DNA of 64,000 bases, from the IMG/VR virus record IMGVR_UViG_3300027733_000040, positions 32,989 to 96,988 of that record. One strand, 5' to 3'. The first letter of the stretch is position 1, and each line of letters opens with the position of its first letter. The translations under genes were made by a program, and so were the position numbers. The stretch is from a virus. Below are positions 1 through 64,000 of this stretch, piece after piece. Below the pieces are notes generated by a model. It saw nothing but the letters and a program-made list of their open reading frames with translations, ran no database searches and was not told where the DNA came from.

Positions 1-34
1 TCATCGCTAATAGATTTGTTACGATTTGCTTCAT
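1..34 (-). CDS. 5' end of a truncated gene leaving the window
   Basis: An ATG on the minus strand (complement of 32-34) is followed by eleven open codons to the window edge and is preceded by an AAGGA ribosome site about five bases upstream. It lies directly after the stop of the acetyltransferase gene at 44-550, so it is probably the next member of the leftward glycan operon. Only about eleven residues (starting MKQIVTNLL) are visible, too few to assign a function. Confidence 0.45.
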   Translation of the reverse strand, partial: MKQIVTNLLAM

Positions 35-43
35 TTTTTTCCT

Positions 44-550
44 TTATGAGTGCGCTGCTATAAAATTGTCAATATTTTCGCTCATCAATTGATGAGCATT
101 GTCGATTATCTTTTGTTCATTCCAATTCCACCATTTAATATTTAACAGTTTTTTGATCTGTTCGTCTGTAAATCTTTTCCTAATTATTTTAGCTGGTGAT
201 CCAACTGCTATGGTGTATGGCGGTATGTCCTTTGTTACTATTGATCTAGCCCCGATCACGGCACCATCGCCTATTGTCACTCCGCTCATTATCATACATC
301 CTTCGCCTATCCACACATCGTTTCCGATGTGTATATCTCCTCTACATACTGGGTGACCGGCTAGATGAGCACAATTCTTTAGCTTTTCATTTAATGGATA
401 AGTCGTGATAAACTTAGTGTTATGGCCAAAACCACCATCGCAGATACAGCCATCGGCTATAGAGCTATAATTTCCTATCGTTATGCTATTAAGGGTCCCA
501 CGTCTAATAATGCTTTCATATGATCCTTGCCCTATTTTTAAATCGCCCAC
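44..550 (-). CDS. Hexapeptide-repeat acyltransferase (CatB/LbH type)
   Basis: The 168-residue protein has the isoleucine/valine-rich hexapeptide pattern of left-handed beta-helix acyltransferases: GNDVWIGEGCMIMSGVTIGDG, then GARSIVTKDIPPY and the closing VGSPAKIIRKRF seen in sugar O-acetyltransferases and xenobiotic acetyltransferases. The family transfers acetyl groups from acetyl-CoA, usually as trimers. The start is a GTG; the upstream region contains GGGGAAAAG and, further up, an ATAAATA box. It is the third gene of a leftward run with a glycosyltransferase-like and a FkbM methyltransferase gene, so modification of a sugar on a phage or host surface glycan is the likely role. The acceptor is unknown. 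Confidence 0.8.
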   Translation of the reverse strand: MGDLKIGQGSYESIIRRGTLNSITIGNYSSIADGCICDGGFGHNTKFITTYPLNEKLKNCAHLAGHPVCRGDIHIGNDVWIGEGCMIMSGVTIGDGAVIGARSIVTKDIPPYTIAVGSPAKIIRKRFTDEQIKKLLNIKWWNWNEQKIIDNAHQLMSENIDNFIAAHS

Positions 551-580
551 TTCTTTTCCCCATATTTATGATAAAGATAA

Positions 581-1387
581 TTACTTACAAAAATCTTCTT
601 TCAATATATCGACTGTCGCTTTCCAGTCTTCGACTAAACCGAAATCTTCAATCACCGTATACCATTCGGCATCGACTTCTTTATTTAATAACCCAAAGCA
701 GCCGACTAATTTTTTTACGTATTTGCTATATTTAAGGATGAATTCAAGTTTATTACTATCGTCATATTTTATTGCGTCTGCCAGTGCGCTTGGCGACCCC
801 CACGTTTTAGCATGCTGCTTTAATTTCTTTGCCCATATCTGTGGCGATAAATAGCCTATATCATGGCACGCGATATTGTCATGGTGTTTATAATTCTCGT
901 TGTTATGGGGGTCTGCAGACAAATAGGCACCATCCTGCACAAACCTTTCTTTACAATCCCTATTTAGCAAAACAGCACCAAAGTGGGAAATGCCGCATTT
1001 AATATATAGTTTAACGTGTTGGATTTTAAAACAGAGGCTGCTCGCCGTTGGATTAGAAATATATTCATGGATCTGTCTAATACCTTCAATACTAAACAAG
1101 ATGTCGGCCTGTAATGATAGTATGAAATCTGGTTTGAGCATATTAAAAGTATTTTCCAGACATTTATTCTGGGCTGCTGCTATATCTTGAGGATTCTTAA
1201 TCTTTTTATCGATGTTTATAATTTGCACTTTAGGCGTATTACTTAGAGTATCTTTTAGAATATTGTAACTGATATCGTCACCACCATATACCATGAATTG
1301 GTCTACAAAAGTTAGATTACGCATAATATATGATACAGGGTATTCTATAACTTGTTGGTTGTCGACATAGATATTACATGCTAACAT
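581..1387 (-). CDS. Glycosyltransferase-like protein
   Basis: The 268-residue protein begins with a beta strand and has a GT-A-like arrangement: an early VYGGDD segment, a middle FILSLQADILF strand where family 2 enzymes carry the metal/nucleotide-sugar DxD region, and a late CHDIGYLSPQIWAKKLKQHAKTWG segment resembling the acceptor side of glycosyltransferases that act on monitored surface sugars. A canonical DxD is not evident (the strand reads QAD), so catalytic activity is inferred from fold and context only. The start ATG overlaps the end of the FkbM gene by a few bases, implying translational coupling within the leftward cassette. Confidence 0.5.
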   Translation of the reverse strand: MLACNIYVDNQQVIEYPVSYIMRNLTFVDQFMVYGGDDISYNILKDTLSNTPKVQIINIDKKIKNPQDIAAAQNKCLENTFNMLKPDFILSLQADILFSIEGIRQIHEYISNPTASSLCFKIQHVKLYIKCGISHFGAVLLNRDCKERFVQDGAYLSADPHNNENYKHHDNIACHDIGYLSPQIWAKKLKQHAKTWGSPSALADAIKYDDSNKLEFILKYSKYVKKLVGCFGLLNKEVDAEWYTVIEDFGLVEDWKATVDILKEDFCK

Positions 1388-1962
1388 GTGATTGCCTTTT
1401 TTGCTGTTAGATCGGTATCGGTTATTGCAAGCTCATAGCCTAAGTTTTTTAAATATGCACAGACACCATCAAATTTAGGCCCACGCTTAAAAACACCGTC
1501 TGAATGTGCAATTTCGAAGTGGATATGATCCACAGGTGTCAGAGAGAGATCAAGGCTCATAACAATATCGATGTCTTGCCCCTCAGCATCGATGAAGAGA
1601 TAATTTAGATCGTGGATATTATGTTTAGATAATAATTCGGTTAGTGTCATATTCGGTACTTCATTAGACACTATTCTATCTTCCGGACAACCGTGATCAA
1701 TTAAATGCTTACTATTTAGTGTGCTAGTCTCATAATCATAGCCGTGATGAAAGTAGATGGTTTCGGTTTTTTTTAGCGAGTTACTTATAATGCAGTTTTC
1801 AATAATAACATTTTGTATGTCTTTGTAGCAGTTCGACAGTCTTTCTAAAACATATATTATAGGTTCGACTAATATTATTTTATCGAATTGCTCAGCATGT
1901 TCCTTAATTAGCTCAGTAACGTGGTCGTTTCCGCGGTTAGCGCCAATCTGTACAAGATTCAT
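1381..1962 (-). CDS. FkbM-family SAM-dependent methyltransferase
   Basis: The 193-residue protein opens with the nucleotide-binding strand and loop VQIGANRGND (the SAM-binding motif I of FkbM proteins), then an acidic VEP after strand two, a later YLFIDAEGQDID strand-four motif typical of FkbM enzymes, and a closing LKNLGYELAITDTD segment. FkbM proteins O-methylate sugars, lipids or polyketides. The ATG is preceded by an AAGGAA ribosome site. It is the first gene of the leftward glycan cassette and has an AAATATA box about 40 bases upstream on the same strand. The substrate is unknown; methylation of a sugar made by the neighbouring genes is the simplest reading. Confidence 0.75.
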   Translation of the reverse strand: MNLVQIGANRGNDHVTELIKEHAEQFDKIILVEPIIYVLERLSNCYKDIQNVIIENCIISNSLKKTETIYFHHGYDYETSTLNSKHLIDHGCPEDRIVSNEVPNMTLTELLSKHNIHDLNYLFIDAEGQDIDIVMSLDLSLTPVDHIHFEIAHSDGVFKRGPKFDGVCAYLKNLGYELAITDTDLTAKKAITC

Positions 1963-2004
1963 AGTACAAATTCCTTTTTAAAAGCAGACGATACTATAAC
2001 TTAA

Positions 2005-2011
2005 TATATTT
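2005..2011 (-). promoter_or_regulatory. Late-promoter-like AAATATA box for the leftward glycan operon
   Basis: On the minus strand the sequence reads CAAATATATTAAG, matching the AAATATA box seen before many genes here. It lies about 40 bases before the ATG at 1962, leaving room for a short leader with an AAGGAA ribosome site. The rest of the 190-base gap between 1963 and 2152 holds a possible rightward TATAAT at 2094-2099 without a convincing -35, and no gene that I can support. Confidence 0.4.
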
Positions 2012-2152
2012 GAGCAATTTCAGACAAACGGCTTAATACCGCCGATGGTTAAACGACGATCGAATGGTAATTATTATATGTCCAGCGATGACTTATAATT
2101 CATATGGGCGTATTGTTATTAATGGAGTCTATTCTTCTTTCTAAGGATCATC

Positions 2153-2905
2153 ATGAAAATACTCGGCTTTGTACCGCTGCACTATGGCGCAGAATATTTA
2201 GACTTATGTTTAGATTCTTTAAAGCCTTTTTGCGACAAGGTTTATGTATCATATTCAAAGAAAGCCTCACATGGCCACACACCTCTTCTTAATGGCAAAT
2301 TGGCACAATGCCCAGATTCTAGAGATACTATTTTCAATATTGCTCATAAAAATCTTGGCGATAAACTAATCTGGGAAGAAGCAGATTCTTATCCTAGGGA
2401 AGCTTCCCATAGACATTCTGTTTATAATCATGTGGCCGGTTACGACATGATCGTTACTGCTGATTCTGATGAAGTAATAGATAAAGACACCTTTATGGAA
2501 GGTGTTAAAATGGCTTACGATGGCCCACACCGACTTTACGGGACATCTAATTATATTAATTTTTGGAGATCTTTTAACCACGTTGTAAAGGACGGTTTCA
2601 GCCCTATTAGGATGTTTAATCTCAGGCGGTCTGGGGGCCAAGGTCATGGTTTACCGACTAAGATATACCATTTTGGCACTTGCCAACGCAAAGAAATTAT
2701 GGAGTATAAATATTTGTGTCATGGCCATAAAGACGAATTGCGGCCTAATTGGTTAAAAGAAGTCTATTATGGCTGGACGCCAGATAATCAAATCCAAAAT
2801 CTCCATCCAGTTGCAAATGGTATTTGGAATGCTGAAGCAATCGATAAGAATGCTCTTCCTGATTATATTAAATCACATCCGAATTTTATGAAAGATCTCG
2901 TTTAA
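2153..2905 (+). CDS. Glycosyltransferase family 2-like protein
   Basis: The 250-residue protein opens like the Tnp-free GT2-like group that tracks a patient series of acts: KILGFVPLHYGAEYLDLCLDSL, and carries the metal-binding strand MIVTADSDEVI (DSD as the DxD), a basic loop, and an HGHKDELRPNW segment. Such enzymes move a sugar from a nucleotide-sugar donor to a surface acceptor. The ATG follows an AAGGATC ribosome site. The gene runs rightward and abuts the gp46-like gene with no gap. It is divergent from the FkbM operon, so it may join it functionally in making a glycan on virion or host. Confidence 0.65.
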   Translation: MKILGFVPLHYGAEYLDLCLDSLKPFCDKVYVSYSKKASHGHTPLLNGKLAQCPDSRDTIFNIAHKNLGDKLIWEEADSYPREASHRHSVYNHVAGYDMIVTADSDEVIDKDTFMEGVKMAYDGPHRLYGTSNYINFWRSFNHVVKDGFSPIRMFNLRRSGGQGHGLPTKIYHFGTCQRKEIMEYKYLCHGHKDELRPNWLKEVYYGWTPDNQIQNLHPVANGIWNAEAIDKNALPDYIKSHPNFMKDLV

Positions 2906-4720
2906 ATGTTAGAAATCAAATCGGTTAAGTGGCGTAATTTTCTTTCATATGGTGATTATGAATCGGTATTATCTCTTGAGGATCCTGGGAGCTGCTTAAT
3001 AACAGGTGAAATAGATTCTGGCAATTCGCCCCAAGTCGGCTCAGAAGATATTCGCAAATCTAATGGTTCTGGTAAGAGTTCTATTCCAAATGTCGTATTG
3101 TGGGGCCTATTTGGCCGTACCATGCACGCTTCGTCAGCTGGTGATTCGATCATTAATCACTTTACTGGCAAGACTTGCGAAGTTATAATCGATTTTAAAA
3201 ACGGTGATCAAATTATCAGGCGTCGTCAAAAAGGCGGCACTACGGAAGTGTTGTTTAGTAGAGATGGCGATGAAACTAGGATTTCAGCCGACACCGTTTC
3301 TACATCTAAAGCCATGCAATCGCAGCTTAATAAGACCTTCAATCTCGACTATGATATATTTTGTGGTAGTGTTTTCTTTAATCAATATGGCCGTTCGTGG
3401 ATGGAAATGAGCGAAGTCGCGAGGAAAAAGGCTTTAGAAAAAATTCTAAGAGTCGATAGGTTTAGCTTCTATGCCAAAATTGCTAAAGCTAAATCTGACA
3501 ATGCTCAATTTCTTTTTACAAATTTTAAATCTAAAATTATAGACCTTGAAGCCAACAGAGATAGGACGATAAGTGATATCCAGTCTTATCGCGAAGAAAG
3601 TGGCGCCTATGAAATCAAGAGAGCCAAAAGGATATCTGATATAGATGCTATGATCGCTACTGTCAATGAAAAGATGAATAAGATAACCATACCAGATATA
3701 GATAAGTTAACCGAAAAGTGGAAGTTAATAGAAAAGATTAAAGCTGAAATCGATAGATTAAAATCTGAAGATGCTGGACATTTTAGAACTATCGCTACCA
3801 TAGAATCGAATATAGCCGTCTTAAAAAAGCGACGCGATGAGGTTAACAAGCTACAGGGCAAGAGTTGTGTCGCTTGCCAACAATCTATACCATCAAGCAT
3901 GATAACAAATAATCTTGACAAGATTGAAAAAGAGTTAACTACATTTGGTGTGCAATTAGCCGATGCTACCGCCGCTAGAGAAGAGAGCAATAAGGTTATT
4001 AAGAAGTACGAGACTATGTTATCGGCTAAAATACCTAACATCACCATTATGGAAGCTAATAACCTATCAACCATAGTTTTAAATTATAAAGCTGAAATCA
4101 AAAGATTAATGGCGCTACGGGCAGAGACCGAGACCGACAGCGACCCTAATCAGACAATCATAGAGAGGCTAGAAAGTAGGTTAAAAGATATCCTCGACAA
4201 TATTTTAAAACACAAAAGCGATTTAGAAGATATTACGGTGTTAGATAAGCATTATACTTATTTATATAAATCTTATAATGACAGAAATAAAGTAAAAAGC
4301 TTTATGTGTGAAGAGCATCTTCCTTATATTAATTCTCGCCTAGAACATTATTTAGGCATTTTAGGTCTAGATATTAAGATAAAGATCGAGAACGATCTTA
4401 GAATCACAAGTAACATGTGGGGCTATGAATATCAGTCAGGCGGCGAAAGAAAAAGGACAGATCTTGCATTTATGCTTGCGTCTTATGATTTTTATGAAGT
4501 AATGTATGGTAGGCAATGTAATTTGATGGTTTTAGATGAGGTCGATGGCAGGATGGATGAGGATGGGATAGAAGGTCTGATAAGTATCATAAGAAATGAT
4601 TTATCATCAAGAATAGACAACATATTAATTATCTCACACCGTAACCAAATGTTTGATGTTTTTGACAGAGAACTAAAGGTAAAAAGGATTAACAGATTTT
4701 CTATACTATCTGGAAATTAA
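2906..4720 (+). CDS. gp46-like recombination endonuclease ATPase subunit (SbcC/Rad50 family)
   Basis: At 604 residues this is the ATPase partner of the Mre11/gp47-type nuclease that resects DNA ends for recombination-dependent replication. The N-terminus has the SMC-like WRNFLSYGD strand and a Walker A loop ending NGSGKSS (53-59); a zinc hook CVAC (321-324) sits inside the coiled coil; the ABC signature SGGERKR begins near 511 and Walker B LMVLDE near 540-545, followed by an SHR switch. The P-loop has an unusual insertion of about 18 residues between LITGE and NGSGKS. No gp47-like nuclease gene is visible in this window. The gene starts immediately after the preceding stop. Confidence 0.9.
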   Translation: MLEIKSVKWRNFLSYGDYESVLSLEDPGSCLITGEIDSGNSPQVGSEDIRKSNGSGKSSIPNVVLWGLFGRTMHASSAGDSIINHFTGKTCEVIIDFKNGDQIIRRRQKGGTTEVLFSRDGDETRISADTVSTSKAMQSQLNKTFNLDYDIFCGSVFFNQYGRSWMEMSEVARKKALEKILRVDRFSFYAKIAKAKSDNAQFLFTNFKSKIIDLEANRDRTISDIQSYREESGAYEIKRAKRISDIDAMIATVNEKMNKITIPDIDKLTEKWKLIEKIKAEIDRLKSEDAGHFRTIATIESNIAVLKKRRDEVNKLQGKSCVACQQSIPSSMITNNLDKIEKELTTFGVQLADATAAREESNKVIKKYETMLSAKIPNITIMEANNLSTIVLNYKAEIKRLMALRAETETDSDPNQTIIERLESRLKDILDNILKHKSDLEDITVLDKHYTYLYKSYNDRNKVKSFMCEEHLPYINSRLEHYLGILGLDIKIKIENDLRITSNMWGYEYQSGGERKRTDLAFMLASYDFYEVMYGRQCNLMVLDEVDGRMDEDGIEGLISIIRNDLSSRIDNILIISHRNQMFDVFDRELKVKRINRFSILSGN

Positions 4721-4725
4721 ATATA
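4719..4725 (+). promoter_or_regulatory. AAATATA box, candidate leaderless late promoter
   Basis: AAATATA is followed by ATTAT and then the ATG at 4731. There is no purine-rich ribosome site before that ATG. If the box sits at -12 to -6, as the T4 late TATAAATA element does, the transcript would begin at or next to the A of the start codon. Confidence 0.5.
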
Positions 4726-4730
4726 ATTAT

Positions 4731-5282
4731 ATGGACACACAAGACATAGATCTGATCAAGCATTTTGCGAATACCGAAACGGTTAGGCGCAAATTAATTC
4801 GCTATTTTATCGGAAAAGGGTTCGTCGATTCATTCGACAGATTAGTATATCCTCCGCTTTTGCAGGATCTTGCATTCGATCCAGATATTTGTTTAATTAA
4901 TAAAGTCGAAGTGGTGCCCTATGCCGCCGAGATCGATACATCTTTAGGCAGAGCCGTAATTGGCTGGAATCTATTTGTTCTTGGTAACAAGAGAATGTTT
5001 CTAGGTGAGACTTTCCATAACAATTTAAACGATTTAGCAAGACAAATAAAATCAGGTATTATCACAAAGTCGGCAAATGGTATGTCTGGCGCAAGACGTC
5101 AAACAACCGTTTTTAAGATCATTAAGTTTATCACCGACGTGCTTGCAGCCCATGAATCCGGCTACGTCGTTCTTGGGGCACCCAACAGGATGCCAAAACA
5201 ACCTGGTGAACCATATGCCGCACGGCAAACTATGATGGGCATGCCCAATCAGTTCTTTGGCCGCACGGCTATGGGTATTTAA
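4731..5282 (+). CDS. Conserved-looking phage protein of unknown function
   Basis: I do not recognise this 183-residue protein. It is soluble, opens with a charged helical segment, has a central run KVEVVPYAAEIDTSLG followed by GWNLFVLGNKRMFLGET, and ends in a Met/Gly/Pro-rich tail (GMPNQFFGRTAMGI). It follows the gp46-like gene by ten bases but has its own AAATATA box and no ribosome site, so it may be transcribed separately late in infection. The C-terminal composition would suit a virion or assembly protein, but that is inference. Its stop abuts the stop of the convergent gene at 5283. Confidence 0.6.
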   Translation: MDTQDIDLIKHFANTETVRRKLIRYFIGKGFVDSFDRLVYPPLLQDLAFDPDICLINKVEVVPYAAEIDTSLGRAVIGWNLFVLGNKRMFLGETFHNNLNDLARQIKSGIITKSANGMSGARRQTTVFKIIKFITDVLAAHESGYVVLGAPNRMPKQPGEPYAARQTMMGMPNQFFGRTAMGI

Positions 5283-5648
5283 TTATTTTAAAAATTTTAA
5301 TTTATAAATGGTTTTATACATCAGGGAACTTATCTCCTGCATAATATTTCCGAGATGCCCGCATCCTTCCGGCATTTTCTCTGAAATTTTTGATACTTCT
5401 GATGCAAAAGATTCGAGGTATTCTACAATGTCCGTGTACTCTAGAAATAATTTATCTATTGGTTCTATTAATCCGAATTGTCCTTGATAGGTTTCAATTA
5501 ATTCGTCTGTTAATCCTAGCAATCCGTCATATAGTTCATTCAATGCTATATGTGCTGAAAACATATCTGTCTTTAAATGTTCATTATGCGCGATCTGCCT
5601 TGTCGAAAACAATTTAATGAACATCTTTTGCATTAAACCCTTGTCCAC
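5283..5648 (-). CDS. Small helical protein of unknown function
   Basis: This 121-residue protein starts at a GTG (MDKGLMQKMF) with a good TAAGGAG ribosome site upstream. The sequence is leucine-, isoleucine- and glutamate-rich, with predicted helices throughout, and ends in a lysine-rich MYKTIYKLKFLK. No catalytic motif is visible. It is divergent from the NucS-like gene, with which it shares a 49-base intergenic region containing a perfect 8-base inverted repeat, and convergent with 4731-5282. Confidence 0.6.
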   Translation of the reverse strand: MDKGLMQKMFIKLFSTRQIAHNEHLKTDMFSAHIALNELYDGLLGLTDELIETYQGQFGLIEPIDKLFLEYTDIVEYLESFASEVSKISEKMPEGCGHLGNIMQEISSLMYKTIYKLKFLK

Positions 5649-5667
5649 AGTATTCTCCTTATTAGTA

Positions 5668-5685
5668 GTAAATAATGTTATTTAC
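5668..5685. promoter_or_regulatory. Inverted repeat in divergent promoter region
   Basis: GTAAATAA and TTATTTAC are perfect 8-base inverted arms around a TG centre, in the 49 bases between two divergent genes. Each arm resembles the T4 late element TATAAATA, so it could be a pair of back-to-back late promoters, or an operator. The ribosome sites of both flanking genes lie just outside it. Confidence 0.45.
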
Positions 5686-5697
5686 CGAGGGCTGATA

Positions 5698-6312
5698 TTG
5701 GTAAGTCACATTATTTTGGCAAATTGTTCTGTAGAGTATGACGGTAGAGGCCTAAGCAATTTATCGAGCGGTGTCTACCTAATTGTTATTAAAGCCGATG
5801 CGTCGTTGCAGATACACACATCGAGGCTTATAAAGCCTATTAACTATATGGCGGCTGGGTCTAGAATCGATTTCGATGGCGATAATATAATAGCGAGGAA
5901 TCGATCAGAAACGATAAAAATCAAGATAAGCAATACGATTCATTCATTTAGCCCTGCCGAGTGGCACGATAATAAGATACAGATGCTAAGGACTGAAGCT
6001 GAATTAGTCCAGAAGTTACTTGTCGAACTTAATGCCGATTATCCAAACGATGAATATATTCAAGAGTATGACACAAAATCGCTTGGTTTAATCGATCTTG
6101 TTAGAATCGATTCTTTTTCAGTTTATCATTCTTATGAAGTTAAAAGGAAAAAGGCATCTATAGCTAATGTTTCACAGGCCATAAGATACGTAGAATATTT
6201 ATCAGCTATTAATAAGAAATGTGTAGGATATATAGTGGCTCCAAGTATTACTGAGAATGCTTTGGAATACGCCGAAAGTAAACATATAATAGTCAAGATA
6301 ATTGACTTCTGA
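5698..6312 (+). CDS. NucS/EndoMS-like mismatch or flap endonuclease
   Basis: The start TTG at 5698 gives MVSHIILANCSVEYDGRG, matching the usual NucS N-terminus, with GAGG seven bases upstream. The DNA-binding half has VIKADASLQIH and KPINYM (family normally has Trp where this has Tyr). The C-terminal RecB-like nuclease core has D133, E147-x-K149, Q160 and Y164 in LIDLV, YEVKR and SQAIRYVEYL, with the same spacing as the catalytic residues known in archaeal NucS. EndoMS cuts both strands at mismatches. At 204 residues it is slightly shorter than cellular forms. A role in phage replication repair, or in cutting host DNA, is inference. Confidence 0.8.
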   Translation: MVSHIILANCSVEYDGRGLSNLSSGVYLIVIKADASLQIHTSRLIKPINYMAAGSRIDFDGDNIIARNRSETIKIKISNTIHSFSPAEWHDNKIQMLRTEAELVQKLLVELNADYPNDEYIQEYDTKSLGLIDLVRIDSFSVYHSYEVKRKKASIANVSQAIRYVEYLSAINKKCVGYIVAPSITENALEYAESKHIIVKIIDF

Positions 6313-6328
6313 AGAACACGGTGAAGTC

Positions 6329-6523
6329 ATGAAAGGCAAAAAAGTAAAATGTCTGGGATGGTGTGGCGGGACACTTGTTAGTAATGACCCTGGCGTTAGA
6401 TATTGCAAACAGTGCAGAAAAAAAAGAGACCACACAGAGTTATCAGCCAGAGACGAACGCAGATTCATCGGCGATGATAATATAATCATCCCTGATGGCC
6501 ATGATGATCATTGGTTTAAATAA
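6329..6523 (+). CDS. Small zinc-binding-type protein
   Basis: The 64-residue product has a four-cysteine knuckle, CLGWCGG followed by YCKQCRKK, typical of tiny phage zinc-ribbon proteins, and an acidic, histidine-rich C-terminus. I chose the ATG at 6329, which has GGTGA four bases upstream; a TTG at 6302 inside the end of the NucS gene is the alternative. It lies between NucS and an unknown gene in one rightward run. Function unknown; DNA or RNA-polymerase binding would be typical for such proteins. Confidence 0.6.
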   Translation: MKGKKVKCLGWCGGTLVSNDPGVRYCKQCRKKRDHTELSARDERRFIGDDNIIIPDGHDDHWFK

Positions 6524-6534
6524 GGTGTAATAAT

Positions 6535-7473
6535 ATGGCAAGTTCAGGTGTATGTGCCGCTGCTTATTGTAATGAGAGCCCAGCTACCACTCCTAAAGAT
6601 TTCGAAAGAAAATATGGGTTTAAAATAGCTCTTTGCCAGACTCATTTCGACGAATTCTTTACTAAATTCTCCAAAAAGGGTAATAATTTTTTATCGACTG
6701 GCGCAGCTAATAATCCTTTTGGAGGCAATCTAAATATATTTGGGATACTTGCAAATGCTTTATCACACTTTACGACTGAGGATAAATCAGAAAAATTAGT
6801 CTGCATTTTGTCTATGAAGTTTAAAAAGAATTTAGGACCACAGATAAAGACCCTTATCTCCAGCGCTACTCAATCGCAAGAAGATTTAGCTCCAGGGACC
6901 ACATCCGTGCATTCTTCTGCCTCTCTTAATAGCCAATGGTGGCAGGCTTTCTTTAAAACTGTGGGTATTACTCAGCCGAACAACCAGAAATGGATTATTC
7001 AATATGCTGCTAATAATAGTAAAAGCATTAAAGAATCAATAAATGAAGCCACAGATGTAGATGAAGACGTAGATGAAGACGAAACGGAACAAAAGCCTAA
7101 AAGATCTTGGTCCGATTGGGCTAAAGAAAAAGCCAAAGGGGCTAAGGACCTCCTTGATGCTGGTCCTAGCGGTAAATTCGGTAGAAGTAAAAATGAATTG
7201 GTCGCAAAATTGGCTATTGATGGTGCTGTACAGGTTTATGACAAGGTAATTAATTCTATTTTAGGGACCGTAGATCTTCAAGAAAAGGATATTCCGGCAC
7301 TGTATAAGATATATAATGATTATATATTGCCTACTCTTCAAAAGAATAAAAAATTTGGTAAAGCCGACGCAAGTGCTTTGGCTGGCGGCGATAAAAAATT
7401 AGAGGCAGACATTATAAAATCTTATAAAGGCATTACCCAACTGGCTACTCATCTTAGATTAGAGCCTATCTAA
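6535..7473 (+). CDS. Unknown protein with N-terminal Cys/His segment
   Basis: The 312-residue protein begins with CAAAYC and CQTHFDEFF, a possible zinc site, then a low-complexity stretch, a middle WWQAFFKTVG segment, an acidic DVDEDVDEDETEQ linker, a basic KKEKAKGAKD-type region and a helical C-terminal domain. There is no recognisable catalytic motif. The ATG follows AAGGTG at suitable spacing. The mixture of a zinc-like head, charged linker and helical tail suggests a protein that bridges partners, but no function can be assigned. Confidence 0.65.
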   Translation: MASSGVCAAAYCNESPATTPKDFERKYGFKIALCQTHFDEFFTKFSKKGNNFLSTGAANNPFGGNLNIFGILANALSHFTTEDKSEKLVCILSMKFKKNLGPQIKTLISSATQSQEDLAPGTTSVHSSASLNSQWWQAFFKTVGITQPNNQKWIIQYAANNSKSIKESINEATDVDEDVDEDETEQKPKRSWSDWAKEKAKGAKDLLDAGPSGKFGRSKNELVAKLAIDGAVQVYDKVINSILGTVDLQEKDIPALYKIYNDYILPTLQKNKKFGKADASALAGGDKKLEADIIKSYKGITQLATHLRLEPI

Positions 7474-7539
7474 TACTATTCTATTTTCCTTTTTTAGTCT
7501 ATTCAAAATTACTTAAATAGGCCCTAAGAGGATATGTCA

Positions 7540-7953
7540 ATGGATATCATTTCGATCTTTTCCATGGCTGATACAGATTGGGTTAGTATAGTCGAGAAGT
7601 TTGGTATTCCAATGGGTATTTTAGCGGCTTTTGCGTATTTTGTTGCGCAAGGCATAAGATGGTTCGGTGGCAATGTAGTGCTGCCTATGAAGGATAGGCA
7701 CATGAGTTTTTTGGATAACATGGAACACTGCTTAGATAAGATAACGGACTTGCAGACGAAAATATTCGGCGACACTTCCTCTATAAAAGCCGACATAGAC
7801 AGAGTCGAACGTAAGACTTCAGCTTTGGCAAAAGACAGTGGCATTCTTAGGGAAAAAGTAGAAGGTCTTATCATTCAGACTATGGCGCAGAATGGTAAAT
7901 ATGAAAGTAAGATTGTTAATAGTTTGCAATCTGACACAATCAAGGAGAAATAA
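7540..7953 (+). CDS. Single-pass membrane protein with coiled-coil tail
   Basis: After a short head the 137-residue protein has one hydrophobic helix (IPMGILAAFAYFVAQGI), then a positively charged segment and a long heptad-patterned helix (LDNMEHCLDKITDLQTKI and onward). This is the layout of small phage membrane proteins annotated as holin- or spanin-like, but no lysis function can be proved. Start choice is between ATG 7534 and ATG 7540; AAGAGG at 7526-7531 is better spaced for 7540. It is followed after three bases by a further small gene and then an HNH nuclease gene. Confidence 0.6.
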   Translation: MDIISIFSMADTDWVSIVEKFGIPMGILAAFAYFVAQGIRWFGGNVVLPMKDRHMSFLDNMEHCLDKITDLQTKIFGDTSSIKADIDRVERKTSALAKDSGILREKVEGLIIQTMAQNGKYESKIVNSLQSDTIKEK

Positions 7954-7956
7954 AAA

Positions 7957-8286
7957 ATGGCTATGACCCCGTTCCCAGTCGGTTTACCGACCGAAGCTAT
8001 CATGATCATTATCGATAAATTGCGTGGTAGCGAAGTTCAGAATAATGATCTTATTTTAGCAGCTTGGAATTTAGCTGGTTATTCACTTCAGCAAGTCGTT
8101 CCAATTGCGCCTAAAGCGATGGCTTTGTCAGACGTTAAATTGGACGAATTAGCTTTTTCTAATGAAGAAGCAATTGCTAGTTTAGAATCGCTTTTACCTA
8201 AAGGCGATGGAGAGGAAGTCGGTAAATTGCCATGGGGAAAAATCTTAAGAGTAGCGATAAAGGTAATCTTAGGTTTAATTATTTAA
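7957..8286 (+). CDS. Small unknown protein with hydrophobic C-terminus
   Basis: The 109-residue protein has a helical body and ends with an amphipathic, strongly hydrophobic stretch (WGKILRVAIKVILGLII), compatible with membrane association or with a structural contact. An AAGGAG ribosome site precedes the ATG. Its last 55 bases overlap the start of the HNH nuclease gene in another frame. I cannot assign a function; the neighbouring membrane protein suggests a shared envelope role. Confidence 0.55.
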   Translation: MAMTPFPVGLPTEAIMIIIDKLRGSEVQNNDLILAAWNLAGYSLQQVVPIAPKAMALSDVKLDELAFSNEEAIASLESLLPKGDGEEVGKLPWGKILRVAIKVILGLII

Positions 8287-8621
8287 ATAAACCAAGGCTT
8301 TTATTTGCGAAACCAGTTTTCGCCTCTAAGCCTAGATCTTCAAAGTGGAAAAAAGCAAGAGCGGTTCATCTCGAATTAAATGGAATGTGTTTGGCGTGTG
8401 GTGGTAGAGTTTCGCTTGAAGTTCACCACCTCATGCCTTACCATCTAGCCCCCGAGCTAGAATTAGATCCAAATAATCTTATTACACTATGCGAATCTGC
8501 TAGCCATTGCCATTGGACTTTCGGCCACTTGCTTAATTGGCGTAGCTATAATCCCGACGCAAAAGCAGATGCAATTGCGTTTTTCCAAAAAGTCGTAAAC
8601 CGACCAAAGATCCTAGCCTAA
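8232..8621 (+). CDS. HNH endonuclease domain protein
   Basis: The 129-residue protein carries the HNH signature CLACGG, EVHHLMPYH, NNLITLC and HCHWTFGH: paired cysteines bind structural zinc and the His-Asn-His residues bind the catalytic metal. HNH proteins of this size are homing endonucleases, restriction-type nucleases or packaging-associated nucleases. The first 55 bases overlap the preceding gene; the ATG has no close ribosome site, so it may depend on translational coupling. The basic N-terminal tail could contact DNA. A free-standing mobile nuclease is a possibility, because it lies between two small genes without an obvious role. Confidence 0.75.
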   Translation: MGKNLKSSDKGNLRFNYLNKPRLLFAKPVFASKPRSSKWKKARAVHLELNGMCLACGGRVSLEVHHLMPYHLAPELELDPNNLITLCESASHCHWTFGHLLNWRSYNPDAKADAIAFFQKVVNRPKILA

Positions 8622-9959
8622 ACCGTGGAAGAAACACTGTGTTTCGATTTCTTCTTTGCATCTCTTGACTATCCTTGTGCTTACGCCAAGATAGTCAGCG
8701 AGATCGGTATTATTAAGTTTAGCGCCTGGATATTTTGTAGCATATTCGTGGAAACGATCGAGCTCGCCGTCGATCATAAAGCCAGAACTTTGCACTTGCA
8801 AAATCCACACTATTCTACTTAAATCATTTAAGTTATCAGCGACTTTATGGATTATTTCTTTAATTTCCACTTGAGTCTCATGGTCATCACCGAATCCAAG
8901 CATAGCCAATCCTCCCTGAACTAAATTGTCCAATCCTTCAGAATCATCCCCGTTTGTGTTCACACCGGTTCTACCAGTAGTGAATTTGATTTTTTCTTTA
9001 AATGTCTTCTTCATACTAACACTGTGGTTTTTGTTACTGGTTATTACGATCTTATCATCGTGCAATTCGTGTATTATACCACAGTCTGAGTGATTTTGCA
9101 ATATTAGCATGATAGAGATAATATCGTCAGTACCGCAAAAGAAAGTGTCGAATATTATGTGATATTCATTATAATCGCTATTTATATCCCTTAACATTCT
9201 ATTAAGGATATCTTCTTTGTTGTCTAAATCATGAAAGAGATTAGTCGATATTAGTTGACCATTTGGTGCTTTATACTTAACTTCGAAATTAGTGCCTGAT
9301 TTCATCAAGACCGCAGCGAAAGCGCTGATTATACTAAGTGAAGCAGGTACTTGGACCGTCTTTTCAGTCAAGTATTTCTGCTGTTGGTTTTCCTTAATCA
9401 CTTGCTGTTGATAATTCGAGATGTGTTTACTAACGAACTTTATAAGACTTTGGCGGTCGGCTAGTATCTCGTCGCTATACTTCCTTTCGCCCTTATTAGC
9501 GAATATTGGTGATCTTGAAGATTCAATGATCGGTAATTCGCATTCGTCAGGATTTTTGAATTCTTGGCCGACCATGATTCGGTTGCAGCACGGCGAAATG
9601 TGGTAGCATTGATTAAATTGTATAGTCAGACCGATCTTATTCTGGTAGCTGGTAGCTTTGCAATTTTGGCATGTGAAGCCGTTGATTTTGCGGCTCACGA
9701 GCAGATCTACTAATGCTCTCCATAATGCCACTAAGTAATCTTGCTCTGATGTAGTAACATCATCTTTATAGTCAGCACGTATTGTTCTATTAAACCTTTT
9801 TATAAATTTGGTTTTTGAGCGTTCTAATTCTGGTTCGTTGATGAGATTAGAAAATGTTAACTCGACTAATTGCTTTTCCTGTGGGTCGATTTCTTTCATC
9901 GATACGTTCACTAAAGAACCTCGCAGGTAAAGCTTCGACAGTTGGCGTTCATAACTCAT
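8613..9959 (-). CDS. Sigma-like/transcription-factor-like protein with zinc site and HTH
   Basis: The 448-residue protein has near residues 73-91 a helix (DYLVALWRALVDLL) resembling the region-2 helix of the T4-type sigma gene at 56552, followed by CQNC (97-100) and CC (124-125), like the zinc ribbon inserted in that gene. The last 40 residues form a helix-turn-helix (NNTDLADYLGVSTRIVKRC). A middle part lacks recognisable motifs. It could be an alternative sigma or DNA-binding activator; I am not sure. It is convergent with the HNH gene (9-base overlap) and divergent from the sigma-like gene at 10006. AAGGAA precedes the ATG. Confidence 0.5.
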   Translation of the reverse strand: MSYERQLSKLYLRGSLVNVSMKEIDPQEKQLVELTFSNLINEPELERSKTKFIKRFNRTIRADYKDDVTTSEQDYLVALWRALVDLLVSRKINGFTCQNCKATSYQNKIGLTIQFNQCYHISPCCNRIMVGQEFKNPDECELPIIESSRSPIFANKGERKYSDEILADRQSLIKFVSKHISNYQQQVIKENQQQKYLTEKTVQVPASLSIISAFAAVLMKSGTNFEVKYKAPNGQLISTNLFHDLDNKEDILNRMLRDINSDYNEYHIIFDTFFCGTDDIISIMLILQNHSDCGIIHELHDDKIVITSNKNHSVSMKKTFKEKIKFTTGRTGVNTNGDDSEGLDNLVQGGLAMLGFGDDHETQVEIKEIIHKVADNLNDLSRIVWILQVQSSGFMIDGELDRFHEYATKYPGAKLNNTDLADYLGVSTRIVKRCKEEIETQCFFHGLG

Positions 9960-10005
9960 TTGTAAATTCCTTTCATTTTGACAAACTTTTTTAGGAGTCC
10001 TCTCT

Positions 10006-10776
10006 ATGGCAAACTATTGTGATAGCGCCGTTTTGGAGAAAACCTGGTACCTTTGGATACTGGGTTCGTCACACCCAGATCTTGAACAATACAGGGCCTA
10101 CAATTTATTGTATACAAAACCCTGTTCGCCGGCAATGGTTGACGGGAAAATTCTTAAAAAACATGGGAAGGAATTGCTTGACCCTAGATCTGAGTATAAA
10201 ATACATTGCTTAGCCCTTCCTATCCCCGTTTTTTTCAAATCCCGTAATAACATTGTAACAGGTCGATATCGTCTTTGCAATATCTCTTCTAAGACTCCTT
10301 TCACACTAGATAGACGTTTGTTCACTATGGATAATATGTTTATGGGAAATGCGCTTAAGAACAACATATTTAAGCAGAAGTTAGAAGTGATCCCTAAGCT
10401 TTTAGAAGAAGGGTATATCAAAGAGCAACCGACTTCGGCATCATGGCATGACCTTCTTGCTGATATTGGTAAGATGTGCACAGGGATTAGTATGCGTTTT
10501 AATCTCTTGAATGACGACGAATATAGTGATCTCTCAAATGATGCACTATTACAAGTGATAAATAAATTAGTTAACAATAGGTTAGTATATACCCCCGGAA
10601 GAGCACCGGTATTTAATTTACTTACCACTACCATACATCGTTGTATGTTTAGTCTGCTTAATAAAAAGAATAGTCAGAAAGCTGGTTTAAATAAATTATT
10701 GTCAGATTCTCAATATAATCTTATACCAAAAATTAATAGGAGTCTTAAGACCCTGACACATAACCCGAGAAAATGA
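10006..10776 (+). CDS. Possible gp55-like sigma factor
   Basis: The 256-residue protein has a C-terminal block of about 80 residues that resembles T4 gp55 region 2: ISMRFNLLND (161-170; gp55 has a similar SKRFNF), a helix of NDALLQVINKL type, then TPGRAPVFNLLTTTIHRC and a basic helix. T4 gp55 replaces sigma-70 on host RNA polymerase and reads TATAAATA late promoters. The N-terminal 140 residues are unlike gp55. It heads a coupled operon that continues to 16266, with a strong AGGAG site. Similar features recur in 56552-57505, which is the stronger candidate. Confidence 0.45.
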   Translation: MANYCDSAVLEKTWYLWILGSSHPDLEQYRAYNLLYTKPCSPAMVDGKILKKHGKELLDPRSEYKIHCLALPIPVFFKSRNNIVTGRYRLCNISSKTPFTLDRRLFTMDNMFMGNALKNNIFKQKLEVIPKLLEEGYIKEQPTSASWHDLLADIGKMCTGISMRFNLLNDDEYSDLSNDALLQVINKLVNNRLVYTPGRAPVFNLLTTTIHRCMFSLLNKKNSQKAGLNKLLSDSQYNLIPKINRSLKTLTHNPRK

Positions 10777-10777
10777 C

Positions 10778-11767
10778 ATGAGATATAATAGGGCCATTTC
10801 GCCTAATGCTGTACACAGCTCCCATCTGCTGACAAGATTAAAAGCTCAAGCTGTTAAAGTGTCTATTGTAAATGGTCCTCAGCCAGGTGTGCGCCACCAG
10901 CAGCGTTCTGCTCCTTTACCTCCTAAGCCCGAAAAGCCACCCACGAAGATCCAAGATAGTGCAAGAGTTGCGCCCAAGAAGGCGGGGGCAGTCGAAGTTC
11001 GCCAGCAGCAGGCGATGCAAAGACAGGATATAAAGAAAAAGCGAGAGCCACGTGTTACTTATGTATCACGGACAGTTGACCCGATCTACCTAGAAAAGAC
11101 AAAAGCCTTAAAAGATACCGGCCGAGGAAAAACGCTTATAATAATAGGCAATGGGCCGACGCTTAATGAGGTTGATTTAAGGGGCCTTAAACATAAACCA
11201 GGTATAGAATTTCTATCTGTGAATTATCCTGATCCTAGATTATGGCCAACTGACTATTGGGCTTTCTTTGATTCATCTCAGATTCAGCGACACGCTGCTC
11301 TTTGGGATGAATTCAATGGAACCATCTTTAATTCTTCGTCGATACAAAGACGAAAGACAGGGACCATCCAATTCAGAAATATAGGTGTTAAATCATTTAG
11401 TAAGGATTTAGTAGATGGTTTATGCATAGGCAGAAGTAGCGTATTCGCTAGCATGCAAATCGCGCTTTGGATGAATTTCGATAAGATATACATTTTTGGC
11501 GTCGATATGAACCCATCGACAGATTTAAAGAAATTACATTTTTACGGAACAAATCCTGACGTATTACCAGAAAATAGGGCAAAAAGGTTTGAAAAGGAAG
11601 CGGAATACTATGTTACAGCTTTTGAATCGATGTCAGAGAAGGAGAGAAGTAAGTTTACTTTCTGCAGCTCTGTTAACCCATGGCCCTTTATGTCTATGTT
11701 TAATAAACTAGATCATAAGGTCGCTGCGTCCGAAATTTTACGTGATTATTTAAACCCCAAGGAGTAG
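10778..11767 (+). CDS. MptE/GT42-like Rossmann protein
   Basis: After a basic, Pro/Gln-rich N-terminal 95 residues, the 329-residue protein enters a Rossmann-like domain with GKTLIIIGNGPTLNEVDL, a nucleotide-binding loop like that of DUF115/MptE proteins and of GT42 sialyltransferases (family form GNGPSL). It ends with a FGVDMN strand, followed by an HFYGTN loop. The family is split between pterin pyrophosphokinases and sialyl- or glycosyl-transferases, so the reaction is open. It overlaps nothing but starts two bases after the previous stop, in the operon that leads to the purZ-like gene. Confidence 0.6.
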   Translation: MRYNRAISPNAVHSSHLLTRLKAQAVKVSIVNGPQPGVRHQQRSAPLPPKPEKPPTKIQDSARVAPKKAGAVEVRQQQAMQRQDIKKKREPRVTYVSRTVDPIYLEKTKALKDTGRGKTLIIIGNGPTLNEVDLRGLKHKPGIEFLSVNYPDPRLWPTDYWAFFDSSQIQRHAALWDEFNGTIFNSSSIQRRKTGTIQFRNIGVKSFSKDLVDGLCIGRSSVFASMQIALWMNFDKIYIFGVDMNPSTDLKKLHFYGTNPDVLPENRAKRFEKEAEYYVTAFESMSEKERSKFTFCSSVNPWPFMSMFNKLDHKVAASEILRDYLNPKE

Positions 11768-11774
11768 AAGGTCG

Positions 11775-12164
11775 ATGACTAAGATTTACGTTGCATCAAG
11801 TTTATATAACAAAACCAATGTTAAGGCACTCTATAAATATCTTGCTTATTTACAATGTACTATTACTTATGATTGGACCACTCATGGTGGTGTAAATGAT
11901 GAGGCTTCGCTTAAAGAGATCGGGCTCAAAGAATACCAAGGTGTTGTCGATTGTGATGTTTTGGTTATGTTAATGCCTGCGAGGCTTGGTTCGCATGTCG
12001 AGCTTGGTATAGCTTTAGCGCTCTGTAAACCGGTCATTATTATTACTAACGGTGAAGATTTCGAGAAAAAGTCATTTTATTTCTTAGACCATGTAAATAT
12101 TATCAGAGATATTGATGCTCTAAAAGGCGCACTTGATAAAATCACGGAACAAGAAAATGACTAA
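11775..12164 (+). CDS. Nucleoside 2-deoxyribosyltransferase-like (NDT/DNPH1 fold)
   Basis: The 129-residue Rossmann-like protein begins KIYVASSLYNK, the typical N-terminal strand of nucleoside deoxyribosyltransferases, has YDWTTHGG, and a late HVELGIALALCKPVIIIT segment where E76 occupies the place of the catalytic glutamate in ELG/EIG motifs. Enzymes of this fold cut or swap the N-glycosidic bond of deoxynucleosides or, as with DNPH1, of dNMPs to give deoxyribose 5-phosphate. The next gene is DeoC-like and the following but one is PurZ-like, so purine deoxynucleotide handling is likely. Exact substrate unknown. Confidence 0.6.
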   Translation: MTKIYVASSLYNKTNVKALYKYLAYLQCTITYDWTTHGGVNDEASLKEIGLKEYQGVVDCDVLVMLMPARLGSHVELGIALALCKPVIIITNGEDFEKKSFYFLDHVNIIRDIDALKGALDKITEQEND

Positions 12165-12834
12165 TGGCGAACTGCTCACCAGAATAGAAATAGATGTTTT
12201 CCAAGGAAACGAAATCCTAGAATCCTTTGAATTAGCTCATAAGTACCGTCTGCCTGCGATCATAGTACATCCTTCATTAAGCTCTGATGCTTTGGTTTGT
12301 AGAGGCAGATCAAAAGGGAAGTATAAGATCATCACGCCGGTAGATTGGCCTAGGGGTGAAGTCTTCTCTACAGATAAGTTCAAGGGTCTAAGCTTAGATT
12401 CTTTAGAGACCGATGGTTTTGAGATATACATATCGCCAAAAAAGCAAAAGGGCGATATCAGAAAAGAAATAATTTCGTGTACAGAGTTTTTAAAGAAGTT
12501 TATTGGCGAGCTTTGTGAAATAAGATTCGTCATAGGCACAAGGACTAAGGATGAAGCTGATCTAGCGAGTGCTTATGAGGCCTTTCGTGATCTAAAGACA
12601 CCGACTTTAATTCGAGACGATATCTCCTTGAAGACTCAGAATTACAAGGCCAATCCAGCTATACACAGCGCTTTTATCACCAACATGTCGCAATTCTTAA
12701 AATGCCCGATAAAAGTAAGTGGTAATCTTGACTGTATTGAAGATTTACTGGCCTGCGAACCTGCAAAGCGATTTGGTGCCAGTCTTCAGCAGACCAAAGG
12801 CATAATTAGAAGTATTAATACGGTGAAAAAATGA
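12157..12834 (+). CDS. DeoC-like aldolase-fold protein
   Basis: The 225-residue protein resembles the deoxyribose-phosphate aldolase barrel: an early alternating strand/helix with LPAIIVHPSL, and a late IKVSGNLDCIEDLL followed by RFGASL, which matches the family's IKASGGIRTLEDAL and GTS region. DeoC cleaves deoxyribose 5-phosphate to glyceraldehyde 3-phosphate and acetaldehyde. The Schiff-base lysine strand is not clear here (TLIRDD in its place), so activity is uncertain and it may be a divergent or non-catalytic relative. The ATG at 12157 overlaps the previous stop; the next gene overlaps its stop by four bases. Confidence 0.5.
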   Translation: MTNGELLTRIEIDVFQGNEILESFELAHKYRLPAIIVHPSLSSDALVCRGRSKGKYKIITPVDWPRGEVFSTDKFKGLSLDSLETDGFEIYISPKKQKGDIRKEIISCTEFLKKFIGELCEIRFVIGTRTKDEADLASAYEAFRDLKTPTLIRDDISLKTQNYKANPAIHSAFITNMSQFLKCPIKVSGNLDCIEDLLACEPAKRFGASLQQTKGIIRSINTVKK

Positions 12835-13127
12835 ACATTATTGAAATATTAGACCAGTTAGATGATGATATCGGTCTTTTATTTAAGACCGAGCAATGGT
12901 TACATTCAGAAAAATCGCGTGTGTCAGCTGAAGCTTCTGACATACTAAACAGATTAAAAGCAATTGACAATGCTATAAATCTGAAGAAGGTATTGAATAA
13001 CATAGACATTGGGGCTTTAAGGCATGCCTACGATGATGGTTTCCACGGAAAAGAAAATTTAATGCTTGAATTGATCAAATCCTATCTGAATAATTCTTCG
13101 GCGGAGGCTCAAGATGCAACGCGGTAA
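12831..13127 (+). CDS. Small helical protein, unknown
   Basis: The 98-residue helical protein starts in an ATGA overlap with the DeoC-like gene and its end overlaps the PurZ start by 14 bases, and the PurZ ribosome site (GGAGG) lies inside it. It is acidic and charge-rich (EQWLHSEKSRVSAEAS) with no motif I recognise. Its tight coupling suggests a partner of the neighbouring nucleotide enzymes, but this is only position-based. Confidence 0.6.
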   Translation: MNIIEILDQLDDDIGLLFKTEQWLHSEKSRVSAEASDILNRLKAIDNAINLKKVLNNIDIGALRHAYDDGFHGKENLMLELIKSYLNNSSAEAQDATR

Positions 13128-14313
13128 GTTCAATGTGGTTACTGATGGTCAGTTCGGTAGCACCGGAAAAGGGCTGATCACTTCTTACCTTGCACAAAAA
13201 CACAGACCCGAATTTTTATCAAACACCAATATGGCCAATGCTGGACACACAGCCGTTAATGTAGATGGCACTGCTTATATCGCTAAAGCAATGCCATCGG
13301 CTGCGATATTAAGAAAATGGCTACCTGATTACAATCCTTGGATAATAATGGGTTCTTCTTCTGCATTTACGCTACCGCAGCTAATGAAAGAAGTCGAAAT
13401 AACTGGAAGTGTCGATAGGCTTATTATTCACCAAAGAGCTATGGTGATCACAGAAGAGCACAGGCAAAGGGAAAACGAAGGCAAGGATAGCACAAAGCAT
13501 TTAGCGAGCACGATGCAGGGCTGTGGGGCCGCCATAGCAGACAAGATCCAAAGATTGCCAGGGACCAAGCTTGCAGTTGATTACGAAGAATTAAGTCGAT
13601 TTGTATTTTGCAAAACGTGGACACGACCTTCTTCTATATTAGAGGATATGTCTCTTTTTGATCCATTTAATGTGATGTGTAAACACCATTGTGAAGCCCT
13701 ACACGAATACATTGACTGTGTACTCAGGGCTACGTTCACTTTTCTCCACGAAGGCGCTCAGGGATTTTCGCTTGATATCAATCATGGCCACTCATATCCT
13801 ACTTGCACTAGCCGCGGTACATCGGCAATTCAGAATTTAGCCGATATGGGTATTTCGCCCAAGTTCCTTGGTGATGTATATCTGGTACTTCGACCATATC
13901 CAATAAGAGTTGGCAATGTGATCGAAGATGGTGTTCAGCAAGGGTATTCTGGTGGTGGTTACGATGACCAAGTCGAAATCGATTGGGAAGAAATAGCAAG
14001 AAAATCTGGGATGCCGCTAGAGTACGCTACGATATTAAGAGAGAAAGAGAAAACCACCGTTACAAAAAGGGTTAGAAGGGTGTTTTCTTTTTCTAAAAGG
14101 CAACTGCGTGAGGCCGTGATGGTGAATGGTGCCACTAAATTAGCTCTTAATTTTGCTAATTATATCGACTGGGCTTGCTTTGCATCATCATCAAAAGACA
14201 AACTTACCCCAAAGATCCTTGATTTTATAAAAATGCTCGAGGATGTCGCCGGAATACCTGTAACGCTTGTTGGAACTGGCCCACAATATGACCACGTCAT
14301 TGACCTATCGTAA
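13114..14313 (+). CDS. purZ: PurZ-like adenylosuccinate synthetase (2-aminoadenylosuccinate type)
   Basis: At 399 residues this belongs to the PurA superfamily, which joins aspartate to a purine 6-position using a nucleoside triphosphate. It has the P-loop GQFGSTGKG (12-20), the NAGHT loop (42-46, with the catalytic His45), EGAQGFSL (213-220), CTSRGT, PIRVG and TTVTKRVRRVFSFS (314-327), all in the form seen in phage PurZ. The Ser16 stands where cellular PurA has the catalytic Asp; this exchange is diagnostic for PurZ enzymes that use dGMP to start diaminopurine (Z) synthesis. No DatZ, MazZ or DpoZ gene is visible here, so Z DNA is a proposal. Confidence 0.85.
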   Translation: MQRGKFNVVTDGQFGSTGKGLITSYLAQKHRPEFLSNTNMANAGHTAVNVDGTAYIAKAMPSAAILRKWLPDYNPWIIMGSSSAFTLPQLMKEVEITGSVDRLIIHQRAMVITEEHRQRENEGKDSTKHLASTMQGCGAAIADKIQRLPGTKLAVDYEELSRFVFCKTWTRPSSILEDMSLFDPFNVMCKHHCEALHEYIDCVLRATFTFLHEGAQGFSLDINHGHSYPTCTSRGTSAIQNLADMGISPKFLGDVYLVLRPYPIRVGNVIEDGVQQGYSGGGYDDQVEIDWEEIARKSGMPLEYATILREKEKTTVTKRVRRVFSFSKRQLREAVMVNGATKLALNFANYIDWACFASSSKDKLTPKILDFIKMLEDVAGIPVTLVGTGPQYDHVIDLS

Positions 14314-15079
14314 TAATCTAGAAGTCTCGGCTTGCATCGACGAACATCATGATAATATTGATGAATCTATAGATCTAATTAGAGCTACTGGATTTAAATC
14401 AGCGTCTATACTTAATATAAATGGATTGTCGCTCACTTCTTTACCAGACATTACTATAGAGAGAATTAAGAAAAGACTATCGGATATGCCGATAAATGTC
14501 ATAAGGATAGAGTTAGGTCATGGAAAAACAATAGCTCCAAAAGATATAGACAAAGAATTATCGATAGCTTCTTATTTTAAAGCTAAGGCGATCCAAATCG
14601 GCATCGAAAAATCATCATTTCTCGATAAGGCGAGTTTCGATGATTTTATCAGTAGATTATCATCATTTGCTGTGTCGATGTCATTAGTACCGATATTAGA
14701 AATGACTGATCATATGTTTATTGACACACCAGCCGATCTCGATAAATTCTTATCGTCACATAAAAGAATTAAGTTATCTTATGATCCATGCCGTTTTATG
14801 GAAAGAAGCAATAAAAATCCACACGAACGCTGGTTTGAACCTCTTAAGACGAGTGTTTACAGTATAATAGCAAGAGATTTTAAAACAGGCTCCGGTTTTT
14901 ATCCTATTGGCCAAGGCGCTACCAATATTGTTAAAGCTATAGATGAGCATATTTTAAACGGTGGTAGATACGCTATATTTAGACCGTCACTTGGAAGACG
15001 GTATGGTAGCACAGTCGGAAAGAAAGAAACATTTAAGTTAGCTTTGGAAGTGTTTAATAATCTATTCAGGAGTATTTAG
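14288..15079 (+). CDS. Xylose-isomerase-like TIM-barrel protein
   Basis: The 263-residue protein looks like the sugar isomerase/AP-endonuclease-2 barrel: VIRIELGHGKTI, KAIQIGIE, the metal-ligand strand VPILEMTDHMF with Glu, a DTPADLDKFL stretch, then KLSYDPCRF. Such barrels isomerise sugars or cleave DNA at abasic sites; the reaction here cannot be told. The ATG at 14288 overlaps the end of the purZ-like gene by 26 bases in a different frame, so it is translated from the same mRNA. The context of nucleotide genes favours a sugar-phosphate or abasic-site substrate. Confidence 0.6.
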   Translation: MTTSLTYRNNLEVSACIDEHHDNIDESIDLIRATGFKSASILNINGLSLTSLPDITIERIKKRLSDMPINVIRIELGHGKTIAPKDIDKELSIASYFKAKAIQIGIEKSSFLDKASFDDFISRLSSFAVSMSLVPILEMTDHMFIDTPADLDKFLSSHKRIKLSYDPCRFMERSNKNPHERWFEPLKTSVYSIIARDFKTGSGFYPIGQGATNIVKAIDEHILNGGRYAIFRPSLGRRYGSTVGKKETFKLALEVFNNLFRSI

Positions 15080-15292
15080 ATGCTTAATGTCAACGAAGCA
15101 ATTCAGAAGATAAAATCTATCGGAGCCAGCAACGTTAGAATAGTTCCGATGGCTGGTCAGCCGATCAATAATGGTGATCATCAGATCGAGATTAAATCCG
15201 GAGCTAGTTGGGAATCGATTGTGTCTGGTGTAAAAAAGAAAATGGCAGAAGACATTGTAAATCAAGCTATAAACAAGGTTATCCTTGGTTAA
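15080..15292 (+). CDS. Small unknown protein
   Basis: This 70-residue protein starts directly at the previous stop, with AGGAG about seven bases upstream of its ATG. It is a soluble, Ile/Lys/Asn-rich peptide (NVRIVPMAGQPINNG, then KKKMAEDIVNQAI) with no known motif. It is part of the purZ operon and its TAA overlaps the next ATG. Confidence 0.55.
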   Translation: MLNVNEAIQKIKSIGASNVRIVPMAGQPINNGDHQIEIKSGASWESIVSGVKKKMAEDIVNQAINKVILG

Positions 15293-15732
15293 TGATAAAG
15301 AAAATAAAATCCGTAATAGAATTGTCCAAATATAAAATAGGTAATAAATTATATTTCATAGATTTATACACAGATTCAGACAGGGATTTAATACAAAGCG
15401 ATTTAAATTGGATGTTGGCTTGTCACCCTAAAATTTTCTTTGTCAAAAAGATATATAAATACAATACTAAATCGAAATATATATGTCCTAGACTTCCTAG
15501 TGCTGTTTTTAGTATATTATCATCTCTGTTAGTAGGTCAATTTAATATAATATGCTTTGAAGTTTCAGCGATTAAACGCTGTGCCAATACCGGCGAATTC
15601 TATTATTTCGATGGTAGTGGCGACTGGCACCCAGAATCGATATTATTCACCACAGAGCGCAAAGCGCTTAACGAAAAGAAGCGAATTTTATCGCTGGTTG
15701 ATGATTGGGCTTCGCACAATCGTGGCGATTAA
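15292..15732 (+). CDS. Unknown protein
   Basis: I chose the ATG at 15292, which overlaps the preceding TAA, because upstream of it the frame runs inside the previous gene. The 146-residue product begins with a lysine-rich helix, has a hydrophobic core stretch (AVFSILSSLLVGQFNIICFEVS) and a final basic helix. It could be a compact globular protein with one buried helix rather than a membrane protein. There is no recognisable motif. It is the penultimate gene of the operon before the C39-like peptidase. Confidence 0.5.
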   Translation: MIKKIKSVIELSKYKIGNKLYFIDLYTDSDRDLIQSDLNWMLACHPKIFFVKKIYKYNTKSKYICPRLPSAVFSILSSLLVGQFNIICFEVSAIKRCANTGEFYYFDGSGDWHPESILFTTERKALNEKKRILSLVDDWASHNRGD

Positions 15733-15737
15733 ATATA
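15731..15737 (+). promoter_or_regulatory. AAATATA box, candidate leaderless late promoter
   Basis: AAATATA is followed by TTAT and the ATG at 15742. No ribosome site precedes that ATG. The box partly lies within the stop codon of the preceding gene, so a new transcript probably starts at the ATG itself. Confidence 0.5.
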
Positions 15738-15741
15738 TTAT

Positions 15742-16266
15742 ATGAAGATAACTAAAGTTAATATATCCTTACCAAAGGTCGCTCAAAAGCACGATTATGA
15801 CTGCGGAGCTGCAGCTTTAAAGTCGATATATGAATATGAACACCCAGAAGACAAAAACGACTTATCAAAGTATACCAGATTATTAGGTAGCACTAAAAAT
15901 AAAGGGACAAGCACGCAAGAATTAGTTGCAGCTTGTAAGTTATTAGGTCTTAACTTTAAAGAATACCATGGCATGTCACTTTCTAGGCTGCATAAAGAAA
16001 TTAAGATCGGAAACCCGATACTTTGTCTCATAAGATCGAATGATCATGGCCACTTCGTAGTGGCTTTGGGATGTGATGATGATAATATCTATTTCGAAGA
16101 TCCTTTTAAAAAGAAAAATAACGGCTATTTGCCTAAAAAAGAATTTTTCGAAAGATGGACAGATGGCGATAACCATAGCGATCTTAAACGGTTTGGATTG
16201 ATTTTTAAGGTATCGCGTCCAAAAACAAAAAAGAAAATTACAGCCTATAAGATTTTAGGAAATTAA
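15742..16266 (+). CDS. C39-like cysteine peptidase
   Basis: The 174-residue protein matches the peptidase C39-like fold: Q15-x5-C21 in QKHDYDCGAAAL (oxyanion Gln and nucleophile Cys), H104 in GHFVVAL and D120 in YFEDPF, the usual Cys-His-Asp order. These enzymes cut leader peptides or other proteins, and the domain also occurs in stand-alone bacterial enzymes. It begins at an ATG without a ribosome site. It lies one base before the giant structural gene, so processing of that protein, or attack on a host protein, are two possible roles; neither is proven. Confidence 0.7.
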   Translation: MKITKVNISLPKVAQKHDYDCGAAALKSIYEYEHPEDKNDLSKYTRLLGSTKNKGTSTQELVAACKLLGLNFKEYHGMSLSRLHKEIKIGNPILCLIRSNDHGHFVVALGCDDDNIYFEDPFKKKNNGYLPKKEFFERWTDGDNHSDLKRFGLIFKVSRPKTKKKITAYKILGN

Positions 16267-16267
16267 T

Positions 16268-19200
16268 ATGGCAGATAATACAGATATAACGAGATCTAAT
16301 TATGTCGAATTAATCTCTGTAGATGTCGATTCAATGCTAATGGTGTGCAATGATAAGTACAAGACCGTTGAGAGCAGCTTGCCTAGGATTTTGAACGGTA
16401 TAGATTATCAGGCTTGTGATGCGCTTGCTGTTGTTGCGCCGCCAACAAATAAATTTGTGACAAATGTAGAAAATGTTCCAGGGTCTTTAAGAGAATTAGT
16501 AAGACGACCCAATGTTATTCTCACATCGTTTAACGCTATTAGTTTTTTAGGTCAGGATATTAATTTAGACACCACCGATAATATACCAACTATCACGTCG
16601 ACTATTCCGACTCTGCCTGATATTAATTGCCAAAAATTTGGCACTTCGGTCTCTTGCAAGAAGAATAGTGACAAATGTTCCATCGATTTGCATTTTATAG
16701 ATGCTTCGAGTTTAAATACCGGCATTGCCCCAGGCAGAGCGTTACTCCAGACCAACAAGGCCCTGCTTAGCGGTGGGTATGATTATCGATTGGCTATATC
16801 TAAAGTCAGAGGCACACCAGAATATATCGGGTTTTTCGCTGGTAAACAATACTATAAGCTTTCACTAAATACATTAAAGGGTTTTTGGGATAATTCTTGT
16901 GAGAATGACAGGATGATGGTCGATAAGTATGCCGCAATGGTTTCGGAGCCTGTTAATTCTTCTACAGTAAATCTAATCGGTGTTTCAACTGCTAACGCTT
17001 TTACATATGGTTTTAATAGTCAGTCATATGGTAGTCTTAGTAATATTGCAGTCTCATCCATAGTGAGATCTGTCGGGTTTAAGATGGAGCTGGCATTAAC
17101 CAGTTCAGGTAAGGCGTTAGATGGAAGCTGGCGGTTTGATCTTGCGCCGGCCAGTGGCCTTAACCTTAACCCTATGTTTAACACTAGCGGTCGCACGGGG
17201 CCATTAAATTATCAAATATTAATCGATTCGACTAAAAATCTATCGGGAATGGCCGATAATGATTTTTCTTTAAACGGTGCTGATCTTAAAAAAGTAGAGC
17301 CTTCGGATTATCTGCGATTTAGATCCTTAGCGACTAAGATCTTTTGCATTTATGTAGATCATCGTACTACTGGATTAGCATTAGACGATAACTTTAATTT
17401 TATAGATTCTGCGGTCGGCGGCTCAGACCAATTTGAGGCATTTAGGCAAGCCATACAATGTGGCCATAAGTTTTTGTTTATTTTAAATGACGAAACGATA
17501 AGCGCGTCCCAAGATTACTATAATTTTGTAGCGTCAGTCGGTATTGCTAGCGCAGCGGTTGTGCTAATAGATAGTCAGACCGCAGCGGGCGGTGAATACT
17601 TTGACCAGATATTTAGCTCTATAAATACTTTGTGCGGTTATGTTGGTCCTAACACGACACCAGGTGTATCGGCTTTTGGCTCTGTTAAGGAATTATGGCA
17701 GGGAGGATCGCTTTTTAAAGGTTCTAATCTTAAATCATTAACTCACTTCAAGATAAATAGTAGCTACACGTCACCAGACACGACTCCGCGGATACCTGAA
17801 GTATTAACTAACAATGAATCTTTAATTAGTTATGATTCTGTATTCGATAGGATTCTTTATATTGAGCAATCAGACGATTCCGTCTATAGATTATTTGCCA
17901 TGAATATGAAAACACGTGAACGTTCTGCAATTGCACCTTTACCTTTTTTGTTCGATATTGTGATAGGTTTAGACAGCAATGTTCCTTCAGTCCAAATGTA
18001 TGACCCTGGAATGCGGTTATTTTTCATTGGTACTAGTTCTGGACATCTATATTCGGTCGATGTTACGACCGGAAAATCGTCAGAGATCGTAATAAACTCG
18101 ATAGACTTTGTGCCAAGGCCAGAGCGGCGATATCCATCTATTACAGGGATTGGTATAGGGTATGTTCCATCTTACGATTACAATGGGGTTACTGATTTTT
18201 CTGGCCATCGTGCACTGTTTGTAGGATTCAATGCCGCAGGTTCGAATGATATCAAGCGTTATAGTATCTTGCGATCTTATGTTTATGATGTGTTGGTCTT
18301 TAATAAAACAGGGATAGCATCAAAAATAACACCATTAGTAAGTCTTGATTTGCCTTTGGCTGGAATGGCGAATCTGCGCAGTTTTAGTTTTATGTGTGCT
18401 CCAGTTTTTAATTATCTTATTAAGAATTTGCCTGCCACACCGGTCTCAGAATTTGTTTCAAACCAGAAATTGCCTGGTCTTTTGTTATGTTATGATATTA
18501 TGGACACCAACCAGAATCAAATAACACCGGAATCTGGACGTTGTGTTGCGATAAATCCGTTGATTCTCAATAAAGTGTTTGCGAGTCAAGCAAGCATCCA
18601 ATATAACATATTAGATACTTTTATTATACCGGCTTATTATCCTGTTACCAATCGTGCCGATTGGGTTACGATTGACGATTTTGGCGGCTCGGTTATCTGG
18701 TCCTCATTAGACATTACGCCCACGAAAACAGTCCTCGATTATTATTATGTGCCGGTACCTCCTGCTGGCGTTGACAATAAAGGCATCGAATTTTTCCCTT
18801 CTCTTGCTGTTTTATTAAATAGCTATGAGGCTGGCGGCAATGTTAGTAGTATTTTCTTCAGAGATTCTTTAGAATGTTCCGTTGGTGTAAAGGGTGTCGA
18901 GAGGCATGACTTTGGGCCTAAGAATATGAATTGTTGGGACCTTAGTAATAGTGCTTCAGCCCCTGTGTCTGATTCTTTTGTCGGTAATGAATTAGTTCTT
19001 AGATACGGAGAATCTGTTAGTAAAAATTATAACCTCGAGGCCGGAAAATACTTTGTCACTATAACCACTTCCGATTATCGCATAGGTACTGACGATGCTG
19101 GGCAAAATCTTACTGGTCTGGTTGATATTATTACTTCTGGAGGTAGCAGGTTCCATTATCTGCCAGCGCGACTAGATTCGACACCATTGGAAAAATTAAA

Positions 19201-22200
19201 GGTGCAATCGGTCCCTTTTCAAGGCGTTAACCCAACAGCTATAACCACAGCTGGATCATTAACCTACTTATTTGATATGCCAGCAGCGTTTAATATTACA
19301 CTTAAGAATAATTTAAAACCAGGGGCGATTACTTCTGAATTCGATAACACTAAATTCATTCCTCGTGGCGTTGGTGTCTACGGTATTAAGTTATGCAAGC
19401 TTCTTGATCAAACAGTTATATTAGATGGTATAAAGGATGTAAAATTAAACATCTCAGTTACTGGTATACCACGCCAAGAAGTGAACATTTTTTCGGCATT
19501 TGTTAAGGTGACTTACAGAGATTATGGAAGGCCAAATGTTAAAAAGGTCGCTTATCGCGAAGTCATTACGGACGGGCGTTCATCGCCGTATGCTGGTAAC
19601 AGCGTGCCTGTCGATTGTGACTATAGCGACACATGCAATTATTGGAAACAAAACGGCAATGGCGGCATACCCTCACAGTATGTGCTAAATCAGATTAGAC
19701 ACAGCGATTCACAGATGGAATCGACTACCAATTTTAAAATAGTCGATGTTACGTTATATAATAATTGCATCTGGTGTATACCAGCTGGATCGAGCAGGTT
19801 TGATCAAGCTACTGGAAAATATGTTCCGACAGATACCGCAGATACTTATACCATATTCTTTGGTGATTTTAAAACAGATATGATTGTAGAATCTATAGAG
19901 TATTTCTTCTTAGTTAATAAGATAGTCGATACTTCGAGTACCCCGCCAACTTGTGTCGACAATAAATCAAATTGCAAACCTGACCCAGCAACAGATATTG
20001 TAGTCCACTTAGATTACACTAATTGTAACAAAGAAATTAAGAGATTAACTCGAACTATAAATATCGGTTCTATAGTAGCAATAGAGCATGATCTTAGTAA
20101 AGTATTTCCTAGCAGTAGATGGGATTATATTAGACCACCATCTTCAAACGGAACGGCTTTGGGGCCACCAATTGGAAATGCTATTAACGGCAAAATAGGT
20201 GAATGGATATCATTTAAAGAGATTCTAGATAATACGACCGGTACTGGCGCTGACCAGTGTTCCGCCCCTATTTCTAATCAGTTGATATATAATGGTACTT
20301 CTTTAACTTCCGATCGCCCTACTGGCTGCGATATTCCAAATCCAAAAATCGGTGCTATAAGCCTTTTTGCTAAAAAAGTAAAACCTGCATTTGTCATAAC
20401 TGACATATCTGAGACTTCTCTAACAAATGAAATTCAATATATTACAATACCGCAAGCCGATGGTGGCATCTTTAAGCTTACTTTTGCTAAAAATGGTGTA
20501 ACCCAGACGGTGACTGTTCCTTATAATGTAACAGCCGCTCAGCTAAAGACTATTTTAGAAGCGAACACGCTAATTGGTCCTAACAATGTTCTAGTTACAG
20601 CGGTCGGCACAAAAAGTTATAAGATTGAATTCGTTGGAGCATTAAAAGGTTTAGCTATTCCGATTATGAAACCCATAAGCGATGGTCTTATTGGAACGTA
20701 TTTTGCTTATACAAGTCGTTCAGTGGTTGGCACCAAAAACGAGAGGCAAACCATAAGCAATGTTTCTGCTTCTAACAGAGCTTTTACCATTTTTTTTGCC
20801 GGCCAACAAACGGTAACAATTCCATACGATGCTAGTTTGAATACTGTCAGGGCCGCTTTGTCTGCATTGCCTTCAATCGGCGGCGGGAATGTTGCTGTTT
20901 CTGGCCAGACTACTAATTATGATGCCCCTTATACTGGCCCATGGAACATTGATTTTATAGGCACTTTTGCAGGAAAGAATGCATCTAGGCTCTCCACATC
21001 TAACAAGGACTATGTTGTTTATGTCGATTGGGTCGGTGGTATAGGTGTTAATGAAGTGCAAAAATTCAGCTACAAGGCCAATTCCGGTAGATTTAGTCTA
21101 TCATTGTATGGACCGACTGGTGCTTTTTGTACAACAGCGCCGATCGAGGCCACAGCTACCAATAGCGATATAGTTAAGAGTATAGTAGCAAATTGTAGTT
21201 TTTATGCTGCTGAAGACATTGGGTTAACGTTAGTCCAAAACGGAAATGTTTACGACTGGACTATAGAGTACAAAGGCAAGGCGACAGCCCAACCTGTTAA
21301 GCAGATAGGTATACAATCAGTCGATCTTGTCGGTGACGAAGTCACTGTTGTTAGAGTAGAAAAAGGTGGCGGTAAGCCACAAAAGATTAGATGGTCGTAT
21401 ACAAATGCCACAGCAGGTTTTTATATTTTAAGATTCGAATCAATCGATAAGCATATTTATTTTTCAGACAGGATATATTATAACGCTACGGCGGCAGAGA
21501 TACAGACGATCATAGAGAGTATGACTTTATTTGCGCCTGGTGACGTGACGGTTGTCCAATTAGACATAGGTGTTGTTGGGTCATACGAATATGTGCTTAC
21601 TATTAAAAAGAAAATAAGTGCACTACAAGTTACAGCCATTTTTGAGACCACGTTATTTGGAAGCCCAATTTCATATTATATCGTGCCTGATGGGCCATAT
21701 CCTTACCCATTGCCTTATTGTCCGTCTTTGACGCCTAAGATACATGGTGTTGATGGGTTGGTCTGCGTGCCTTTTCCTCCCGAGGAGGGCGATCCTTTTG
21801 CAGATGAGATATGCTGTACCCCAGAGACCATATCTAGCGCTGCAAATAAATCGACATTCTTTAAGATCGAAAGAGATCTTTTCAGTCCTAGTTTTCAGAT
21901 TAATGGTAAGTTAGCCACTGTGGGTTCGCTTATGGCGGCTAGGAATTTTAAGAAAAGCATTTATAAACCTTACTATTTAGTATCTAATACCTGTGTCGAC
22001 CTTGTCGAGGCGAAATACACAGATGAAATTAAGAGCCGGACCATTATCGTGATTATTAATAAGAAGGTCGATCTTGAAGTCCCTAAGATCAGAATTATAA
22101 ACCGCATCAAGAGTAATTATCCTAAGCTTGATTATTGTAGAGCTTTATCTTTTGAGAAAAACAAGGGTGGTCAGGATTTTCCAGATATATTGCCAGATAA

Positions 22201-22216
22201 AAACTATAATATATAA
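16268..22216 (+). CDS. Giant virion-type protein with C-terminal repeats
   Basis: This 1982-residue protein has a globular N-terminal 1370 residues rich in Asn, Ser and Thr without enzyme motifs, including a beta-propeller-like stretch near residues 500-670 (LFFIGTSSGHLYSVDV). Residues about 1380-1800 contain four tandem copies of a roughly 95-residue beta domain with the pattern FTIFFAGQQTVTIPYDASL and ALPSIGGGNV, like the repeats in tail-fibre and appendage proteins. A cysteine-rich C-terminal part follows. It starts one base after the C39-like gene, with AGGAAA as ribosome site. A receptor-binding or decorative fibre is the best guess. Confidence 0.65.
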   Translation: MADNTDITRSNYVELISVDVDSMLMVCNDKYKTVESSLPRILNGIDYQACDALAVVAPPTNKFVTNVENVPGSLRELVRRPNVILTSFNAISFLGQDINLDTTDNIPTITSTIPTLPDINCQKFGTSVSCKKNSDKCSIDLHFIDASSLNTGIAPGRALLQTNKALLSGGYDYRLAISKVRGTPEYIGFFAGKQYYKLSLNTLKGFWDNSCENDRMMVDKYAAMVSEPVNSSTVNLIGVSTANAFTYGFNSQSYGSLSNIAVSSIVRSVGFKMELALTSSGKALDGSWRFDLAPASGLNLNPMFNTSGRTGPLNYQILIDSTKNLSGMADNDFSLNGADLKKVEPSDYLRFRSLATKIFCIYVDHRTTGLALDDNFNFIDSAVGGSDQFEAFRQAIQCGHKFLFILNDETISASQDYYNFVASVGIASAAVVLIDSQTAAGGEYFDQIFSSINTLCGYVGPNTTPGVSAFGSVKELWQGGSLFKGSNLKSLTHFKINSSYTSPDTTPRIPEVLTNNESLISYDSVFDRILYIEQSDDSVYRLFAMNMKTRERSAIAPLPFLFDIVIGLDSNVPSVQMYDPGMRLFFIGTSSGHLYSVDVTTGKSSEIVINSIDFVPRPERRYPSITGIGIGYVPSYDYNGVTDFSGHRALFVGFNAAGSNDIKRYSILRSYVYDVLVFNKTGIASKITPLVSLDLPLAGMANLRSFSFMCAPVFNYLIKNLPATPVSEFVSNQKLPGLLLCYDIMDTNQNQITPESGRCVAINPLILNKVFASQASIQYNILDTFIIPAYYPVTNRADWVTIDDFGGSVIWSSLDITPTKTVLDYYYVPVPPAGVDNKGIEFFPSLAVLLNSYEAGGNVSSIFFRDSLECSVGVKGVERHDFGPKNMNCWDLSNSASAPVSDSFVGNELVLRYGESVSKNYNLEAGKYFVTITTSDYRIGTDDAGQNLTGLVDIITSGGSRFHYLPARLDSTPLEKLKVQSVPFQGVNPTAITTAGSLTYLFDMPAAFNITLKNNLKPGAITSEFDNTKFIPRGVGVYGIKLCKLLDQTVILDGIKDVKLNISVTGIPRQEVNIFSAFVKVTYRDYGRPNVKKVAYREVITDGRSSPYAGNSVPVDCDYSDTCNYWKQNGNGGIPSQYVLNQIRHSDSQMESTTNFKIVDVTLYNNCIWCIPAGSSRFDQATGKYVPTDTADTYTIFFGDFKTDMIVESIEYFFLVNKIVDTSSTPPTCVDNKSNCKPDPATDIVVHLDYTNCNKEIKRLTRTINIGSIVAIEHDLSKVFPSSRWDYIRPPSSNGTALGPPIGNAINGKIGEWISFKEILDNTTGTGADQCSAPISNQLIYNGTSLTSDRPTGCDIPNPKIGAISLFAKKVKPAFVITDISETSLTNEIQYITIPQADGGIFKLTFAKNGVTQTVTVPYNVTAAQLKTILEANTLIGPNNVLVTAVGTKSYKIEFVGALKGLAIPIMKPISDGLIGTYFAYTSRSVVGTKNERQTISNVSASNRAFTIFFAGQQTVTIPYDASLNTVRAALSALPSIGGGNVAVSGQTTNYDAPYTGPWNIDFIGTFAGKNASRLSTSNKDYVVYVDWVGGIGVNEVQKFSYKANSGRFSLSLYGPTGAFCTTAPIEATATNSDIVKSIVANCSFYAAEDIGLTLVQNGNVYDWTIEYKGKATAQPVKQIGIQSVDLVGDEVTVVRVEKGGGKPQKIRWSYTNATAGFYILRFESIDKHIYFSDRIYYNATAAEIQTIIESMTLFAPGDVTVVQLDIGVVGSYEYVLTIKKKISALQVTAIFETTLFGSPISYYIVPDGPYPYPLPYCPSLTPKIHGVDGLVCVPFPPEEGDPFADEICCTPETISSAANKSTFFKIERDLFSPSFQINGKLATVGSLMAARNFKKSIYKPYYLVSNTCVDLVEAKYTDEIKSRTIIVIINKKVDLEVPKIRIINRIKSNYPKLDYCRALSFEKNKGGQDFPDILPDKNYNI
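20402..21660 (+). repeat. Four tandem protein-level beta repeats in the giant gene
   Basis: Four successive units of roughly 95-110 codons share a strand F/L-x-L/F-x-F, a T-V-x-Y-x-A/V-T/S helix start, an A-x-I/L end and a later IDFIGTF/IEYKGKA-type strand. They differ strongly in DNA and are recognisable only in translation, so the duplication is old. Confidence 0.55.
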
Positions 22217-22232
22217 TATGGAGGAAAGTTTT

Positions 22233-22457
22233 ATGTCTTTTGAAAGCATTAAAATTTATCGTGACTATCAGATCGTTAATGGTTTCGTCCAAGTACCGCC
22301 AAATCTCGAAAAGGACCGCACCACTTTTACGACCAGTCAGGTGTTGTCTGATATTTCTGGGTCTGAAATATATGAAATGAATTCTGTCGGCTCTGGCGCT
22401 ACAACTGGTTCTGGTTTTGGCCGCCCAAGCACTATCAGATTCGAAGTAACCTTTTAG
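22233..22457 (+). CDS. Small Gly/Ser-tailed protein
   Basis: The 74-residue protein starts at ATG 22233 because GGAGGA sits eight bases upstream. An earlier in-frame ATG at 22218 lies four bases after a TAATATA box and could be a leaderless start adding five residues. The C-terminus has GSGATTGSGFGRPSTIRFEV. There is no known motif. It follows the giant gene and converges with the nuclease gene at 22454, overlapping it by four bases. Confidence 0.55.
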   Translation: MSFESIKIYRDYQIVNGFVQVPPNLEKDRTTFTTSQVLSDISGSEIYEMNSVGSGATTGSGFGRPSTIRFEVTF

Positions 22458-23170
22458 GAAAACAATAGTGTTTTTAATGTCGGCCTGAAATCCCTCGATT
22501 TGATTATTTTAGCTGGCCCAGATTCAGGCAGATTTATCAATATGCCATGGCTCAATTTGATGTTTAAATTGCGCTCCAATATTAGTCTATATAAACTTAG
22601 CTGTATGCTATAGTGGTTTAATGAACAGTCTTCAAGTCCGTTAAATGGGCTTTTCATCTTTTCATATTTGTTATCTAATTTTACGGTGCCGGTCTTCCAG
22701 TCTAGCAATGAAGTTACTAACTTGCCATTATATTCTAATTGTATAAGAGCGTCTATTCTACCAGCGACTTTTGCGGTAGTGTCACCGATGACCCATTCAG
22801 TTTTAAGAGTAGTAGCGTTATACTTTTTCTTTAAATCGTCCCAGAGTTCTTTGGCTGCTTTAACTTCATGTGGTAAACCTGTGATGTCTATATCTTCGCC
22901 TTTTATTATCATTTCGGCGGCATTGTGGACTATCGTGCCCTTTTCTAAGCTTACTTTTCCTTTCGCATCCCATCGTTCTAAGATTGTCTGCTGACTAACC
23001 CCTTCTTTTTTTGCGCTGTGTTTGCTCCATCTTTCAGTATCAAAAGGCTGTTTATATTTTGATAGATATTGGGTCACAGACACTAATCTTTCGTCACCAA
23101 ACCAATATGAATGATTTTCGTCGATATATGTTATTTCGTCGAATTTGGTGGTTTCGAAGATCTCTTTCAT
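22454..23170 (-). CDS. PD-(D/E)XK nuclease (RecB/Cas4 family)
   Basis: The 238-residue protein has the motifs of a RecB-type exonuclease: GTIVHNAAE (metal-site histidine), GRIDALIQL with an aspartate, SLLDWKTG with the D-x-K pair and QLSLYRLILE with the conserved QxxxY motif. Such nucleases process DNA ends in recombination or packaging, or degrade host DNA. It is read leftward. It shares a 26-base divergent region with the small gene at 23197. Confidence 0.8.
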   Translation of the reverse strand: MKEIFETTKFDEITYIDENHSYWFGDERLVSVTQYLSKYKQPFDTERWSKHSAKKEGVSQQTILERWDAKGKVSLEKGTIVHNAAEMIIKGEDIDITGLPHEVKAAKELWDDLKKKYNATTLKTEWVIGDTTAKVAGRIDALIQLEYNGKLVTSLLDWKTGTVKLDNKYEKMKSPFNGLEDCSLNHYSIQLSLYRLILERNLNIKLSHGILINLPESGPAKIIKSRDFRPTLKTLLFS

Positions 23171-23196
23171 GGTTGAATACTCTATGTATATATTAT
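23171..23196. promoter_or_regulatory. Divergent promoter region with paired ATATA boxes
   Basis: In these 26 bases GTATATA (23186-23192) precedes the rightward ATG by four bases. On the minus strand TATAATATATACATAG lies upstream of the leftward ATG at 23170. Both look like the AAATATA-type late boxes, so a single AT-rich core may serve two genes. Confidence 0.45.
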
Positions 23197-23334
23197 ATGG
23201 AAGAAGAGGTAGATTTAACCATTGTTGATCGCGAGCCGACTAAGCAGACCAAAAAGGTCAAAGAGGTACCGCCTTATTATGAGGATACAGATGAAGATGC
23301 TGGTGGGTTTATTCAGGATCTTGATTATAAGTAA
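23197..23334 (+). CDS. Short acidic protein
   Basis: The 45-residue product (MEEEVDLTIVDREPTKQTK and an acidic tail ending GGFIQDLDYK) starts at an ATG without a ribosome site, four bases after a GTATATA box, fitting leaderless translation. Its last 26 bases overlap the convergent gene at 23309-23689. Function unknown. It is short, so the call depends on the promoter arrangement. Confidence 0.4.
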   Translation: MEEEVDLTIVDREPTKQTKKVKEVPPYYEDTDEDAGGFIQDLDYK

Positions 23335-23689
23335 CCTCATTTTCTAATTTTTCGATGTAATCAGTGATTACATGTTCTTCATCGATTAGATTGATATTTC
23401 CCTTTGTGTCGCCAGACACAATATTTGGATTTATCGTTACGTAAATTAGTTCTTGGTGTAAACTAGCTATGGTCTTTAGCATTTCTATCAGATGTTTTTT
23501 ATTAGTACAGAGATTTGCATGTATGTTTAGATCGTCTTTATATGTCGCTTCGATCGCTGATTGGAATGCATTTGCCATTTCGCTGTCTGTATAAATCGGA
23601 AGATAATATCTAGCATCTTTTTCATATGAAAAAATCTTATGATACTTTTCGAATAATCCACAGCTAAATATTATGTAATATTCTTTCAT
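23309..23689 (-). CDS. Unknown protein
   Basis: The 126-residue protein begins MKEYYIIFSCGLFEKYHKIF and ends acidic, rich in Asn, Glu and Ile. A ribosome site AGGAGA precedes the ATG and a GTATATA-like box is further upstream. There is no recognisable catalytic motif. It is convergent with the short acidic gene and divergent from the gene at 23738. Confidence 0.55.
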   Translation of the reverse strand: MKEYYIIFSCGLFEKYHKIFSYEKDARYYLPIYTDSEMANAFQSAIEATYKDDLNIHANLCTNKKHLIEMLKTIASLHQELIYVTINPNIVSGDTKGNINLIDEEHVITDYIEKLENEVTYNQDPE

Positions 23690-23706
23690 TAGCCTATCTC
23701 CTGTGG

Positions 23707-23713
23707 GTATATA
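23707..23713 (+). promoter_or_regulatory. GTATATA late-promoter-like box
   Basis: GTATATA lies 24 bases before the ATG at 23738 with an AAGGAG ribosome site between. The minus strand has a near-mirror of the same AT run for the leftward gene at 23689. This leadered example shows the box is not always at the ATG. Confidence 0.4.
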
Positions 23714-23737
23714 CTTTACGCTTAAAAGGAGTGCAAA

Positions 23738-24007
23738 ATGGATAAGAAAACACCATATCCTGGTTTCAACCCTAGTTTTAAGAATGTTAAGAAGAGAAAT
23801 GGTAATTTTAGAACTGTGTTGGTATTAGAGGTGCTTAGTAAGAAACAATTGACACAGACCATAAAGGCTTTGATAGGAGAGCAGGTTGAAGCTAAGCTTG
23901 AACAGCTTATGGGCCGAAATGGCCTTATCGATTACGATGTGGTTTCAGATGATCGTTTTGATGTATTATTGCAAGAAGGGCTACGTATGGTCACTGAAGG
24001 GTATTGA
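23738..24007 (+). CDS. Small unknown protein
   Basis: The 89-residue protein opens MDKKTPYPGFNPSFKNVKKR (basic, aromatic) and continues with a Gln/Lys helix (KKQLTQTIKALIGEQVEAKL). No motif is recognised. It has a strong AAGGAG site and a GTATATA box upstream, and its stop codon overlaps the -35 of the next promoter. Confidence 0.55.
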   Translation: MDKKTPYPGFNPSFKNVKKRNGNFRTVLVLEVLSKKQLTQTIKALIGEQVEAKLEQLMGRNGLIDYDVVSDDRFDVLLQEGLRMVTEGY

Positions 24008-24032
24008 CAGAGTTGTTGGGATCTGTTACAGT
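24004..24032 (+). promoter_or_regulatory. Host sigma-70-type promoter
   Basis: TTGACA (24004-24009) and TACAGT (24027-24032) are separated by 17 bases, an almost ideal sigma-70 pair, lying 34 bases before the ATG of 24066 and partly over the stop of the previous gene. This is the clearest consensus -35/-10 pair in the window, so this region may be expressed early by the host polymerase. Confidence 0.6.
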
Positions 24033-24065
24033 AAAAACAGACACAATTACTTTACTGGAGGATTC

Positions 24066-24722
24066 ATGGAAGGTAAATACAGAATATTAAACATCGATGG
24101 TTCGATTAGTTCTAAACTTTATGATCTGATTGAGGAAACATCAACCCAAAGGGCGACTCTACGGTCGGTTGGTGAAAGTAAAGAGATCTTAGTTCATAAA
24201 AACCGAATGATACCCGTAGATAAAGTTGATAGTGCGGTGTGTATCGTGTCAGGCGGAGTCGAGTTAGCCATTTGTCCAAAATGTTTAACTATCAGCAAGA
24301 AGACGCTTGGCCTTGAGAATTTTTTATGTGAACGCGGTTGTGGTAATTATCCTTACCATAACCTTGGTTCTAACGGCCTAGCTTTAAGGAGTAGAAAGAT
24401 AATGGAATTGAAGAATAAAAATGTTTTTAACTTAGAAGATGTTAAAAAGTATCCTGACTTTCGTGTTTGGAGCAAATTAAACAAATTTAATCATCCAAAT
24501 ATTGACTCTAGATCTATAATTATCTTGCATTCTTCTGATAAGCCCAGAAAATTGCAATTTAACACTTATAATGGCTCTTTGGGCAAAAAATCACCGCCAC
24601 TACCACTGGAAGCTTTCGATAAAAATGAAGCTCCGCAGGGAAAATGCCCTTGGTCGATTATCGCCAGTGTTGATGCTGAAGAAAATCGATTGAAAGAGTC
24701 AGGATATGAGCGCTCTATCTAG
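24066..24722 (+). CDS. Unknown protein with four-cysteine ribbon
   Basis: The 218-residue protein starts at ATG 24066 with GGAGG eight bases upstream. It has CPKC and CERGC, a four-Cys zinc-ribbon-like centre near residues 75-100, and a charged C-terminal half. It is driven by the sigma-70 promoter at 24004. Early expression and zinc ribbon suggest a regulator or a protein that meets host factors, but I recognise no family. Confidence 0.55.
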   Translation: MEGKYRILNIDGSISSKLYDLIEETSTQRATLRSVGESKEILVHKNRMIPVDKVDSAVCIVSGGVELAICPKCLTISKKTLGLENFLCERGCGNYPYHNLGSNGLALRSRKIMELKNKNVFNLEDVKKYPDFRVWSKLNKFNHPNIDSRSIIILHSSDKPRKLQFNTYNGSLGKKSPPLPLEAFDKNEAPQGKCPWSIIASVDAEENRLKESGYERSI

Positions 24723-24731
24723 GAGTTCGCA

Positions 24732-25016
24732 ATTTCTGAAGATGAATTATCAGAAATCAATAAGAAGTATTCCGCCATCCTTGATGACATTAAAATGTTA
24801 GAGGAAATGATATCTATATTGCCTTCAAGAACAGCACTCGAACTTAGGAGTGTGTTTGGCAAAATTATGCGCGATATTGCCGTTTGCCACAAGGGTTTAG
24901 CAATTCTTGCTAAAGAAAAAGTGGATTCATTAGTATCAGATTTGAATTATATGTCATTTGATCTTGAAGCCACAAGGAGAGAGCGGGATGAATATAAAAG
25001 AAAACTTGGCGAATAA
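24732..25016 (+). CDS. Small coiled-coil protein, possible ATT start
   Basis: The frame is open from the previous stop and contains an ATG only at 24795, which has no ribosome site. AGGAG (24721-24725) sits six bases before an in-frame ATT at 24732, so an ATT start giving a 94-residue protein is plausible; the ATG alternative gives 73 residues. The product is a charged helix with Leu spacing, ending EATRRERDEYKRKL. It overlaps the start of the epimerase gene by 29 bases. Unknown function. Confidence 0.45.
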   Translation: MSEDELSEINKKYSAILDDIKMLEEMISILPSRTALELRSVFGKIMRDIAVCHKGLAILAKEKVDSLVSDLNYMSFDLEATRRERDEYKRKLGE

Positions 25017-26004
25017 TTTAAAAAGAGAATCGATATTAATCACAGGTGGTGCTGGTTTTTTAGGTAACAAAGTCGTCCAATGTTTCATGGAAAACGGTTT
25101 TGGCTCAGAATGTGTAAGAGGCCAGAAAGCCAGACCTAATAATGTTTATATTAATCGATCAGTATTATTCGATCTTACTATTGAGTCACATGTTTCAGAA
25201 TTGTTCAGCCGTCTATCGCCTACCATAGTTATACATCTAGCTGCTGCTGTCGGTGGTATCGGTGCTAATCAAAAAACACCAGGTTCTTTTTTTTACAAAA
25301 ATGCCATGATGGGGATACTTCTACAAGAGTATGCTAGAAGGCATAATGTTAAAAAGTTCGTTACTATCGGCACAGTTTGTTCATATCCTAAATTCACGCC
25401 ATCACCTTTTAAAGAATCAGATTTATGGAATGGCTATCCGGAAGAGACAAATGCGGCCTACGGCATCGCAAAAAAAGCCTTGCTTGTGCAGAGCCAAGCC
25501 TATCGCCAAGAGTATGGCTTTAATGGGATTCATCTGTTGCCCGCCAACTTGTATGGTCCGCTTGACAATTTTGATGATAGCACATCACATGTTGTCCCAG
25601 CGATCATCAAAAGAATCTACGAGGCCAAAAGAGACAAATTAGATCATGTAACCGTTTGGGGCGATGGTTCACCCACTAGAGAATTTCTATATGTGGATGA
25701 TGCAGCGAGAGGTATAGTGCAAGCTACCTCGACATATGATAGTCCTGAACCAATAAATTTGGGATCAGGGAGAGAGATTAGCATAAAAGATTTAACGACC
25801 AAGATAGCTCAAATAATTGGATATGATGGTCTAATAAAATATGATCATTCAAAGCCCAACGGGCAGCCTAGGAGGAGCCTCGATAGTACGCAGGCAGCAC
25901 TAAAATTTAATTTTCAGACGACCACTGATCTTGACACAGGGCTAAAAACTACTATTGATTGGTATATTGATCACATTTCTTCTATTGGAGCAGTTAGAAA
26001 ATAA
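24988..26004 (+). CDS. GDP-L-fucose synthase-like NAD-dependent epimerase
   Basis: The 338-residue protein is a short-chain epimerase: GGAGFLG Rossmann loop, HLAAAVGGIG, the catalytic Tyr and Lys in AYGIAKKALL, LPANLYGP and a REFLYVDDAA segment near the sugar site. It most resembles GDP-fucose synthase (GDP-4-keto-6-deoxymannose to GDP-fucose by epimerisation and reduction with NADPH). The start at 24988 has GGAG at fair spacing and overlaps the previous gene. It could supply a sugar donor to the glycosyltransferases near the left edge. The other fucose gene (Gmd) is not seen in this window. Confidence 0.8.
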   Translation: MNIKENLANNLKRESILITGGAGFLGNKVVQCFMENGFGSECVRGQKARPNNVYINRSVLFDLTIESHVSELFSRLSPTIVIHLAAAVGGIGANQKTPGSFFYKNAMMGILLQEYARRHNVKKFVTIGTVCSYPKFTPSPFKESDLWNGYPEETNAAYGIAKKALLVQSQAYRQEYGFNGIHLLPANLYGPLDNFDDSTSHVVPAIIKRIYEAKRDKLDHVTVWGDGSPTREFLYVDDAARGIVQATSTYDSPEPINLGSGREISIKDLTTKIAQIIGYDGLIKYDHSKPNGQPRRSLDSTQAALKFNFQTTTDLDTGLKTTIDWYIDHISSIGAVRK

Positions 26005-26005
26005 A

Positions 26006-26803
26006 ATGAAAAGTCGTATTGAACGTGTTCTTCCAACCGCTTATCTTATAGGTCAAACGACACTTGATTTAGATCAATTAACCAAATATCTCGAAGATAC
26101 TGACGCCAAGCCATTCGTTAGAGAAGTAGAAGAAGCAAGATTTTCTGGTGTGTCTGATATGGAGATTATTTGTTCCGTATATGCTAAATTATGCTATAAA
26201 TCTTTTGTCGTTGGTACGAATAAAAACATAACAAGAACGAGATCTATAAAGGATAACATCAAAGGATGTTTCGATGTTAAGCATGGCAGCATATTCGAGC
26301 ATGTTTTCTTTAATTTTATCATTAAAGATTGTTCAAGGATTTTTACACATGAGCTTGTACGACACAGGGTCGGCACAGCCTTTAGCCAAAATTCTGGGCG
26401 CTATATTAGAGAAGATGTGATACGTGTTGTTCTTAGCCCAGACATAGAGCATTCAAAAAAGATCGACGCTATCTTAGAGAATATCTGCGCCGGTTATGAT
26501 GAGTTAGATTATGAATTAGATATCGATTCTACTATAAGGTTCGACGAAAAGAAAAAATTAACCAGTTCTATCAGACGAATCCTGCCTAATATGTGCGCTA
26601 ATGACATAGGTTTTACTGTCAATGTCCGAGAATTAAGACACATACTTTTGATGCGTACTTCCCGCCATGCCGAATGGGAAATGCGGTATGTTTTTGACAA
26701 GATTTATAAATTATTACTACCAAAATATGGTGCCTTTTTCCATGGTTTGCATGTAGGGTCACATGAAGGATATGTAGAGATTACTGAGGAGCCTTATGTA
26801 TAA
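26006..26803 (+). CDS. thyX: Flavin-dependent thymidylate synthase ThyX
   Basis: The 265-residue protein carries the ThyX motif at 119-132 (RHRVGTAFSQNSGR), with one residue more than the usual RHR-x7-S spacing. ThyX methylates dUMP to dTMP using methylene-tetrahydrofolate, FAD and NADPH. It also has the C-terminal VRELRHILLMRTSRHAEWE, typical for the family. The ATG overlaps nothing; the dUTPase gene starts inside its last eight bases (ATG at 26796), so the two enzymes that make and supply dUMP/dTMP are coupled. The family is normally a tetramer. Confidence 0.9.
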   Translation: MKSRIERVLPTAYLIGQTTLDLDQLTKYLEDTDAKPFVREVEEARFSGVSDMEIICSVYAKLCYKSFVVGTNKNITRTRSIKDNIKGCFDVKHGSIFEHVFFNFIIKDCSRIFTHELVRHRVGTAFSQNSGRYIREDVIRVVLSPDIEHSKKIDAILENICAGYDELDYELDIDSTIRFDEKKKLTSSIRRILPNMCANDIGFTVNVRELRHILLMRTSRHAEWEMRYVFDKIYKLLLPKYGAFFHGLHVGSHEGYVEITEEPYV

Positions 26804-27356
26804 AATAACTTTAGAAAGGCTCAATGGTAACGATTTGCCGCTACCTAAATTCGAGACAAGTGGTTCTGCGTGTTTTGACATATCAGCATGTTTAACACGT
26901 CGGATGTCTGAATGCTTACTAAATGGAAGAAAAAAGCATTTTTTATATAAATGGCATGCTACGAATTTAAGGAAGTATGTTGAAGGACTAGAAGATGTAT
27001 TTTCTGAAGAATCAGAAATGTCACGGTTATACATTCATCCTAACGAAACCATTTTGATACCAACTGGATATAAAGCATCATTTGCTTCAGATTTAGTGTT
27101 AAAATTATACATCAGGTCTTCTATCGGTTTAAATGGTCTCAATCTAGCTAACCAAGTAGGGATTATTGATTCTGATTATCGTGGTGAGATCTTTATAGCT
27201 ATAAAAAACAATTCTGACATCGCCCAGACTATAAACCACGGTGACCGTATCGCCCAAGCAATGCTTGAATGTATAGTTAAACCAGAGATCATTGCTGGTG
27301 TCGTTGATCCCACAGCGCGCAATGATGGTGGTTTTGGCTCTACTGGAAGAAAATGA
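26796..27356 (+). CDS. dut: dUTPase
   Basis: The 186-residue protein has the trimeric dUTPase motifs: GSACFDISA (motif 1), YIRSSIGLNG (motif 2), GIIDSDYRGEI (motif 3), GDRIAQAML (motif 4) and GGFGSTGR at the C-terminus (motif 5). It hydrolyses dUTP to dUMP plus pyrophosphate, keeping uracil out of DNA and feeding the neighbouring ThyX. An insertion of about 45 residues after motif 1 is unusual. It overlaps ThyX by eight bases and its stop overlaps the next start. Confidence 0.92.
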   Translation: MYKITLERLNGNDLPLPKFETSGSACFDISACLTRRMSECLLNGRKKHFLYKWHATNLRKYVEGLEDVFSEESEMSRLYIHPNETILIPTGYKASFASDLVLKLYIRSSIGLNGLNLANQVGIIDSDYRGEIFIAIKNNSDIAQTINHGDRIAQAMLECIVKPEIIAGVVDPTARNDGGFGSTGRK

Positions 27357-27679
27357 CAATGAGGGGCACATATAAAACAGTAAAACCGGCGTATAGTGCT
27401 CTACTTGAAGCAAACAATTTAACATTAAATCAATATTGTAATCTGAAACCCAAAAATATACAAGAGATCATAGACAAAATACCTGGTACCGGTGATCGTA
27501 CCGTCAGGCATATGTTAAATGTCGGCCCTCGTAATGCTACTGAAACAGATATACTAAATTACTATGTTTGGAATGTCGCTACGCCAAGAATTAGAGCAGA
27601 GAATGATTTGGCTAAGTTACACAGCACTAAAAGGAATTCTATTTATAGTCAGACAGATGACATTATCGATTTTGATTAG
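27353..27679 (+). CDS. Small unknown protein
   Basis: The 108-residue protein starts in the ATGACAATG at the end of the dUTPase gene. The sequence includes a helical NLKPKNIQEIIDKIPGTGDR, a loop resembling a helix-hairpin-helix, and a charged C-terminus ending DDIIDFD. DNA binding is possible but not shown. Its last 17 bases overlap the convergent small gene at 27663-27842. Confidence 0.55.
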   Translation: MTMRGTYKTVKPAYSALLEANNLTLNQYCNLKPKNIQEIIDKIPGTGDRTVRHMLNVGPRNATETDILNYYVWNVATPRIRAENDLAKLHSTKRNSIYSQTDDIIDFD

Positions 27680-27842
27680 CCTTTTTCGGTCGTTTTTGTT
27701 TCGTTTTTTTCTTTTGGCCGTTGTTGTGCCACTCATAGGGATCGCCAATACTACTAATATCATATTCACTAGGGTTCTGACGGTCCAGAAACGTGGTTGG
27801 TGATTTGTATTGAATTTCACTAATTATTTCTTTAATTTTCAT
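27663..27842 (-). CDS. Small basic protein, leaderless candidate
   Basis: This 59-residue minus-strand gene reads MKIKEIISEIQYKSPTTFLD, an acidic middle with EYDISSIGDPYEWHN, then a very basic tail (KKKTKQKRPKKA). It fills the 180 bases between 27679 and 27856 that otherwise hold no gene. The ATG has no ribosome site but follows CAAATATA by four bases, just like other candidate leaderless genes. It is more gene-like than an overlapping antisense frame. Function unknown; the basic tail suggests nucleic acid or membrane binding. Confidence 0.55.
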   Translation of the reverse strand: MKIKEIISEIQYKSPTTFLDRQNPSEYDISSIGDPYEWHNNGQKKKTKQKRPKKANQNR

Positions 27843-27846
27843 GGAG

Positions 27847-27853
27847 TATATTT
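27847..27853. promoter_or_regulatory. Bidirectional AAATATA box in a 14-base gap
   Basis: TATATTT on the plus strand is AAATATA on the minus strand, four bases from the minus ATG at 27842 and about three bases from the plus ATG at 27857. The plus gene also has GGAG at 27843. One AT-rich core seems to serve two divergent genes. Confidence 0.45.
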
Positions 27854-27856
27854 GAT

Positions 27857-28084
27857 ATGATTGAAAATTCTCAAGCTTCTTTTTCCGTGTGGACTTTAGA
27901 CGGAAAAGACTATTTTGAATTCAATAATGATGGGATTATAATTCATAGATTAGATACTGAACAGGCGGCCGTTGATGTGGCTAAGGATAAGACAGCCCAC
28001 CACTGGTTATTGCTAGATGATGATAAAGATAAATATACTGCAGGAGGCACTAATGACTCAAAAAAGATTTTCAAGCGTAGATGA
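27857..28084 (+). CDS. Small unknown protein
   Basis: The 75-residue soluble protein (SFSVWTLDGKDYFEFNND) resembles a small beta-rich domain. GGAG precedes the ATG by ten bases, and an ATATT box is nearer still. Its 3' end overlaps the next gene's start (ATG at 28053) by 32 bases. The neck and tail genes begin here, so a minor structural or assembly role is possible. Confidence 0.5.
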   Translation: MIENSQASFSVWTLDGKDYFEFNNDGIIIHRLDTEQAAVDVAKDKTAHHWLLLDDDKDKYTAGGTNDSKKIFKRR

Positions 28085-28679
28085 TATTCCTGATTTTATG
28101 ACGGCGGCTAAGGATTTTAGGAGTGATATAGAACAAACCAATTCACCGCTTTCATTGTTCGACAATGAAGCGCCTGATTTAAAGATGGCAAGAAAATTAG
28201 TCGATGAAAGTATAAATATAGTCGGCGCTGAAGTAAACATCTTTTTAAGAACCAACAATGATGATATTAGTGAAGTATGGGAAGAGGACGCTGACCCTAC
28301 ATATTGGAATCCCTTTAAGATAAAAGCATTTTTTAAGCCTTCTCCGATCGAACTGGAATTAAAGAAATCTGGCGTTGATGTAGAAAATAAAATGGAGATT
28401 TCGCTAAGTCACCGACAAATCTATATGGTCTGTCGCGAGAGGATGCTGCGGGCTGGTGATGTAATCAGAATACCATATAATAGCGCTCAAGTCGATTTAG
28501 CGCCTCGTTTCTTTAGAGTAACCAACGCTGCGCCATCAGGTAATTTCCGCTATAATTGGCTATATCTTTCATGTAAGTTAGAATCTATTACTGCCGATAT
28601 TACTGTAAGGCCTATGAAAGACATAATAGGTGACATAGAAATAATTAAGACAAATGGAGTGTACCGTGAGTCTCTCTGA
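28053..28679 (+). CDS. Putative neck or head-completion protein
   Basis: The 208-residue protein starts at ATG 28053 with GGAGG at ideal spacing. Its C-terminal half has a beta-rich RIPYNSAQVDLAPRFFRV and FRYNWLYLSCKLESIT, which look like the connector/neck proteins found next to gp15 in T4-like phages. It lies two genes upstream of the tail terminator, in the position of T4 gp13/gp14. The family assignment is by position and style only. Confidence 0.4.
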   Translation: MTQKRFSSVDDIPDFMTAAKDFRSDIEQTNSPLSLFDNEAPDLKMARKLVDESINIVGAEVNIFLRTNNDDISEVWEEDADPTYWNPFKIKAFFKPSPIELELKKSGVDVENKMEISLSHRQIYMVCRERMLRAGDVIRIPYNSAQVDLAPRFFRVTNAAPSGNFRYNWLYLSCKLESITADITVRPMKDIIGDIEIIKTNGVYRESL

Positions 28680-28962
28680 TGATATAAGGAAAATGAAGTT
28701 ATTGGCTATAGCTAAAATAAAAGAGATTATTCCGGCAGTATCTGAAGGTATCAAGGACGATATTAAATCCCAAATGGATATTAAACTCGAGGTTTCTGAT
28801 TTAACAGATAATGCTGGCGTAGTCGAATCAGTGTTGGTAGGGAAAAAAGAATATCCTACTATCGATGAGCTTAAAGCCGAAAAGACCGATGCTGAAGATT
28901 ATATAAAAGATTTAGATGCCGCAAAAATCACAGAAATGGTGAAATCCTATGGCGCTCTATGA
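28666..28962 (+). CDS. Small unknown structural-region protein
   Basis: The start is probably GTG at 28666, since GGAG lies six bases upstream; an earlier ATG at 28654 has none. The product of 98 residues is a charged Lys/Asp/Glu helix-rich protein (KLLAIAKIKEIIPAVSEG). It overlaps both neighbours slightly. Its role may be in neck assembly with gp15 and the putative neck protein. Confidence 0.5.
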   Translation: MSLSDDIRKMKLLAIAKIKEIIPAVSEGIKDDIKSQMDIKLEVSDLTDNAGVVESVLVGKKEYPTIDELKAEKTDAEDYIKDLDAAKITEMVKSYGAL

Positions 28963-29725
28963 TTTTAATCATGACACTTCTATAAATCCGGTAACGTTGC
29001 AGAACGTTCCTTTCGGACTGCCAAGGGATGCAGCTGTTAGTCAGCTTAGCGACAACCAAGGCGGCCGTAAAACTCTTACTGGAGATGAGTATAATACCTA
29101 CCCCCAGTATGTTGAGGATTTCATCACTCCGGGTTTTAGAGCGCTGGATGAAGCTGTAAAGCAGTATTGGACTGGCATTAGAGTACCGACAAAAGACGCC
29201 TATAGGTTTATGAAGGTCAGAATAGCTGGCGGAAGCAAATCGATATTAGTTTGGCGAGGAGATTTAAAAGACGGTAGAACTAAACTACCTGTCGCCGCCA
29301 TAAGCCGAACATCACACGAATTCAATAAGGATAAATTTAGCCCGACTTATCTATCGATGGGCCATAGATATTTAAATACTGCTGGTTCTTTGGTCGCGAA
29401 GCAATATCGCCCAGTTCCTTATAATGTCACTTATGAAATGGGAGTTTGGGCCGAACACAAACGAGATGCAGAGTATATATTATATCAAGTGCTAACTAGA
29501 TTTAATCCTTTGGCGGAATTACGGATGTTCGATGGAAAGCTTGTAGGCAATGTTCAGATGAAGCTTAACAGTGCCGCGGACAATAGCGATAAAGAAATAA
29601 GTAATGATTCTATGGCCAAGGTTAAATATGACTTCAGCTTTACAGCTGAAGCATGGTTGCCGCTGCCTCAAGTAGTGGTACCAGCTATCGTCGGCCAAGT
29701 GACAGCATATTATACACCTTCTTAA
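28949..29725 (+). CDS. gp15-like tail terminator / sheath stabiliser
   Basis: The 258-residue protein has the pattern of T4 gp15: PVPYNVTYEMGVWAEHKRDA, then VLTRFNPLAELR, VQMKLNSAADNS and a final YDFSFTAEAWLPLP strand. The N-terminal part is more divergent. The T4 protein caps the tail tube and sheath at the head end. Its position immediately upstream of the sheath gene supports this. Start ATG 28949 overlaps the previous gene by 14 bases. Confidence 0.65.
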   Translation: MALYDFNHDTSINPVTLQNVPFGLPRDAAVSQLSDNQGGRKTLTGDEYNTYPQYVEDFITPGFRALDEAVKQYWTGIRVPTKDAYRFMKVRIAGGSKSILVWRGDLKDGRTKLPVAAISRTSHEFNKDKFSPTYLSMGHRYLNTAGSLVAKQYRPVPYNVTYEMGVWAEHKRDAEYILYQVLTRFNPLAELRMFDGKLVGNVQMKLNSAADNSDKEISNDSMAKVKYDFSFTAEAWLPLPQVVVPAIVGQVTAYYTPS

Positions 29726-29733
29726 GAGATTAT

Positions 29734-30051
29734 ATGATGGAAGATAGAAAGAAAAAGCTTAAATCTAATAAAATCATCAGACGCCCTTCTGTACAAGACG
29801 CAGTCGTAGAAGATATTAAATCTACTAGAATGGTAAGAGTGTTTAATAGTTGCAAACAGATGATACCACTTCAAATGCGCCCTCCGGGTACTAGTTTTTA
29901 TCGCTACGAGCAACAAATCCGACTAAATCCCGGACAACATGCTTTATTACCTTTAGACCATCTCAGAGAAGACCAGATTGAAAATCTCCAGAAAAAGGGA
30001 TTTATCAAGATAATCTATGATTCTGGTTCGAAAAATTCTAAGCAAAATTAA
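29734..30051 (+). CDS. Small basic structural-region protein
   Basis: The 105-residue basic protein (DRKKKLKSNKIIRRPSV) with a compact C-terminal beta part (YRYEQQIRLNPGQHALLPL) sits between the tail terminator and sheath genes. AAGAGA is the only upstream ribosome-like signal; ATG 29734 or 29737 could both serve. The C-terminal domain style is common in small virion proteins. Function not assigned. Confidence 0.5.
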   Translation: MMEDRKKKLKSNKIIRRPSVQDAVVEDIKSTRMVRVFNSCKQMIPLQMRPPGTSFYRYEQQIRLNPGQHALLPLDHLREDQIENLQKKGFIKIIYDSGSKNSKQN

Positions 30052-30089
30052 TATAAGTTGGAACAGCATTAAAAAAAGAGGAGTTAAAT

Positions 30090-32981
30090 ATGGCCGTATA
30101 TCTATCACCTGGTGTATATCCTCGTGAAATAGACCTATCTCTGGTCGCTTCTGCCGCCGGGCCCCTTCGCCCCGCATTTATTGGTACTGCTCAAAGAGGC
30201 CCCATAAATACCCCAACGTTTATTTCTGGCGCTGAATCTGCAATTAACACTTTTGGAACACCTTTTGTAGAAAGCTATTTGATGTATGCTGTATTGGCAT
30301 ACATGGAAGATGGCGATTCGTGCTATATTATGCGAGTAGGTGTTGAATATTCTTCAGCTTTACCAGATAGATTACTCGACGTATGTATTGACAATACTCC
30401 TAATATGACATATGGTTGGGGACGTATTCCAGTATTTACTGGCATCGATTACGGTAGAATTAACTTACGAAAGCCGACAGTTGCCGACCCAGTAGTATTT
30501 CACAATGCTAGCATCTCGACACCAGTCTTTCAGAACGCTGGTGCAGAATCTACAGCCCCAGATACTGAGGCTAGTCTTGCGATTGCTGGGACATATACTG
30601 GAACATTATCTGCTACTTACGTTTTAGAAATAACTAGCGATACTAGCATTAACCTTTCGACAGACTTGTACTATATGATAAATGGTGCGACCTATCGTGT
30701 GATCGATACTTCTTATGATAGTGCTGAAGATGGTTATGTGGTCGCTTCCGGCACTTTAGCGGACGCTTCAAACACAGGCACTTCGAGTTCTTTCGTCGTG
30801 CAGGGAGCGATTTTGACTGGTGTGATTACTGTCAGTTCTGGTAGGCTAAGCACTGGAGATATGTTCCAATTCGAATTGACACCAAATAATCGAAAATTCC
30901 GAATATCAGTAGAAGGTGTAGCTCATTCCTATGATGACACAGTCGCTGTTGGAGAGTATGATAACACTGCTGATCTAGTCGATGCTTTAAATGATGCGCT
31001 TATTTCTACTGGTGGCCATGATTTTGTATTTGTTTCGGCTGTCGATGAATCAGGCGCTACTGTACCGCAGATTAGATCTTCGGCTAATGGCGACAGGGTA
31101 CAAATAGTCAATGGTGAAGCTTGGGCCTTAACGCTTGGAGTTTCATTATATCAATATGATATACCTCGAGCACGAGTGATTTCTACCAAGACTGATCCGT
31201 ATGATATTACTACAGACAATAACCAATTGGTATTGAAGGTAGTTTCTGCTGCTTCTAGCTTTACTATCACTGCTAACATAGTGTCTGGTTTGGGGCAAGC
31301 AGCTGATAATTTAGCTGGTCAAATAAACACTTTCGGTAGTGTTGGCGGCTTAGACTATTACGAAGCATTTGCGATCAATGTACCTAATTCGTCCGGCATG
31401 GTGATAGTTATTGCCACAACGCCAAATAACGAACTAGATTCATTATTCTTGCTAGCTAATTTTACTAACATTAAGACCTTGCGCTTCACTGAAGAAGTCG
31501 GTCTCCTTTATCCTTATGGCGGCGCTTACCGCGGATTTTCTGATGAACGTGTTCTAATGCCTGTTGAAAGCGATGATCCTTCAATACCATTGTCATGTGT
31601 AACTGACCCAGTGTCTGACGAATGCGCACAAGATTCTGCATATTACCAAAGTATTGTAGGTTGGTTTGTAGGCACATCTGCCGGTACATGGATCGGAAAA
31701 TATGATGCTGTGAAAGACACGTATACAGGCTACACGGTTGGTGTGCAACTTGTTAACACCAACAATGTAGCAACTAGTCAGAAATATGTCATTACAATTA
31801 AAGACTCTTCAGGCTATGCTGTTGATTCAATAACTGATGTGTCATTTGATCCAACTGATGCGCGTTATATCGCCAACATTATAAACCCTGGCTCATCGAT
31901 CGGTGGGACCAACGGCAATGCGATTATTAATTGGATCGAAAGACCTTCCTATATTGGCGTTGGTGAAGACAGGCATCCTGCCTCGTTCAGCAACAGGCAA
32001 TTTAGAGGTATGGCTAACGGTATTCCGACCGATCCTGCAGATTCTGCTACTTATCTTGATGCTGCCGTGATTGGAAACCCAGCCACCAGCTCAGGACTTT
32101 ACGCTTTCCAAAACCCAGAAGCTTTTGACATTATGTTGTTAGCTATTCCAGGATTTAGTTCTGGCGCTGTGATTGGATCTGCTTTGCAGCTTTGCGAGAA
32201 TCGTGGTGATGTTCTGTTTTTGGTCGATCCTCCAATCGGTCTTAGACCACAACAAGCTATAGATTGGCATAATGGTCTTCTTTATGATGATCTCGATCGT
32301 GCTATCAATAGCTCGTACGGTGCTTTGTATTGGAGCTGGTTGAAGATCTTTGACCAATTCAGCGCTGAAGAACGATGGGTACCACCTTCTGGTCATGTTG
32401 CGGCTATTTTCTCGAGAACCGCACAGAACACGGAAGTTTGGTTTGCACCAGCCGGTCTTCGACGTGGTAGGATTCAGACAGCTCTTGCTGTTGAATATAA
32501 CCCCACCCAATCAGAGAGAGATCTGTTATACGGATCTGGCAATAGCGTTAACCCAATCGTTAGCTTCGCTCAAGACGGTATAGTAGTCTGGGGCCAGCGA
32601 ACACTTCAGCGTTCACCAACTGCTCTCGATAGAGTTAATGTTAGGATGTTGATGATTTATATTAAAAAGAACTTAACCACTATCTTGAGGAATTTCATCT
32701 TTGAACCTAATGACCGTACTCTTTGGTCACAGGTTTATAATGTCGTGAATCCTTTCCTATCTGAAATAGCTTCTAGAAGGGGTCTTTCTGGTTATAAAGT
32801 GGTTGTTGATGCCTCTAACAACACTCCTGAAAGGATCGACAGGAATGAATTGTGGGTCTCGGTGTTTTTACAACCAACCAAGACTGTAGAATTCATAGTC
32901 TTAAATATGGCGGTATTAAAAACCGGTGCTTCTTTCGCAGCTGAAGAATCTTTAGCCGCAGCTGGCCTAGTAACTGTCTAA
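30090..32981 (+). CDS. Tail sheath protein (gp18-like)
   Basis: The 963-residue protein starts with MAVYLSPGVYPREIDLS, the hallmark of contractile-tail sheath proteins, and ends with the conserved C-terminal domain (KTVEFIVLNMAV). It has a large beta-rich insertion of about 190 residues near 165-355 that probably decorates the tail surface. T4 gp18 has 659 residues, so this is a long sheath. The sheath contracts to drive the tube through the envelope. A strong GAGGAG site precedes the ATG. Confidence 0.92.
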   Translation: MAVYLSPGVYPREIDLSLVASAAGPLRPAFIGTAQRGPINTPTFISGAESAINTFGTPFVESYLMYAVLAYMEDGDSCYIMRVGVEYSSALPDRLLDVCIDNTPNMTYGWGRIPVFTGIDYGRINLRKPTVADPVVFHNASISTPVFQNAGAESTAPDTEASLAIAGTYTGTLSATYVLEITSDTSINLSTDLYYMINGATYRVIDTSYDSAEDGYVVASGTLADASNTGTSSSFVVQGAILTGVITVSSGRLSTGDMFQFELTPNNRKFRISVEGVAHSYDDTVAVGEYDNTADLVDALNDALISTGGHDFVFVSAVDESGATVPQIRSSANGDRVQIVNGEAWALTLGVSLYQYDIPRARVISTKTDPYDITTDNNQLVLKVVSAASSFTITANIVSGLGQAADNLAGQINTFGSVGGLDYYEAFAINVPNSSGMVIVIATTPNNELDSLFLLANFTNIKTLRFTEEVGLLYPYGGAYRGFSDERVLMPVESDDPSIPLSCVTDPVSDECAQDSAYYQSIVGWFVGTSAGTWIGKYDAVKDTYTGYTVGVQLVNTNNVATSQKYVITIKDSSGYAVDSITDVSFDPTDARYIANIINPGSSIGGTNGNAIINWIERPSYIGVGEDRHPASFSNRQFRGMANGIPTDPADSATYLDAAVIGNPATSSGLYAFQNPEAFDIMLLAIPGFSSGAVIGSALQLCENRGDVLFLVDPPIGLRPQQAIDWHNGLLYDDLDRAINSSYGALYWSWLKIFDQFSAEERWVPPSGHVAAIFSRTAQNTEVWFAPAGLRRGRIQTALAVEYNPTQSERDLLYGSGNSVNPIVSFAQDGIVVWGQRTLQRSPTALDRVNVRMLMIYIKKNLTTILRNFIFEPNDRTLWSQVYNVVNPFLSEIASRRGLSGYKVVVDASNNTPERIDRNELWVSVFLQPTKTVEFIVLNMAVLKTGASFAAEESLAAAGLVTV

Positions 32982-33006
32982 AAACACTCAAAAGGAGAAC
33001 ATTAAA

Positions 33007-33606
33007 ATGCCAGGATTTAATATTAATAATAAAGGCGGGATGCCAGGCTTCGGCGCCAACGCACCTACCAACATTATGGAAACCAGAAGAACCTACCGAT
33101 GGTATTTTGAAACCATTGGTAGAGGTGCCGGTAATGGAACTTGGACAGCAAAAGAGCTGTTGGTTCTTCAGAAAGCTAAAAGGCCGACCTTTAAATTTTC
33201 TGAACTAGATATGCAACACCAGCAAGAAAAAGCATACTATGCTGGTAAGCAAGAATGGGAAGCTTGTACATTAACATGGTATGATGTTGAACAGGATCCT
33301 AATATTTCACAAGGCTTGTACATTTGGCTTGAGTCCGTGTGTCGTTTAGACACAATCGGTGTTAACCATCCAAAGAATTACAAGAAACAAGCAACGCTTA
33401 AATTAGTCGATGGAGCTGGTACGACTAATGAAAGATGGGACATGTATGGTACTTGGCCAACCAATTTTAATTGGCAAGAATTAGACTATACTGGCGATGC
33501 CATCTTGACTTGCGATGCGACAATGAGATACGACCGAGCCATCCGAGAGTGTTCTAATCCAACGCTACCTGGTCCTTTGGGAACAACATGCGCTCAGCCT
33601 AGCTAA
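33007..33606 (+). CDS. Tail tube protein (gp19-like), paralogue 1
   Basis: The 199-residue protein resembles T4 gp19: METRRTYRWYFETIG, KRPTFKFSELDMQHQ, EWEACTLTWYDVE and a W..D.Y TWPTNFNWQ. It follows the sheath gene as gp19 does and would form the stacked hexamers of the inner tail tube. It opens MPGFN with a Met-Pro-Gly-Phe start shared by the next two genes. AAGGAG precedes the ATG. Confidence 0.85.
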   Translation: MPGFNINNKGGMPGFGANAPTNIMETRRTYRWYFETIGRGAGNGTWTAKELLVLQKAKRPTFKFSELDMQHQQEKAYYAGKQEWEACTLTWYDVEQDPNISQGLYIWLESVCRLDTIGVNHPKNYKKQATLKLVDGAGTTNERWDMYGTWPTNFNWQELDYTGDAILTCDATMRYDRAIRECSNPTLPGPLGTTCAQPS

Positions 33607-33621
33607 AAAGGCGTATAAATT

Positions 33622-34260
33622 ATGCCAGGATTTTATATTCCGACTGATAAGTCGAAGTGTAATATAGATAGCATTAACAAATCAGGTCAGGAGTACGCGG
33701 CGGCGCGTACTCCTCATCATTTGATGGAGACAGCTAGAAATTACCGTTGGCTATTCGAGCTGTTACCAGCTTTCGATGGCCAAAATTTTAACGGTAAGAT
33801 ATCGTCCGACGCTCCAGGCAATCTCTTAATATATTTAAAAAAGTGCGAAAGACCCACAATGGATTTTGAAGAAATTTCAATCCATAATGGGCCTCGCACC
33901 ATGTATAGACCAGGCAAATTCAAGCACAATCCTATCAAATTAGATTTCCACGAAATAGTCGGACCATTATCTTGGGCCGATGGCCCTGCGGTAAGAATCT
34001 ATGAATGGATGAGAAAATTAGTATTTAAATCCGAGCAGGGTGTATATTCTAAATTTGTAGATTATTCGTTTAATGCAAAATTAGCGCTACTTGACGGAAA
34101 AGGGCAATTTTTACACATATATGAGCTTTTCCATTGTTTTCCTTTAAATGTAACACCATCTAATTTAGACTACGAAGCTGATTCAATCGGTAATGTCTCT
34201 GTCACTTTACGCTATCTGGATGTAAAAGAAACGAAAAATCCAGCTTATGCTGACGTCTAG
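33622..34260 (+). CDS. Tail tube-like protein, paralogue 2
   Basis: The 212-residue protein again begins MPGFYI and shares METARNYRWLFELLP, KKCERPTMDFEEISIHNG and IKLDFHEI with paralogue 1, but the rest is divergent. It may form specialised rings (e.g. tip or neck end) or a second tube type. ATG at 33622 is preceded by AAAAAGGCG. A 3' TATAATAAATA run lies between it and paralogue 3. Confidence 0.7.
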   Translation: MPGFYIPTDKSKCNIDSINKSGQEYAAARTPHHLMETARNYRWLFELLPAFDGQNFNGKISSDAPGNLLIYLKKCERPTMDFEEISIHNGPRTMYRPGKFKHNPIKLDFHEIVGPLSWADGPAVRIYEWMRKLVFKSEQGVYSKFVDYSFNAKLALLDGKGQFLHIYELFHCFPLNVTPSNLDYEADSIGNVSVTLRYLDVKETKNPAYADV

Positions 34261-34289
34261 ATATAATAAATAGCATAGGAGAGAGCAAT

Positions 34290-34829
34290 TTGCCAGGATT
34301 TATAATTGGCGATACTAAAGAAGGAAAAGATCCTAACTTTAAGTTAAATACTGTTACAGATGAGTATTATACTAATTTTTTTTGGGATGTATCAAATATT
34401 CTAGGAACTTTTGTAAAAAACCAGCAGCCCACCAAGTCATTATTAGCATTAAAAGACTGCAAATTACCCACATTTACAGTCGAAGAAGAAAAGGTTTTAG
34501 GATCAAGTGTAGAATACAAGTTCGCCAAGAAGGTAAATTGGGACGATATATCTGTTACATGGTATGATAACTTTGGTTTATTAAATATCATGAAAACATG
34601 GATGAATTCGGTTTTTACTATGAATAGAGGGATGGCCCTTGCGTCTTCATATAAAAAAGAGACTAAGATATTGGTTTATACGCCTTCTATTTCATCACGT
34701 CAGACTTATACTCTAAATCAGAGCTGGCCTAAAGCCATAAAATTTGGTGATTTAACATATACTAGCAGTGATATAAAAGTTGTCGAAGCCACCGTATCCT
34801 ACGATTGGGCACTTTACGCCGAAGATTAA
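34290..34829 (+). CDS. Tail tube-like protein, paralogue 3 (TTG start)
   Basis: The 179-residue protein starts at TTG 34290, giving MPGFIIG, matching the MPGF start of the two upstream paralogues, and GGAGAG is eight bases upstream. It has YTNFFWDVSNILG, KDCKLPTFTVEEEKVLG and KVNWDDISVTWYDNFG, the core tube pattern. The lack of a METRR-like RY region and shorter length indicate a divergent copy. It is the last gene before the tail-assembly pair and their new promoter. Confidence 0.7.
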   Translation: MPGFIIGDTKEGKDPNFKLNTVTDEYYTNFFWDVSNILGTFVKNQQPTKSLLALKDCKLPTFTVEEEKVLGSSVEYKFAKKVNWDDISVTWYDNFGLLNIMKTWMNSVFTMNRGMALASSYKKETKILVYTPSISSRQTYTLNQSWPKAIKFGDLTYTSSDIKVVEATVSYDWALYAED

Positions 34830-34846
34830 CAAAACAATTCTAAATT

Positions 34847-34853
34847 GTATATA
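34847..34853 (+). promoter_or_regulatory. GTATATA late-promoter-like box
   Basis: GTATATA, followed by TAATAGAGC, is 42 bases before the ATG at 34896, with an AGGAAA ribosome site between. It is likely to begin a new late transcript for the tail-assembly, primase and tape-measure genes. Confidence 0.45.
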
Positions 34854-34895
34854 TAATAGAGCAAAAAAAATTCCATCTTATTTTAGGAAATCGAT

Positions 34896-35900
34896 ATGGC
34901 ACAAGAAGAGGATATTCCACTAGGTGGCAGCGCTAAGAATAAACCAAGACCTGAAAAAGAAGACCAGCAGGATGTTAGGATGGAAGCGCATAATCCTGAT
35001 CTTCAGAATCTACTTGGCGGCAGCAGTAATGAAGAGTTCTTACGGCAATTAATAGCATTACCAGAAGACAAGCTTATACCTTGGGAAGAATGCACACTAC
35101 CGAGCAAAGGGATTTATTATAATTGGCCAGATGGCGTCGTAATGGTTAAAGCCATGGGACAGACTGCAGAAAAAGTCTTAGCCACTCAGCGCTTGGCCCA
35201 GAGTGGCCAGTCAATTGATTATCTATTCAGAGAATGTTGCAAATTTCCCGACGGTTTTGATCCTGCCGATCTTTTGCTCGGCGACAGAGTGTTTTTGCTC
35301 TATTTTCTAAGAGGCATAACACACGGTAATCTTTATGAATTTATGATTAGCTGTCCAAATTGCGATGCTTCAGCAACTCACAAGTATGACTTAAATGATT
35401 TAGCTAATACTATAACTTGGGCTGACGCTTCAGTTGGCCGTGAGCCATTTAAGGTCATATTGCCTTATATGTCTAAAGTTACTAACAGAGAAGTGTTTGT
35501 AGGTGTTAGATTTTTACGAGCATCTGATGCCAATGAAATTCTTTCGCAAAGAAAATTCAGAAAGCAAGCTTATTCCAAGCCTGGTAATTCAGTACGATCT
35601 GGTAGCATTTTACCTTCACAGCGAAACAAGCAAAAGCTAGATGGTAATAATCTAGACGAGTCAATCACTGAAAATCTTGAAAAGATGATCACTAGTGTGA
35701 TGGGCATTACTGATCAGATCGCAATTCGTTCTTTTGTCCAAAAACTTCACTCTACAGACACGTCGACCATACGAGAATGGGTAAGAGAGCATTCACCCGG
35801 TATAGACACTACCGTTATCATCACTTGTCAACAGTGTGAGCACGAGTTTAAAGCGGAACTACCGATATCTGAAAGCTTTTTTCGCCCAGTTAAAGCCTGA
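34896..35900 (+). CDS. Tail-assembly chaperone / gp26-like baseplate hub subunit
   Basis: The 334-residue protein has the pattern of the T4-like gp26 hub/tail-assembly family: LPSKGIYY, GQTAEKVL, RECCKFPDGFDPADLLLGDR, YFLRGITHG and a C-terminal FVQKLHS. Four cysteines (CPNC near 153-156 and CQQC near 309-312) may bind zinc. The family lies upstream of the tape measure and is made with an extension produced by frameshifting. Here too the next frame continues into 35836-36126. AGGAAA precedes the ATG. Confidence 0.55.
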   Translation: MAQEEDIPLGGSAKNKPRPEKEDQQDVRMEAHNPDLQNLLGGSSNEEFLRQLIALPEDKLIPWEECTLPSKGIYYNWPDGVVMVKAMGQTAEKVLATQRLAQSGQSIDYLFRECCKFPDGFDPADLLLGDRVFLLYFLRGITHGNLYEFMISCPNCDASATHKYDLNDLANTITWADASVGREPFKVILPYMSKVTNREVFVGVRFLRASDANEILSQRKFRKQAYSKPGNSVRSGSILPSQRNKQKLDGNNLDESITENLEKMITSVMGITDQIAIRSFVQKLHSTDTSTIREWVREHSPGIDTTVIITCQQCEHEFKAELPISESFFRPVKA

Positions 35901-36126
35901 TGAATATGATAGGCAATATAGCAATTTAATGGAGCAGCAGTTTCTTCTAAAGAGATACGGCAAGCTTACGCTATTCGAACAAGCTGCGATGTCTTCTGAA
36001 GACAGGCAGTGGTGGCTTAAAAGAATCCAAGAAGAAAACGAAAAGCAAGCTGAAGCCGAGAAAAAAGCATCTTCCGGAGCTTCTAGGCCTAGCATGCCTT
36101 CAATGCCAAGTATACCAAGACGTTAA
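35836..36126 (+). CDS. Frameshift extension of the tail-assembly protein
   Basis: The 96-residue frame begins at a GTG (35836) without ribosome site. It includes KAFFAQLKPDEYDRQ and then RYGKLTLFEQAAMSSEDRQWWLKRI, which resembles the second part of gp26/gp51-type tail-assembly proteins, followed by a Glu/Lys/Ser-rich tail with PSMPSMPSIPRR. The frame is +1 relative to 34896. The absence of an initiation signal and the TTTTTTC run suggest it is made as a fusion by a +1 (or -2) ribosomal frameshift rather than alone. Confidence 0.5.
   Translation: MSTSLKRNYRYLKAFFAQLKPDEYDRQYSNLMEQQFLLKRYGKLTLFEQAAMSSEDRQWWLKRIQEENEKQAEAEKKASSGASRPSMPSMPSIPRR
35877..35883 (+). promoter_or_regulatory. Candidate slippery site for tail-assembly frameshift
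   Basis: The run TTTTTTC lies 15 bases before the stop of 34896-35900. In the zero frame it reads ...TTT TTT C; a +1 slip of the Phe tRNA from TTT to the better-paired TTC enters the next frame at GCC. A -2 slip on the T run would reach the same frame. Confidence 0.45.
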
Positions 36127-36132
36127 TCTATC

Positions 36133-36139
36133 AAATATA
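36133..36139 (+). promoter_or_regulatory. AAATATA box, candidate leaderless late promoter
   Basis: AAATATA is followed by TGTT and the ATG at 36144, with no ribosome site. The spacing is the same as at 15742, 23197 and 27842. Confidence 0.5.
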
Positions 36140-36143
36140 TGTT

Positions 36144-36932
36144 ATGAGCTGCTCATCACTATCATCTGCGTTTCCTAGAATTGCCGGAAGGCTTGGCCAA
36201 TATTTAGACCTGAATGTTCAGTTCTATAACTCGGGTCAGCCGGCCGAGCCCTATCAGATTTCTAAAATAGAAATTTATAAAACCGAAGTGTTAACTTCTA
36301 ATCTTGCAGCAACAATTGATATAAGCCAAAGAGATTCTACAGAATACCCTGCGCCGTTGTGTGTTTCTACTGATGTCGTGGGTGAATATCATTATCCTTT
36401 CTTGGTACCAGCAGATTTTATAGCCCCAGATGTTTATTTTGATGTGTGGTACTATACACCTATCGGCAATACTGGAACAGCTGGTACAGATCCGATTATA
36501 CTATCTAATCTTAGCTGCTGTCATAGGTTTTGGGTCTTTCCAGACGCATGGTTTTGTAATGATAAATTACAGACGGTGAGGTTTGGGTTTGAACCGATTG
36601 ACCAACAGTTCTATCAGCCAGAACTTCGAACGTTAGAAGTCGGGCTAATGCCTTTACCACTATATGATTATAATTTTAATCTAGTAAATCCCTTAATGCC
36701 GTTCTTGAATCCTACCATTACGATTCAGACTCAGTTTTGCGAAACTTTGGTCGACAAAGCAGCTTGCCGCATAGGGTTAAGGCAGGGTAGTTATCGCTCT
36801 AACCCATATGTTGTGCAATATGATGTTAATACCGCCGACTTCTTAAAAGGCACATATCAGTATCAAATCACTTTAAATCTTCCAGATGGCTCCTCTAGAG
36901 TTAGCAGAAAATTCATCCTAGTGATAAATTAG
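36144..36932 (+). CDS. Virion-type protein, unknown
   Basis: The 262-residue beta-rich protein lacks enzyme motifs and is full of aromatic and Pro residues (YHYPFLVPADFIAPDVYFDVWYY and FYQPELRTLE). It has nine cysteines and two short Ig-like blocks. It is a likely minor tail or decoration protein because it sits in the tail block between the tail-assembly pair and the primase. Start ATG without ribosome site. No homologue recognised. Confidence 0.55.
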   Translation: MSCSSLSSAFPRIAGRLGQYLDLNVQFYNSGQPAEPYQISKIEIYKTEVLTSNLAATIDISQRDSTEYPAPLCVSTDVVGEYHYPFLVPADFIAPDVYFDVWYYTPIGNTGTAGTDPIILSNLSCCHRFWVFPDAWFCNDKLQTVRFGFEPIDQQFYQPELRTLEVGLMPLPLYDYNFNLVNPLMPFLNPTITIQTQFCETLVDKAACRIGLRQGSYRSNPYVVQYDVNTADFLKGTYQYQITLNLPDGSSRVSRKFILVIN

Positions 36933-36952
36933 TATTATTTATCGGGGTGAAT

Positions 36953-37996
36953 ATGAAAAAGTGGGATCTTCCAGCTGAAAAGATTATTGAATATATTAAA
37001 AAGAATCATGTCTACAAGGTTAGACGGGAAGGCGAAGAATACATAATATGTAATCCTCTGAACGACGATATCGGTTTTCATTTTAACATAAATCCGAAAA
37101 AAGGCATATGTCACGATTGGCGCGGAGATGAAACTTGGGCCGGACAAGCTAATCCTAAGAGCGGCAAACGGAACGTCTCGTTTTTAAATTTTATAAGACT
37201 TGTTAGACATTGCAGTTTCGAAGAAGCATATCGGCTAATTGCTGGGATTAGGCCAGGCTTATCGGCCGTCGAACCGTCAGGCCATGAAGTAATAGAAGAC
37301 CAAATACAATTGCCAACCGGATCATCGCTTATAAATGAACATGGCTCTACATTGATGACATCTATCTTGATGTGGCTGATCAGAAGAGGGTATAATCAAG
37401 AAGACGTAGAGCATCAAGCTTTGCATCACTGCGGTAACGACGTGGTTTGGCCATACTTCGAATTTGGCGAAATGGTGTATTGGCAATCGCGATCTTTTAT
37501 TAATAAAACATTTCGCTTTCCAGATCGTAATATTTATAAAGAAGGAAAAGTAGTTGGAGTTAATAATGTTTCGAAGGGTGATTTTCTATTTGGATTCGAT
37601 GATGTGGCTCACAATGGCCGCTGTTTTATCACGGAATCGATATTTGATAAGAACAGTATTGGTCTCGGTGCTATAGCTAGCGGCGGAGCGGCTTTGACTG
37701 ACAATCAGTGCAAGAAGCTAAGGCTGACAGGTGCTAAAGAGGTATTCTTGACGCCCGATAATGACAAGGCTGGTTTGCAAAGCATAGTCCAGAATTATAA
37801 TAAAATAAGACCATATGTGAATGATATATATTATGTGGTGCCGCCTAAGATCTATAATGGAAAAAATATTAAGGATTGGAACGAGTTAATTACAGAGGCA
37901 GGTCTAAGGCGGGAAGACATTATAAAATATATTGACAATAATTTAGTGAAAATCGATGAAAACGCATTGATTAGACTAAAGATAAAGGCTCGATAA
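36953..37996 (+). CDS. DNA primase (TOPRIM, gp61-like)
   Basis: The 347-residue protein begins with a CDS for a zinc-type N-terminal region (CHDWRGD), then has a RNVSFLNFI segment and the TOPRIM core CFITESIFDKN and VFLTPDNDKAGL with the acidic D-x-D pair. Primases with this core lay down RNA primers at replication forks. It starts at ATG 36953 with CGGGGTG five bases upstream and overlaps the next gene by one base. It is out of place between tail genes. Confidence 0.7.
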   Translation: MKKWDLPAEKIIEYIKKNHVYKVRREGEEYIICNPLNDDIGFHFNINPKKGICHDWRGDETWAGQANPKSGKRNVSFLNFIRLVRHCSFEEAYRLIAGIRPGLSAVEPSGHEVIEDQIQLPTGSSLINEHGSTLMTSILMWLIRRGYNQEDVEHQALHHCGNDVVWPYFEFGEMVYWQSRSFINKTFRFPDRNIYKEGKVVGVNNVSKGDFLFGFDDVAHNGRCFITESIFDKNSIGLGAIASGGAALTDNQCKKLRLTGAKEVFLTPDNDKAGLQSIVQNYNKIRPYVNDIYYVVPPKIYNGKNIKDWNELITEAGLRREDIIKYIDNNLVKIDENALIRLKIKAR

Positions 37997-39339
37997 TGGC
38001 ATTTACTCCGAAAATGGCCGGTATAGTTGTACTTGATTTAACTATACCGCCATATGTTAATGAGAATATAGGTCTTGCAGTAGTAGAATTATTCTTTTCT
38101 GGGGCCTATAATGGCGGTCTACAGTTACGTTTTTCTATTTATGACACAAACTTAGAGCGCTGGGATGCTTTTTATAAAAACGTCTGGTATCCTAAAAAGT
38201 TAAAAGAAGAGATTAAAGTACATTTTAAAATAGCATATGCGCAGGGTGTATATCCCGAAACTTCGACTCGTAAGATTCAATTATTATTGACTAAAGCTAA
38301 TATCAGATCGCGCGGTGGCTTTGGAGGGATAGTTATCGATTTTGAAGCTATCACCACAGCCGACTATCAGTTGGCATATGCTAGCGCTAGCGGACAAGCA
38401 TATAAGGGTAAGATATCGAAAGTCATAGAAAAGGTAATTTCTGAAAACACTTCGACGCCTTTCAAAGTAACACCGACGCTTGATAACGATGAGAATTATT
38501 GGTATATGATGCGACAGCGCCCGCCGCGATTCATCAGGCAATTGATGGAAATGGGCACTATGTTTACTAAAACCAAAACGCAAATGGTGTATGGGGTTAA
38601 AGAATACGCTCCTGTTGAAGGCATACAGCCTTTGATTAATATCTGTCCACAGGGAGAATTTAAGCCTAAACCTTTAGGGATTTATAAGAATGCAGATATT
38701 TTTGAATTATATGCTATCGGTAATGAAGATTTTATAGCGATGATTAATAAATTAGCAAGTAGTGGGATTAGTACTACTACTGGAGAATATATAGATATAA
38801 AGAGTGATCCTAAGGAATTATATTGTATTGTCAAAGACATAAATACTGCTTCTAAAATCACTGCCGGCTATCCTACACGACACGGGCCAGTTAAGCAGAA
38901 TGATGCTGTTGGCTTTTTAAAAGGCACTTCAGCTAGTAGAACACCGCCAGAGCTTTTTAACGATGGTTCAACAGGTTTTATGTATAGGGATTATATCAGA
39001 AATAGATCAACTAATCTTTATTTAAACGGAACGTATAATCTAATCCATGCCAGGTTCGATTTTCCTGGAGCAGGATTGATCGATAACACTATCGGTCTGG
39101 GTGTTGATACTATTTACATTGAATATATAAGGCCCGACGATTCTTCTGGAACAAAACCGACAGACCCTGTCTTAGAAGATGGGGACGGCTCTAACCAATT
39201 TCATAATTGGACTGGTAATTGGACACTTATGGGATTTGAACACCGTTGGAATATAGATACTAAAGAGTGGAGGACCATTTTTGATGTCTGTCGGTTCAAC
39301 ACAGACACGGCTTCCGTTAGATTCTCAGCTAAAGAATAA
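37996..39339 (+). CDS. Putative baseplate or tail protein
   Basis: The 447-residue protein is mixed alpha/beta with long strands (MAGIVVLDLTIPPYVNENIG) and ends with WNIDTKEWRTIFDVCRF. Its size, position immediately before the tape measure and overlap with the primase stop suggest a baseplate hub or tube-associated component (e.g. gp27-like), but I see no diagnostic motif. A GAATATA box and CGGAGG site follow its end, before the tape measure gene. Confidence 0.4.
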   Translation: MAFTPKMAGIVVLDLTIPPYVNENIGLAVVELFFSGAYNGGLQLRFSIYDTNLERWDAFYKNVWYPKKLKEEIKVHFKIAYAQGVYPETSTRKIQLLLTKANIRSRGGFGGIVIDFEAITTADYQLAYASASGQAYKGKISKVIEKVISENTSTPFKVTPTLDNDENYWYMMRQRPPRFIRQLMEMGTMFTKTKTQMVYGVKEYAPVEGIQPLINICPQGEFKPKPLGIYKNADIFELYAIGNEDFIAMINKLASSGISTTTGEYIDIKSDPKELYCIVKDINTASKITAGYPTRHGPVKQNDAVGFLKGTSASRTPPELFNDGSTGFMYRDYIRNRSTNLYLNGTYNLIHARFDFPGAGLIDNTIGLGVDTIYIEYIRPDDSSGTKPTDPVLEDGDGSNQFHNWTGNWTLMGFEHRWNIDTKEWRTIFDVCRFNTDTASVRFSAKE

Positions 39340-39350
39340 TATTCCCCATC

Positions 39351-39357
39351 GAATATA
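39351..39357 (+). promoter_or_regulatory. GAATATA late-promoter-like box
   Basis: GAATATATAGTATATAAG contains two overlapping ATATA runs 28-35 bases before the ATG at 39385, with CGGAGG as ribosome site, so this leadered late promoter probably drives the tape measure and baseplate genes. Confidence 0.4.
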
Positions 39358-39384
39358 TAGTATATAAGACCGGAGGCGTTATAA

Positions 39385-42300
39385 ATGGCTGTAGATCCCG
39401 CTGTATTAGGTTTAAGCATAGAATTACAGATGAATACTATGTTAGCCGAAAAGGCTTTGGGATCATTATCTAATGATGTTCTTAAGCTTTCAAGCGATAT
39501 AGATAAGCAACTTAATGCAGCTTTAAATAGTACCAAATCAGTATTTGAAGCAATCGGCAGCAGCAGCGCCACCATAAAGTCCGATTTCAAGGATATTTTT
39601 ACTAGCGCCAAATCTTTCGCCGATGCTGTAGCGACCACAGCCGATAGTAATAAAGGGCTATCTGATACCTTTGATAGTATAAATAATGCTTATACTGACA
39701 TATCGGCAAATGTCGGTGAGATTAATACACTAACTGAGACTATGAAAACATCTTTGAGCGGTGCGCTCGTATCATCGACTAAATTATCAGAAGATTTTAC
39801 TAATATAGAATTAAAGTCTAAAAATCTTGGTGGTAATGTCGCTTCATTATCCGACGCCTTAAACACAGCCGTGGTCGGAAGTAAAGTGTTAGCCGATATT
39901 AACATTAGCTTTGATACTTTTATAAAGAATATCGATTCTATTAAAGAAAAATCGGATAAGATGTATACCGGGTTCGATGAATATTATATCAAATTCGATA
40001 AATACAATAAAGAATACAAATTATACGAAGAAGCTGTGGCAAAGATCGAACTCGCCACTAAGACTTCTGCAGATTCTTATAAGCTAATATCTATAGCAAT
40101 GGCGGCGATACAGAGATCATCTATAAATATTAGAAATTCTACGAGCGCAACCGGTCAGTATACTGAAGCTGAATTAGGTCTTTTAGAAGACCACCTGAAG
40201 ATCGTTAACCAGATAACAACAGCTATTGACACAAAGAATGAATCACATGCCGCTGAAGCTGCTGCAGTCGAGACTGAAGGCGAGCTTGTCCAGCAATTAA
40301 GAAGACAAATAAAGGAACTTAACAAGGAGATCGAAGAAAATAAAACATCGACACAGATGTTGGCATATATCTGGGGCAAAGTAGTAAGTGAAGCCAAAAA
40401 GATAGATGGAATAGCAGAAAATTTTAGAGAATCAACTTATAGATCAGTAGGTTCGATGTATGAATTAGCTAATATTTCGGCACAAGTTTCACTATCGAGT
40501 GGCATAGCAGCAGAACAATCTGCTAAGATGGTTAAGGAGCTAATCAATGTCAAAACAGGAAAGAAAGATTTAGTCGAGTTGGCCACCACCATGGTTCAGC
40601 TAGAAAAGATGACAGGACTGTCTGGTAAGTCCTTGGCCAGTGCTTCAAGAACGTTAAAGAATATGGGCTACAATGTTAATGAAACCAAGGAAATGATGTT
40701 TGGCCTAGCTGATTCGATGGCTAAATTCGGTTTAGAAGGGCAGGATGTCCAAGTAATTGTAGATCTTATGCAACAGAGATTTCTCCTGCTGGGCAATAAA
40801 CTAGACAAAGAAGTCACGGCTTCTGTTAATAGAGCCACTTCTGCTCAATTAGCTATGGCTAAATCGTTAGGCGTTAGTTCAGATGCTGTAAAAAAGATGA
40901 ACAGTACGGCTTTTGACGATATTATCAGGCTAGAAGCTTTATCTGGTGTTGCTATCCAGACCCCTAAAGATATAGGCAAGGCTAATATCGCGATGGCTAC
41001 ACAAGTATCGCAAGCTTTTAATGATATAGGCGACGATCTGCAGGCTAATTCCATTCTTATGGAGCAATATAAAAGCCAAGGATTTACCGAGGAACAAGTT
41101 GCCATATATAGGAAAATGGCAGAGGAGATGAAAGCTGGCGGCATAGATCCGAATTCTATCGAAGCTGTAGAATTACTAAATAAAAGGATGGAAGATTCTA
41201 AATCGATTGGCGATAAGTTTAATGCCTCCATGGGCACATTGTCTAGCCAATTAAGCATTCTAGCTGGCCGAGGCGGTGCTCTGATCATAATGTTCATAAA
41301 ACCTTTTTTTGAATTCGTGACAATGCTTGTTACTGCATTAAATAATGTCATAGAATTCGTTATTTATTTGGGTGCTAAATTAGGCGAATTTTCTAATTAT
41401 ATTGGGAGCATTATACCATTTTGGAATCTGCTTGTCGCAGGATTTCAGTGGGGCGTTTACATCTTTAGTATATTAGTGGTTGGCGCGATTCTCTTAGGCG
41501 CATCTCTTGCGGCTTTAATGGGCCCTATTGTTTCTATAATCGTGTGGCTATACTCTGCTGCTACTACTGTCGGATTCTTTAGTAATGCTGTGACTGCAGC
41601 TACTACTAGGATTACGACTTTCATTCAGAGCATGGTTGGCTCTGTGGGTTCGATGTTATCTTCTTTGGCCACTAGCGTTGGCCAAGCATTTAATACCTTT
41701 GTTGGGTATATTTCAAGCGGTATAGATAAATTGGCCAGCGTTGCAAAAACAGCAGCTGTGCCTATTCTTATTCTCTCTGTCGCTTTGCTTATAACTGCTG
41801 GTGCTATGTGGGTTATGGCCCAAGCTTTAGTTGTTGTTGCAGGTGTAGATTATGGTAAGATCGTTGTCGGCGGTTTGTTTTTCGCTGTAATGTTGGGTAT
41901 TTTAGGCACCGTTCTTTATTATGTGATCCCAGCACTAACCATGGGAGCCCCTGTACTGCTGGCTTTCGCCGTGGTCGTTCTTGCGTTTGGCGTCGCTGCT
42001 ATACTAGCAGCTGTCGGGATTTATATTATGGCACAAGCATTCTTGCTGGTAGCATCTGTGCTGACACCTACTTTAGCTCTTAGTGTTGCGCTTTTGGCGG
42101 TTTCCTTATATCTTTTGGCTACGGCTATGGTGGTGTTTATACCAGCTGCTATTCCATTTGGCGTTGCTATATTGATATTGTCTGCAGCCTTTTTCATATT
42201 CGCCGTGGCTTGTGTTGTTTTAGCTGCAGCTACGATCTTACTGGCCTATGGGCTTTCGATGATAGCTGCGGCGATGCAACCAGGCCTCGCTGCTCAGATG

Positions 42301-44064
42301 CAAGAATTTGGCGTTGGATTAGCAGCTTTTGCTTGGGAGGTCGGTTTTACTGGTGCTTTAAGATTAGCAGCAATAGGCGTTGCTTTGTTGCCGCTAGCGT
42401 TGGGCGTAATGATGATCGGTGCTGCTTTTGCTCTAGGCGGCGCTAGCATGGGTGATAATTTCAAAGCGTTGGCTGCTGGTATAAGTTCATTGTCTACTAT
42501 CGACCCTAAAGCGATCAGTGTTTTAACTCTTCTGGCCGGCCCTTTAACCATGTTTTCTATGGGTGTTGCCGCTATTTCTCAAGCTCTTAGTGGTGCTGGG
42601 GCTGATTTTGCGGCGAATTTTACAAGCGTTGCAACAGGCATATCGGCTTTACTTAAAGCTATGGGTGCGATCGATCCAGCTTCGATCGACTTGCTATCGA
42701 CTATATCTATTCCATTACAAGAGTTCGGTGCTGGCGTTGCTGGTTTAGTAGCATTAATGGCAGGCATCGATCCGGCTGCTTTGGCTGTTTTTGCTGTCAC
42801 AGCCACCACGATAGCCGCAGGCGTTAATGCGTTGGCAAGCATAGATACAGCTAAGGTAGTCGCTCTTGGCGAAATAGCTGATCCATTAGATGCATTTTCA
42901 CAGGCCATTCAATCTCTTAGCGCTACTTTCATGAGTTTAGATTTAGCTTTCTTAGACACTGCCAAGGCTGCTGTGATTGGTCTAAAAGAAGTCGCTGAAA
43001 TTCTAGCTACGGCATCACAGCCACTTGTGACGGGCGCCTTTGGTTTACTGGTCGGCGCGATGATATTAAACTATGCTGTGATGGTAGTCGCTGCTGGGAT
43101 TGACGCATTAACGGCTGCTACTGTAGCTTTAGCTAGTATCTCCCCGATTCTGCTACAAGCCTCTGGCGAAATTCTTTCATCTGGTATGAATTTATGGTAT
43201 GGTGCTAGTGCCTTACTACGTGGTGCTTATTTACTTCTAGGCACGGCTCCTATTCTGATTTTCGCATCTGCTCTGATAGCTGCTTCCACAGGTGTCCTTC
43301 TCGCTGCGTCATTTGTCTTAGTGATATTTTCCACCGCTTTAATGTATGCTGGAACGGCAGCCTTAATAGGTGCTACTGCGCTTTTGGCAGCATCTGGAAT
43401 GTTGCTTGCTTCTGCTGTCTTATTGCTAATAACTGGACCATTATTGCTAGCGGCGATTCTTCAATTATGGGTGACGGTACCAATTATAACTTGGATAGCA
43501 TACGGTATGATGGCTGCTGGAGCAATTTTATTTTCAGGTGCGATGAGCATCTATTTTGCGTCAGTATTCTTGGGTGTGGCTGTTAACAAAATTGCAGACT
43601 ACGCTCAGATTTTAAATGAATTCGCAGATCCATTAGAGCGGCTTGCTGCATCGTTTGGTGGATTAGCAGCCTCTATGATGCTTATAAAGGATGCTGTATC
43701 CGGCCTCTCTGCCTTACCGCTTGCAGCTATTATCGAAGCATTCCAGAAGTTTTCGCCGACTGATGAGGCCTTAGAGAAGGTCAAAAGCTTATCACTTGCT
43801 TTAGAGAAGATAGGCATGGAATATTCTAAGGCAATCAGTGATGAGACGAAGATTGCTTCAGAATTGACCTCTGGAAAGCCTACGACCTTAACCAATCCAG
43901 CTGTAGAAAACGAGGAAGACCCAGTTATTAAGACCAATGAACTATTGGGCGATTCTAAAGACACACTTGATAAAATTCTTGAAGCACTAAAACCCAAAGA
44001 TCAGAGGAATGCAACTAATTTTGGGATTAGTCTCTTCGGTTCACCGAGAGGATTTGAAATATAA
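39385..44064 (+). CDS. Tail tape measure protein
   Basis: At 1559 residues this is the longest tail-block protein. The first half is alpha-helical coiled coil (Asp/Ser/Lys-rich heptads); residues from about 630 to 1400 are alternating hydrophobic helices (e.g. PILILSVALLITAGAMW) and Ala/Gly-rich linkers, the standard tape-measure layout for membrane passage. The tape sets tail length and is ejected ahead of DNA. It follows the assembly gene pair and precedes gp53/gp5/gp25/gp6-like genes. Length suggests a tail in the T4 size class or longer. Confidence 0.85.
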   Translation: MAVDPAVLGLSIELQMNTMLAEKALGSLSNDVLKLSSDIDKQLNAALNSTKSVFEAIGSSSATIKSDFKDIFTSAKSFADAVATTADSNKGLSDTFDSINNAYTDISANVGEINTLTETMKTSLSGALVSSTKLSEDFTNIELKSKNLGGNVASLSDALNTAVVGSKVLADINISFDTFIKNIDSIKEKSDKMYTGFDEYYIKFDKYNKEYKLYEEAVAKIELATKTSADSYKLISIAMAAIQRSSINIRNSTSATGQYTEAELGLLEDHLKIVNQITTAIDTKNESHAAEAAAVETEGELVQQLRRQIKELNKEIEENKTSTQMLAYIWGKVVSEAKKIDGIAENFRESTYRSVGSMYELANISAQVSLSSGIAAEQSAKMVKELINVKTGKKDLVELATTMVQLEKMTGLSGKSLASASRTLKNMGYNVNETKEMMFGLADSMAKFGLEGQDVQVIVDLMQQRFLLLGNKLDKEVTASVNRATSAQLAMAKSLGVSSDAVKKMNSTAFDDIIRLEALSGVAIQTPKDIGKANIAMATQVSQAFNDIGDDLQANSILMEQYKSQGFTEEQVAIYRKMAEEMKAGGIDPNSIEAVELLNKRMEDSKSIGDKFNASMGTLSSQLSILAGRGGALIIMFIKPFFEFVTMLVTALNNVIEFVIYLGAKLGEFSNYIGSIIPFWNLLVAGFQWGVYIFSILVVGAILLGASLAALMGPIVSIIVWLYSAATTVGFFSNAVTAATTRITTFIQSMVGSVGSMLSSLATSVGQAFNTFVGYISSGIDKLASVAKTAAVPILILSVALLITAGAMWVMAQALVVVAGVDYGKIVVGGLFFAVMLGILGTVLYYVIPALTMGAPVLLAFAVVVLAFGVAAILAAVGIYIMAQAFLLVASVLTPTLALSVALLAVSLYLLATAMVVFIPAAIPFGVAILILSAAFFIFAVACVVLAAATILLAYGLSMIAAAMQPGLAAQMQEFGVGLAAFAWEVGFTGALRLAAIGVALLPLALGVMMIGAAFALGGASMGDNFKALAAGISSLSTIDPKAISVLTLLAGPLTMFSMGVAAISQALSGAGADFAANFTSVATGISALLKAMGAIDPASIDLLSTISIPLQEFGAGVAGLVALMAGIDPAALAVFAVTATTIAAGVNALASIDTAKVVALGEIADPLDAFSQAIQSLSATFMSLDLAFLDTAKAAVIGLKEVAEILATASQPLVTGAFGLLVGAMILNYAVMVVAAGIDALTAATVALASISPILLQASGEILSSGMNLWYGASALLRGAYLLLGTAPILIFASALIAASTGVLLAASFVLVIFSTALMYAGTAALIGATALLAASGMLLASAVLLLITGPLLLAAILQLWVTVPIITWIAYGMMAAGAILFSGAMSIYFASVFLGVAVNKIADYAQILNEFADPLERLAASFGGLAASMMLIKDAVSGLSALPLAAIIEAFQKFSPTDEALEKVKSLSLALEKIGMEYSKAISDETKIASELTSGKPTTLTNPAVENEEDPVIKTNELLGDSKDTLDKILEALKPKDQRNATNFGISLFGSPRGFEI

Positions 44065-44759
44065 TGGCTTTTCAATTAACGGAATCTGATCAGGTCATAG
44101 CCGAATCGTGTTCTTTAGTTTTCTATGGAAAAAGAACACCGCAGGGCACGCCGCAAATGATAAAGGACGCTATAAAGCAGCGCGTCGGCCAATGCAGTGG
44201 AACAGCAGTTAATTTTCAATTTCCACCACAGGTTACTTCTGATAATAAGTCTATGAATTGGGAATCGAAGGCGAATGCAACATTGCCGCCGATCGCTTAT
44301 GTCAAGAGCATAGATGCTAGAAAAATTTCATTATCTTGGACATATATTGTGACAGATGAATTGGGCAAAGGCTCGTGGGATGTCGACCATGTGGCTGGAG
44401 AAGTCAAGAAAATACGTGGTTATATTAATTCTGGTGTAGGCGCCGATGGAGCAGGTGCCACGATTAAGAATCTTAAGAGTGAGGATTTTATAATTTATTT
44501 TAAATATGGGTTATTTGGTGATGGCGGCGCAGCGTACGATGGCAATGTAAGTGATTGCTATACCTTTTACTGCGCAGCAATTGATGTTAAACATTCTGGG
44601 CCGATGATTTATGAGGGTTTTACAAATAAAGTATTTCCACTACGGTCTGATATTAACATGACTCTTATCGAGTGGACAAGCGGTAGAACAGCAGACACGA
44701 AAGATGTCTCGGCTAATATTCCGCTATTAGTTAAATATCCTACTAAGGGCTGGTTTTAG
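44064..44759 (+). CDS. Tail tube initiator-like protein
   Basis: The 231-residue protein has SLVFYGKRTPQG, FQFPPQVTSDNKSMNWESK and KISLSWTYIVTDE, a beta-rich pattern of proteins coded right after the tape measure in large phages (T4 gp48/gp54 position), which seed the tail tube on the baseplate. I give the gp48/gp54 identity only by position and fold style. The ATG overlaps the tape-measure stop. Confidence 0.45.
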   Translation: MAFQLTESDQVIAESCSLVFYGKRTPQGTPQMIKDAIKQRVGQCSGTAVNFQFPPQVTSDNKSMNWESKANATLPPIAYVKSIDARKISLSWTYIVTDELGKGSWDVDHVAGEVKKIRGYINSGVGADGAGATIKNLKSEDFIIYFKYGLFGDGGAAYDGNVSDCYTFYCAAIDVKHSGPMIYEGFTNKVFPLRSDINMTLIEWTSGRTADTKDVSANIPLLVKYPTKGWF

Positions 44760-44771
44760 AAAGGGGTCAAG

Positions 44772-45089
44772 ATGGTATTTCCTTTAAGCCAAACTTCAAG
44801 ATATGTTCATACACCACTAATAACTTTCGATGGCAAAGAGACTTATGGAAAATGGGTAGAAATGGCCGTGTTTAAGACTAGACCTCCAGCCGACCAGATA
44901 ACTAAATATCAAGTCCCAGCGAGTTATGCAGGGAGGATTGATCTAGTAGCCTTGGAAGTATATAATGATGTCAATCTTGGTTGGGTTCTGGTAGCTTTTA
45001 ACAATGCTAGGGATGTGTTCGGTTGGCCTAAACCTCTAGATGTAATAGAATGTCCTAACCTATCATTAGTATTTAAGGAACTCTTGTGA
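44772..45089 (+). CDS. Baseplate wedge protein (gp53-like)
   Basis: The 105-residue protein has the LysM-like wedge core of gp53: ITKYQVPASYAGRIDLVALE, then VNLGWVLVAFNNARDVFGWP and a GxPLDVIECP end. In T4, gp53 completes the wedge and joins wedges around the hub. It lies directly before the gp5-like gene, as in T4. AAGGGG is the ribosome site; its stop overlaps the next start (GTG). Confidence 0.75.
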   Translation: MVFPLSQTSRYVHTPLITFDGKETYGKWVEMAVFKTRPPADQITKYQVPASYAGRIDLVALEVYNDVNLGWVLVAFNNARDVFGWPKPLDVIECPNLSLVFKELL

Positions 45090-47281
45090 CGACCTATTTC
45101 GAAAGACTTTCTCAGGAGTTCGTTAAAGAAGACCAAATCGATCAAGAGCATCGTTTCGTTGGTCCGCATCGTGCGGTAGTTGTCGATACCGACGACCCGC
45201 TGGCGATGGGTAGAATAAAGTTTAAATGCCCAGACATTCATGATTACACTTTATTGCCTGTAGAGGCACCGTGGGCTATACCTGCTAATTTTATAGGCGG
45301 CAAATCTAGCGGCCATTTTGAAGTACCGTGTATTGGCGATTTTGTTTGGATAGAATTCGAAAAAAGCAATCCGTACGCACCTATTTGGCGTGGTTATGCG
45401 GCACCGACTCGGTTAAATTATTATCCGATACCGTTTGTGGCTCAGCGCACACCACCAGCGAATCTTGTAGAAAATATCGTTAACAAAAAACCAAATACTA
45501 ATAATAAGCTCCCAGATGTAATTGATTATGATGTAAAATATCTTCCTAAGGACGGGCGCCCGATGTCTCAGGGCGTTCAATCTAGGTATGGTAGTTTAAA
45601 TATAGATAGTTCTGTTGGTTACTACCCAATAGAGCATTTTATAGAGCCTGCTCCGTTGGGGCTCGATCCGATCCAACAAAAAAAGTTTGAAGCTCAGAAT
45701 GCAGTGCCCTTAGTTAATGAGCCAGATAAAAAATTCATAGCTAACATTACAAAATATGGTAACATGTTAATAATGAGTGATGTTGGTTATTGGTGGAATA
45801 ACGATCAAAAGATCATGCCTTATGTTACTAGAGGTGCTACCGGAGAGTTTAGTGGTGATTTTAAGCTAGATAGAATATATGAAGTTGATCGCTGGTTATA
45901 TAACCAAAAATTAATAAATGAAGACAGACCTGTGTCGTGGGGAAAGGGCGACAAGAATGTAGACCATAACGCTGATTTTGGCGACACTAGGCGGATGGAG
46001 ATGCTAACTAGGTATGGACATAAAATAGAGATGCGCGATGTCGGCTGGGCTCAGCCAGGAGAATTCGATGCACTTCATAAATTCGCGAGATCTTCAAAAT
46101 CACGGCTAGGTGAATACGCAAAAAAAGAATCTGATAGGCGATTCCTTTCAGTTAGCAAATTTTGGGACTTTCGATGGATTAAAATCCGGACAAAAGGCGG
46201 CATGTTGTTTCAAGCTTATGATCGTGGCAACGATCCTGAAAAAGATAAATTCGTTAAAAGACCATTATTGGAAGAGGCTGGGCATCGCACAGAAAGAGAA
46301 GACTTGTGGTGGTGGGATCGCGATGCTAGATGGATGAGGCTGGTCACGAGACATGGTTTTAAACTGGTCTTAGACGATCGCGGTACTAGTGAAACCGATG
46401 CTGATAAGGCAGAAACACCTAGAGGAAACGGTTTCATGGTAAAAGGGCGAAGAACGCCGGGCTCTGGAGGTAAAACGACAGAAAAGGGTAATCAACGCGG
46501 CTTTAACTTTGAATTTAATGAGAATGATTTGTTAAACAGGACCATGTGGGGATCGCCAGCTGGGCAAGCAATGGAGATCAATGATCGTTATCAATATATT
46601 ATGGTAGCGTCAACACTCGGGCCAGATTTTCAAGAAAAATTTCGCGGTGTAGAAGAAAACGAGTTTAATCGTAAACCAATAGCAATGGGTGATGCTGAGC
46701 TTAGAACTCACCATCTTAAAATCGATCTAGAAAATGAATATATTAGATTGAAGACTAGGGCTGGAAATGGCTTAGGACCATTAAATTCAAAAGGTTCAGC
46801 GGCTGGCGGCGGTATAAATGCTGGGTTTGAGGCCAGAGATGGCAATTCAGGCGGAGATGGGTCGTGGGTAGAGCTTGTAGATTCATCAGACCGCGGCCTA
46901 TGGTTATCAGAAAAGAATAAACTTGCAGCTTTGAGAGCTAGTCTAGGTGCTCCAATGTACCAGTACATCGATCAAAAGAATAACGTTGTTGCGGTATTTA
47001 ATGGTCAAGCTTCTGGGATCACTCAGATATATGCTAAAGGTAGTGTTAATATCATTTCAGACGGCGATATAAATCTGACTTCTGCTGGCAATATTAATAT
47101 GTGTGTGACAGGTTCAGATAGCTTTATTTATGTTAATAAAGCGATTAAAGTAAAATCTGACTTGCAACCGATAGCTAGAGCTGCTACTCCTGCTAAATTC
47201 GTACCGACTGATCGAGGTAAAACTTACAATGGGCCGCTTGAAGAGTGCCCCAAAAAGGAAGTGGAGCACACTTACACATAA
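45086..47281 (+). CDS. Baseplate spike/hub protein with OB-fold (gp5-like, no lysozyme)
   Basis: The 731-residue protein has an N-terminal OB-fold characteristic of gp5/VgrG (HRAVVVDTDDPLAMGRIKFKCPDI, VPCIGDFVWIEFEKSNPYAP) and a C-terminal triple beta-helix (GSVNIISDGDINLTSAGN). The long middle (W-rich blocks with R/D) has no recognisable lysozyme E-D-T catalytic triad. It forms the central spike or needle of the contractile tail. It starts at GTG 45086, overlapping gp53 by four bases. Confidence 0.75.
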   Translation: MTTYFERLSQEFVKEDQIDQEHRFVGPHRAVVVDTDDPLAMGRIKFKCPDIHDYTLLPVEAPWAIPANFIGGKSSGHFEVPCIGDFVWIEFEKSNPYAPIWRGYAAPTRLNYYPIPFVAQRTPPANLVENIVNKKPNTNNKLPDVIDYDVKYLPKDGRPMSQGVQSRYGSLNIDSSVGYYPIEHFIEPAPLGLDPIQQKKFEAQNAVPLVNEPDKKFIANITKYGNMLIMSDVGYWWNNDQKIMPYVTRGATGEFSGDFKLDRIYEVDRWLYNQKLINEDRPVSWGKGDKNVDHNADFGDTRRMEMLTRYGHKIEMRDVGWAQPGEFDALHKFARSSKSRLGEYAKKESDRRFLSVSKFWDFRWIKIRTKGGMLFQAYDRGNDPEKDKFVKRPLLEEAGHRTEREDLWWWDRDARWMRLVTRHGFKLVLDDRGTSETDADKAETPRGNGFMVKGRRTPGSGGKTTEKGNQRGFNFEFNENDLLNRTMWGSPAGQAMEINDRYQYIMVASTLGPDFQEKFRGVEENEFNRKPIAMGDAELRTHHLKIDLENEYIRLKTRAGNGLGPLNSKGSAAGGGINAGFEARDGNSGGDGSWVELVDSSDRGLWLSEKNKLAALRASLGAPMYQYIDQKNNVVAVFNGQASGITQIYAKGSVNIISDGDINLTSAGNINMCVTGSDSFIYVNKAIKVKSDLQPIARAATPAKFVPTDRGKTYNGPLEECPKKEVEHTYT

Positions 47282-48006
47282 TGATTATTAGATATCCAAC
47301 AGGGTTTTATTCGAACGTTCTACCTATGGAGCTGGCTCAAGCCGGTAATATTACCTTTACTGTTAGTGGCGGCAAGCCTCCGCGTGCTAGTCTTTTATTT
47401 CCTCAGATACCGACAGGTTTATTTTATAAAAAGAAAATCGGTCTTAACACTAATGATTATCTTACAGAGCCAGTATACTTCGTCAGTACTGCTAATTCCG
47501 ATACTATAAATGATAATCGATTGCAATATGAGATTGGTGAATTTATTGAAGTCGGTGTTCCTATACCCTATTCTAGCGATGTCTCGGAAATCGACGCCAT
47601 ATATTCTAGCGTTCATAATTTAAATTACCTTGATTACGCTGAAATGGGCCTGAATAATAATGAAATTAGCTCGATTAATGATAACAGCAAGAAAATATAT
47701 TTATCACTGAATAGCCAATTTAACGATTACAAGGCATTGCTAGTAACCCAAGATGTCGAGATAAACAGGTACCAGAAAACCATAAATGAGATAGAAAAAA
47801 CTTTATCAGCAGTCGAAACAATGATTAATAATTTATCGTCTGGCTCTGCAAGAGATGAATTGATAAAGACAAAGGATAGTCTATATTTAAATCTCGACAT
47901 AAATCAAAGCGGTCAAAATCGGATGCTTGTTGCCAGAGATGAAAATAGAAAGAATATGACGACCATACTTGATGAATTAAGAAAGTTAGCAATGGTGGTA
48001 AAATAA
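47281..48006 (+). CDS. Coiled-coil baseplate-region protein
   Basis: The 241-residue protein has a beta-rich N-terminal half (YPTGFYSNVLPMELAQAGNIT, FPQIPTGLFYK) and a C-terminal coiled coil (NRYQKTINEIEKTLSAVETM). Its start ATG overlaps the gp5-like stop. It lies between gp5-like and gp25-like genes, so it is probably a baseplate component; no T4 counterpart is evident. Confidence 0.5.
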   Translation: MIIRYPTGFYSNVLPMELAQAGNITFTVSGGKPPRASLLFPQIPTGLFYKKKIGLNTNDYLTEPVYFVSTANSDTINDNRLQYEIGEFIEVGVPIPYSSDVSEIDAIYSSVHNLNYLDYAEMGLNNNEISSINDNSKKIYLSLNSQFNDYKALLVTQDVEINRYQKTINEIEKTLSAVETMINNLSSGSARDELIKTKDSLYLNLDINQSGQNRMLVARDENRKNMTTILDELRKLAMVVK

Positions 48007-48410
48007 TGGCTATAGATCCAAAGGTCAATTATTATGGATATAATCCGCCATTTGTCGGCGGGCCTTCTGGTATATTATCAAGGCAGGAAGGCGATAAGTT
48101 AATAAAAAATGATCTGCTTCAATTATTATTAACACTTCCTGGCGAGCGAGTGATGATGCCTCTTTTTGGCACAGAACTACGCTCTACAGTTTTTGATCAG
48201 CTAGACGACGCTACAATTGAAATGTTAAAGCGCAATGTATCACAAGCCATAGCGCAATATGAGCCTAGGATCAGTGTCAGAAATATCTATTTTAGGCCAG
48301 ATTATGAGCGGCATGGTTTAGCTATTAGAATAGTCTATGTTATTTTAACAGAACCTGCCATAGTCCAGAACCTAGATACATTCATAAACAACGGTGGTCA
48401 AAATGGATAA
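48006..48410 (+). CDS. Baseplate wedge protein (gp25-like)
   Basis: The 134-residue protein is of the gp25/GPW family: GDKLIKNDLLQLLLTLPGERVMMPLFGTELRS, with the conserved PGER-x-P/F-x-G pattern, then IEMLKRNVSQAI and a ISVRNI strand. gp25 organises the core bundle of the wedge and starts sheath assembly. It overlaps its neighbours with TAATG-style junctions. Position before gp6 matches T4. Confidence 0.85.
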   Translation: MAIDPKVNYYGYNPPFVGGPSGILSRQEGDKLIKNDLLQLLLTLPGERVMMPLFGTELRSTVFDQLDDATIEMLKRNVSQAIAQYEPRISVRNIYFRPDYERHGLAIRIVYVILTEPAIVQNLDTFINNGGQNG

Positions 48411-50022
48411 CAAGATCGAAACGACGATAGAATTACCTAATTCACCGCAACAAATAGGTGTGCTGCTAACGCCAGCTAACTTAAGAAACATAGATTTTAG
48501 TTCGTTAGATTTTAATACTGCTCGAAGAGCAATACTTGAATATATTAGAACTTATTACCCTAATGATTTTAACGATTTCGTTGCTAGTAACGGCGTGGTG
48601 ATGTTAACAGAAATAGTTGCTTCGACTATATCTAAATTATCGCTTAGAGCAGATCTTTTATCTAACGAAGCGACCTTGCCGACTTGTAAGACGATCGATG
48701 CATTGATTAACCATTTAGCATTAATTAATCAGAGAATGCTTCCGCAGACCGCCTCTAATACTAATATTGAGATAACTCTTACAGGGTCTGCATTAGGGTT
48801 TGACCTAAGAGTACCAGCCGGACAGATTTTTAATGTTACTGGTCCGGATAACGGTCAAGTATCATATGAAGTCTATAGGTCGCCAGATGATTTATTGGGC
48901 GATATTATTATCCCTGCTGGCAAGAGAGGCATCATAGCTTTTGGTCTCGAAGGTACTACGGTTGTGAATGATTCGATTGTCACCGTCGGCGGTGCTTCTC
49001 AGACCTATACCATCGTCGATTCGAATGTTTTGGAGTCGCCTCTAAAAGTCATTCTTAAAAACGGCATTATAGAAGAATATTATCAGACGACTACAGAGCC
49101 TATCGAATCATATGGCCCTAATGATAAGGTAGTAGAAGTCAGATTTTATTCTAGCTCTGTTACTTTAAGATTCGGCGATAACATTAATGGCTTCCAGCCA
49201 AGTGCTGGAAGTGCTTTAACATTTATCTATAGAAAGGGTGGCGGCATTAGAGGCAGGATAGGCGCAAACATTATTGACCAACTTAGACCGGTTTCGAACG
49301 ACACATACGCTGCGACGGCGGTTGTCAGGTTTAGAAACATTGTGCCGTCCTCAGGAGGCACCGACAGAGAGACGATGGACCAAGCCAAAAAGAGAGCGCC
49401 AAGAGAATATGCGGTTCGGAACAATATTGTAACTGCTGAAGATTATGCACAAGCCGCTCTATCTTTTAAACATCCTACTTATGGTGCAGTTAAAAAGGCT
49501 GTATCTGCACTATATTCAAACATTAATGCTAATCAAGTTAGATTATATGTTCTTGCCGAGGGAGTTAGTTCAAGACCTGTTACAGCAAGCGTAGGGTTAA
49601 AATTAGCTCTTAAATCATATATGGAGCAATTTAATGTTCTTACAGACGAAGTAGTTATAGCTGATGGCGCTATAAGGACGGTCGATGTCGAGCTTAATGT
49701 AGTGGTTAGTCGTGGCGCTGATGCATCAGTGGTTAAAGAAAAAGTAGAGGCATCAATCACAGATTTCTTTAATATCGATAAATGGGATATGGGACAGTCA
49801 TTATTTGTTAGTAATTTGGTGAAATCTCTCGAAAATATTGATGGTGTGGCGTATATTGATCTATTTAGTCCAGTTAATAACATCCTACCCAACAACCAGA
49901 TAATCGGGCCTGATTCTACTGGCGGAGTGGAAGGGATAGGGATCAATCAAGTAATATCTGAAGGTAAAAGAGTAACTGGTTATTATTATGAAAAACTTGT
50001 GTCTACGCCTAATATTAGCTAA
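48403..50022 (+). CDS. Baseplate wedge protein (gp6/J-like)
   Basis: The 539-residue protein shows the gp6/baseplate-J fold: SYEVYRSPDDLL, FGDNINGFQPSAGSAL, PSSGGTDRETMDQAKKRAPREYAVRNNIVTAEDY, and a C-terminal VNNILPNNQIIGP. The GG-x-x-x-E-x-x-x-x-x-x-K/R-x-x-P-R pattern is typical. It forms the dimers that ring the baseplate. The start ATG at 48403 lies inside the gp25 end. It converges with a small minus-strand gene. Confidence 0.85.
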   Translation: MDNKIETTIELPNSPQQIGVLLTPANLRNIDFSSLDFNTARRAILEYIRTYYPNDFNDFVASNGVVMLTEIVASTISKLSLRADLLSNEATLPTCKTIDALINHLALINQRMLPQTASNTNIEITLTGSALGFDLRVPAGQIFNVTGPDNGQVSYEVYRSPDDLLGDIIIPAGKRGIIAFGLEGTTVVNDSIVTVGGASQTYTIVDSNVLESPLKVILKNGIIEEYYQTTTEPIESYGPNDKVVEVRFYSSSVTLRFGDNINGFQPSAGSALTFIYRKGGGIRGRIGANIIDQLRPVSNDTYAATAVVRFRNIVPSSGGTDRETMDQAKKRAPREYAVRNNIVTAEDYAQAALSFKHPTYGAVKKAVSALYSNINANQVRLYVLAEGVSSRPVTASVGLKLALKSYMEQFNVLTDEVVIADGAIRTVDVELNVVVSRGADASVVKEKVEASITDFFNIDKWDMGQSLFVSNLVKSLENIDGVAYIDLFSPVNNILPNNQIIGPDSTGGVEGIGINQVISEGKRVTGYYYEKLVSTPNIS

Positions 50023-50291
50023 AAATTCCCATTAAGATCTTCTATGATTTTATAACGCATCTGATTTAGAATTCTAGACGTGTGCTTCGTTATTTCGAAC
50101 AATTCGCCTCTAAAAAACACCTTTGGTTTAAATTTATCGTTTTCATCAAACAGAACACAGAATGCCTTATTGATTCCTGTCTGTTCTAAAGACGCACCAA
50201 ATGATTCAATTACATGATTTGACTTCTCGTCAAAGATTCCTTGTGGCGCTTCTGAAGGCATGTCGGTTTGAGGTTCGCTTGATAACGTCAT
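50019..50291 (-). CDS. Small unknown protein
   Basis: The 90-residue protein has an N-terminal disordered Ser/Pro part, then FGASLEQTGINKAFCVLFDEN and KVFFRGELFEITKHTSRI. AAGGAAA precedes the ATG. It is transcribed against the tail genes, overlapping gp6 by four bases, and shares a 39-base divergent region with the gene at 50331. Function unknown. Confidence 0.5.
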   Translation of the reverse strand: MTLSSEPQTDMPSEAPQGIFDEKSNHVIESFGASLEQTGINKAFCVLFDENDKFKPKVFFRGELFEITKHTSRILNQMRYKIIEDLNGNF

Positions 50292-50315
50292 AATGGTTTC
50301 CTTAATTATTGGCTA

Positions 50316-50325
50316 TGTATTTACA
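50316..50325. promoter_or_regulatory. TGTA-TT-TACA palindrome in divergent region
   Basis: TGTATTTACA sits midway between the divergent starts 50291 (minus) and 50331 (plus). The rightward ATG is five bases downstream and has no clear ribosome site, so this may be another leaderless AT box; the leftward gene has AAGGAAA. Confidence 0.35.
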
Positions 50326-50330
50326 ACGGT

Positions 50331-50981
50331 ATGGACACAGACTTAAACACTTTTGATCCTGAGCAAGTTTTTACCATTTGCCAAGATATTTACAAGGGCT
50401 TTGGTATAGATCTCAAGTTTCCTAAAGCCAGAGACGTCACCAAGACTTATCAATACCGGTATTTAACAGCTATCTGCGATAAATTCATACAGTGGGATCT
50501 TGATCTAAATGAGGTCAAGAGATTTCTTGCTATTGCCATAGGTAATTCTTTTAAGCACAAAACGATTAAAAAGGGTCTATCGGCATTACATCAGAAGAAT
50601 CTCCTGCAGATATCTTATGAACAATTGATCAGTAGTAATAATACCCTATCACAAATCGACCAGACATCTCAGTCTGTTTATCTGTTTCTAAAGCAGTTTT
50701 GTGATGAAAAAAGTGCTTACACGATCCTTAGCAAACGCGAAGGGCCACGATCTAATATGGTATTAACGAATTTATTTCAAGCTGGTAAAATAAATATCGA
50801 ATTTTTGGCTATCAATAATTTGTGTAGGAGAATTGCAATGGATGCAATTTCAAAAGATTTACAGGACGCAATGTTCTTGCCAACTCTCGGAAAGCTCTAT
50901 GTCGTAAATCGAGATCTTTCTGCGAACAATGCTAATTTTACTAATTTTAAAACCATAAAGGAATGGGGTTCACTTTCATGA
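50331..50981 (+). CDS. Unknown soluble protein
   Basis: The 216-residue alpha-helical protein (NEVKRFLAIAIGNSFKHKTIKKG and SVYLFLKQFCDEKSAYTI) has no motif that I recognise. It starts at ATG without a clear ribosome site. Its TGA overlaps the ATG of the ribonucleotide reductase. Location next to replication genes suggests a DNA-replication accessory role; this is inference only. Confidence 0.55.
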   Translation: MDTDLNTFDPEQVFTICQDIYKGFGIDLKFPKARDVTKTYQYRYLTAICDKFIQWDLDLNEVKRFLAIAIGNSFKHKTIKKGLSALHQKNLLQISYEQLISSNNTLSQIDQTSQSVYLFLKQFCDEKSAYTILSKREGPRSNMVLTNLFQAGKINIEFLAINNLCRRIAMDAISKDLQDAMFLPTLGKLYVVNRDLSANNANFTNFKTIKEWGSLS

Positions 50982-53900
50982 CTAAATTGACAACCGGCTT
51001 TAGGACTTATCTTAACGATGGTACAGCGAATGATTCTGTAGGTCATTTTAAATTAAGTGCTGATTTTTTAAAAAGTTTTGCCGGCACTAAACCAAAATTC
51101 GGATTTAATGGCTTGGGAGAATTCGTTTTCTATAGGACTTATTCCAGAGTTAAGAAGGATGGGTCGAAAGAAACATTTCTAGATATGGCTATCAGAGTCA
51201 TAGAAGGCTGTTATGAAATTCAGAGGTTACATTGCAAGAAGTTTCACATTCCTTATGATTTAGGCAAAGCACAAAGATCAGCGCAAGAAATGTTCATAAG
51301 AATGTGGGAATTTAAATTTCTACCGCCGGGACGTGGTCTTTGGATGATGGGTACCGATTTCATGTGGGAAAAAGGCTCCGCTTCATTGAACAATTGTGCT
51401 TTCGTTTCGACGGACGACAAGATAGAAGCTGATCCAGCCGAGCCATTTTGCTTTTTGATGGATATGAGTCTGCTTGGCGTTGGCGTCGGTTTCGACACTA
51501 AGGGAGCCGGCAAGGTTAAGATTAATAGGCCAAGTGATATTATTAAGCCATACTTGATATCAGATTCGAGAGAGGGCTGGGTTGATAGTGTAAGGTCATT
51601 GATCCATAGTTATACTACGAACAGCAACGAAGGATCGCTAGAATTTGACTATTCAATAATCAGACCGGCCAACGCTCCGATAAAAGGCTTTGGCGGTAAG
51701 GCCGCAGGGCCTGGGATATTACAAGAACTGCATGAACTTATTAGAAATCACTTAACTAGGCGAATTGGCAGCACTTTGTCTAGCGTTGATATTACTGATA
51801 TCATGAATTATATCGGAAGATGCGTGGTGGCAGGCAATGTAAGACGATGTTTACCCAAGGGTACGTTGGTCCATCTTAAACGCGGTTTAGTGCCTATCGA
51901 ACAAGTGCAGGTCGGTGATCTTGTCCTTACCGCCGACGGTTATCATCCCGTGGCTGAGAATGTAGCCCAAGGGATTCAAAGGGTTATTACTATTAATAGC
52001 CAGACTGGGCCGTTCCGCTGCACCGATCGCCACAGGATAGCAGTGATGACAGGTGTTGGTGTTTATGAGTGGAAACGAGCACACCAGCTTAAAGCCGGCG
52101 ATCGGATGGTCTTTGTTGATGCTATTATACCCGGCACTCCAACCGTCATGCCTGGATACAGTGATTTGTCGACACGTGGTAATAATTTAGTAGTGCCTGG
52201 TCTTACCGCAGAAGTAGCTTGGTTTCTAGGAGCGATTCAGGGTGATGGTTACGTTTATCTTGGTAGACAATATAAAGCCCGCCAGAATCATGGTGCATCG
52301 GTCTCCATTCCGATCAACCGTGACGAATACCACGATCTGATTACCGAAAAAGCAATTGCTGGTTTCGCCGTCTTTGGGTTTACACCTAGGGAGCAACCTA
52401 CTCAGGACAATAGTCGTAAAATTAGAGTAACATCTAGAAGGTTCGCTCAATATCTTCATTCTAATCTCAAACAAGCAAAGACACCTTTAAATGTTCCAGA
52501 ATATATCAGACTTGGCTTGCCAGAGATTAGGGCGGCATATTTGGCTGGTTTATTAGATTCCGATGGTTCTACTAAGAATCGTCCAGCCACCATGATTTCG
52601 AGCATTTACAGAGATTTCTTAAGACAGGTTCAAGCAGTTTATTCTAGCCTAGGAATTCCGACCAAGCTAAGACTTCGCAAAGAAGCTGATGATAAAGGTC
52701 AAGCTAAGTGGGATATTTCTCTAGTAGGTGATTTTGCCATTGCACGGTTTAGGGATTTAATACAACCGCATGCCGTCAAGACGCTACGCGAAACCACTCA
52801 TTCTAGTGGCCATGACTATGGATATCCAGCAGAATGGATAAATCGTGACAATGTCAATTATGGTAGATCTTGGTCCCCTCAACAAAATCAGATGACCTAT
52901 AGCCGCGCTTTACTATGCGACGCAAAGACTGCTTACTTGGTGCCTATCGAAGTAGAGTCAGTCGTTGACGAAGGCATTATGGTAGAGACTTTTGATCTTT
53001 CGGTTCCTGATCGTAGCGAATTCGTGGCAGAGGGTAGACTGGTCCACAACACTGCCGAAATTGCCTTTGGTAATGCTGATGATTTTGCTTACAGTAGCAT
53101 GAAAAATCCGATTGCTACGTTGAATATAGAGGAAGTGGCTAAGTTTTATGAGTGTACACAGAAGATATATTCTTCGATGCGCAGTGAAGCTACTCTTGAG
53201 GATTTTAATGGGTCAGGAATCCCAGAAGAAAGACTTATCCCTGCGATAGAGACTTGGAATGCTCTTAACCATCACAGATGGGCATCAAACAATTCTGTCT
53301 TCGCAAATGTTGGTATGAATTATGACAAGATAGGCGAACAAATAGCTGCCAATGGTGAGCCAGGACTAATCTGGCTCGACAACATTCGGGACTATGGAAG
53401 AATGATTGACGGCAGGCAGCCGGGTATTGATGGCAGGGTGATGGGTACTAACCCTTGCTGTGAACAGTCGTTAGAATCGTACGAATTATGTTGCCTCTGC
53501 GAGACATTTCCAGCTAATCATGATAATGTCGATGATTACATGAGGACTTTAAAATTCGCTTATCTTTATGCCAAGACTGTCACTTTGCTACCTACCCACA
53601 ATGCCCGCACTAATCATGTAATGCTTAGAAATAGGCGTATTGGTTTATCACAGTCAGGCATAGTTCAAGCGTTCGCTAAATTCGGCAGGCGCAAGATGCT
53701 TACTGAATTCTGCGATGCAGGGTTCCAAGAGATTAAGCGATGGGATTCGATTTATGCTGATTGGCTATGTATTCAGAAGTCTATCAAAGTGACAAGTGTT
53801 AAGCCATCTGGATCGGTTTCCTTGCTGGCTGGCGCTACTCCAGGTATTCATTATCCAGAAGCTGGTACCTATTGGCGTACCGTTAGGGTGGCTAAAGAAA

Positions 53901-54343
53901 GTATTCTAGTTAAGATCTTGTCTGATGCCGGTTATCGAATCGAGCCGTCTATTACTGATAAAGACAGGACTGTCGTGGTGTACTTCGGTGTCACAGACGA
54001 GAGGGTGCAAGCCGTTGACGAGGCCGGTATCTGGCAACAGATGGCTAATGCTACAGACTATCAGCGTTATTGGGCTGATAATCAGGTTAGCTGCACCATT
54101 AAGTTTAAGCAGAATGAGGCGAAAGAGATTAGTAAGGTACTTGAGGTTTACGAAGACCAGACTAAGGGCATTAGCTTCCTTCCACATACTGGGCATAATT
54201 ATCCCCAGGCCCCTTATATCCCATGTACCAAAGAAGAAGTCGACGAATATAATAAGGGTATTAGAGATGCCGACTATTCTGAATTTATCAATGAAGCTCT
54301 AGGCAGCAAGTTCTGCGACGGTGACAATTGCGAGTTAAGCTAG
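50978..54343 (+). CDS. nrdJ: Ribonucleotide reductase, class II (B12-dependent), with intein
   Basis: The 1121-residue precursor reduces ribonucleotides to deoxyribonucleotides with adenosylcobalamin. The N-terminus has FKFLPPGRGLWMMG and SLLGVGVGFD; the catalytic loop has NPCCEQ and LCCLCE (Asn, Cys, Glu radical set), then KPSGSVSLLAG and a C-terminal redox pair CDGDNC. This arrangement is like monomeric RTPR of Lactobacillus. Residues 291-691 are an intein inserted after GNVRR; the flanking residues join to NVRR-TAEIAFG. No separate small subunit (NrdB) is seen, consistent with class II. Overlaps the previous gene. Confidence 0.88.
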   Translation: MTKLTTGFRTYLNDGTANDSVGHFKLSADFLKSFAGTKPKFGFNGLGEFVFYRTYSRVKKDGSKETFLDMAIRVIEGCYEIQRLHCKKFHIPYDLGKAQRSAQEMFIRMWEFKFLPPGRGLWMMGTDFMWEKGSASLNNCAFVSTDDKIEADPAEPFCFLMDMSLLGVGVGFDTKGAGKVKINRPSDIIKPYLISDSREGWVDSVRSLIHSYTTNSNEGSLEFDYSIIRPANAPIKGFGGKAAGPGILQELHELIRNHLTRRIGSTLSSVDITDIMNYIGRCVVAGNVRRCLPKGTLVHLKRGLVPIEQVQVGDLVLTADGYHPVAENVAQGIQRVITINSQTGPFRCTDRHRIAVMTGVGVYEWKRAHQLKAGDRMVFVDAIIPGTPTVMPGYSDLSTRGNNLVVPGLTAEVAWFLGAIQGDGYVYLGRQYKARQNHGASVSIPINRDEYHDLITEKAIAGFAVFGFTPREQPTQDNSRKIRVTSRRFAQYLHSNLKQAKTPLNVPEYIRLGLPEIRAAYLAGLLDSDGSTKNRPATMISSIYRDFLRQVQAVYSSLGIPTKLRLRKEADDKGQAKWDISLVGDFAIARFRDLIQPHAVKTLRETTHSSGHDYGYPAEWINRDNVNYGRSWSPQQNQMTYSRALLCDAKTAYLVPIEVESVVDEGIMVETFDLSVPDRSEFVAEGRLVHNTAEIAFGNADDFAYSSMKNPIATLNIEEVAKFYECTQKIYSSMRSEATLEDFNGSGIPEERLIPAIETWNALNHHRWASNNSVFANVGMNYDKIGEQIAANGEPGLIWLDNIRDYGRMIDGRQPGIDGRVMGTNPCCEQSLESYELCCLCETFPANHDNVDDYMRTLKFAYLYAKTVTLLPTHNARTNHVMLRNRRIGLSQSGIVQAFAKFGRRKMLTEFCDAGFQEIKRWDSIYADWLCIQKSIKVTSVKPSGSVSLLAGATPGIHYPEAGTYWRTVRVAKESILVKILSDAGYRIEPSITDKDRTVVVYFGVTDERVQAVDEAGIWQQMANATDYQRYWADNQVSCTIKFKQNEAKEISKVLEVYEDQTKGISFLPHTGHNYPQAPYIPCTKEEVDEYNKGIRDADYSEFINEALGSKFCDGDNCELS
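51848..53050 (+). other. LAGLIDADG intein in the ribonucleotide reductase
   Basis: The 401-residue intein begins with Cys in CLPKGTLVHL, has block B CTDRHRIAV, two LAGLIDADG helices (FLGAIQGDGY and YLAGLLDSDGS), and ends VHN before Thr. This is a full-size bifunctional intein; the DNA-cutting activity would let it home to the same site in related phages. The junction lies in the conserved VRR-x-AE region near the substrate loop. Confidence 0.88.
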
Positions 54344-54360
54344 ATCAAATATAGCCTATT

Positions 54361-54690
54361 ATGTTACAAGGGTACACTGATATGGCTAGGATAGATATAA
54401 ATAAGCTTGCAAGGATGATCACAGAAGATCCGAATGTGTTTCTAGAATACGATACTTTATCTGAAAGTTATCCGATGTCTAGAGATGAGCCTGGAAAAGT
54501 AGCAGGTGACCCTAATAGGCCTTTAGTTAAGGCTCGCCAAGCAATCACCGATTACGGCATGAAAATAAGGCATGCGAATAGACGGGGTGAAAAAGAAGCA
54601 GCAGATAATTTTAGAAATGAATTACGAAAAATATTAGACGACCTTAAATATGATTGGCAAGGTGATCCCTATGCTTTAGAACTATTCTAA
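54361..54690 (+). CDS. Small unknown protein
   Basis: The 109-residue helical, charged protein (ARQAITDYGMKIRHANRRGEKEA and RNELRKILDDLKYDW) follows the reductase. An AAATATA box (54347-54353) lies seven bases before the ATG and no ribosome site is seen for that ATG; a second ATG at 54382 has no good site either. The function is unknown. Confidence 0.5.
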   Translation: MLQGYTDMARIDINKLARMITEDPNVFLEYDTLSESYPMSRDEPGKVAGDPNRPLVKARQAITDYGMKIRHANRRGEKEAADNFRNELRKILDDLKYDWQGDPYALELF

Positions 54691-54729
54691 GAATAGGTCA
54701 AATAAAGCTTTGTACACCGAAAATAAACG

Positions 54730-54996
54730 ATGGTTGATATTATGCCGATAAACGATAAATGTTGCAGAATAGATAATAGTCACACCCATTGTGCGTGCTG
54801 CGATAGGATCATGTCTGAAAGCAGCCAAGAAATAAGCTTTTGTTCTATAGAATGTGCTTGCTATTCAGGCCGCTACTCTATAAGGGAAGGTTGGATTCAT
54901 AGCGACCAGCCCATTCAAAAGACGACACCTAAGATGCCATGGTACCTGCCAGAAGAAAAGCACCAAGAACACATTAAAACTATAACCGGAAAATAA
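54730..54996 (+). CDS. Small Cys/His-rich protein
   Basis: The 88-residue protein has CCRID, HCACCDR and FCSIECACY, six or more cysteines and two histidines that could bind one or two zinc ions. ATG 54730 or 54742 could be the start; neither has a good ribosome site. The C-terminus is Lys/Pro-rich. Similar tiny zinc proteins sit in many phages next to helicases; nothing more can be said. Confidence 0.5.
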   Translation: MVDIMPINDKCCRIDNSHTHCACCDRIMSESSQEISFCSIECACYSGRYSIREGWIHSDQPIQKTTPKMPWYLPEEKHQEHIKTITGK

Positions 54997-55017
54997 TTAT
55001 CGATGTATTAATAAGAT

Positions 55018-56610
55018 ATGAATGCAATCATACGCGACAATAATTTTGTATATTTCGAAAACATCACCCAGCATGAAGACAATGTGCTCTGGGAGGCTTT
55101 CAGCGTCTCAAGACCTGGGACTTACATAGATCCTAACCAGCGAGGGCAATGGGATGGTGTCTATAGAAAATATAATCGATCAAGAAAGAAGATCGCAAGG
55201 CCTTTGTTGGCTCTAGTGATCGAAGTGTGTAAGAAGCATAATTTACCGCTTTCTATAACCGATGCCAGAGATACTTGGGGATATCCAGTCCCGACTGTTG
55301 ACATCGTAACCGCTGATATGCTACCAGATATTACCCTTGAAGAATACCAGCTTACTTCGATAAGAGAAGCAATTACCAATGAATGTGGGATCATTGCTTT
55401 ACCAACTGGTGCCGGTAAGACAGAGGTGGCTTGTGCTATCTGTAAGATCTTCGACTGCCCTACGGTCATTCTGGCTGATCAGACAATTGTTGTAGAACAG
55501 GCGCGATCACGTTTATTGTTACGGGATATTAAGGATGAAGTAGGGATGTTTTATGCTGGGCATAAGCCCAATGGTCAGACTATTGTCGTAGGTTCGATAC
55601 AGTCTCTTTCACCACCTAAAGCGGCACCGGTACCGCCCAAGCATCTTAAAGGCGAGGATGAACACCAATATACCAAGCGTTATAATAAGTTCGAGAATCA
55701 GCTTAAAGCATTCGAGACCCGTAAGGCGAATGCTAATGAATTATTAGATTATATTCATAAAGCTGAAATGTTACTAGTCGATGAATGCGACAAGGCTTGC
55801 AGTGAATCATATAAAAATCTTTTTAGGAATCACTTTCATGGCCGTAGAAGATATGGTTTTAGTGGTACTCCTACTGATCCTTCTAAGCCGGTTGAAGCTT
55901 TGGTGGTGCAGGAGCATTTAGGGTCGATTATTCACAGAGTCGACAGGGCTTTATTAACCAGCCTTGGAAGGATTATCCCTTGTGAGTACAAGATGTTTTG
56001 TGTCGGCGGTCAGGGCGATATCAAGGAGTCGACGGCTTATGATATAGCTATAAATGATTTTATGGTAGAAAACGCCGATTTTCATTCCTTAATATATCGT
56101 ATAGCTACTAATAAATTACCAGAAGGTGATGGAGTACTAATTTTAGTAGATAGAGAGGCTCTTGGCCGTAGTTTGCTCGAATTGTTTAATAGTGCTGGTT
56201 ATCCAGCACATTTTATTTTCGGTAAGACTGATAAGAATACACGCAGGGAAGTAATTAGGGACTTTGAGGATAGGAAGTTCCAGATTCTTATCGGTGGAAA
56301 AATAATCAATCGGGGTTTAGATTTAAAAGGCGGATGCGAGAGGTTGATTTTGGCTACTGGTGGTAAATTGCAATCGGATTTCGAGCAGAAAATAGGTCGA
56401 GCCTTGCGGCTAAATAAACGCGGAAAGAGTGTTATATATGATTTTTATTTCCGAAATAACAAATACCTATATAACCACTCTAAAGCAAGGTTGAAGATAA
56501 TAGATCACATAGGCTATCCGTCTACCGTGATCTTTCCGAATGGTGTACTAGATGGAAGCGAACTCATCAGATCCAGATTTAAAGTGCCCAGCGCATTATT
56601 TGGTAAGTGA
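55018..56610 (+). CDS. UvsW-like SF2 helicase
   Basis: The 530-residue protein has SF2 motifs: Q-motif LEEYQLTSIREA, Walker A PTGAGKT (129-135), motif II DECD (255-258), motif III FSGTP, and motif VI QKIGRALR (from 457). T4 UvsW unwinds recombination intermediates and branched DNA and shuts off origins late in infection. The N-terminal domain of about 110 residues matches a UvsW-type front part. The ATG has only a weak TAAGA site and may be leaderless-like. Overlaps the sigma gene by 59 bases. Confidence 0.82.
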   Translation: MNAIIRDNNFVYFENITQHEDNVLWEAFSVSRPGTYIDPNQRGQWDGVYRKYNRSRKKIARPLLALVIEVCKKHNLPLSITDARDTWGYPVPTVDIVTADMLPDITLEEYQLTSIREAITNECGIIALPTGAGKTEVACAICKIFDCPTVILADQTIVVEQARSRLLLRDIKDEVGMFYAGHKPNGQTIVVGSIQSLSPPKAAPVPPKHLKGEDEHQYTKRYNKFENQLKAFETRKANANELLDYIHKAEMLLVDECDKACSESYKNLFRNHFHGRRRYGFSGTPTDPSKPVEALVVQEHLGSIIHRVDRALLTSLGRIIPCEYKMFCVGGQGDIKESTAYDIAINDFMVENADFHSLIYRIATNKLPEGDGVLILVDREALGRSLLELFNSAGYPAHFIFGKTDKNTRREVIRDFEDRKFQILIGGKIINRGLDLKGGCERLILATGGKLQSDFEQKIGRALRLNKRGKSVIYDFYFRNNKYLYNHSKARLKIIDHIGYPSTVIFPNGVLDGSELIRSRFKVPSALFGK

Positions 56611-57505
56611 TGCCTCTGAAGTACCTAAACGCTTATATTTTATAAATGAAATAGTAGAATGGAATTTAACCAAGTATATTTGGACAGGATGTACCGACGT
56701 AGGTCTACGTGACGCTATTATGTCCAATGCTTCTGAATTGATTAGGCAGATCATCAGGAAGCAAGGTCTTCATATGATCTACCCAGGCCAAGAAGACTCC
56801 TCCATGGGAGATCTAGTAAATACCGCTTGGTGCCAAGTCGAAAAAGTTCTATATAAATATAAAGCTAGACCACATTGTCGAAGATGTTATAATCCAGACA
56901 GACCAAGCGATTCAATTCTATATTCGCCAAGCCAATTAGAATATGGTATTCTAAAATTAGAAGACACGGTTAAGCTCATCAAAAAGTGTAAAGTGTGCAA
57001 TTTAACGTTTTCAGAAGCTCCGATCATAGAGCCGAAGCAGGGTTTATTCGGCGGTTCTACCACTATATTATATAAGGGCGCAAGTAAAGTATTCAATATG
57101 TGGTCGCAGGTTGCGAGAACCGTCATATTAGCATATATCAAGAAAGAAGGACGTGATAGAAAAAACAGTGACGCCTATCTTAACCACGTCGGTACAAAGA
57201 CTAAAACTCAGAATGACGTTATGGCTAGATTCCTCGGCGAAGCCAAGAACATATGCCAATATAATGAAGAACATATTATTATAATCGAGGCATTAGATCT
57301 ATTGATACGGACTGATGATAAACCCCATGATGGTTTAGTCGGAAAATTGATAGAAAAAACTAAATTATCGAGATTTATAATTACTGGATTTTTAAAATTA
57401 CTCAAATTAAGAAGCACAGAATTTACCGATTCGCCAATAAACCGAGGGTCCACCAATAACTCCCTTGAGCGCAAAAAAGTAATACTCGACGAAGAGGAAG
57501 AGTAA
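56552..57505 (+). CDS. gp55-like late sigma factor
   Basis: The 317-residue protein has an IIRKQGLHMIYPGQEDSS segment, the helix DLVNTAWCQVEKVLYKYKA (from 87), and VFNMWSQVARTVILAYIKKE (from 180) that fits sigma region 2 of T4 gp55. Between these helices lies a zinc ribbon (C109/C112, C146/C149) not present in T4. It should direct the host polymerase to late AT-rich promoters. The ATG lies inside the helicase gene in another frame. The C-terminal acidic tail (LDEEEE) recalls gp55's sliding-clamp-binding tail, though exact motif is lacking. Confidence 0.7.
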   Translation: MEANSSDPDLKCPAHYLVSDASEVPKRLYFINEIVEWNLTKYIWTGCTDVGLRDAIMSNASELIRQIIRKQGLHMIYPGQEDSSMGDLVNTAWCQVEKVLYKYKARPHCRRCYNPDRPSDSILYSPSQLEYGILKLEDTVKLIKKCKVCNLTFSEAPIIEPKQGLFGGSTTILYKGASKVFNMWSQVARTVILAYIKKEGRDRKNSDAYLNHVGTKTKTQNDVMARFLGEAKNICQYNEEHIIIIEALDLLIRTDDKPHDGLVGKLIEKTKLSRFIITGFLKLLKLRSTEFTDSPINRGSTNNSLERKKVILDEEEE

Positions 57506-57506
57506 A

Positions 57507-57956
57507 ATGAAATACGATCTAATAGTAGAAAAAATCGCTGATCAGTCATTAACCTTGGAAGAATTCAATAGTTTTATTGCCGAATCTATGGGCGGCTCAG
57601 TCGTAGAGAGAGTTCGCAGGCGGACCAGAGTCGGCAAAAAGAATAGGATTGATAATCCGACTGGGCATAGTAGGGTAAAGCCTTTTGATCTTGCTGGAAG
57701 AGTTCACCCCAAAAAAAGGCCCATCGACCAAATGAGTCATGGTGCTACTAAGCAAGCTCATGAAAAGAGTACAAGGACACAACGCAAAAAAGCCAAGGCT
57801 GTCCATACTGAAGGTAAACTAGATAAATTGTTAAAATTGATAGATGATCAAAAGATTACTGTAACAGAATTACATGATAAGTTGGCGGCTTCTAATCTAT
57901 CAGTGTCTTTGATGGAAAAAAACGTCGAGGAAAAATCGGATGACAGAACTAAATGA
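57507..57956 (+). CDS. Small basic protein near terminase
   Basis: The 149-residue protein begins with a helical N-terminus and then has a very basic middle (VRRRTRVGKKNR and RTQRKKAKAV) and a Leu-rich C-terminal coil. Such basic proteins bind nucleic acid; here it precedes the terminase genes and overlaps the small subunit. A role in late regulation or packaging is inference. GAGGAAGAG is upstream of the ATG. Confidence 0.5.
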   Translation: MKYDLIVEKIADQSLTLEEFNSFIAESMGGSVVERVRRRTRVGKKNRIDNPTGHSRVKPFDLAGRVHPKKRPIDQMSHGATKQAHEKSTRTQRKKAKAVHTEGKLDKLLKLIDDQKITVTELHDKLAASNLSVSLMEKNVEEKSDDRTK

Positions 57957-58437
57957 TTTATTTAGAGATTTAGACAAGGCCAGCGATCAAGTTCCTTCTA
58001 CACTAGACTTAGCCAATGTGGCACCACATGTTATTTCTACTGAAAATCCTAATAACGCAAGCGTTGAACCAGAAGCCGTCGATATAACCAAGTACTTGCG
58101 TAGACTCGATGATGTTACTGATGATGTTTTAAAGGCATGCAAGGCGGATAGAGCAGAGACCCAAGACCTTATAAATTTATTGCGCGATCAAGTAGAAAAT
58201 GCTATAGGAACTGGTTCTAAATTGTCTACTGGTATAATAGAATCGCTAGTAAAAGCAATCGAAGTTAAGTCTAATATTAACACCACAGCTGTTAAAATGA
58301 TCGAAGCCAATGCTAAAACTTTGGCTGCCACTAAGTCTAGCATAAATATCCAGCAAAATACTGTGAGCGCTGGGATCGATTCGAACATGCTAGAAAGAAT
58401 TTTAAGCCAACCACTAGGCGAAAATGATGACGTATGA
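57940..58437 (+). CDS. Small terminase subunit (gp16-like)
   Basis: The 165-residue protein has ESLVKAIEVKSNINTTAVKMIEANAKTLA with the helical oligomerisation style of T4 gp16, and lies directly before the large subunit. Small terminases form rings that bind packaging sites and regulate the motor. GAGGA precedes the ATG. The large-terminase ATG overlaps its TGA, so the two are coupled. Confidence 0.7.
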   Translation: MTELNDLFRDLDKASDQVPSTLDLANVAPHVISTENPNNASVEPEAVDITKYLRRLDDVTDDVLKACKADRAETQDLINLLRDQVENAIGTGSKLSTGIIESLVKAIEVKSNINTTAVKMIEANAKTLAATKSSINIQQNTVSAGIDSNMLERILSQPLGENDDV

Positions 58438-60404
58438 CGCCAGAACAAGCTAAATTAGAAGTTATAAAACGTTGCCAAAAATCAGTCGCTTGGTTTTTGC
58501 GTAATTTCGGAAAAATAAAACACCCTTCAGCTGGTGTTATACCTTTTGATCCGTTTAAATACCAGCTGCATGCTCTAACATGTTTTCGAAAAAACCGCTT
58601 AAACATATTTAGAAAATGCCGGCAGGCGGGTGTCTCGAAAATATCTGGAGCATTCGCTCTATGGTTTGCCATGTTTAACGCTCATAAGACCATCTTAATA
58701 GTCTCCAGACGCAATGAAGATGCGATGTCTTTCTTGCGTGAGCACATATATTTTCTATTCAATAACTTGCCGCCGTGGATGCGTGAGATTTGGGCTCCGA
58801 CAAAGCAAAATGAGCACGAAGTGTTTTTTCCGAACGGTTCTAAGATACAATCGCTTACATCGCACCCAGAAGTTCTAAGGTCTCATGCGGCATCTTTAAA
58901 TATTATCGATGAGGCCGCGTTTATTCCAAATATGGATGTGTTATGGGCAGCAGGTTGGCCGACCTTACAGCACGGGGGTTCGGTTATTTGTATCAGCACT
59001 AGCAATGGTGTTGGTAATTGGTATTGGAGCGCATGGACAGACGCAGAAGCTGGAGTTAGTCCATTTAACCCCATCATCATTAATTGGTGGGATATGGACT
59101 GGTCTATAGAATATACAGATCCATTATCATTAGATAAAAAACGCATAGCGCCGAGGGATAATCTTCGCCCATGCTCAGGAAAGGCCGAGATTTCAAAATA
59201 TGGCCCTTATTGGTCTCCTTGGTTAGAAGAACAGTGGCAGGCTTTACAAGAACAAGGAGAAGGCTGGAAATTCGAACAGGAAGTTTTAGCTGCTTTTATC
59301 GGATCTGGTAACACCGTGCTAGATAAAAACGCACTCGCAGCAGTCGCTTTAACCATAAAGCCGCCAGTAGAAAAGGTAACTGGACTACAGACGTTTACTC
59401 ACCCCACAAACAATGTCGTAAGTGAGCTAGATTTTTCATTTATCGACCCAGACCAAGGATTCTGGATTTGGAATAAACCGATCAACCGCTCTCCTGAGAG
59501 ACGAAGAGGTAAGATCATTCTAGAGGAAAGCCGACCTGCCCACCGCTATGTGATGGGGGTTGACATTGCCACTGGTAAAGGTAGAGATTATAGCACCATT
59601 GAAGTATTTGATCTTGACACTAGAGAGCAAGCTGCTGAATTTATGGCAAGAGTATTACCGAGGGAATTAGCGAAGTATATCGATAGAATCGGACGATATT
59701 ATAATAATGCCCTTGCAGTTGTAGAGCGCAATAATGGTGGCGATATAATTATCGATGCTTTGCGTCACGACTATATGTATCCCAGACTATGGCGACGCAA
59801 GGATATAAATGATAAGCCTCAAGCGGGTGGAAGGAAACGCCGGCCAAGGGCTTTAAAGGTAGCACCATATGGCTATGCGACCACAGCTTCCAGCAAGCCG
59901 ACGATGAATAAGTTTCTAATCGACTATATTAGAGAGGATGATTCAGGTTATAGAGTATATTCTCAAAGGCTTCTTAAACAATTTCAGACTTATGTTCGTA
60001 AAAGAGACAAATCTGGGCGGGATACTTCTAAAACTGAGGCAGAAGATGGTGCAGGTAACTTCGACGATCTAGTAATTGCAACAGCACTTGCTTTTATTGG
60101 TACAAGTGATGCATTTATCGATGATGGTGGCATCGTTTCGCCAGCTAACCATAATACAGATTTTAGGTCGATGGTAGGCCCTACAATATTGACGGACGAA
60201 CAACGCGTAGTAGACCAGCAATCGTTTATCGAAAAGGGCGGTTCTGGCCTACTAATACCAATGAGCATGGAGCCGATCGATTTGCCTGAGATAGCAGCCC
60301 AGCGGGTTCTAGACCAATTTACTTATCAACTCGGAGCTATACCTTCTGTTGGGGGTAGACCTTTGGTAACTCCTCCAAAATTCTATAGACAGAAGAGAAA
60401 ATAA
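58434..60404 (+). CDS. Terminase large subunit (gp17-like)
   Basis: The 656-residue protein has an ATPase with a Walker A-like RKCRQAGVSK (60-69), Walker B LNIIDE (155-160), and coupling ISTSNG. The nuclease domain has MGVDIATGKGRDYS (D377), VVERNNGG and a late FDDLVIATALA. It translocates and cuts concatemeric DNA at the portal. T4 gp17 has 610 residues, so the length fits. It overlaps the small subunit gene; a 118-base gap with a hairpin follows. Confidence 0.93.
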   Translation: MTPEQAKLEVIKRCQKSVAWFLRNFGKIKHPSAGVIPFDPFKYQLHALTCFRKNRLNIFRKCRQAGVSKISGAFALWFAMFNAHKTILIVSRRNEDAMSFLREHIYFLFNNLPPWMREIWAPTKQNEHEVFFPNGSKIQSLTSHPEVLRSHAASLNIIDEAAFIPNMDVLWAAGWPTLQHGGSVICISTSNGVGNWYWSAWTDAEAGVSPFNPIIINWWDMDWSIEYTDPLSLDKKRIAPRDNLRPCSGKAEISKYGPYWSPWLEEQWQALQEQGEGWKFEQEVLAAFIGSGNTVLDKNALAAVALTIKPPVEKVTGLQTFTHPTNNVVSELDFSFIDPDQGFWIWNKPINRSPERRRGKIILEESRPAHRYVMGVDIATGKGRDYSTIEVFDLDTREQAAEFMARVLPRELAKYIDRIGRYYNNALAVVERNNGGDIIIDALRHDYMYPRLWRRKDINDKPQAGGRKRRPRALKVAPYGYATTASSKPTMNKFLIDYIREDDSGYRVYSQRLLKQFQTYVRKRDKSGRDTSKTEAEDGAGNFDDLVIATALAFIGTSDAFIDDGGIVSPANHNTDFRSMVGPTILTDEQRVVDQQSFIEKGGSGLLIPMSMEPIDLPEIAAQRVLDQFTYQLGAIPSVGGRPLVTPPKFYRQKRK

Positions 60405-60431
60405 TATTATTTGCTAAATTGTATTATATGG

Positions 60432-60457
60432 AACGATTTAAAATTATTTAAGTCGTT
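60432..60457 (+). terminator. Stem-loop after the large terminase gene
   Basis: AACGATTTAAA and TTTAAGTCGTT can pair over 11 positions with one G-U, around an ATTA loop. It lies 27 bases after the terminase stop and before the portal promoter. It lacks a clear U tract, so it may be a weak terminator, an RNA stabiliser or a packaging-related element. Confidence 0.35.
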
Positions 60458-60490
60458 ATTAGTTCGGCTTTTAGGTCGTTTGGTAATTGT

Positions 60491-60497
60491 AAATATA
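60491..60497 (+). promoter_or_regulatory. AAATATA late-promoter-like box before portal
   Basis: GTAAATATATTTATTTTAG has the AAATATA core 25 bases before the portal ATG (60523), which has GGAG at six bases. It likely starts the head-gene transcript. The rest of the 118-base gap holds a hairpin and only a seven-codon frame. Confidence 0.45.
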
Positions 60498-60522
60498 TTT
60501 ATTTTAGGGCTTGGAGCGGCAT

Positions 60523-63015
60523 ATGGCTAGCAATTGGTTAATATTCGATAGACTACGTGCCCTGACGAGGCAAAATAGAATATATCAGTCGGAAAGGATT
60601 TTTCAAGACCAAACAAACCTTGATAGATTAACATCCGGCGGTGATTTTCTCGATTTTAACCAGCAAGCTGCTATTCTTGACCAGACCAATCTTCAGATAA
60701 ATCGCCTAGAGAGATATAAAGACTATGAGCAGATGGATCAGACTGGCGAAATCAGTTTAGCTCTTGATCTATATGCAGATGAAGCCTGTTTAGTGGGTAG
60801 TACCCCGATTTTATTAGTTAATGGTTCAACTATTACGATCGAAAAGCTAGCCCAAGCCGGCAGCGAGCACGAATTTATAGTAATAGCTTATGACATCGAA
60901 AATCAGAAATTCGTTCCAGCTGTCGCTAAAGGCGCCAGAATTACTGGGACTGATGTCGATACTATTCGCGTGATCTTTGAAGACGGCACCATAATCACTA
61001 ACACTGCTGAACATCTATATTTAACTGAGACTGATGAATATATTCGTGCCTCCGAATTAAAGCCTGGGCAACGGATTCGTTCATTTACTATCATTAATGC
61101 CGACATCACTGGTGCACCTATAGATGCGCCGACTGAAGAAGACGGCGAAAAGGTGGTAAAAGCGATAGAAGATGCTGGTAAAGCCGATAAGGTATATGAC
61201 ATAGAGGTTCCTGAGCACCATAATTTTGCTGTAGGAACAGGCCCTAATTTTTTAATAGTACACAATAGTTTAGTCGATCCTGAGCGTAAGCATACACTAA
61301 TTATTAGAGCACGTTCAATCCGTTTGAAGCGAGAACTCGAAAGCCTATTCTATAACACTTTAAATTGGGATACACTTTGCCGGCCTACCATTAGGTATCT
61401 GTGCAAGTACGGCGATATGCCGTTTGAGATCACGCTTGACGCTGACCGGACATCGGTGGCGGCTCTTAAGTTTATGAATGTGTATAACTTCACAAGGATT
61501 GAGACCCGTTATGGTGATCTGATCGGCTTCTTTCACATGGACAGCATGTGGCCGAAACCCATATTTTTACATCCTTGGCAAGTGATGCATCTTCGATTGA
61601 CCAATTTTGAAAACTTTTATGCGCCCTACGGGAAATCGATCTTGGACGGCGGTAGGAAGGCATTTAAGCAATTGCGATTGATGGAAGATGCAGCTCTGAT
61701 CTATAGGATCACGAGAGCGCCAGAACGACGTAAGTTCATTATACCTGTCGGTATGATACCGCCCAAAGAAGTTCCTGAATATATGCAGATGATTGCGAGG
61801 AATTTTAAGAGGCAGAGGTTCTATAACCCTACCACTGGTTCTTTCGATGAACGATATAGTCCGCTAATCCAAGAGGATGATTATTTCTTACCGAAACGCA
61901 GTGACGGTACTGGTCCTGATGTCGAAATTCTTCAAGGCGGCGAGAACGTCGACAAAATAGCAGATATAGAATACTTCAAAAAGAAAATGGTAGCGCCCAT
62001 GAAAATTCCTTTTGCTAGAGTAGGCATCGGTGAAGGCGCTGGAGAGTCAAGCGAAAAATCTTTATCGCAGAGCCATAGCGAGTTCGCTAAAGCTGTTCAA
62101 TATATCCAAAGAGAAGTGGCGAATGGCTTAACGAAGGTCGCAATTGTCCATCTGGCTCTTAAAGGCTTCTCAGTAGAAGATCTAAAAGGATTCGAAATAG
62201 CACTCACCGCTACCAGTGCTATGGAAGAATTATATAGAATTGAATCTTGGAGAACGAGAGTCGGCGTAATGTCGGATCTTAAGGATCTTGGCTGGTTTCC
62301 TAAGGAATGGATAGTGACTCATTTTACTGATCTTACTCCCGACGAAATCCAAGAGCTTAAAGACTTAGAAATGTTAAGCAAGTCTCCAGAAAGCGAAGAA
62401 GGTGGCGAAGAAGGCGGCGGTGGCGGTGGCGGTGGCGGCGGTGGCGGTGGCGCTATGGGTGGATTAGAAGGTGCCGGCGATGCTCCTCCAGAAGGTGGTG
62501 CTCCTCCAGAGGGTGCTGAAGCCGGTGCTCCTCCAGGTGGTGCCGAAGCCGGTGCTCCTCCAGGTGGTGCTGAAGCTGGTGCTCCTCCGGGCGGTGCTGA
62601 TGCAGGGGGTTTACCGCCGCTTGGTGAGGGCGGCTTTGACGCCAAGGCTCACAAAAAGTTGATTAACGAAATGAAGCGCAAAGAAGTGTCTGGAAGGGTT
62701 AGAACATATTTAGAAAAGATACATGAGAGGCGCGGATTTAGTTATGACGATACTAAGACTTTAAATACTAAATATGAGTATTTAATTGAGTCGAAGGAAC
62801 TTGATGGTCTTTCTAGAAATCAGCCTACGCAAAAGACCAATACTATTCATGATCCTAACCAAGATCAGGAATTATTGGTAGAGTGGTCAGTCCCTAAAAT
62901 CATTAGAGATGAAGTAATTAAGGAGAATTATGACATACTGATGAGGGCTAAAGGGCAACCGATAGCTGAATCGCAGGGCGCTGATATCACAGAACATGAT
63001 TTACCAAAATCATGA
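60523..63015 (+). CDS. Portal protein (gp20-like) with mini-intein
   Basis: The 830-residue precursor forms the dodecameric portal through which DNA enters. It starts with MASNWLIFDRLRALT and has DQTGEISLALDLYADEA just before the intein and SLVDPERKHTLIIRA just after it, where T4 gp20 is continuous. The body has SILDGGRKAFKQLRLMEDAA and KKMVAPMKIPFARVG. The ATG has GGAG six bases upstream. The C-terminal region has a 70-residue Gly/Pro/Glu-rich insertion. Without the intein the protein is about 670 residues, longer than T4 gp20 (524). Confidence 0.88.
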   Translation: MASNWLIFDRLRALTRQNRIYQSERIFQDQTNLDRLTSGGDFLDFNQQAAILDQTNLQINRLERYKDYEQMDQTGEISLALDLYADEACLVGSTPILLVNGSTITIEKLAQAGSEHEFIVIAYDIENQKFVPAVAKGARITGTDVDTIRVIFEDGTIITNTAEHLYLTETDEYIRASELKPGQRIRSFTIINADITGAPIDAPTEEDGEKVVKAIEDAGKADKVYDIEVPEHHNFAVGTGPNFLIVHNSLVDPERKHTLIIRARSIRLKRELESLFYNTLNWDTLCRPTIRYLCKYGDMPFEITLDADRTSVAALKFMNVYNFTRIETRYGDLIGFFHMDSMWPKPIFLHPWQVMHLRLTNFENFYAPYGKSILDGGRKAFKQLRLMEDAALIYRITRAPERRKFIIPVGMIPPKEVPEYMQMIARNFKRQRFYNPTTGSFDERYSPLIQEDDYFLPKRSDGTGPDVEILQGGENVDKIADIEYFKKKMVAPMKIPFARVGIGEGAGESSEKSLSQSHSEFAKAVQYIQREVANGLTKVAIVHLALKGFSVEDLKGFEIALTATSAMEELYRIESWRTRVGVMSDLKDLGWFPKEWIVTHFTDLTPDEIQELKDLEMLSKSPESEEGGEEGGGGGGGGGGGGGAMGGLEGAGDAPPEGGAPPEGAEAGAPPGGAEAGAPPGGAEAGAPPGGADAGGLPPLGEGGFDAKAHKKLINEMKRKEVSGRVRTYLEKIHERRGFSYDDTKTLNTKYEYLIESKELDGLSRNQPTQKTNTIHDPNQDQELLVEWSVPKIIRDEVIKENYDILMRAKGQPIAESQGADITEHDLPKS
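60787..61266 (+). other. Mini-intein in the portal protein
   Basis: The 160-residue intein (precursor residues 89-248) starts CLVGSTPILL, has block B NTAEH (TxxH-like), block F VYDIEVPEHHNFAV, and ends IVHN before Ser. It has no LAGLIDADG or HNH endonuclease motifs, so it can splice but not home. Its removal would join ADEA to SLVDPE, restoring the conserved portal segment. Confidence 0.85.
62401..62610 (+). repeat. Gly/Pro/Ala-coding repeats in portal gene
   Basis: A run of GGTGGC-type hexamers codes for about 14 glycines, followed by four or so near-identical units of about 33 bases (each encoding GGAEAGAPP). This is a low-complexity, slippage-prone array that lengthens the portal's C-terminal region near residues 627-696. 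Confidence 0.75.
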
Positions 63016-63075
63016 AAATATACTTTTTAGCAAAAATTAATTATAACTTTTTCACCGTTTAATGGGAGTATTATT

Positions 63076-64000
63076 ATGGCTCAGAACCAGAACAAAGCGC
63101 TTAGTCCAATAAGAATGGATAGCCGAAAGTTCTTGGGAGCCCTTAACGATTCAGCTCAGGCTAAAGTAGCTTTTTTTGAATCAAAAGTTAAGGAACTAGG
63201 CAAAGCAACTAATAAAAACTGGCGCTTAGCTGCGCTTTATTCGAAAGACCTATACATCGAAGATGTGGGGTCTAATACCTTTTATATCGCAAAGCATCAT
63301 AAGTCCCATGGTGCGATCAATATCACCGATATTCACCCAATCTCTATAGTAGAAAGCCAGAAAGCAGGACTATTCGAAGAATCTTGCTTGCGTTTGGTAA
63401 ATGCTATCGAACGAAATGACCAAAAGGGTATGCAATCTACATTCGGACGCATGAAAGCTCAGCGCTTTACCGGCCGAGTCATCCCAGAATCTGGCATGGT
63501 TTGCAGTAAAGACGGTGTTGTGCGCCGTATTAAAGTTAGAACCCCAGAACAAATTAATGAAGATATCAAAAAGAAAATAGTGGCTTGTGTAGTAGAGTCC
63601 ATCTCTACAAGAGTGATAGTAGAAGACAATCACGCTATCGGCGGCCATTTCATCGACGGCGAACAATTTAATCTGCCAGTTTCTAAATGGGCGACCAAGA
63701 AGTTAACTGCAAAAACCATGCGTAAAGTAGCAATGGAAGCTTATCTGAGTCAAGGTTTTCAAGGACGTATCTATGATGTTGCCTCTTTAATTTCTGAAGG
63801 CAGTGTCGATAAAGCAGTTAATTTGGTAGCGCCATTTTTAGAAGAGTACGAAGAATTTACTCTCTTGAATAGGTCACAAACCAAAGAACTCATTTCAAAC
63901 GCTCTTGCAGCAAAAGCCATATTCAACCCACAGTTATGTGAAGATGTGGCCACGTTGTTTCATAAGACTAACTTGCGAGTAAATCGCAACAAGATTGTTA
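63076..64000 (+). CDS. Partial gene after portal, probable head or core protein
   Basis: The frame starts at ATG 63076 with GGGAG seven bases upstream, and remains open for 308 codons to the window edge. It begins with NQNKALSPIRMDSRKFLGAL and contains SHGAINITDIHPISIVES and GRIYDVASLISEGSVDKAVNLVAPFLE. In T4 the genes after the portal code for prohead core, protease and capsid. No motif identifies it; a core or head-associated protein is a positional guess. An AAATATA box lies at 63016-63022. Confidence 0.6.
   Translation, partial: MAQNQNKALSPIRMDSRKFLGALNDSAQAKVAFFESKVKELGKATNKNWRLAALYSKDLYIEDVGSNTFYIAKHHKSHGAINITDIHPISIVESQKAGLFEESCLRLVNAIERNDQKGMQSTFGRMKAQRFTGRVIPESGMVCSKDGVVRRIKVRTPEQINEDIKKKIVACVVESISTRVIVEDNHAIGGHFIDGEQFNLPVSKWATKKLTAKTMRKVAMEAYLSQGFQGRIYDVASLISEGSVDKAVNLVAPFLEEYEEFTLLNRSQTKELISNALAAKAIFNPQLCEDVATLFHKTNLRVNRNKIV

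Follow-up and report, generated by a model that had tools for sequence, protein, structure and literature searches.

The locus described here raises the question of why a large tailed phage should carry a relative of the mismatch endonuclease NucS/EndoMS, whose other known carriers are archaea and some bacteria, and what such an enzyme would do in the infected cell. The window, a stretch of 64,000 nt, belongs to a 96,988 bp IMG/VR record (IMGVR_UViG_3300027733_000040) that encodes a T4-like terminase and gp46, together with a tail sheath and a portal protein assigned from reading translations only. The carrier contig is a large T4-like phage. The gene and its upstream border are as follows:

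5698–6312, plus strand: phage nucS gene with TTG start and TGA stop (ORF, Pfam, NCBIfam and PDB matches), kept in IMG/VR relatives (L004, L005, L006) at 88% amino acid identity
5687–5691, plus strand: GAGGG, a Shine-Dalgarno-like stretch 6 nt before the TTG, its GAGG conserved in relatives
5283–5648, minus strand: divergent 121 aa gene of unknown function, which sets the upstream limit of nucS

The reading frame runs from TTG at 5698 to TGA at 6310–6312 and specifies 204 amino acids (ORF translation). Three IMG/VR contigs carry the related gene, but those of 75 kb and 274,625 bp come from the same metagenome and are identical over the nucS locus, so the set amounts to two independent relatives. 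Locus comparison shows that GAGG and TTG are both kept in the two related phages, among neighbouring bases that vary. The TTG start named in the earlier note is borne out by this conserved element, and the ATG at 5617, which would give the longest ORF, was discarded because it lies inside the divergent minus-strand gene. A promoter scan gave matches no more frequently than shuffled sequences.

On sequence evidence, the product is a phage-borne homologue of NucS/EndoMS with both of its domains:

5707–5946, plus strand: NucS_N PH-like domain for mismatch reading and dimerisation, residues 4–83 (PF21003, 57.9 bits)
6061–6306, plus strand: NucS_C RecB-like nuclease domain, residues 122–203 (PF01939, 39 bits)

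Both Pfam matches lie above their cut-offs (NucS_N, E=1e-15, cut-off 23.9 bits; NucS_C, E=9.5e-10, cut-off 24 bits), and NucS_C was the sole nuclease family matched in the Pfam search of the 204 aa protein. A phmmer search of the PDB returned 2vld (E=8.7e-19) and 5gke (E=7.5e-17) and nothing else. The AlphaFold2 model, built on an alignment of 50 sequences, has a mean pLDDT of 90.9 and a pTM of 0.55, and Foldseek placed EndoMS/NucS structures at ranks 1–5 against the PDB (E from 1.3e-19 to 1.2e-16). Whole-chain TM-scores against these structures are 0.47–0.53; the low pLDDT of the interdomain linker (residues 88–96) leaves the domain orientation unfixed, and the modest scores are attributed to that orientation in the model. 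Fold searching of BFVD returned no full-length NucS, and the matches with E no higher than 1e-3 cover some 110–140 columns, which is consistent with the nuclease domain alone. PHROGs holds no family for the protein. The best NCBIfam matches are NucS equivalogs below cut-off (NF003270, 100.3 of 216 bits; NF002876, 68.8 of 252 bits), and for this reason the phage protein is not assigned as an equivalog to either of the cellular groups. The identity given in the earlier note is upheld by both Pfam domains and by the best PDB matches in sequence and fold; a profile search for a different RecB-like family returned NucS_C for the C-terminal domain, leaving that identity unrefuted. Overall, the protein is well supported as a new variant of the NucS/EndoMS family in an unusual carrier, ordinary in its chemistry and unusual in its biology.

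The residues expected of the active site are these, each located by alignment:

6094–6096, plus strand: catalytic Asp133
6136–6144, plus strand: catalytic Glu147-x-Lys149
6175–6189, plus strand: Gln160 to Tyr164, invariant active-site residues

The spacing D133-(14)-E147-x-K149, with Q160 and Y164 at +13 and +17 from the glutamate, equals that of D165, E179, K181, Q192 and Y196 of the Thermococcus kodakarensis enzyme, as counted by hand on the phmmer PDB alignment (the T. kodakarensis chain in the PDB has A at residue 165). These five residues are invariant in the 149 non-phage homologues aligned, comprising cellular, plasmid and HGTV-1 sequences, so that the catalytic spacing previously claimed from the sequence holds against a broad alignment. 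All 15 columns that are strictly invariant in those homologues are retained in the phage protein (Y14, G16, R17, K32, D34, H40, N49, E100, E123, G130, D133, E147, K149, Q160 and Y164 in phage numbering), and the match to the NucS catalytic residues is far beyond chance. Departures at columns conserved in at least 97% of sequences are R27Y, W50Y and L161A.

One of these departures falls in the pocket that receives the flipped base:

5737–5739, plus strand: Tyr14, invariant, equivalent to T. kodakarensis Tyr41, which stacks on the flipped base (alignment; role from PMC6829318)
5842–5847, plus strand: Asn49-Tyr50, equivalent to Asn76-Trp77, with Trp replaced by Tyr (alignment; role from PMC6829318)

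In a simulation study, the flipped-out G or T was sandwiched between the aromatic pair Tyr41/Trp77 and contacted by Asn76 and the Trp77 backbone, while the Trp77 side chain contacted a phosphate (PMC6829318). The phage protein keeps the equivalents of Tyr41 and Asn76 and has Tyr50 in place of Trp77. Of the 141 homologues that are cellular or from HGTV-1, 138 have Trp at this position and the other three, all Thermoproteota (L149, L152, L165; 3 of the 60 sampled archaeal NucS), have Tyr, which rules out the change as a phage-only trait. The earlier note had suggested that it may alter specificity: the substitution is real and rare, but the idea of a specificity switch is weakened by the natural occurrence of Tyr in Thermoproteota and by the retained aromatic sandwich. 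Judging from the alignment, Tyr50 should still stack on the flipped base, and the expected effect would be loss of the phosphate contact made by the Trp side chain. The altered pocket could also be read as that of a structure- or damage-specific nuclease, directed at flaps, single-stranded overhangs or deaminated bases rather than at replication mismatches, and in its first description, from Pyrococcus abyssi, NucS was a structure-specific endonuclease directed at single strands (PMC8228993). Such a role is quite unlikely, however: the invariant residues that touch the flipped base or lie beside it, Tyr14, Arg17 and Asn49, are all retained, and Tyr at position 50 is also found in cellular archaeal NucS.

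The change of Trp to Tyr is probably less consequential than a difference that the earlier note overlooked, at the end of the protein:

6307–6312, plus strand: C-terminal Phe204 and stop codon, where cellular NucS extend into a tail with a clamp/PCNA-binding motif

The phage NucS stops with the final strand of its nuclease domain. Beyond that point, all 140 sampled cellular sequences (including a few duplicates of the same genome) continue for no fewer than 8 residues (11 to 30 among the first 80), and ELRLF and QKTLDFF are examples of the motifs that close the tails inspected. In the three phage homologues this extension is absent and in HGTV-1 it is one residue long, and one of eight plasmid copies (Natrinema) is short-tailed, with three. 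Pattern scans of the phage protein found no clamp-like motif, internal or alternative. Without its last five C-terminal residues, Mycobacterium smegmatis NucS no longer supports mismatch repair in vivo (PMC11551767), and a NucS with no tail might accordingly fail at replication-coupled repair; cleavage by Sulfolobus SisEndoMS without its PIP tail is no longer stimulated by PCNA (PMC7736090). Because the tail is absent, the phage enzyme would act without docking to a sliding clamp. The 274 kb relative, which may be incomplete, gave no match to a bacterial beta-clamp (PF02768) or a T4-type clamp (PF02916); the clamp of the host is a possible docking partner. The tail-less viral proteins offer a natural experiment on whether NucS needs a sliding clamp, which is a key issue for NucS of cellular origin.

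What the phage could do with a double-strand break is suggested by the recombination genes of this lineage, one of which lies upstream of nucS:

2906–4720, plus strand: gp46/SbcC-like recombination endonuclease subunit, the proposed break-processing partner (phrog_77, E=6.5e-77)

An MRE11/gp47-like ORF, assigned by reading only, is present elsewhere on the same contig. Among the genes of the 274 kb relative are those for RecA, a gp32-like single-stranded DNA-binding protein and a DnaB-like helicase, along with Pol III alpha, spread over two ORFs, and a Pol A-like ORF; MutS was not found in this possibly incomplete record. From the bacterial-type replication genes, we infer that the host is bacterial. 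Known EndoMS/NucS enzymes cut G/T, G/G and T/T mismatches (PMC7736090). The phage protein is probably a virus-encoded mismatch endonuclease of this kind, cutting phage DNA at G/T-type mismatches independently of a clamp, with the break repaired by the phage's own gp46/47-RecA-gp32 system. A homodimer would flip the mismatched G or T into the N-terminal pocket of Tyr14, Asn49 and Tyr50, the two C-terminal nuclease domains would close on the DNA, and both strands would be cut beside the mismatch. The break, in one of many copies of the phage genome, would be processed by the gp46/gp47-like nuclease and repaired by RecA and gp32-like proteins. As phage DNA replicates and recombines, mismatches would in effect be corrected, or the copies bearing them removed. 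Counting against this reading, mycobacterial NucS repair proceeds without homologous recombination (PMC11551767), near-invariant columns are changed (Trp77-to-Tyr, Arg27-to-Tyr, Leu161-to-Ala) and the NCBIfam cut-offs are missed.

The position of nucS near gp46, in a lineage that encodes RecA and gp32-like proteins, could also be taken to indicate an anti-recombination nuclease, which would cut the heteroduplex arising from recombination between divergent phage or host sequences and keep related phages apart, and would not be mainly a fidelity factor. Loss of the clamp tail would loosen the link to the fork and suit an enzyme working on recombination intermediates. Its biochemistry would be identical to that of mismatch correction, however, and we regard this role as unlikely.

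Two further genes in the window bear on the DNA that the enzyme would encounter:

13114–14313, plus strand: PurZ-like adenylosuccinate synthetase carrying Ser at the position of the catalytic Asp, GQFGSTGKG (NF038379, 232 bits, under the cut-off of 300)
11775–12164, plus strand: nucleoside deoxyribosyltransferase-like gene, perhaps DmtZ-like (PF05014, E=6.7e-6, 26.7 bits, just under the cut-off of 28.8)

Ser in place of the catalytic Asp has been reported in all phage PurZ (PMC12884076). The closeness of these genes (11775–14313) makes this large T4-like phage a candidate for a 2-aminoadenine (Z) genome, in which NucS could still read the keto groups of G and T. If the genome does contain 2-aminoadenine, phage and host DNA could differ, and a nuclease carried by a large tailed phage might serve as a weapon that cuts the host chromosome, rival elements or superinfecting DNA. 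This is highly improbable, since the pocket of NucS recognises mismatched G and T and not bulk base composition. We know of no NucS that degrades intact duplex DNA.

Mismatch cleavage of phage DNA remains the preferred reading. Phages are generally thought to depend on polymerase proofreading and on host repair. We propose, tentatively and as a possibility on the unlikely side, that this lineage, probably with 2-aminoadenine in its DNA, has a self-contained, clamp-independent form of mismatch repair through double-strand breaks, in which a tail-less NucS works with gp46/47 and RecA, a scheme different from both MutS/MutL and the clamp-activated NucS pathway of cells. With a mismatch endonuclease carried by a phage, it can be tested whether some viruses set their own mutation or recombination rate.

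Other features were seen in these records. Pol III alpha of the 274 kb relative is split into two ORFs (G002 212351–217741, equal to L101, and L002 1904–3304) that match adjacent parts of one Pfam domain and are separated by three small ORFs, as in a split gene or one with an inserted element. Very large ORFs with long Thr-Pro-type repeats (L002 9131–19996) probably encode tail or adhesion proteins. In the window, intein-like blocks with a Cys-led start and a VHN end occur in a ribonucleotide reductase-like ORF and the portal ORF (50963–54343 and 60511–63015).

NucS is very rare in viruses, and in the sampled records was found only in this clade and in HGTV-1. Searches (tblastn) of 50,697 phage records with three different NucS queries returned one true virus, HGTV-1; the fecal 'Bacteriophage sp.' records MT838864.1 (L008) and MT836018.1 (L009) were not counted as phages, their gene content being that of actinobacterial chromosome fragments. 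Pattern-plus-tblastn scans of 2.9 million IMG/VR contigs, which depend on conserved peptide matches and can miss distant members, gave nothing beyond this clade and HGTV-1 except a single provirus end, on which half of a host-type nucS is present. The titles and abstracts searched, whose coverage is incomplete, include no report of NucS encoded by a phage. The near absence of NucS from known virus genomes makes the clade a rare handle on the viral enzyme. The provirus end (right end of IMGVR_UViG_3300017540_000270; L105 4608–6522) has a portal gene and a large serine recombinase beside the C-terminal half of an actinobacterial-type nucS, beginning at the KPLNW codons; the rest of that gene did not turn up in the record's first 6 kb. 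It looks like a prophage integrated inside the host nucS, comparable with SpyCIM1 in mutL (PMC4689407), and its lysogen could be a mutator. On Natrinema thermotolerans plasmid CP031304.1 (L174), a very short-tailed NucS is encoded some 400 bp away from a MutS gene that runs on the other strand.

In maximum-likelihood trees, the phage clade branches on a stem 4.7–4.9 substitutions per site long and falls outside the archaeal and actinobacterial clades sampled, and HGTV-1 groups among euryarchaea in both trees (support 98/85 in the larger). AU tests reject neither a single viral clade (p = 0.29) nor a grouping of the phage clade with actinobacteria (p = 0.39). In these reconstructions none of the sampled cellular lineages contains the phage clade and NucS phylogeny gives no host information, so the hint at a NucS-bearing host, drawn in the earlier note, is not supported. 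Such a long stem might be expected of a passively captured or decaying gene without function, but this is scarcely credible: dN/dS among the three phage homologues is about 0.05 (with dS near saturation), the active site is intact, and start and stop are conserved. The gene is under purifying selection, a signature that largely refutes decay.

Compared with the Thermococcales EndoMS/NucS (T. kodakarensis 5gke/5gkj and P. abyssi 2vld), the phage protein shares the two domains, the D/E/K/Q/Y spacing, the Tyr41/Asn76 pocket and the fold, but it is only 27–28% identical, has Tyr50 for Trp77 and is without the C-terminal PCNA-binding tail. Actinobacterial NucS (M. smegmatis, Corynebacterium glutamicum) have the same domains and catalytic residues, but end in a beta-clamp motif needed in vivo (PMC11551767, PMC8228993) that the phage protein lacks, and it does not nest with them. 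The 'RecB-like nuclease' gp43 of Halogranum tailed virus 1 (HGTV-1) is likewise a virus-borne NucS that stops before the clamp tail, yet it belongs to an archaeal virus, is 31% identical to the phage protein and keeps the Trp. The plasmid NucS of Deinococcus and haloarchaea are also carried on mobile DNA, and the Natrinema copy is similarly short-tailed, whereas the identity is about 25–33%, most keep the terminal tail and all eight examined keep the Trp.
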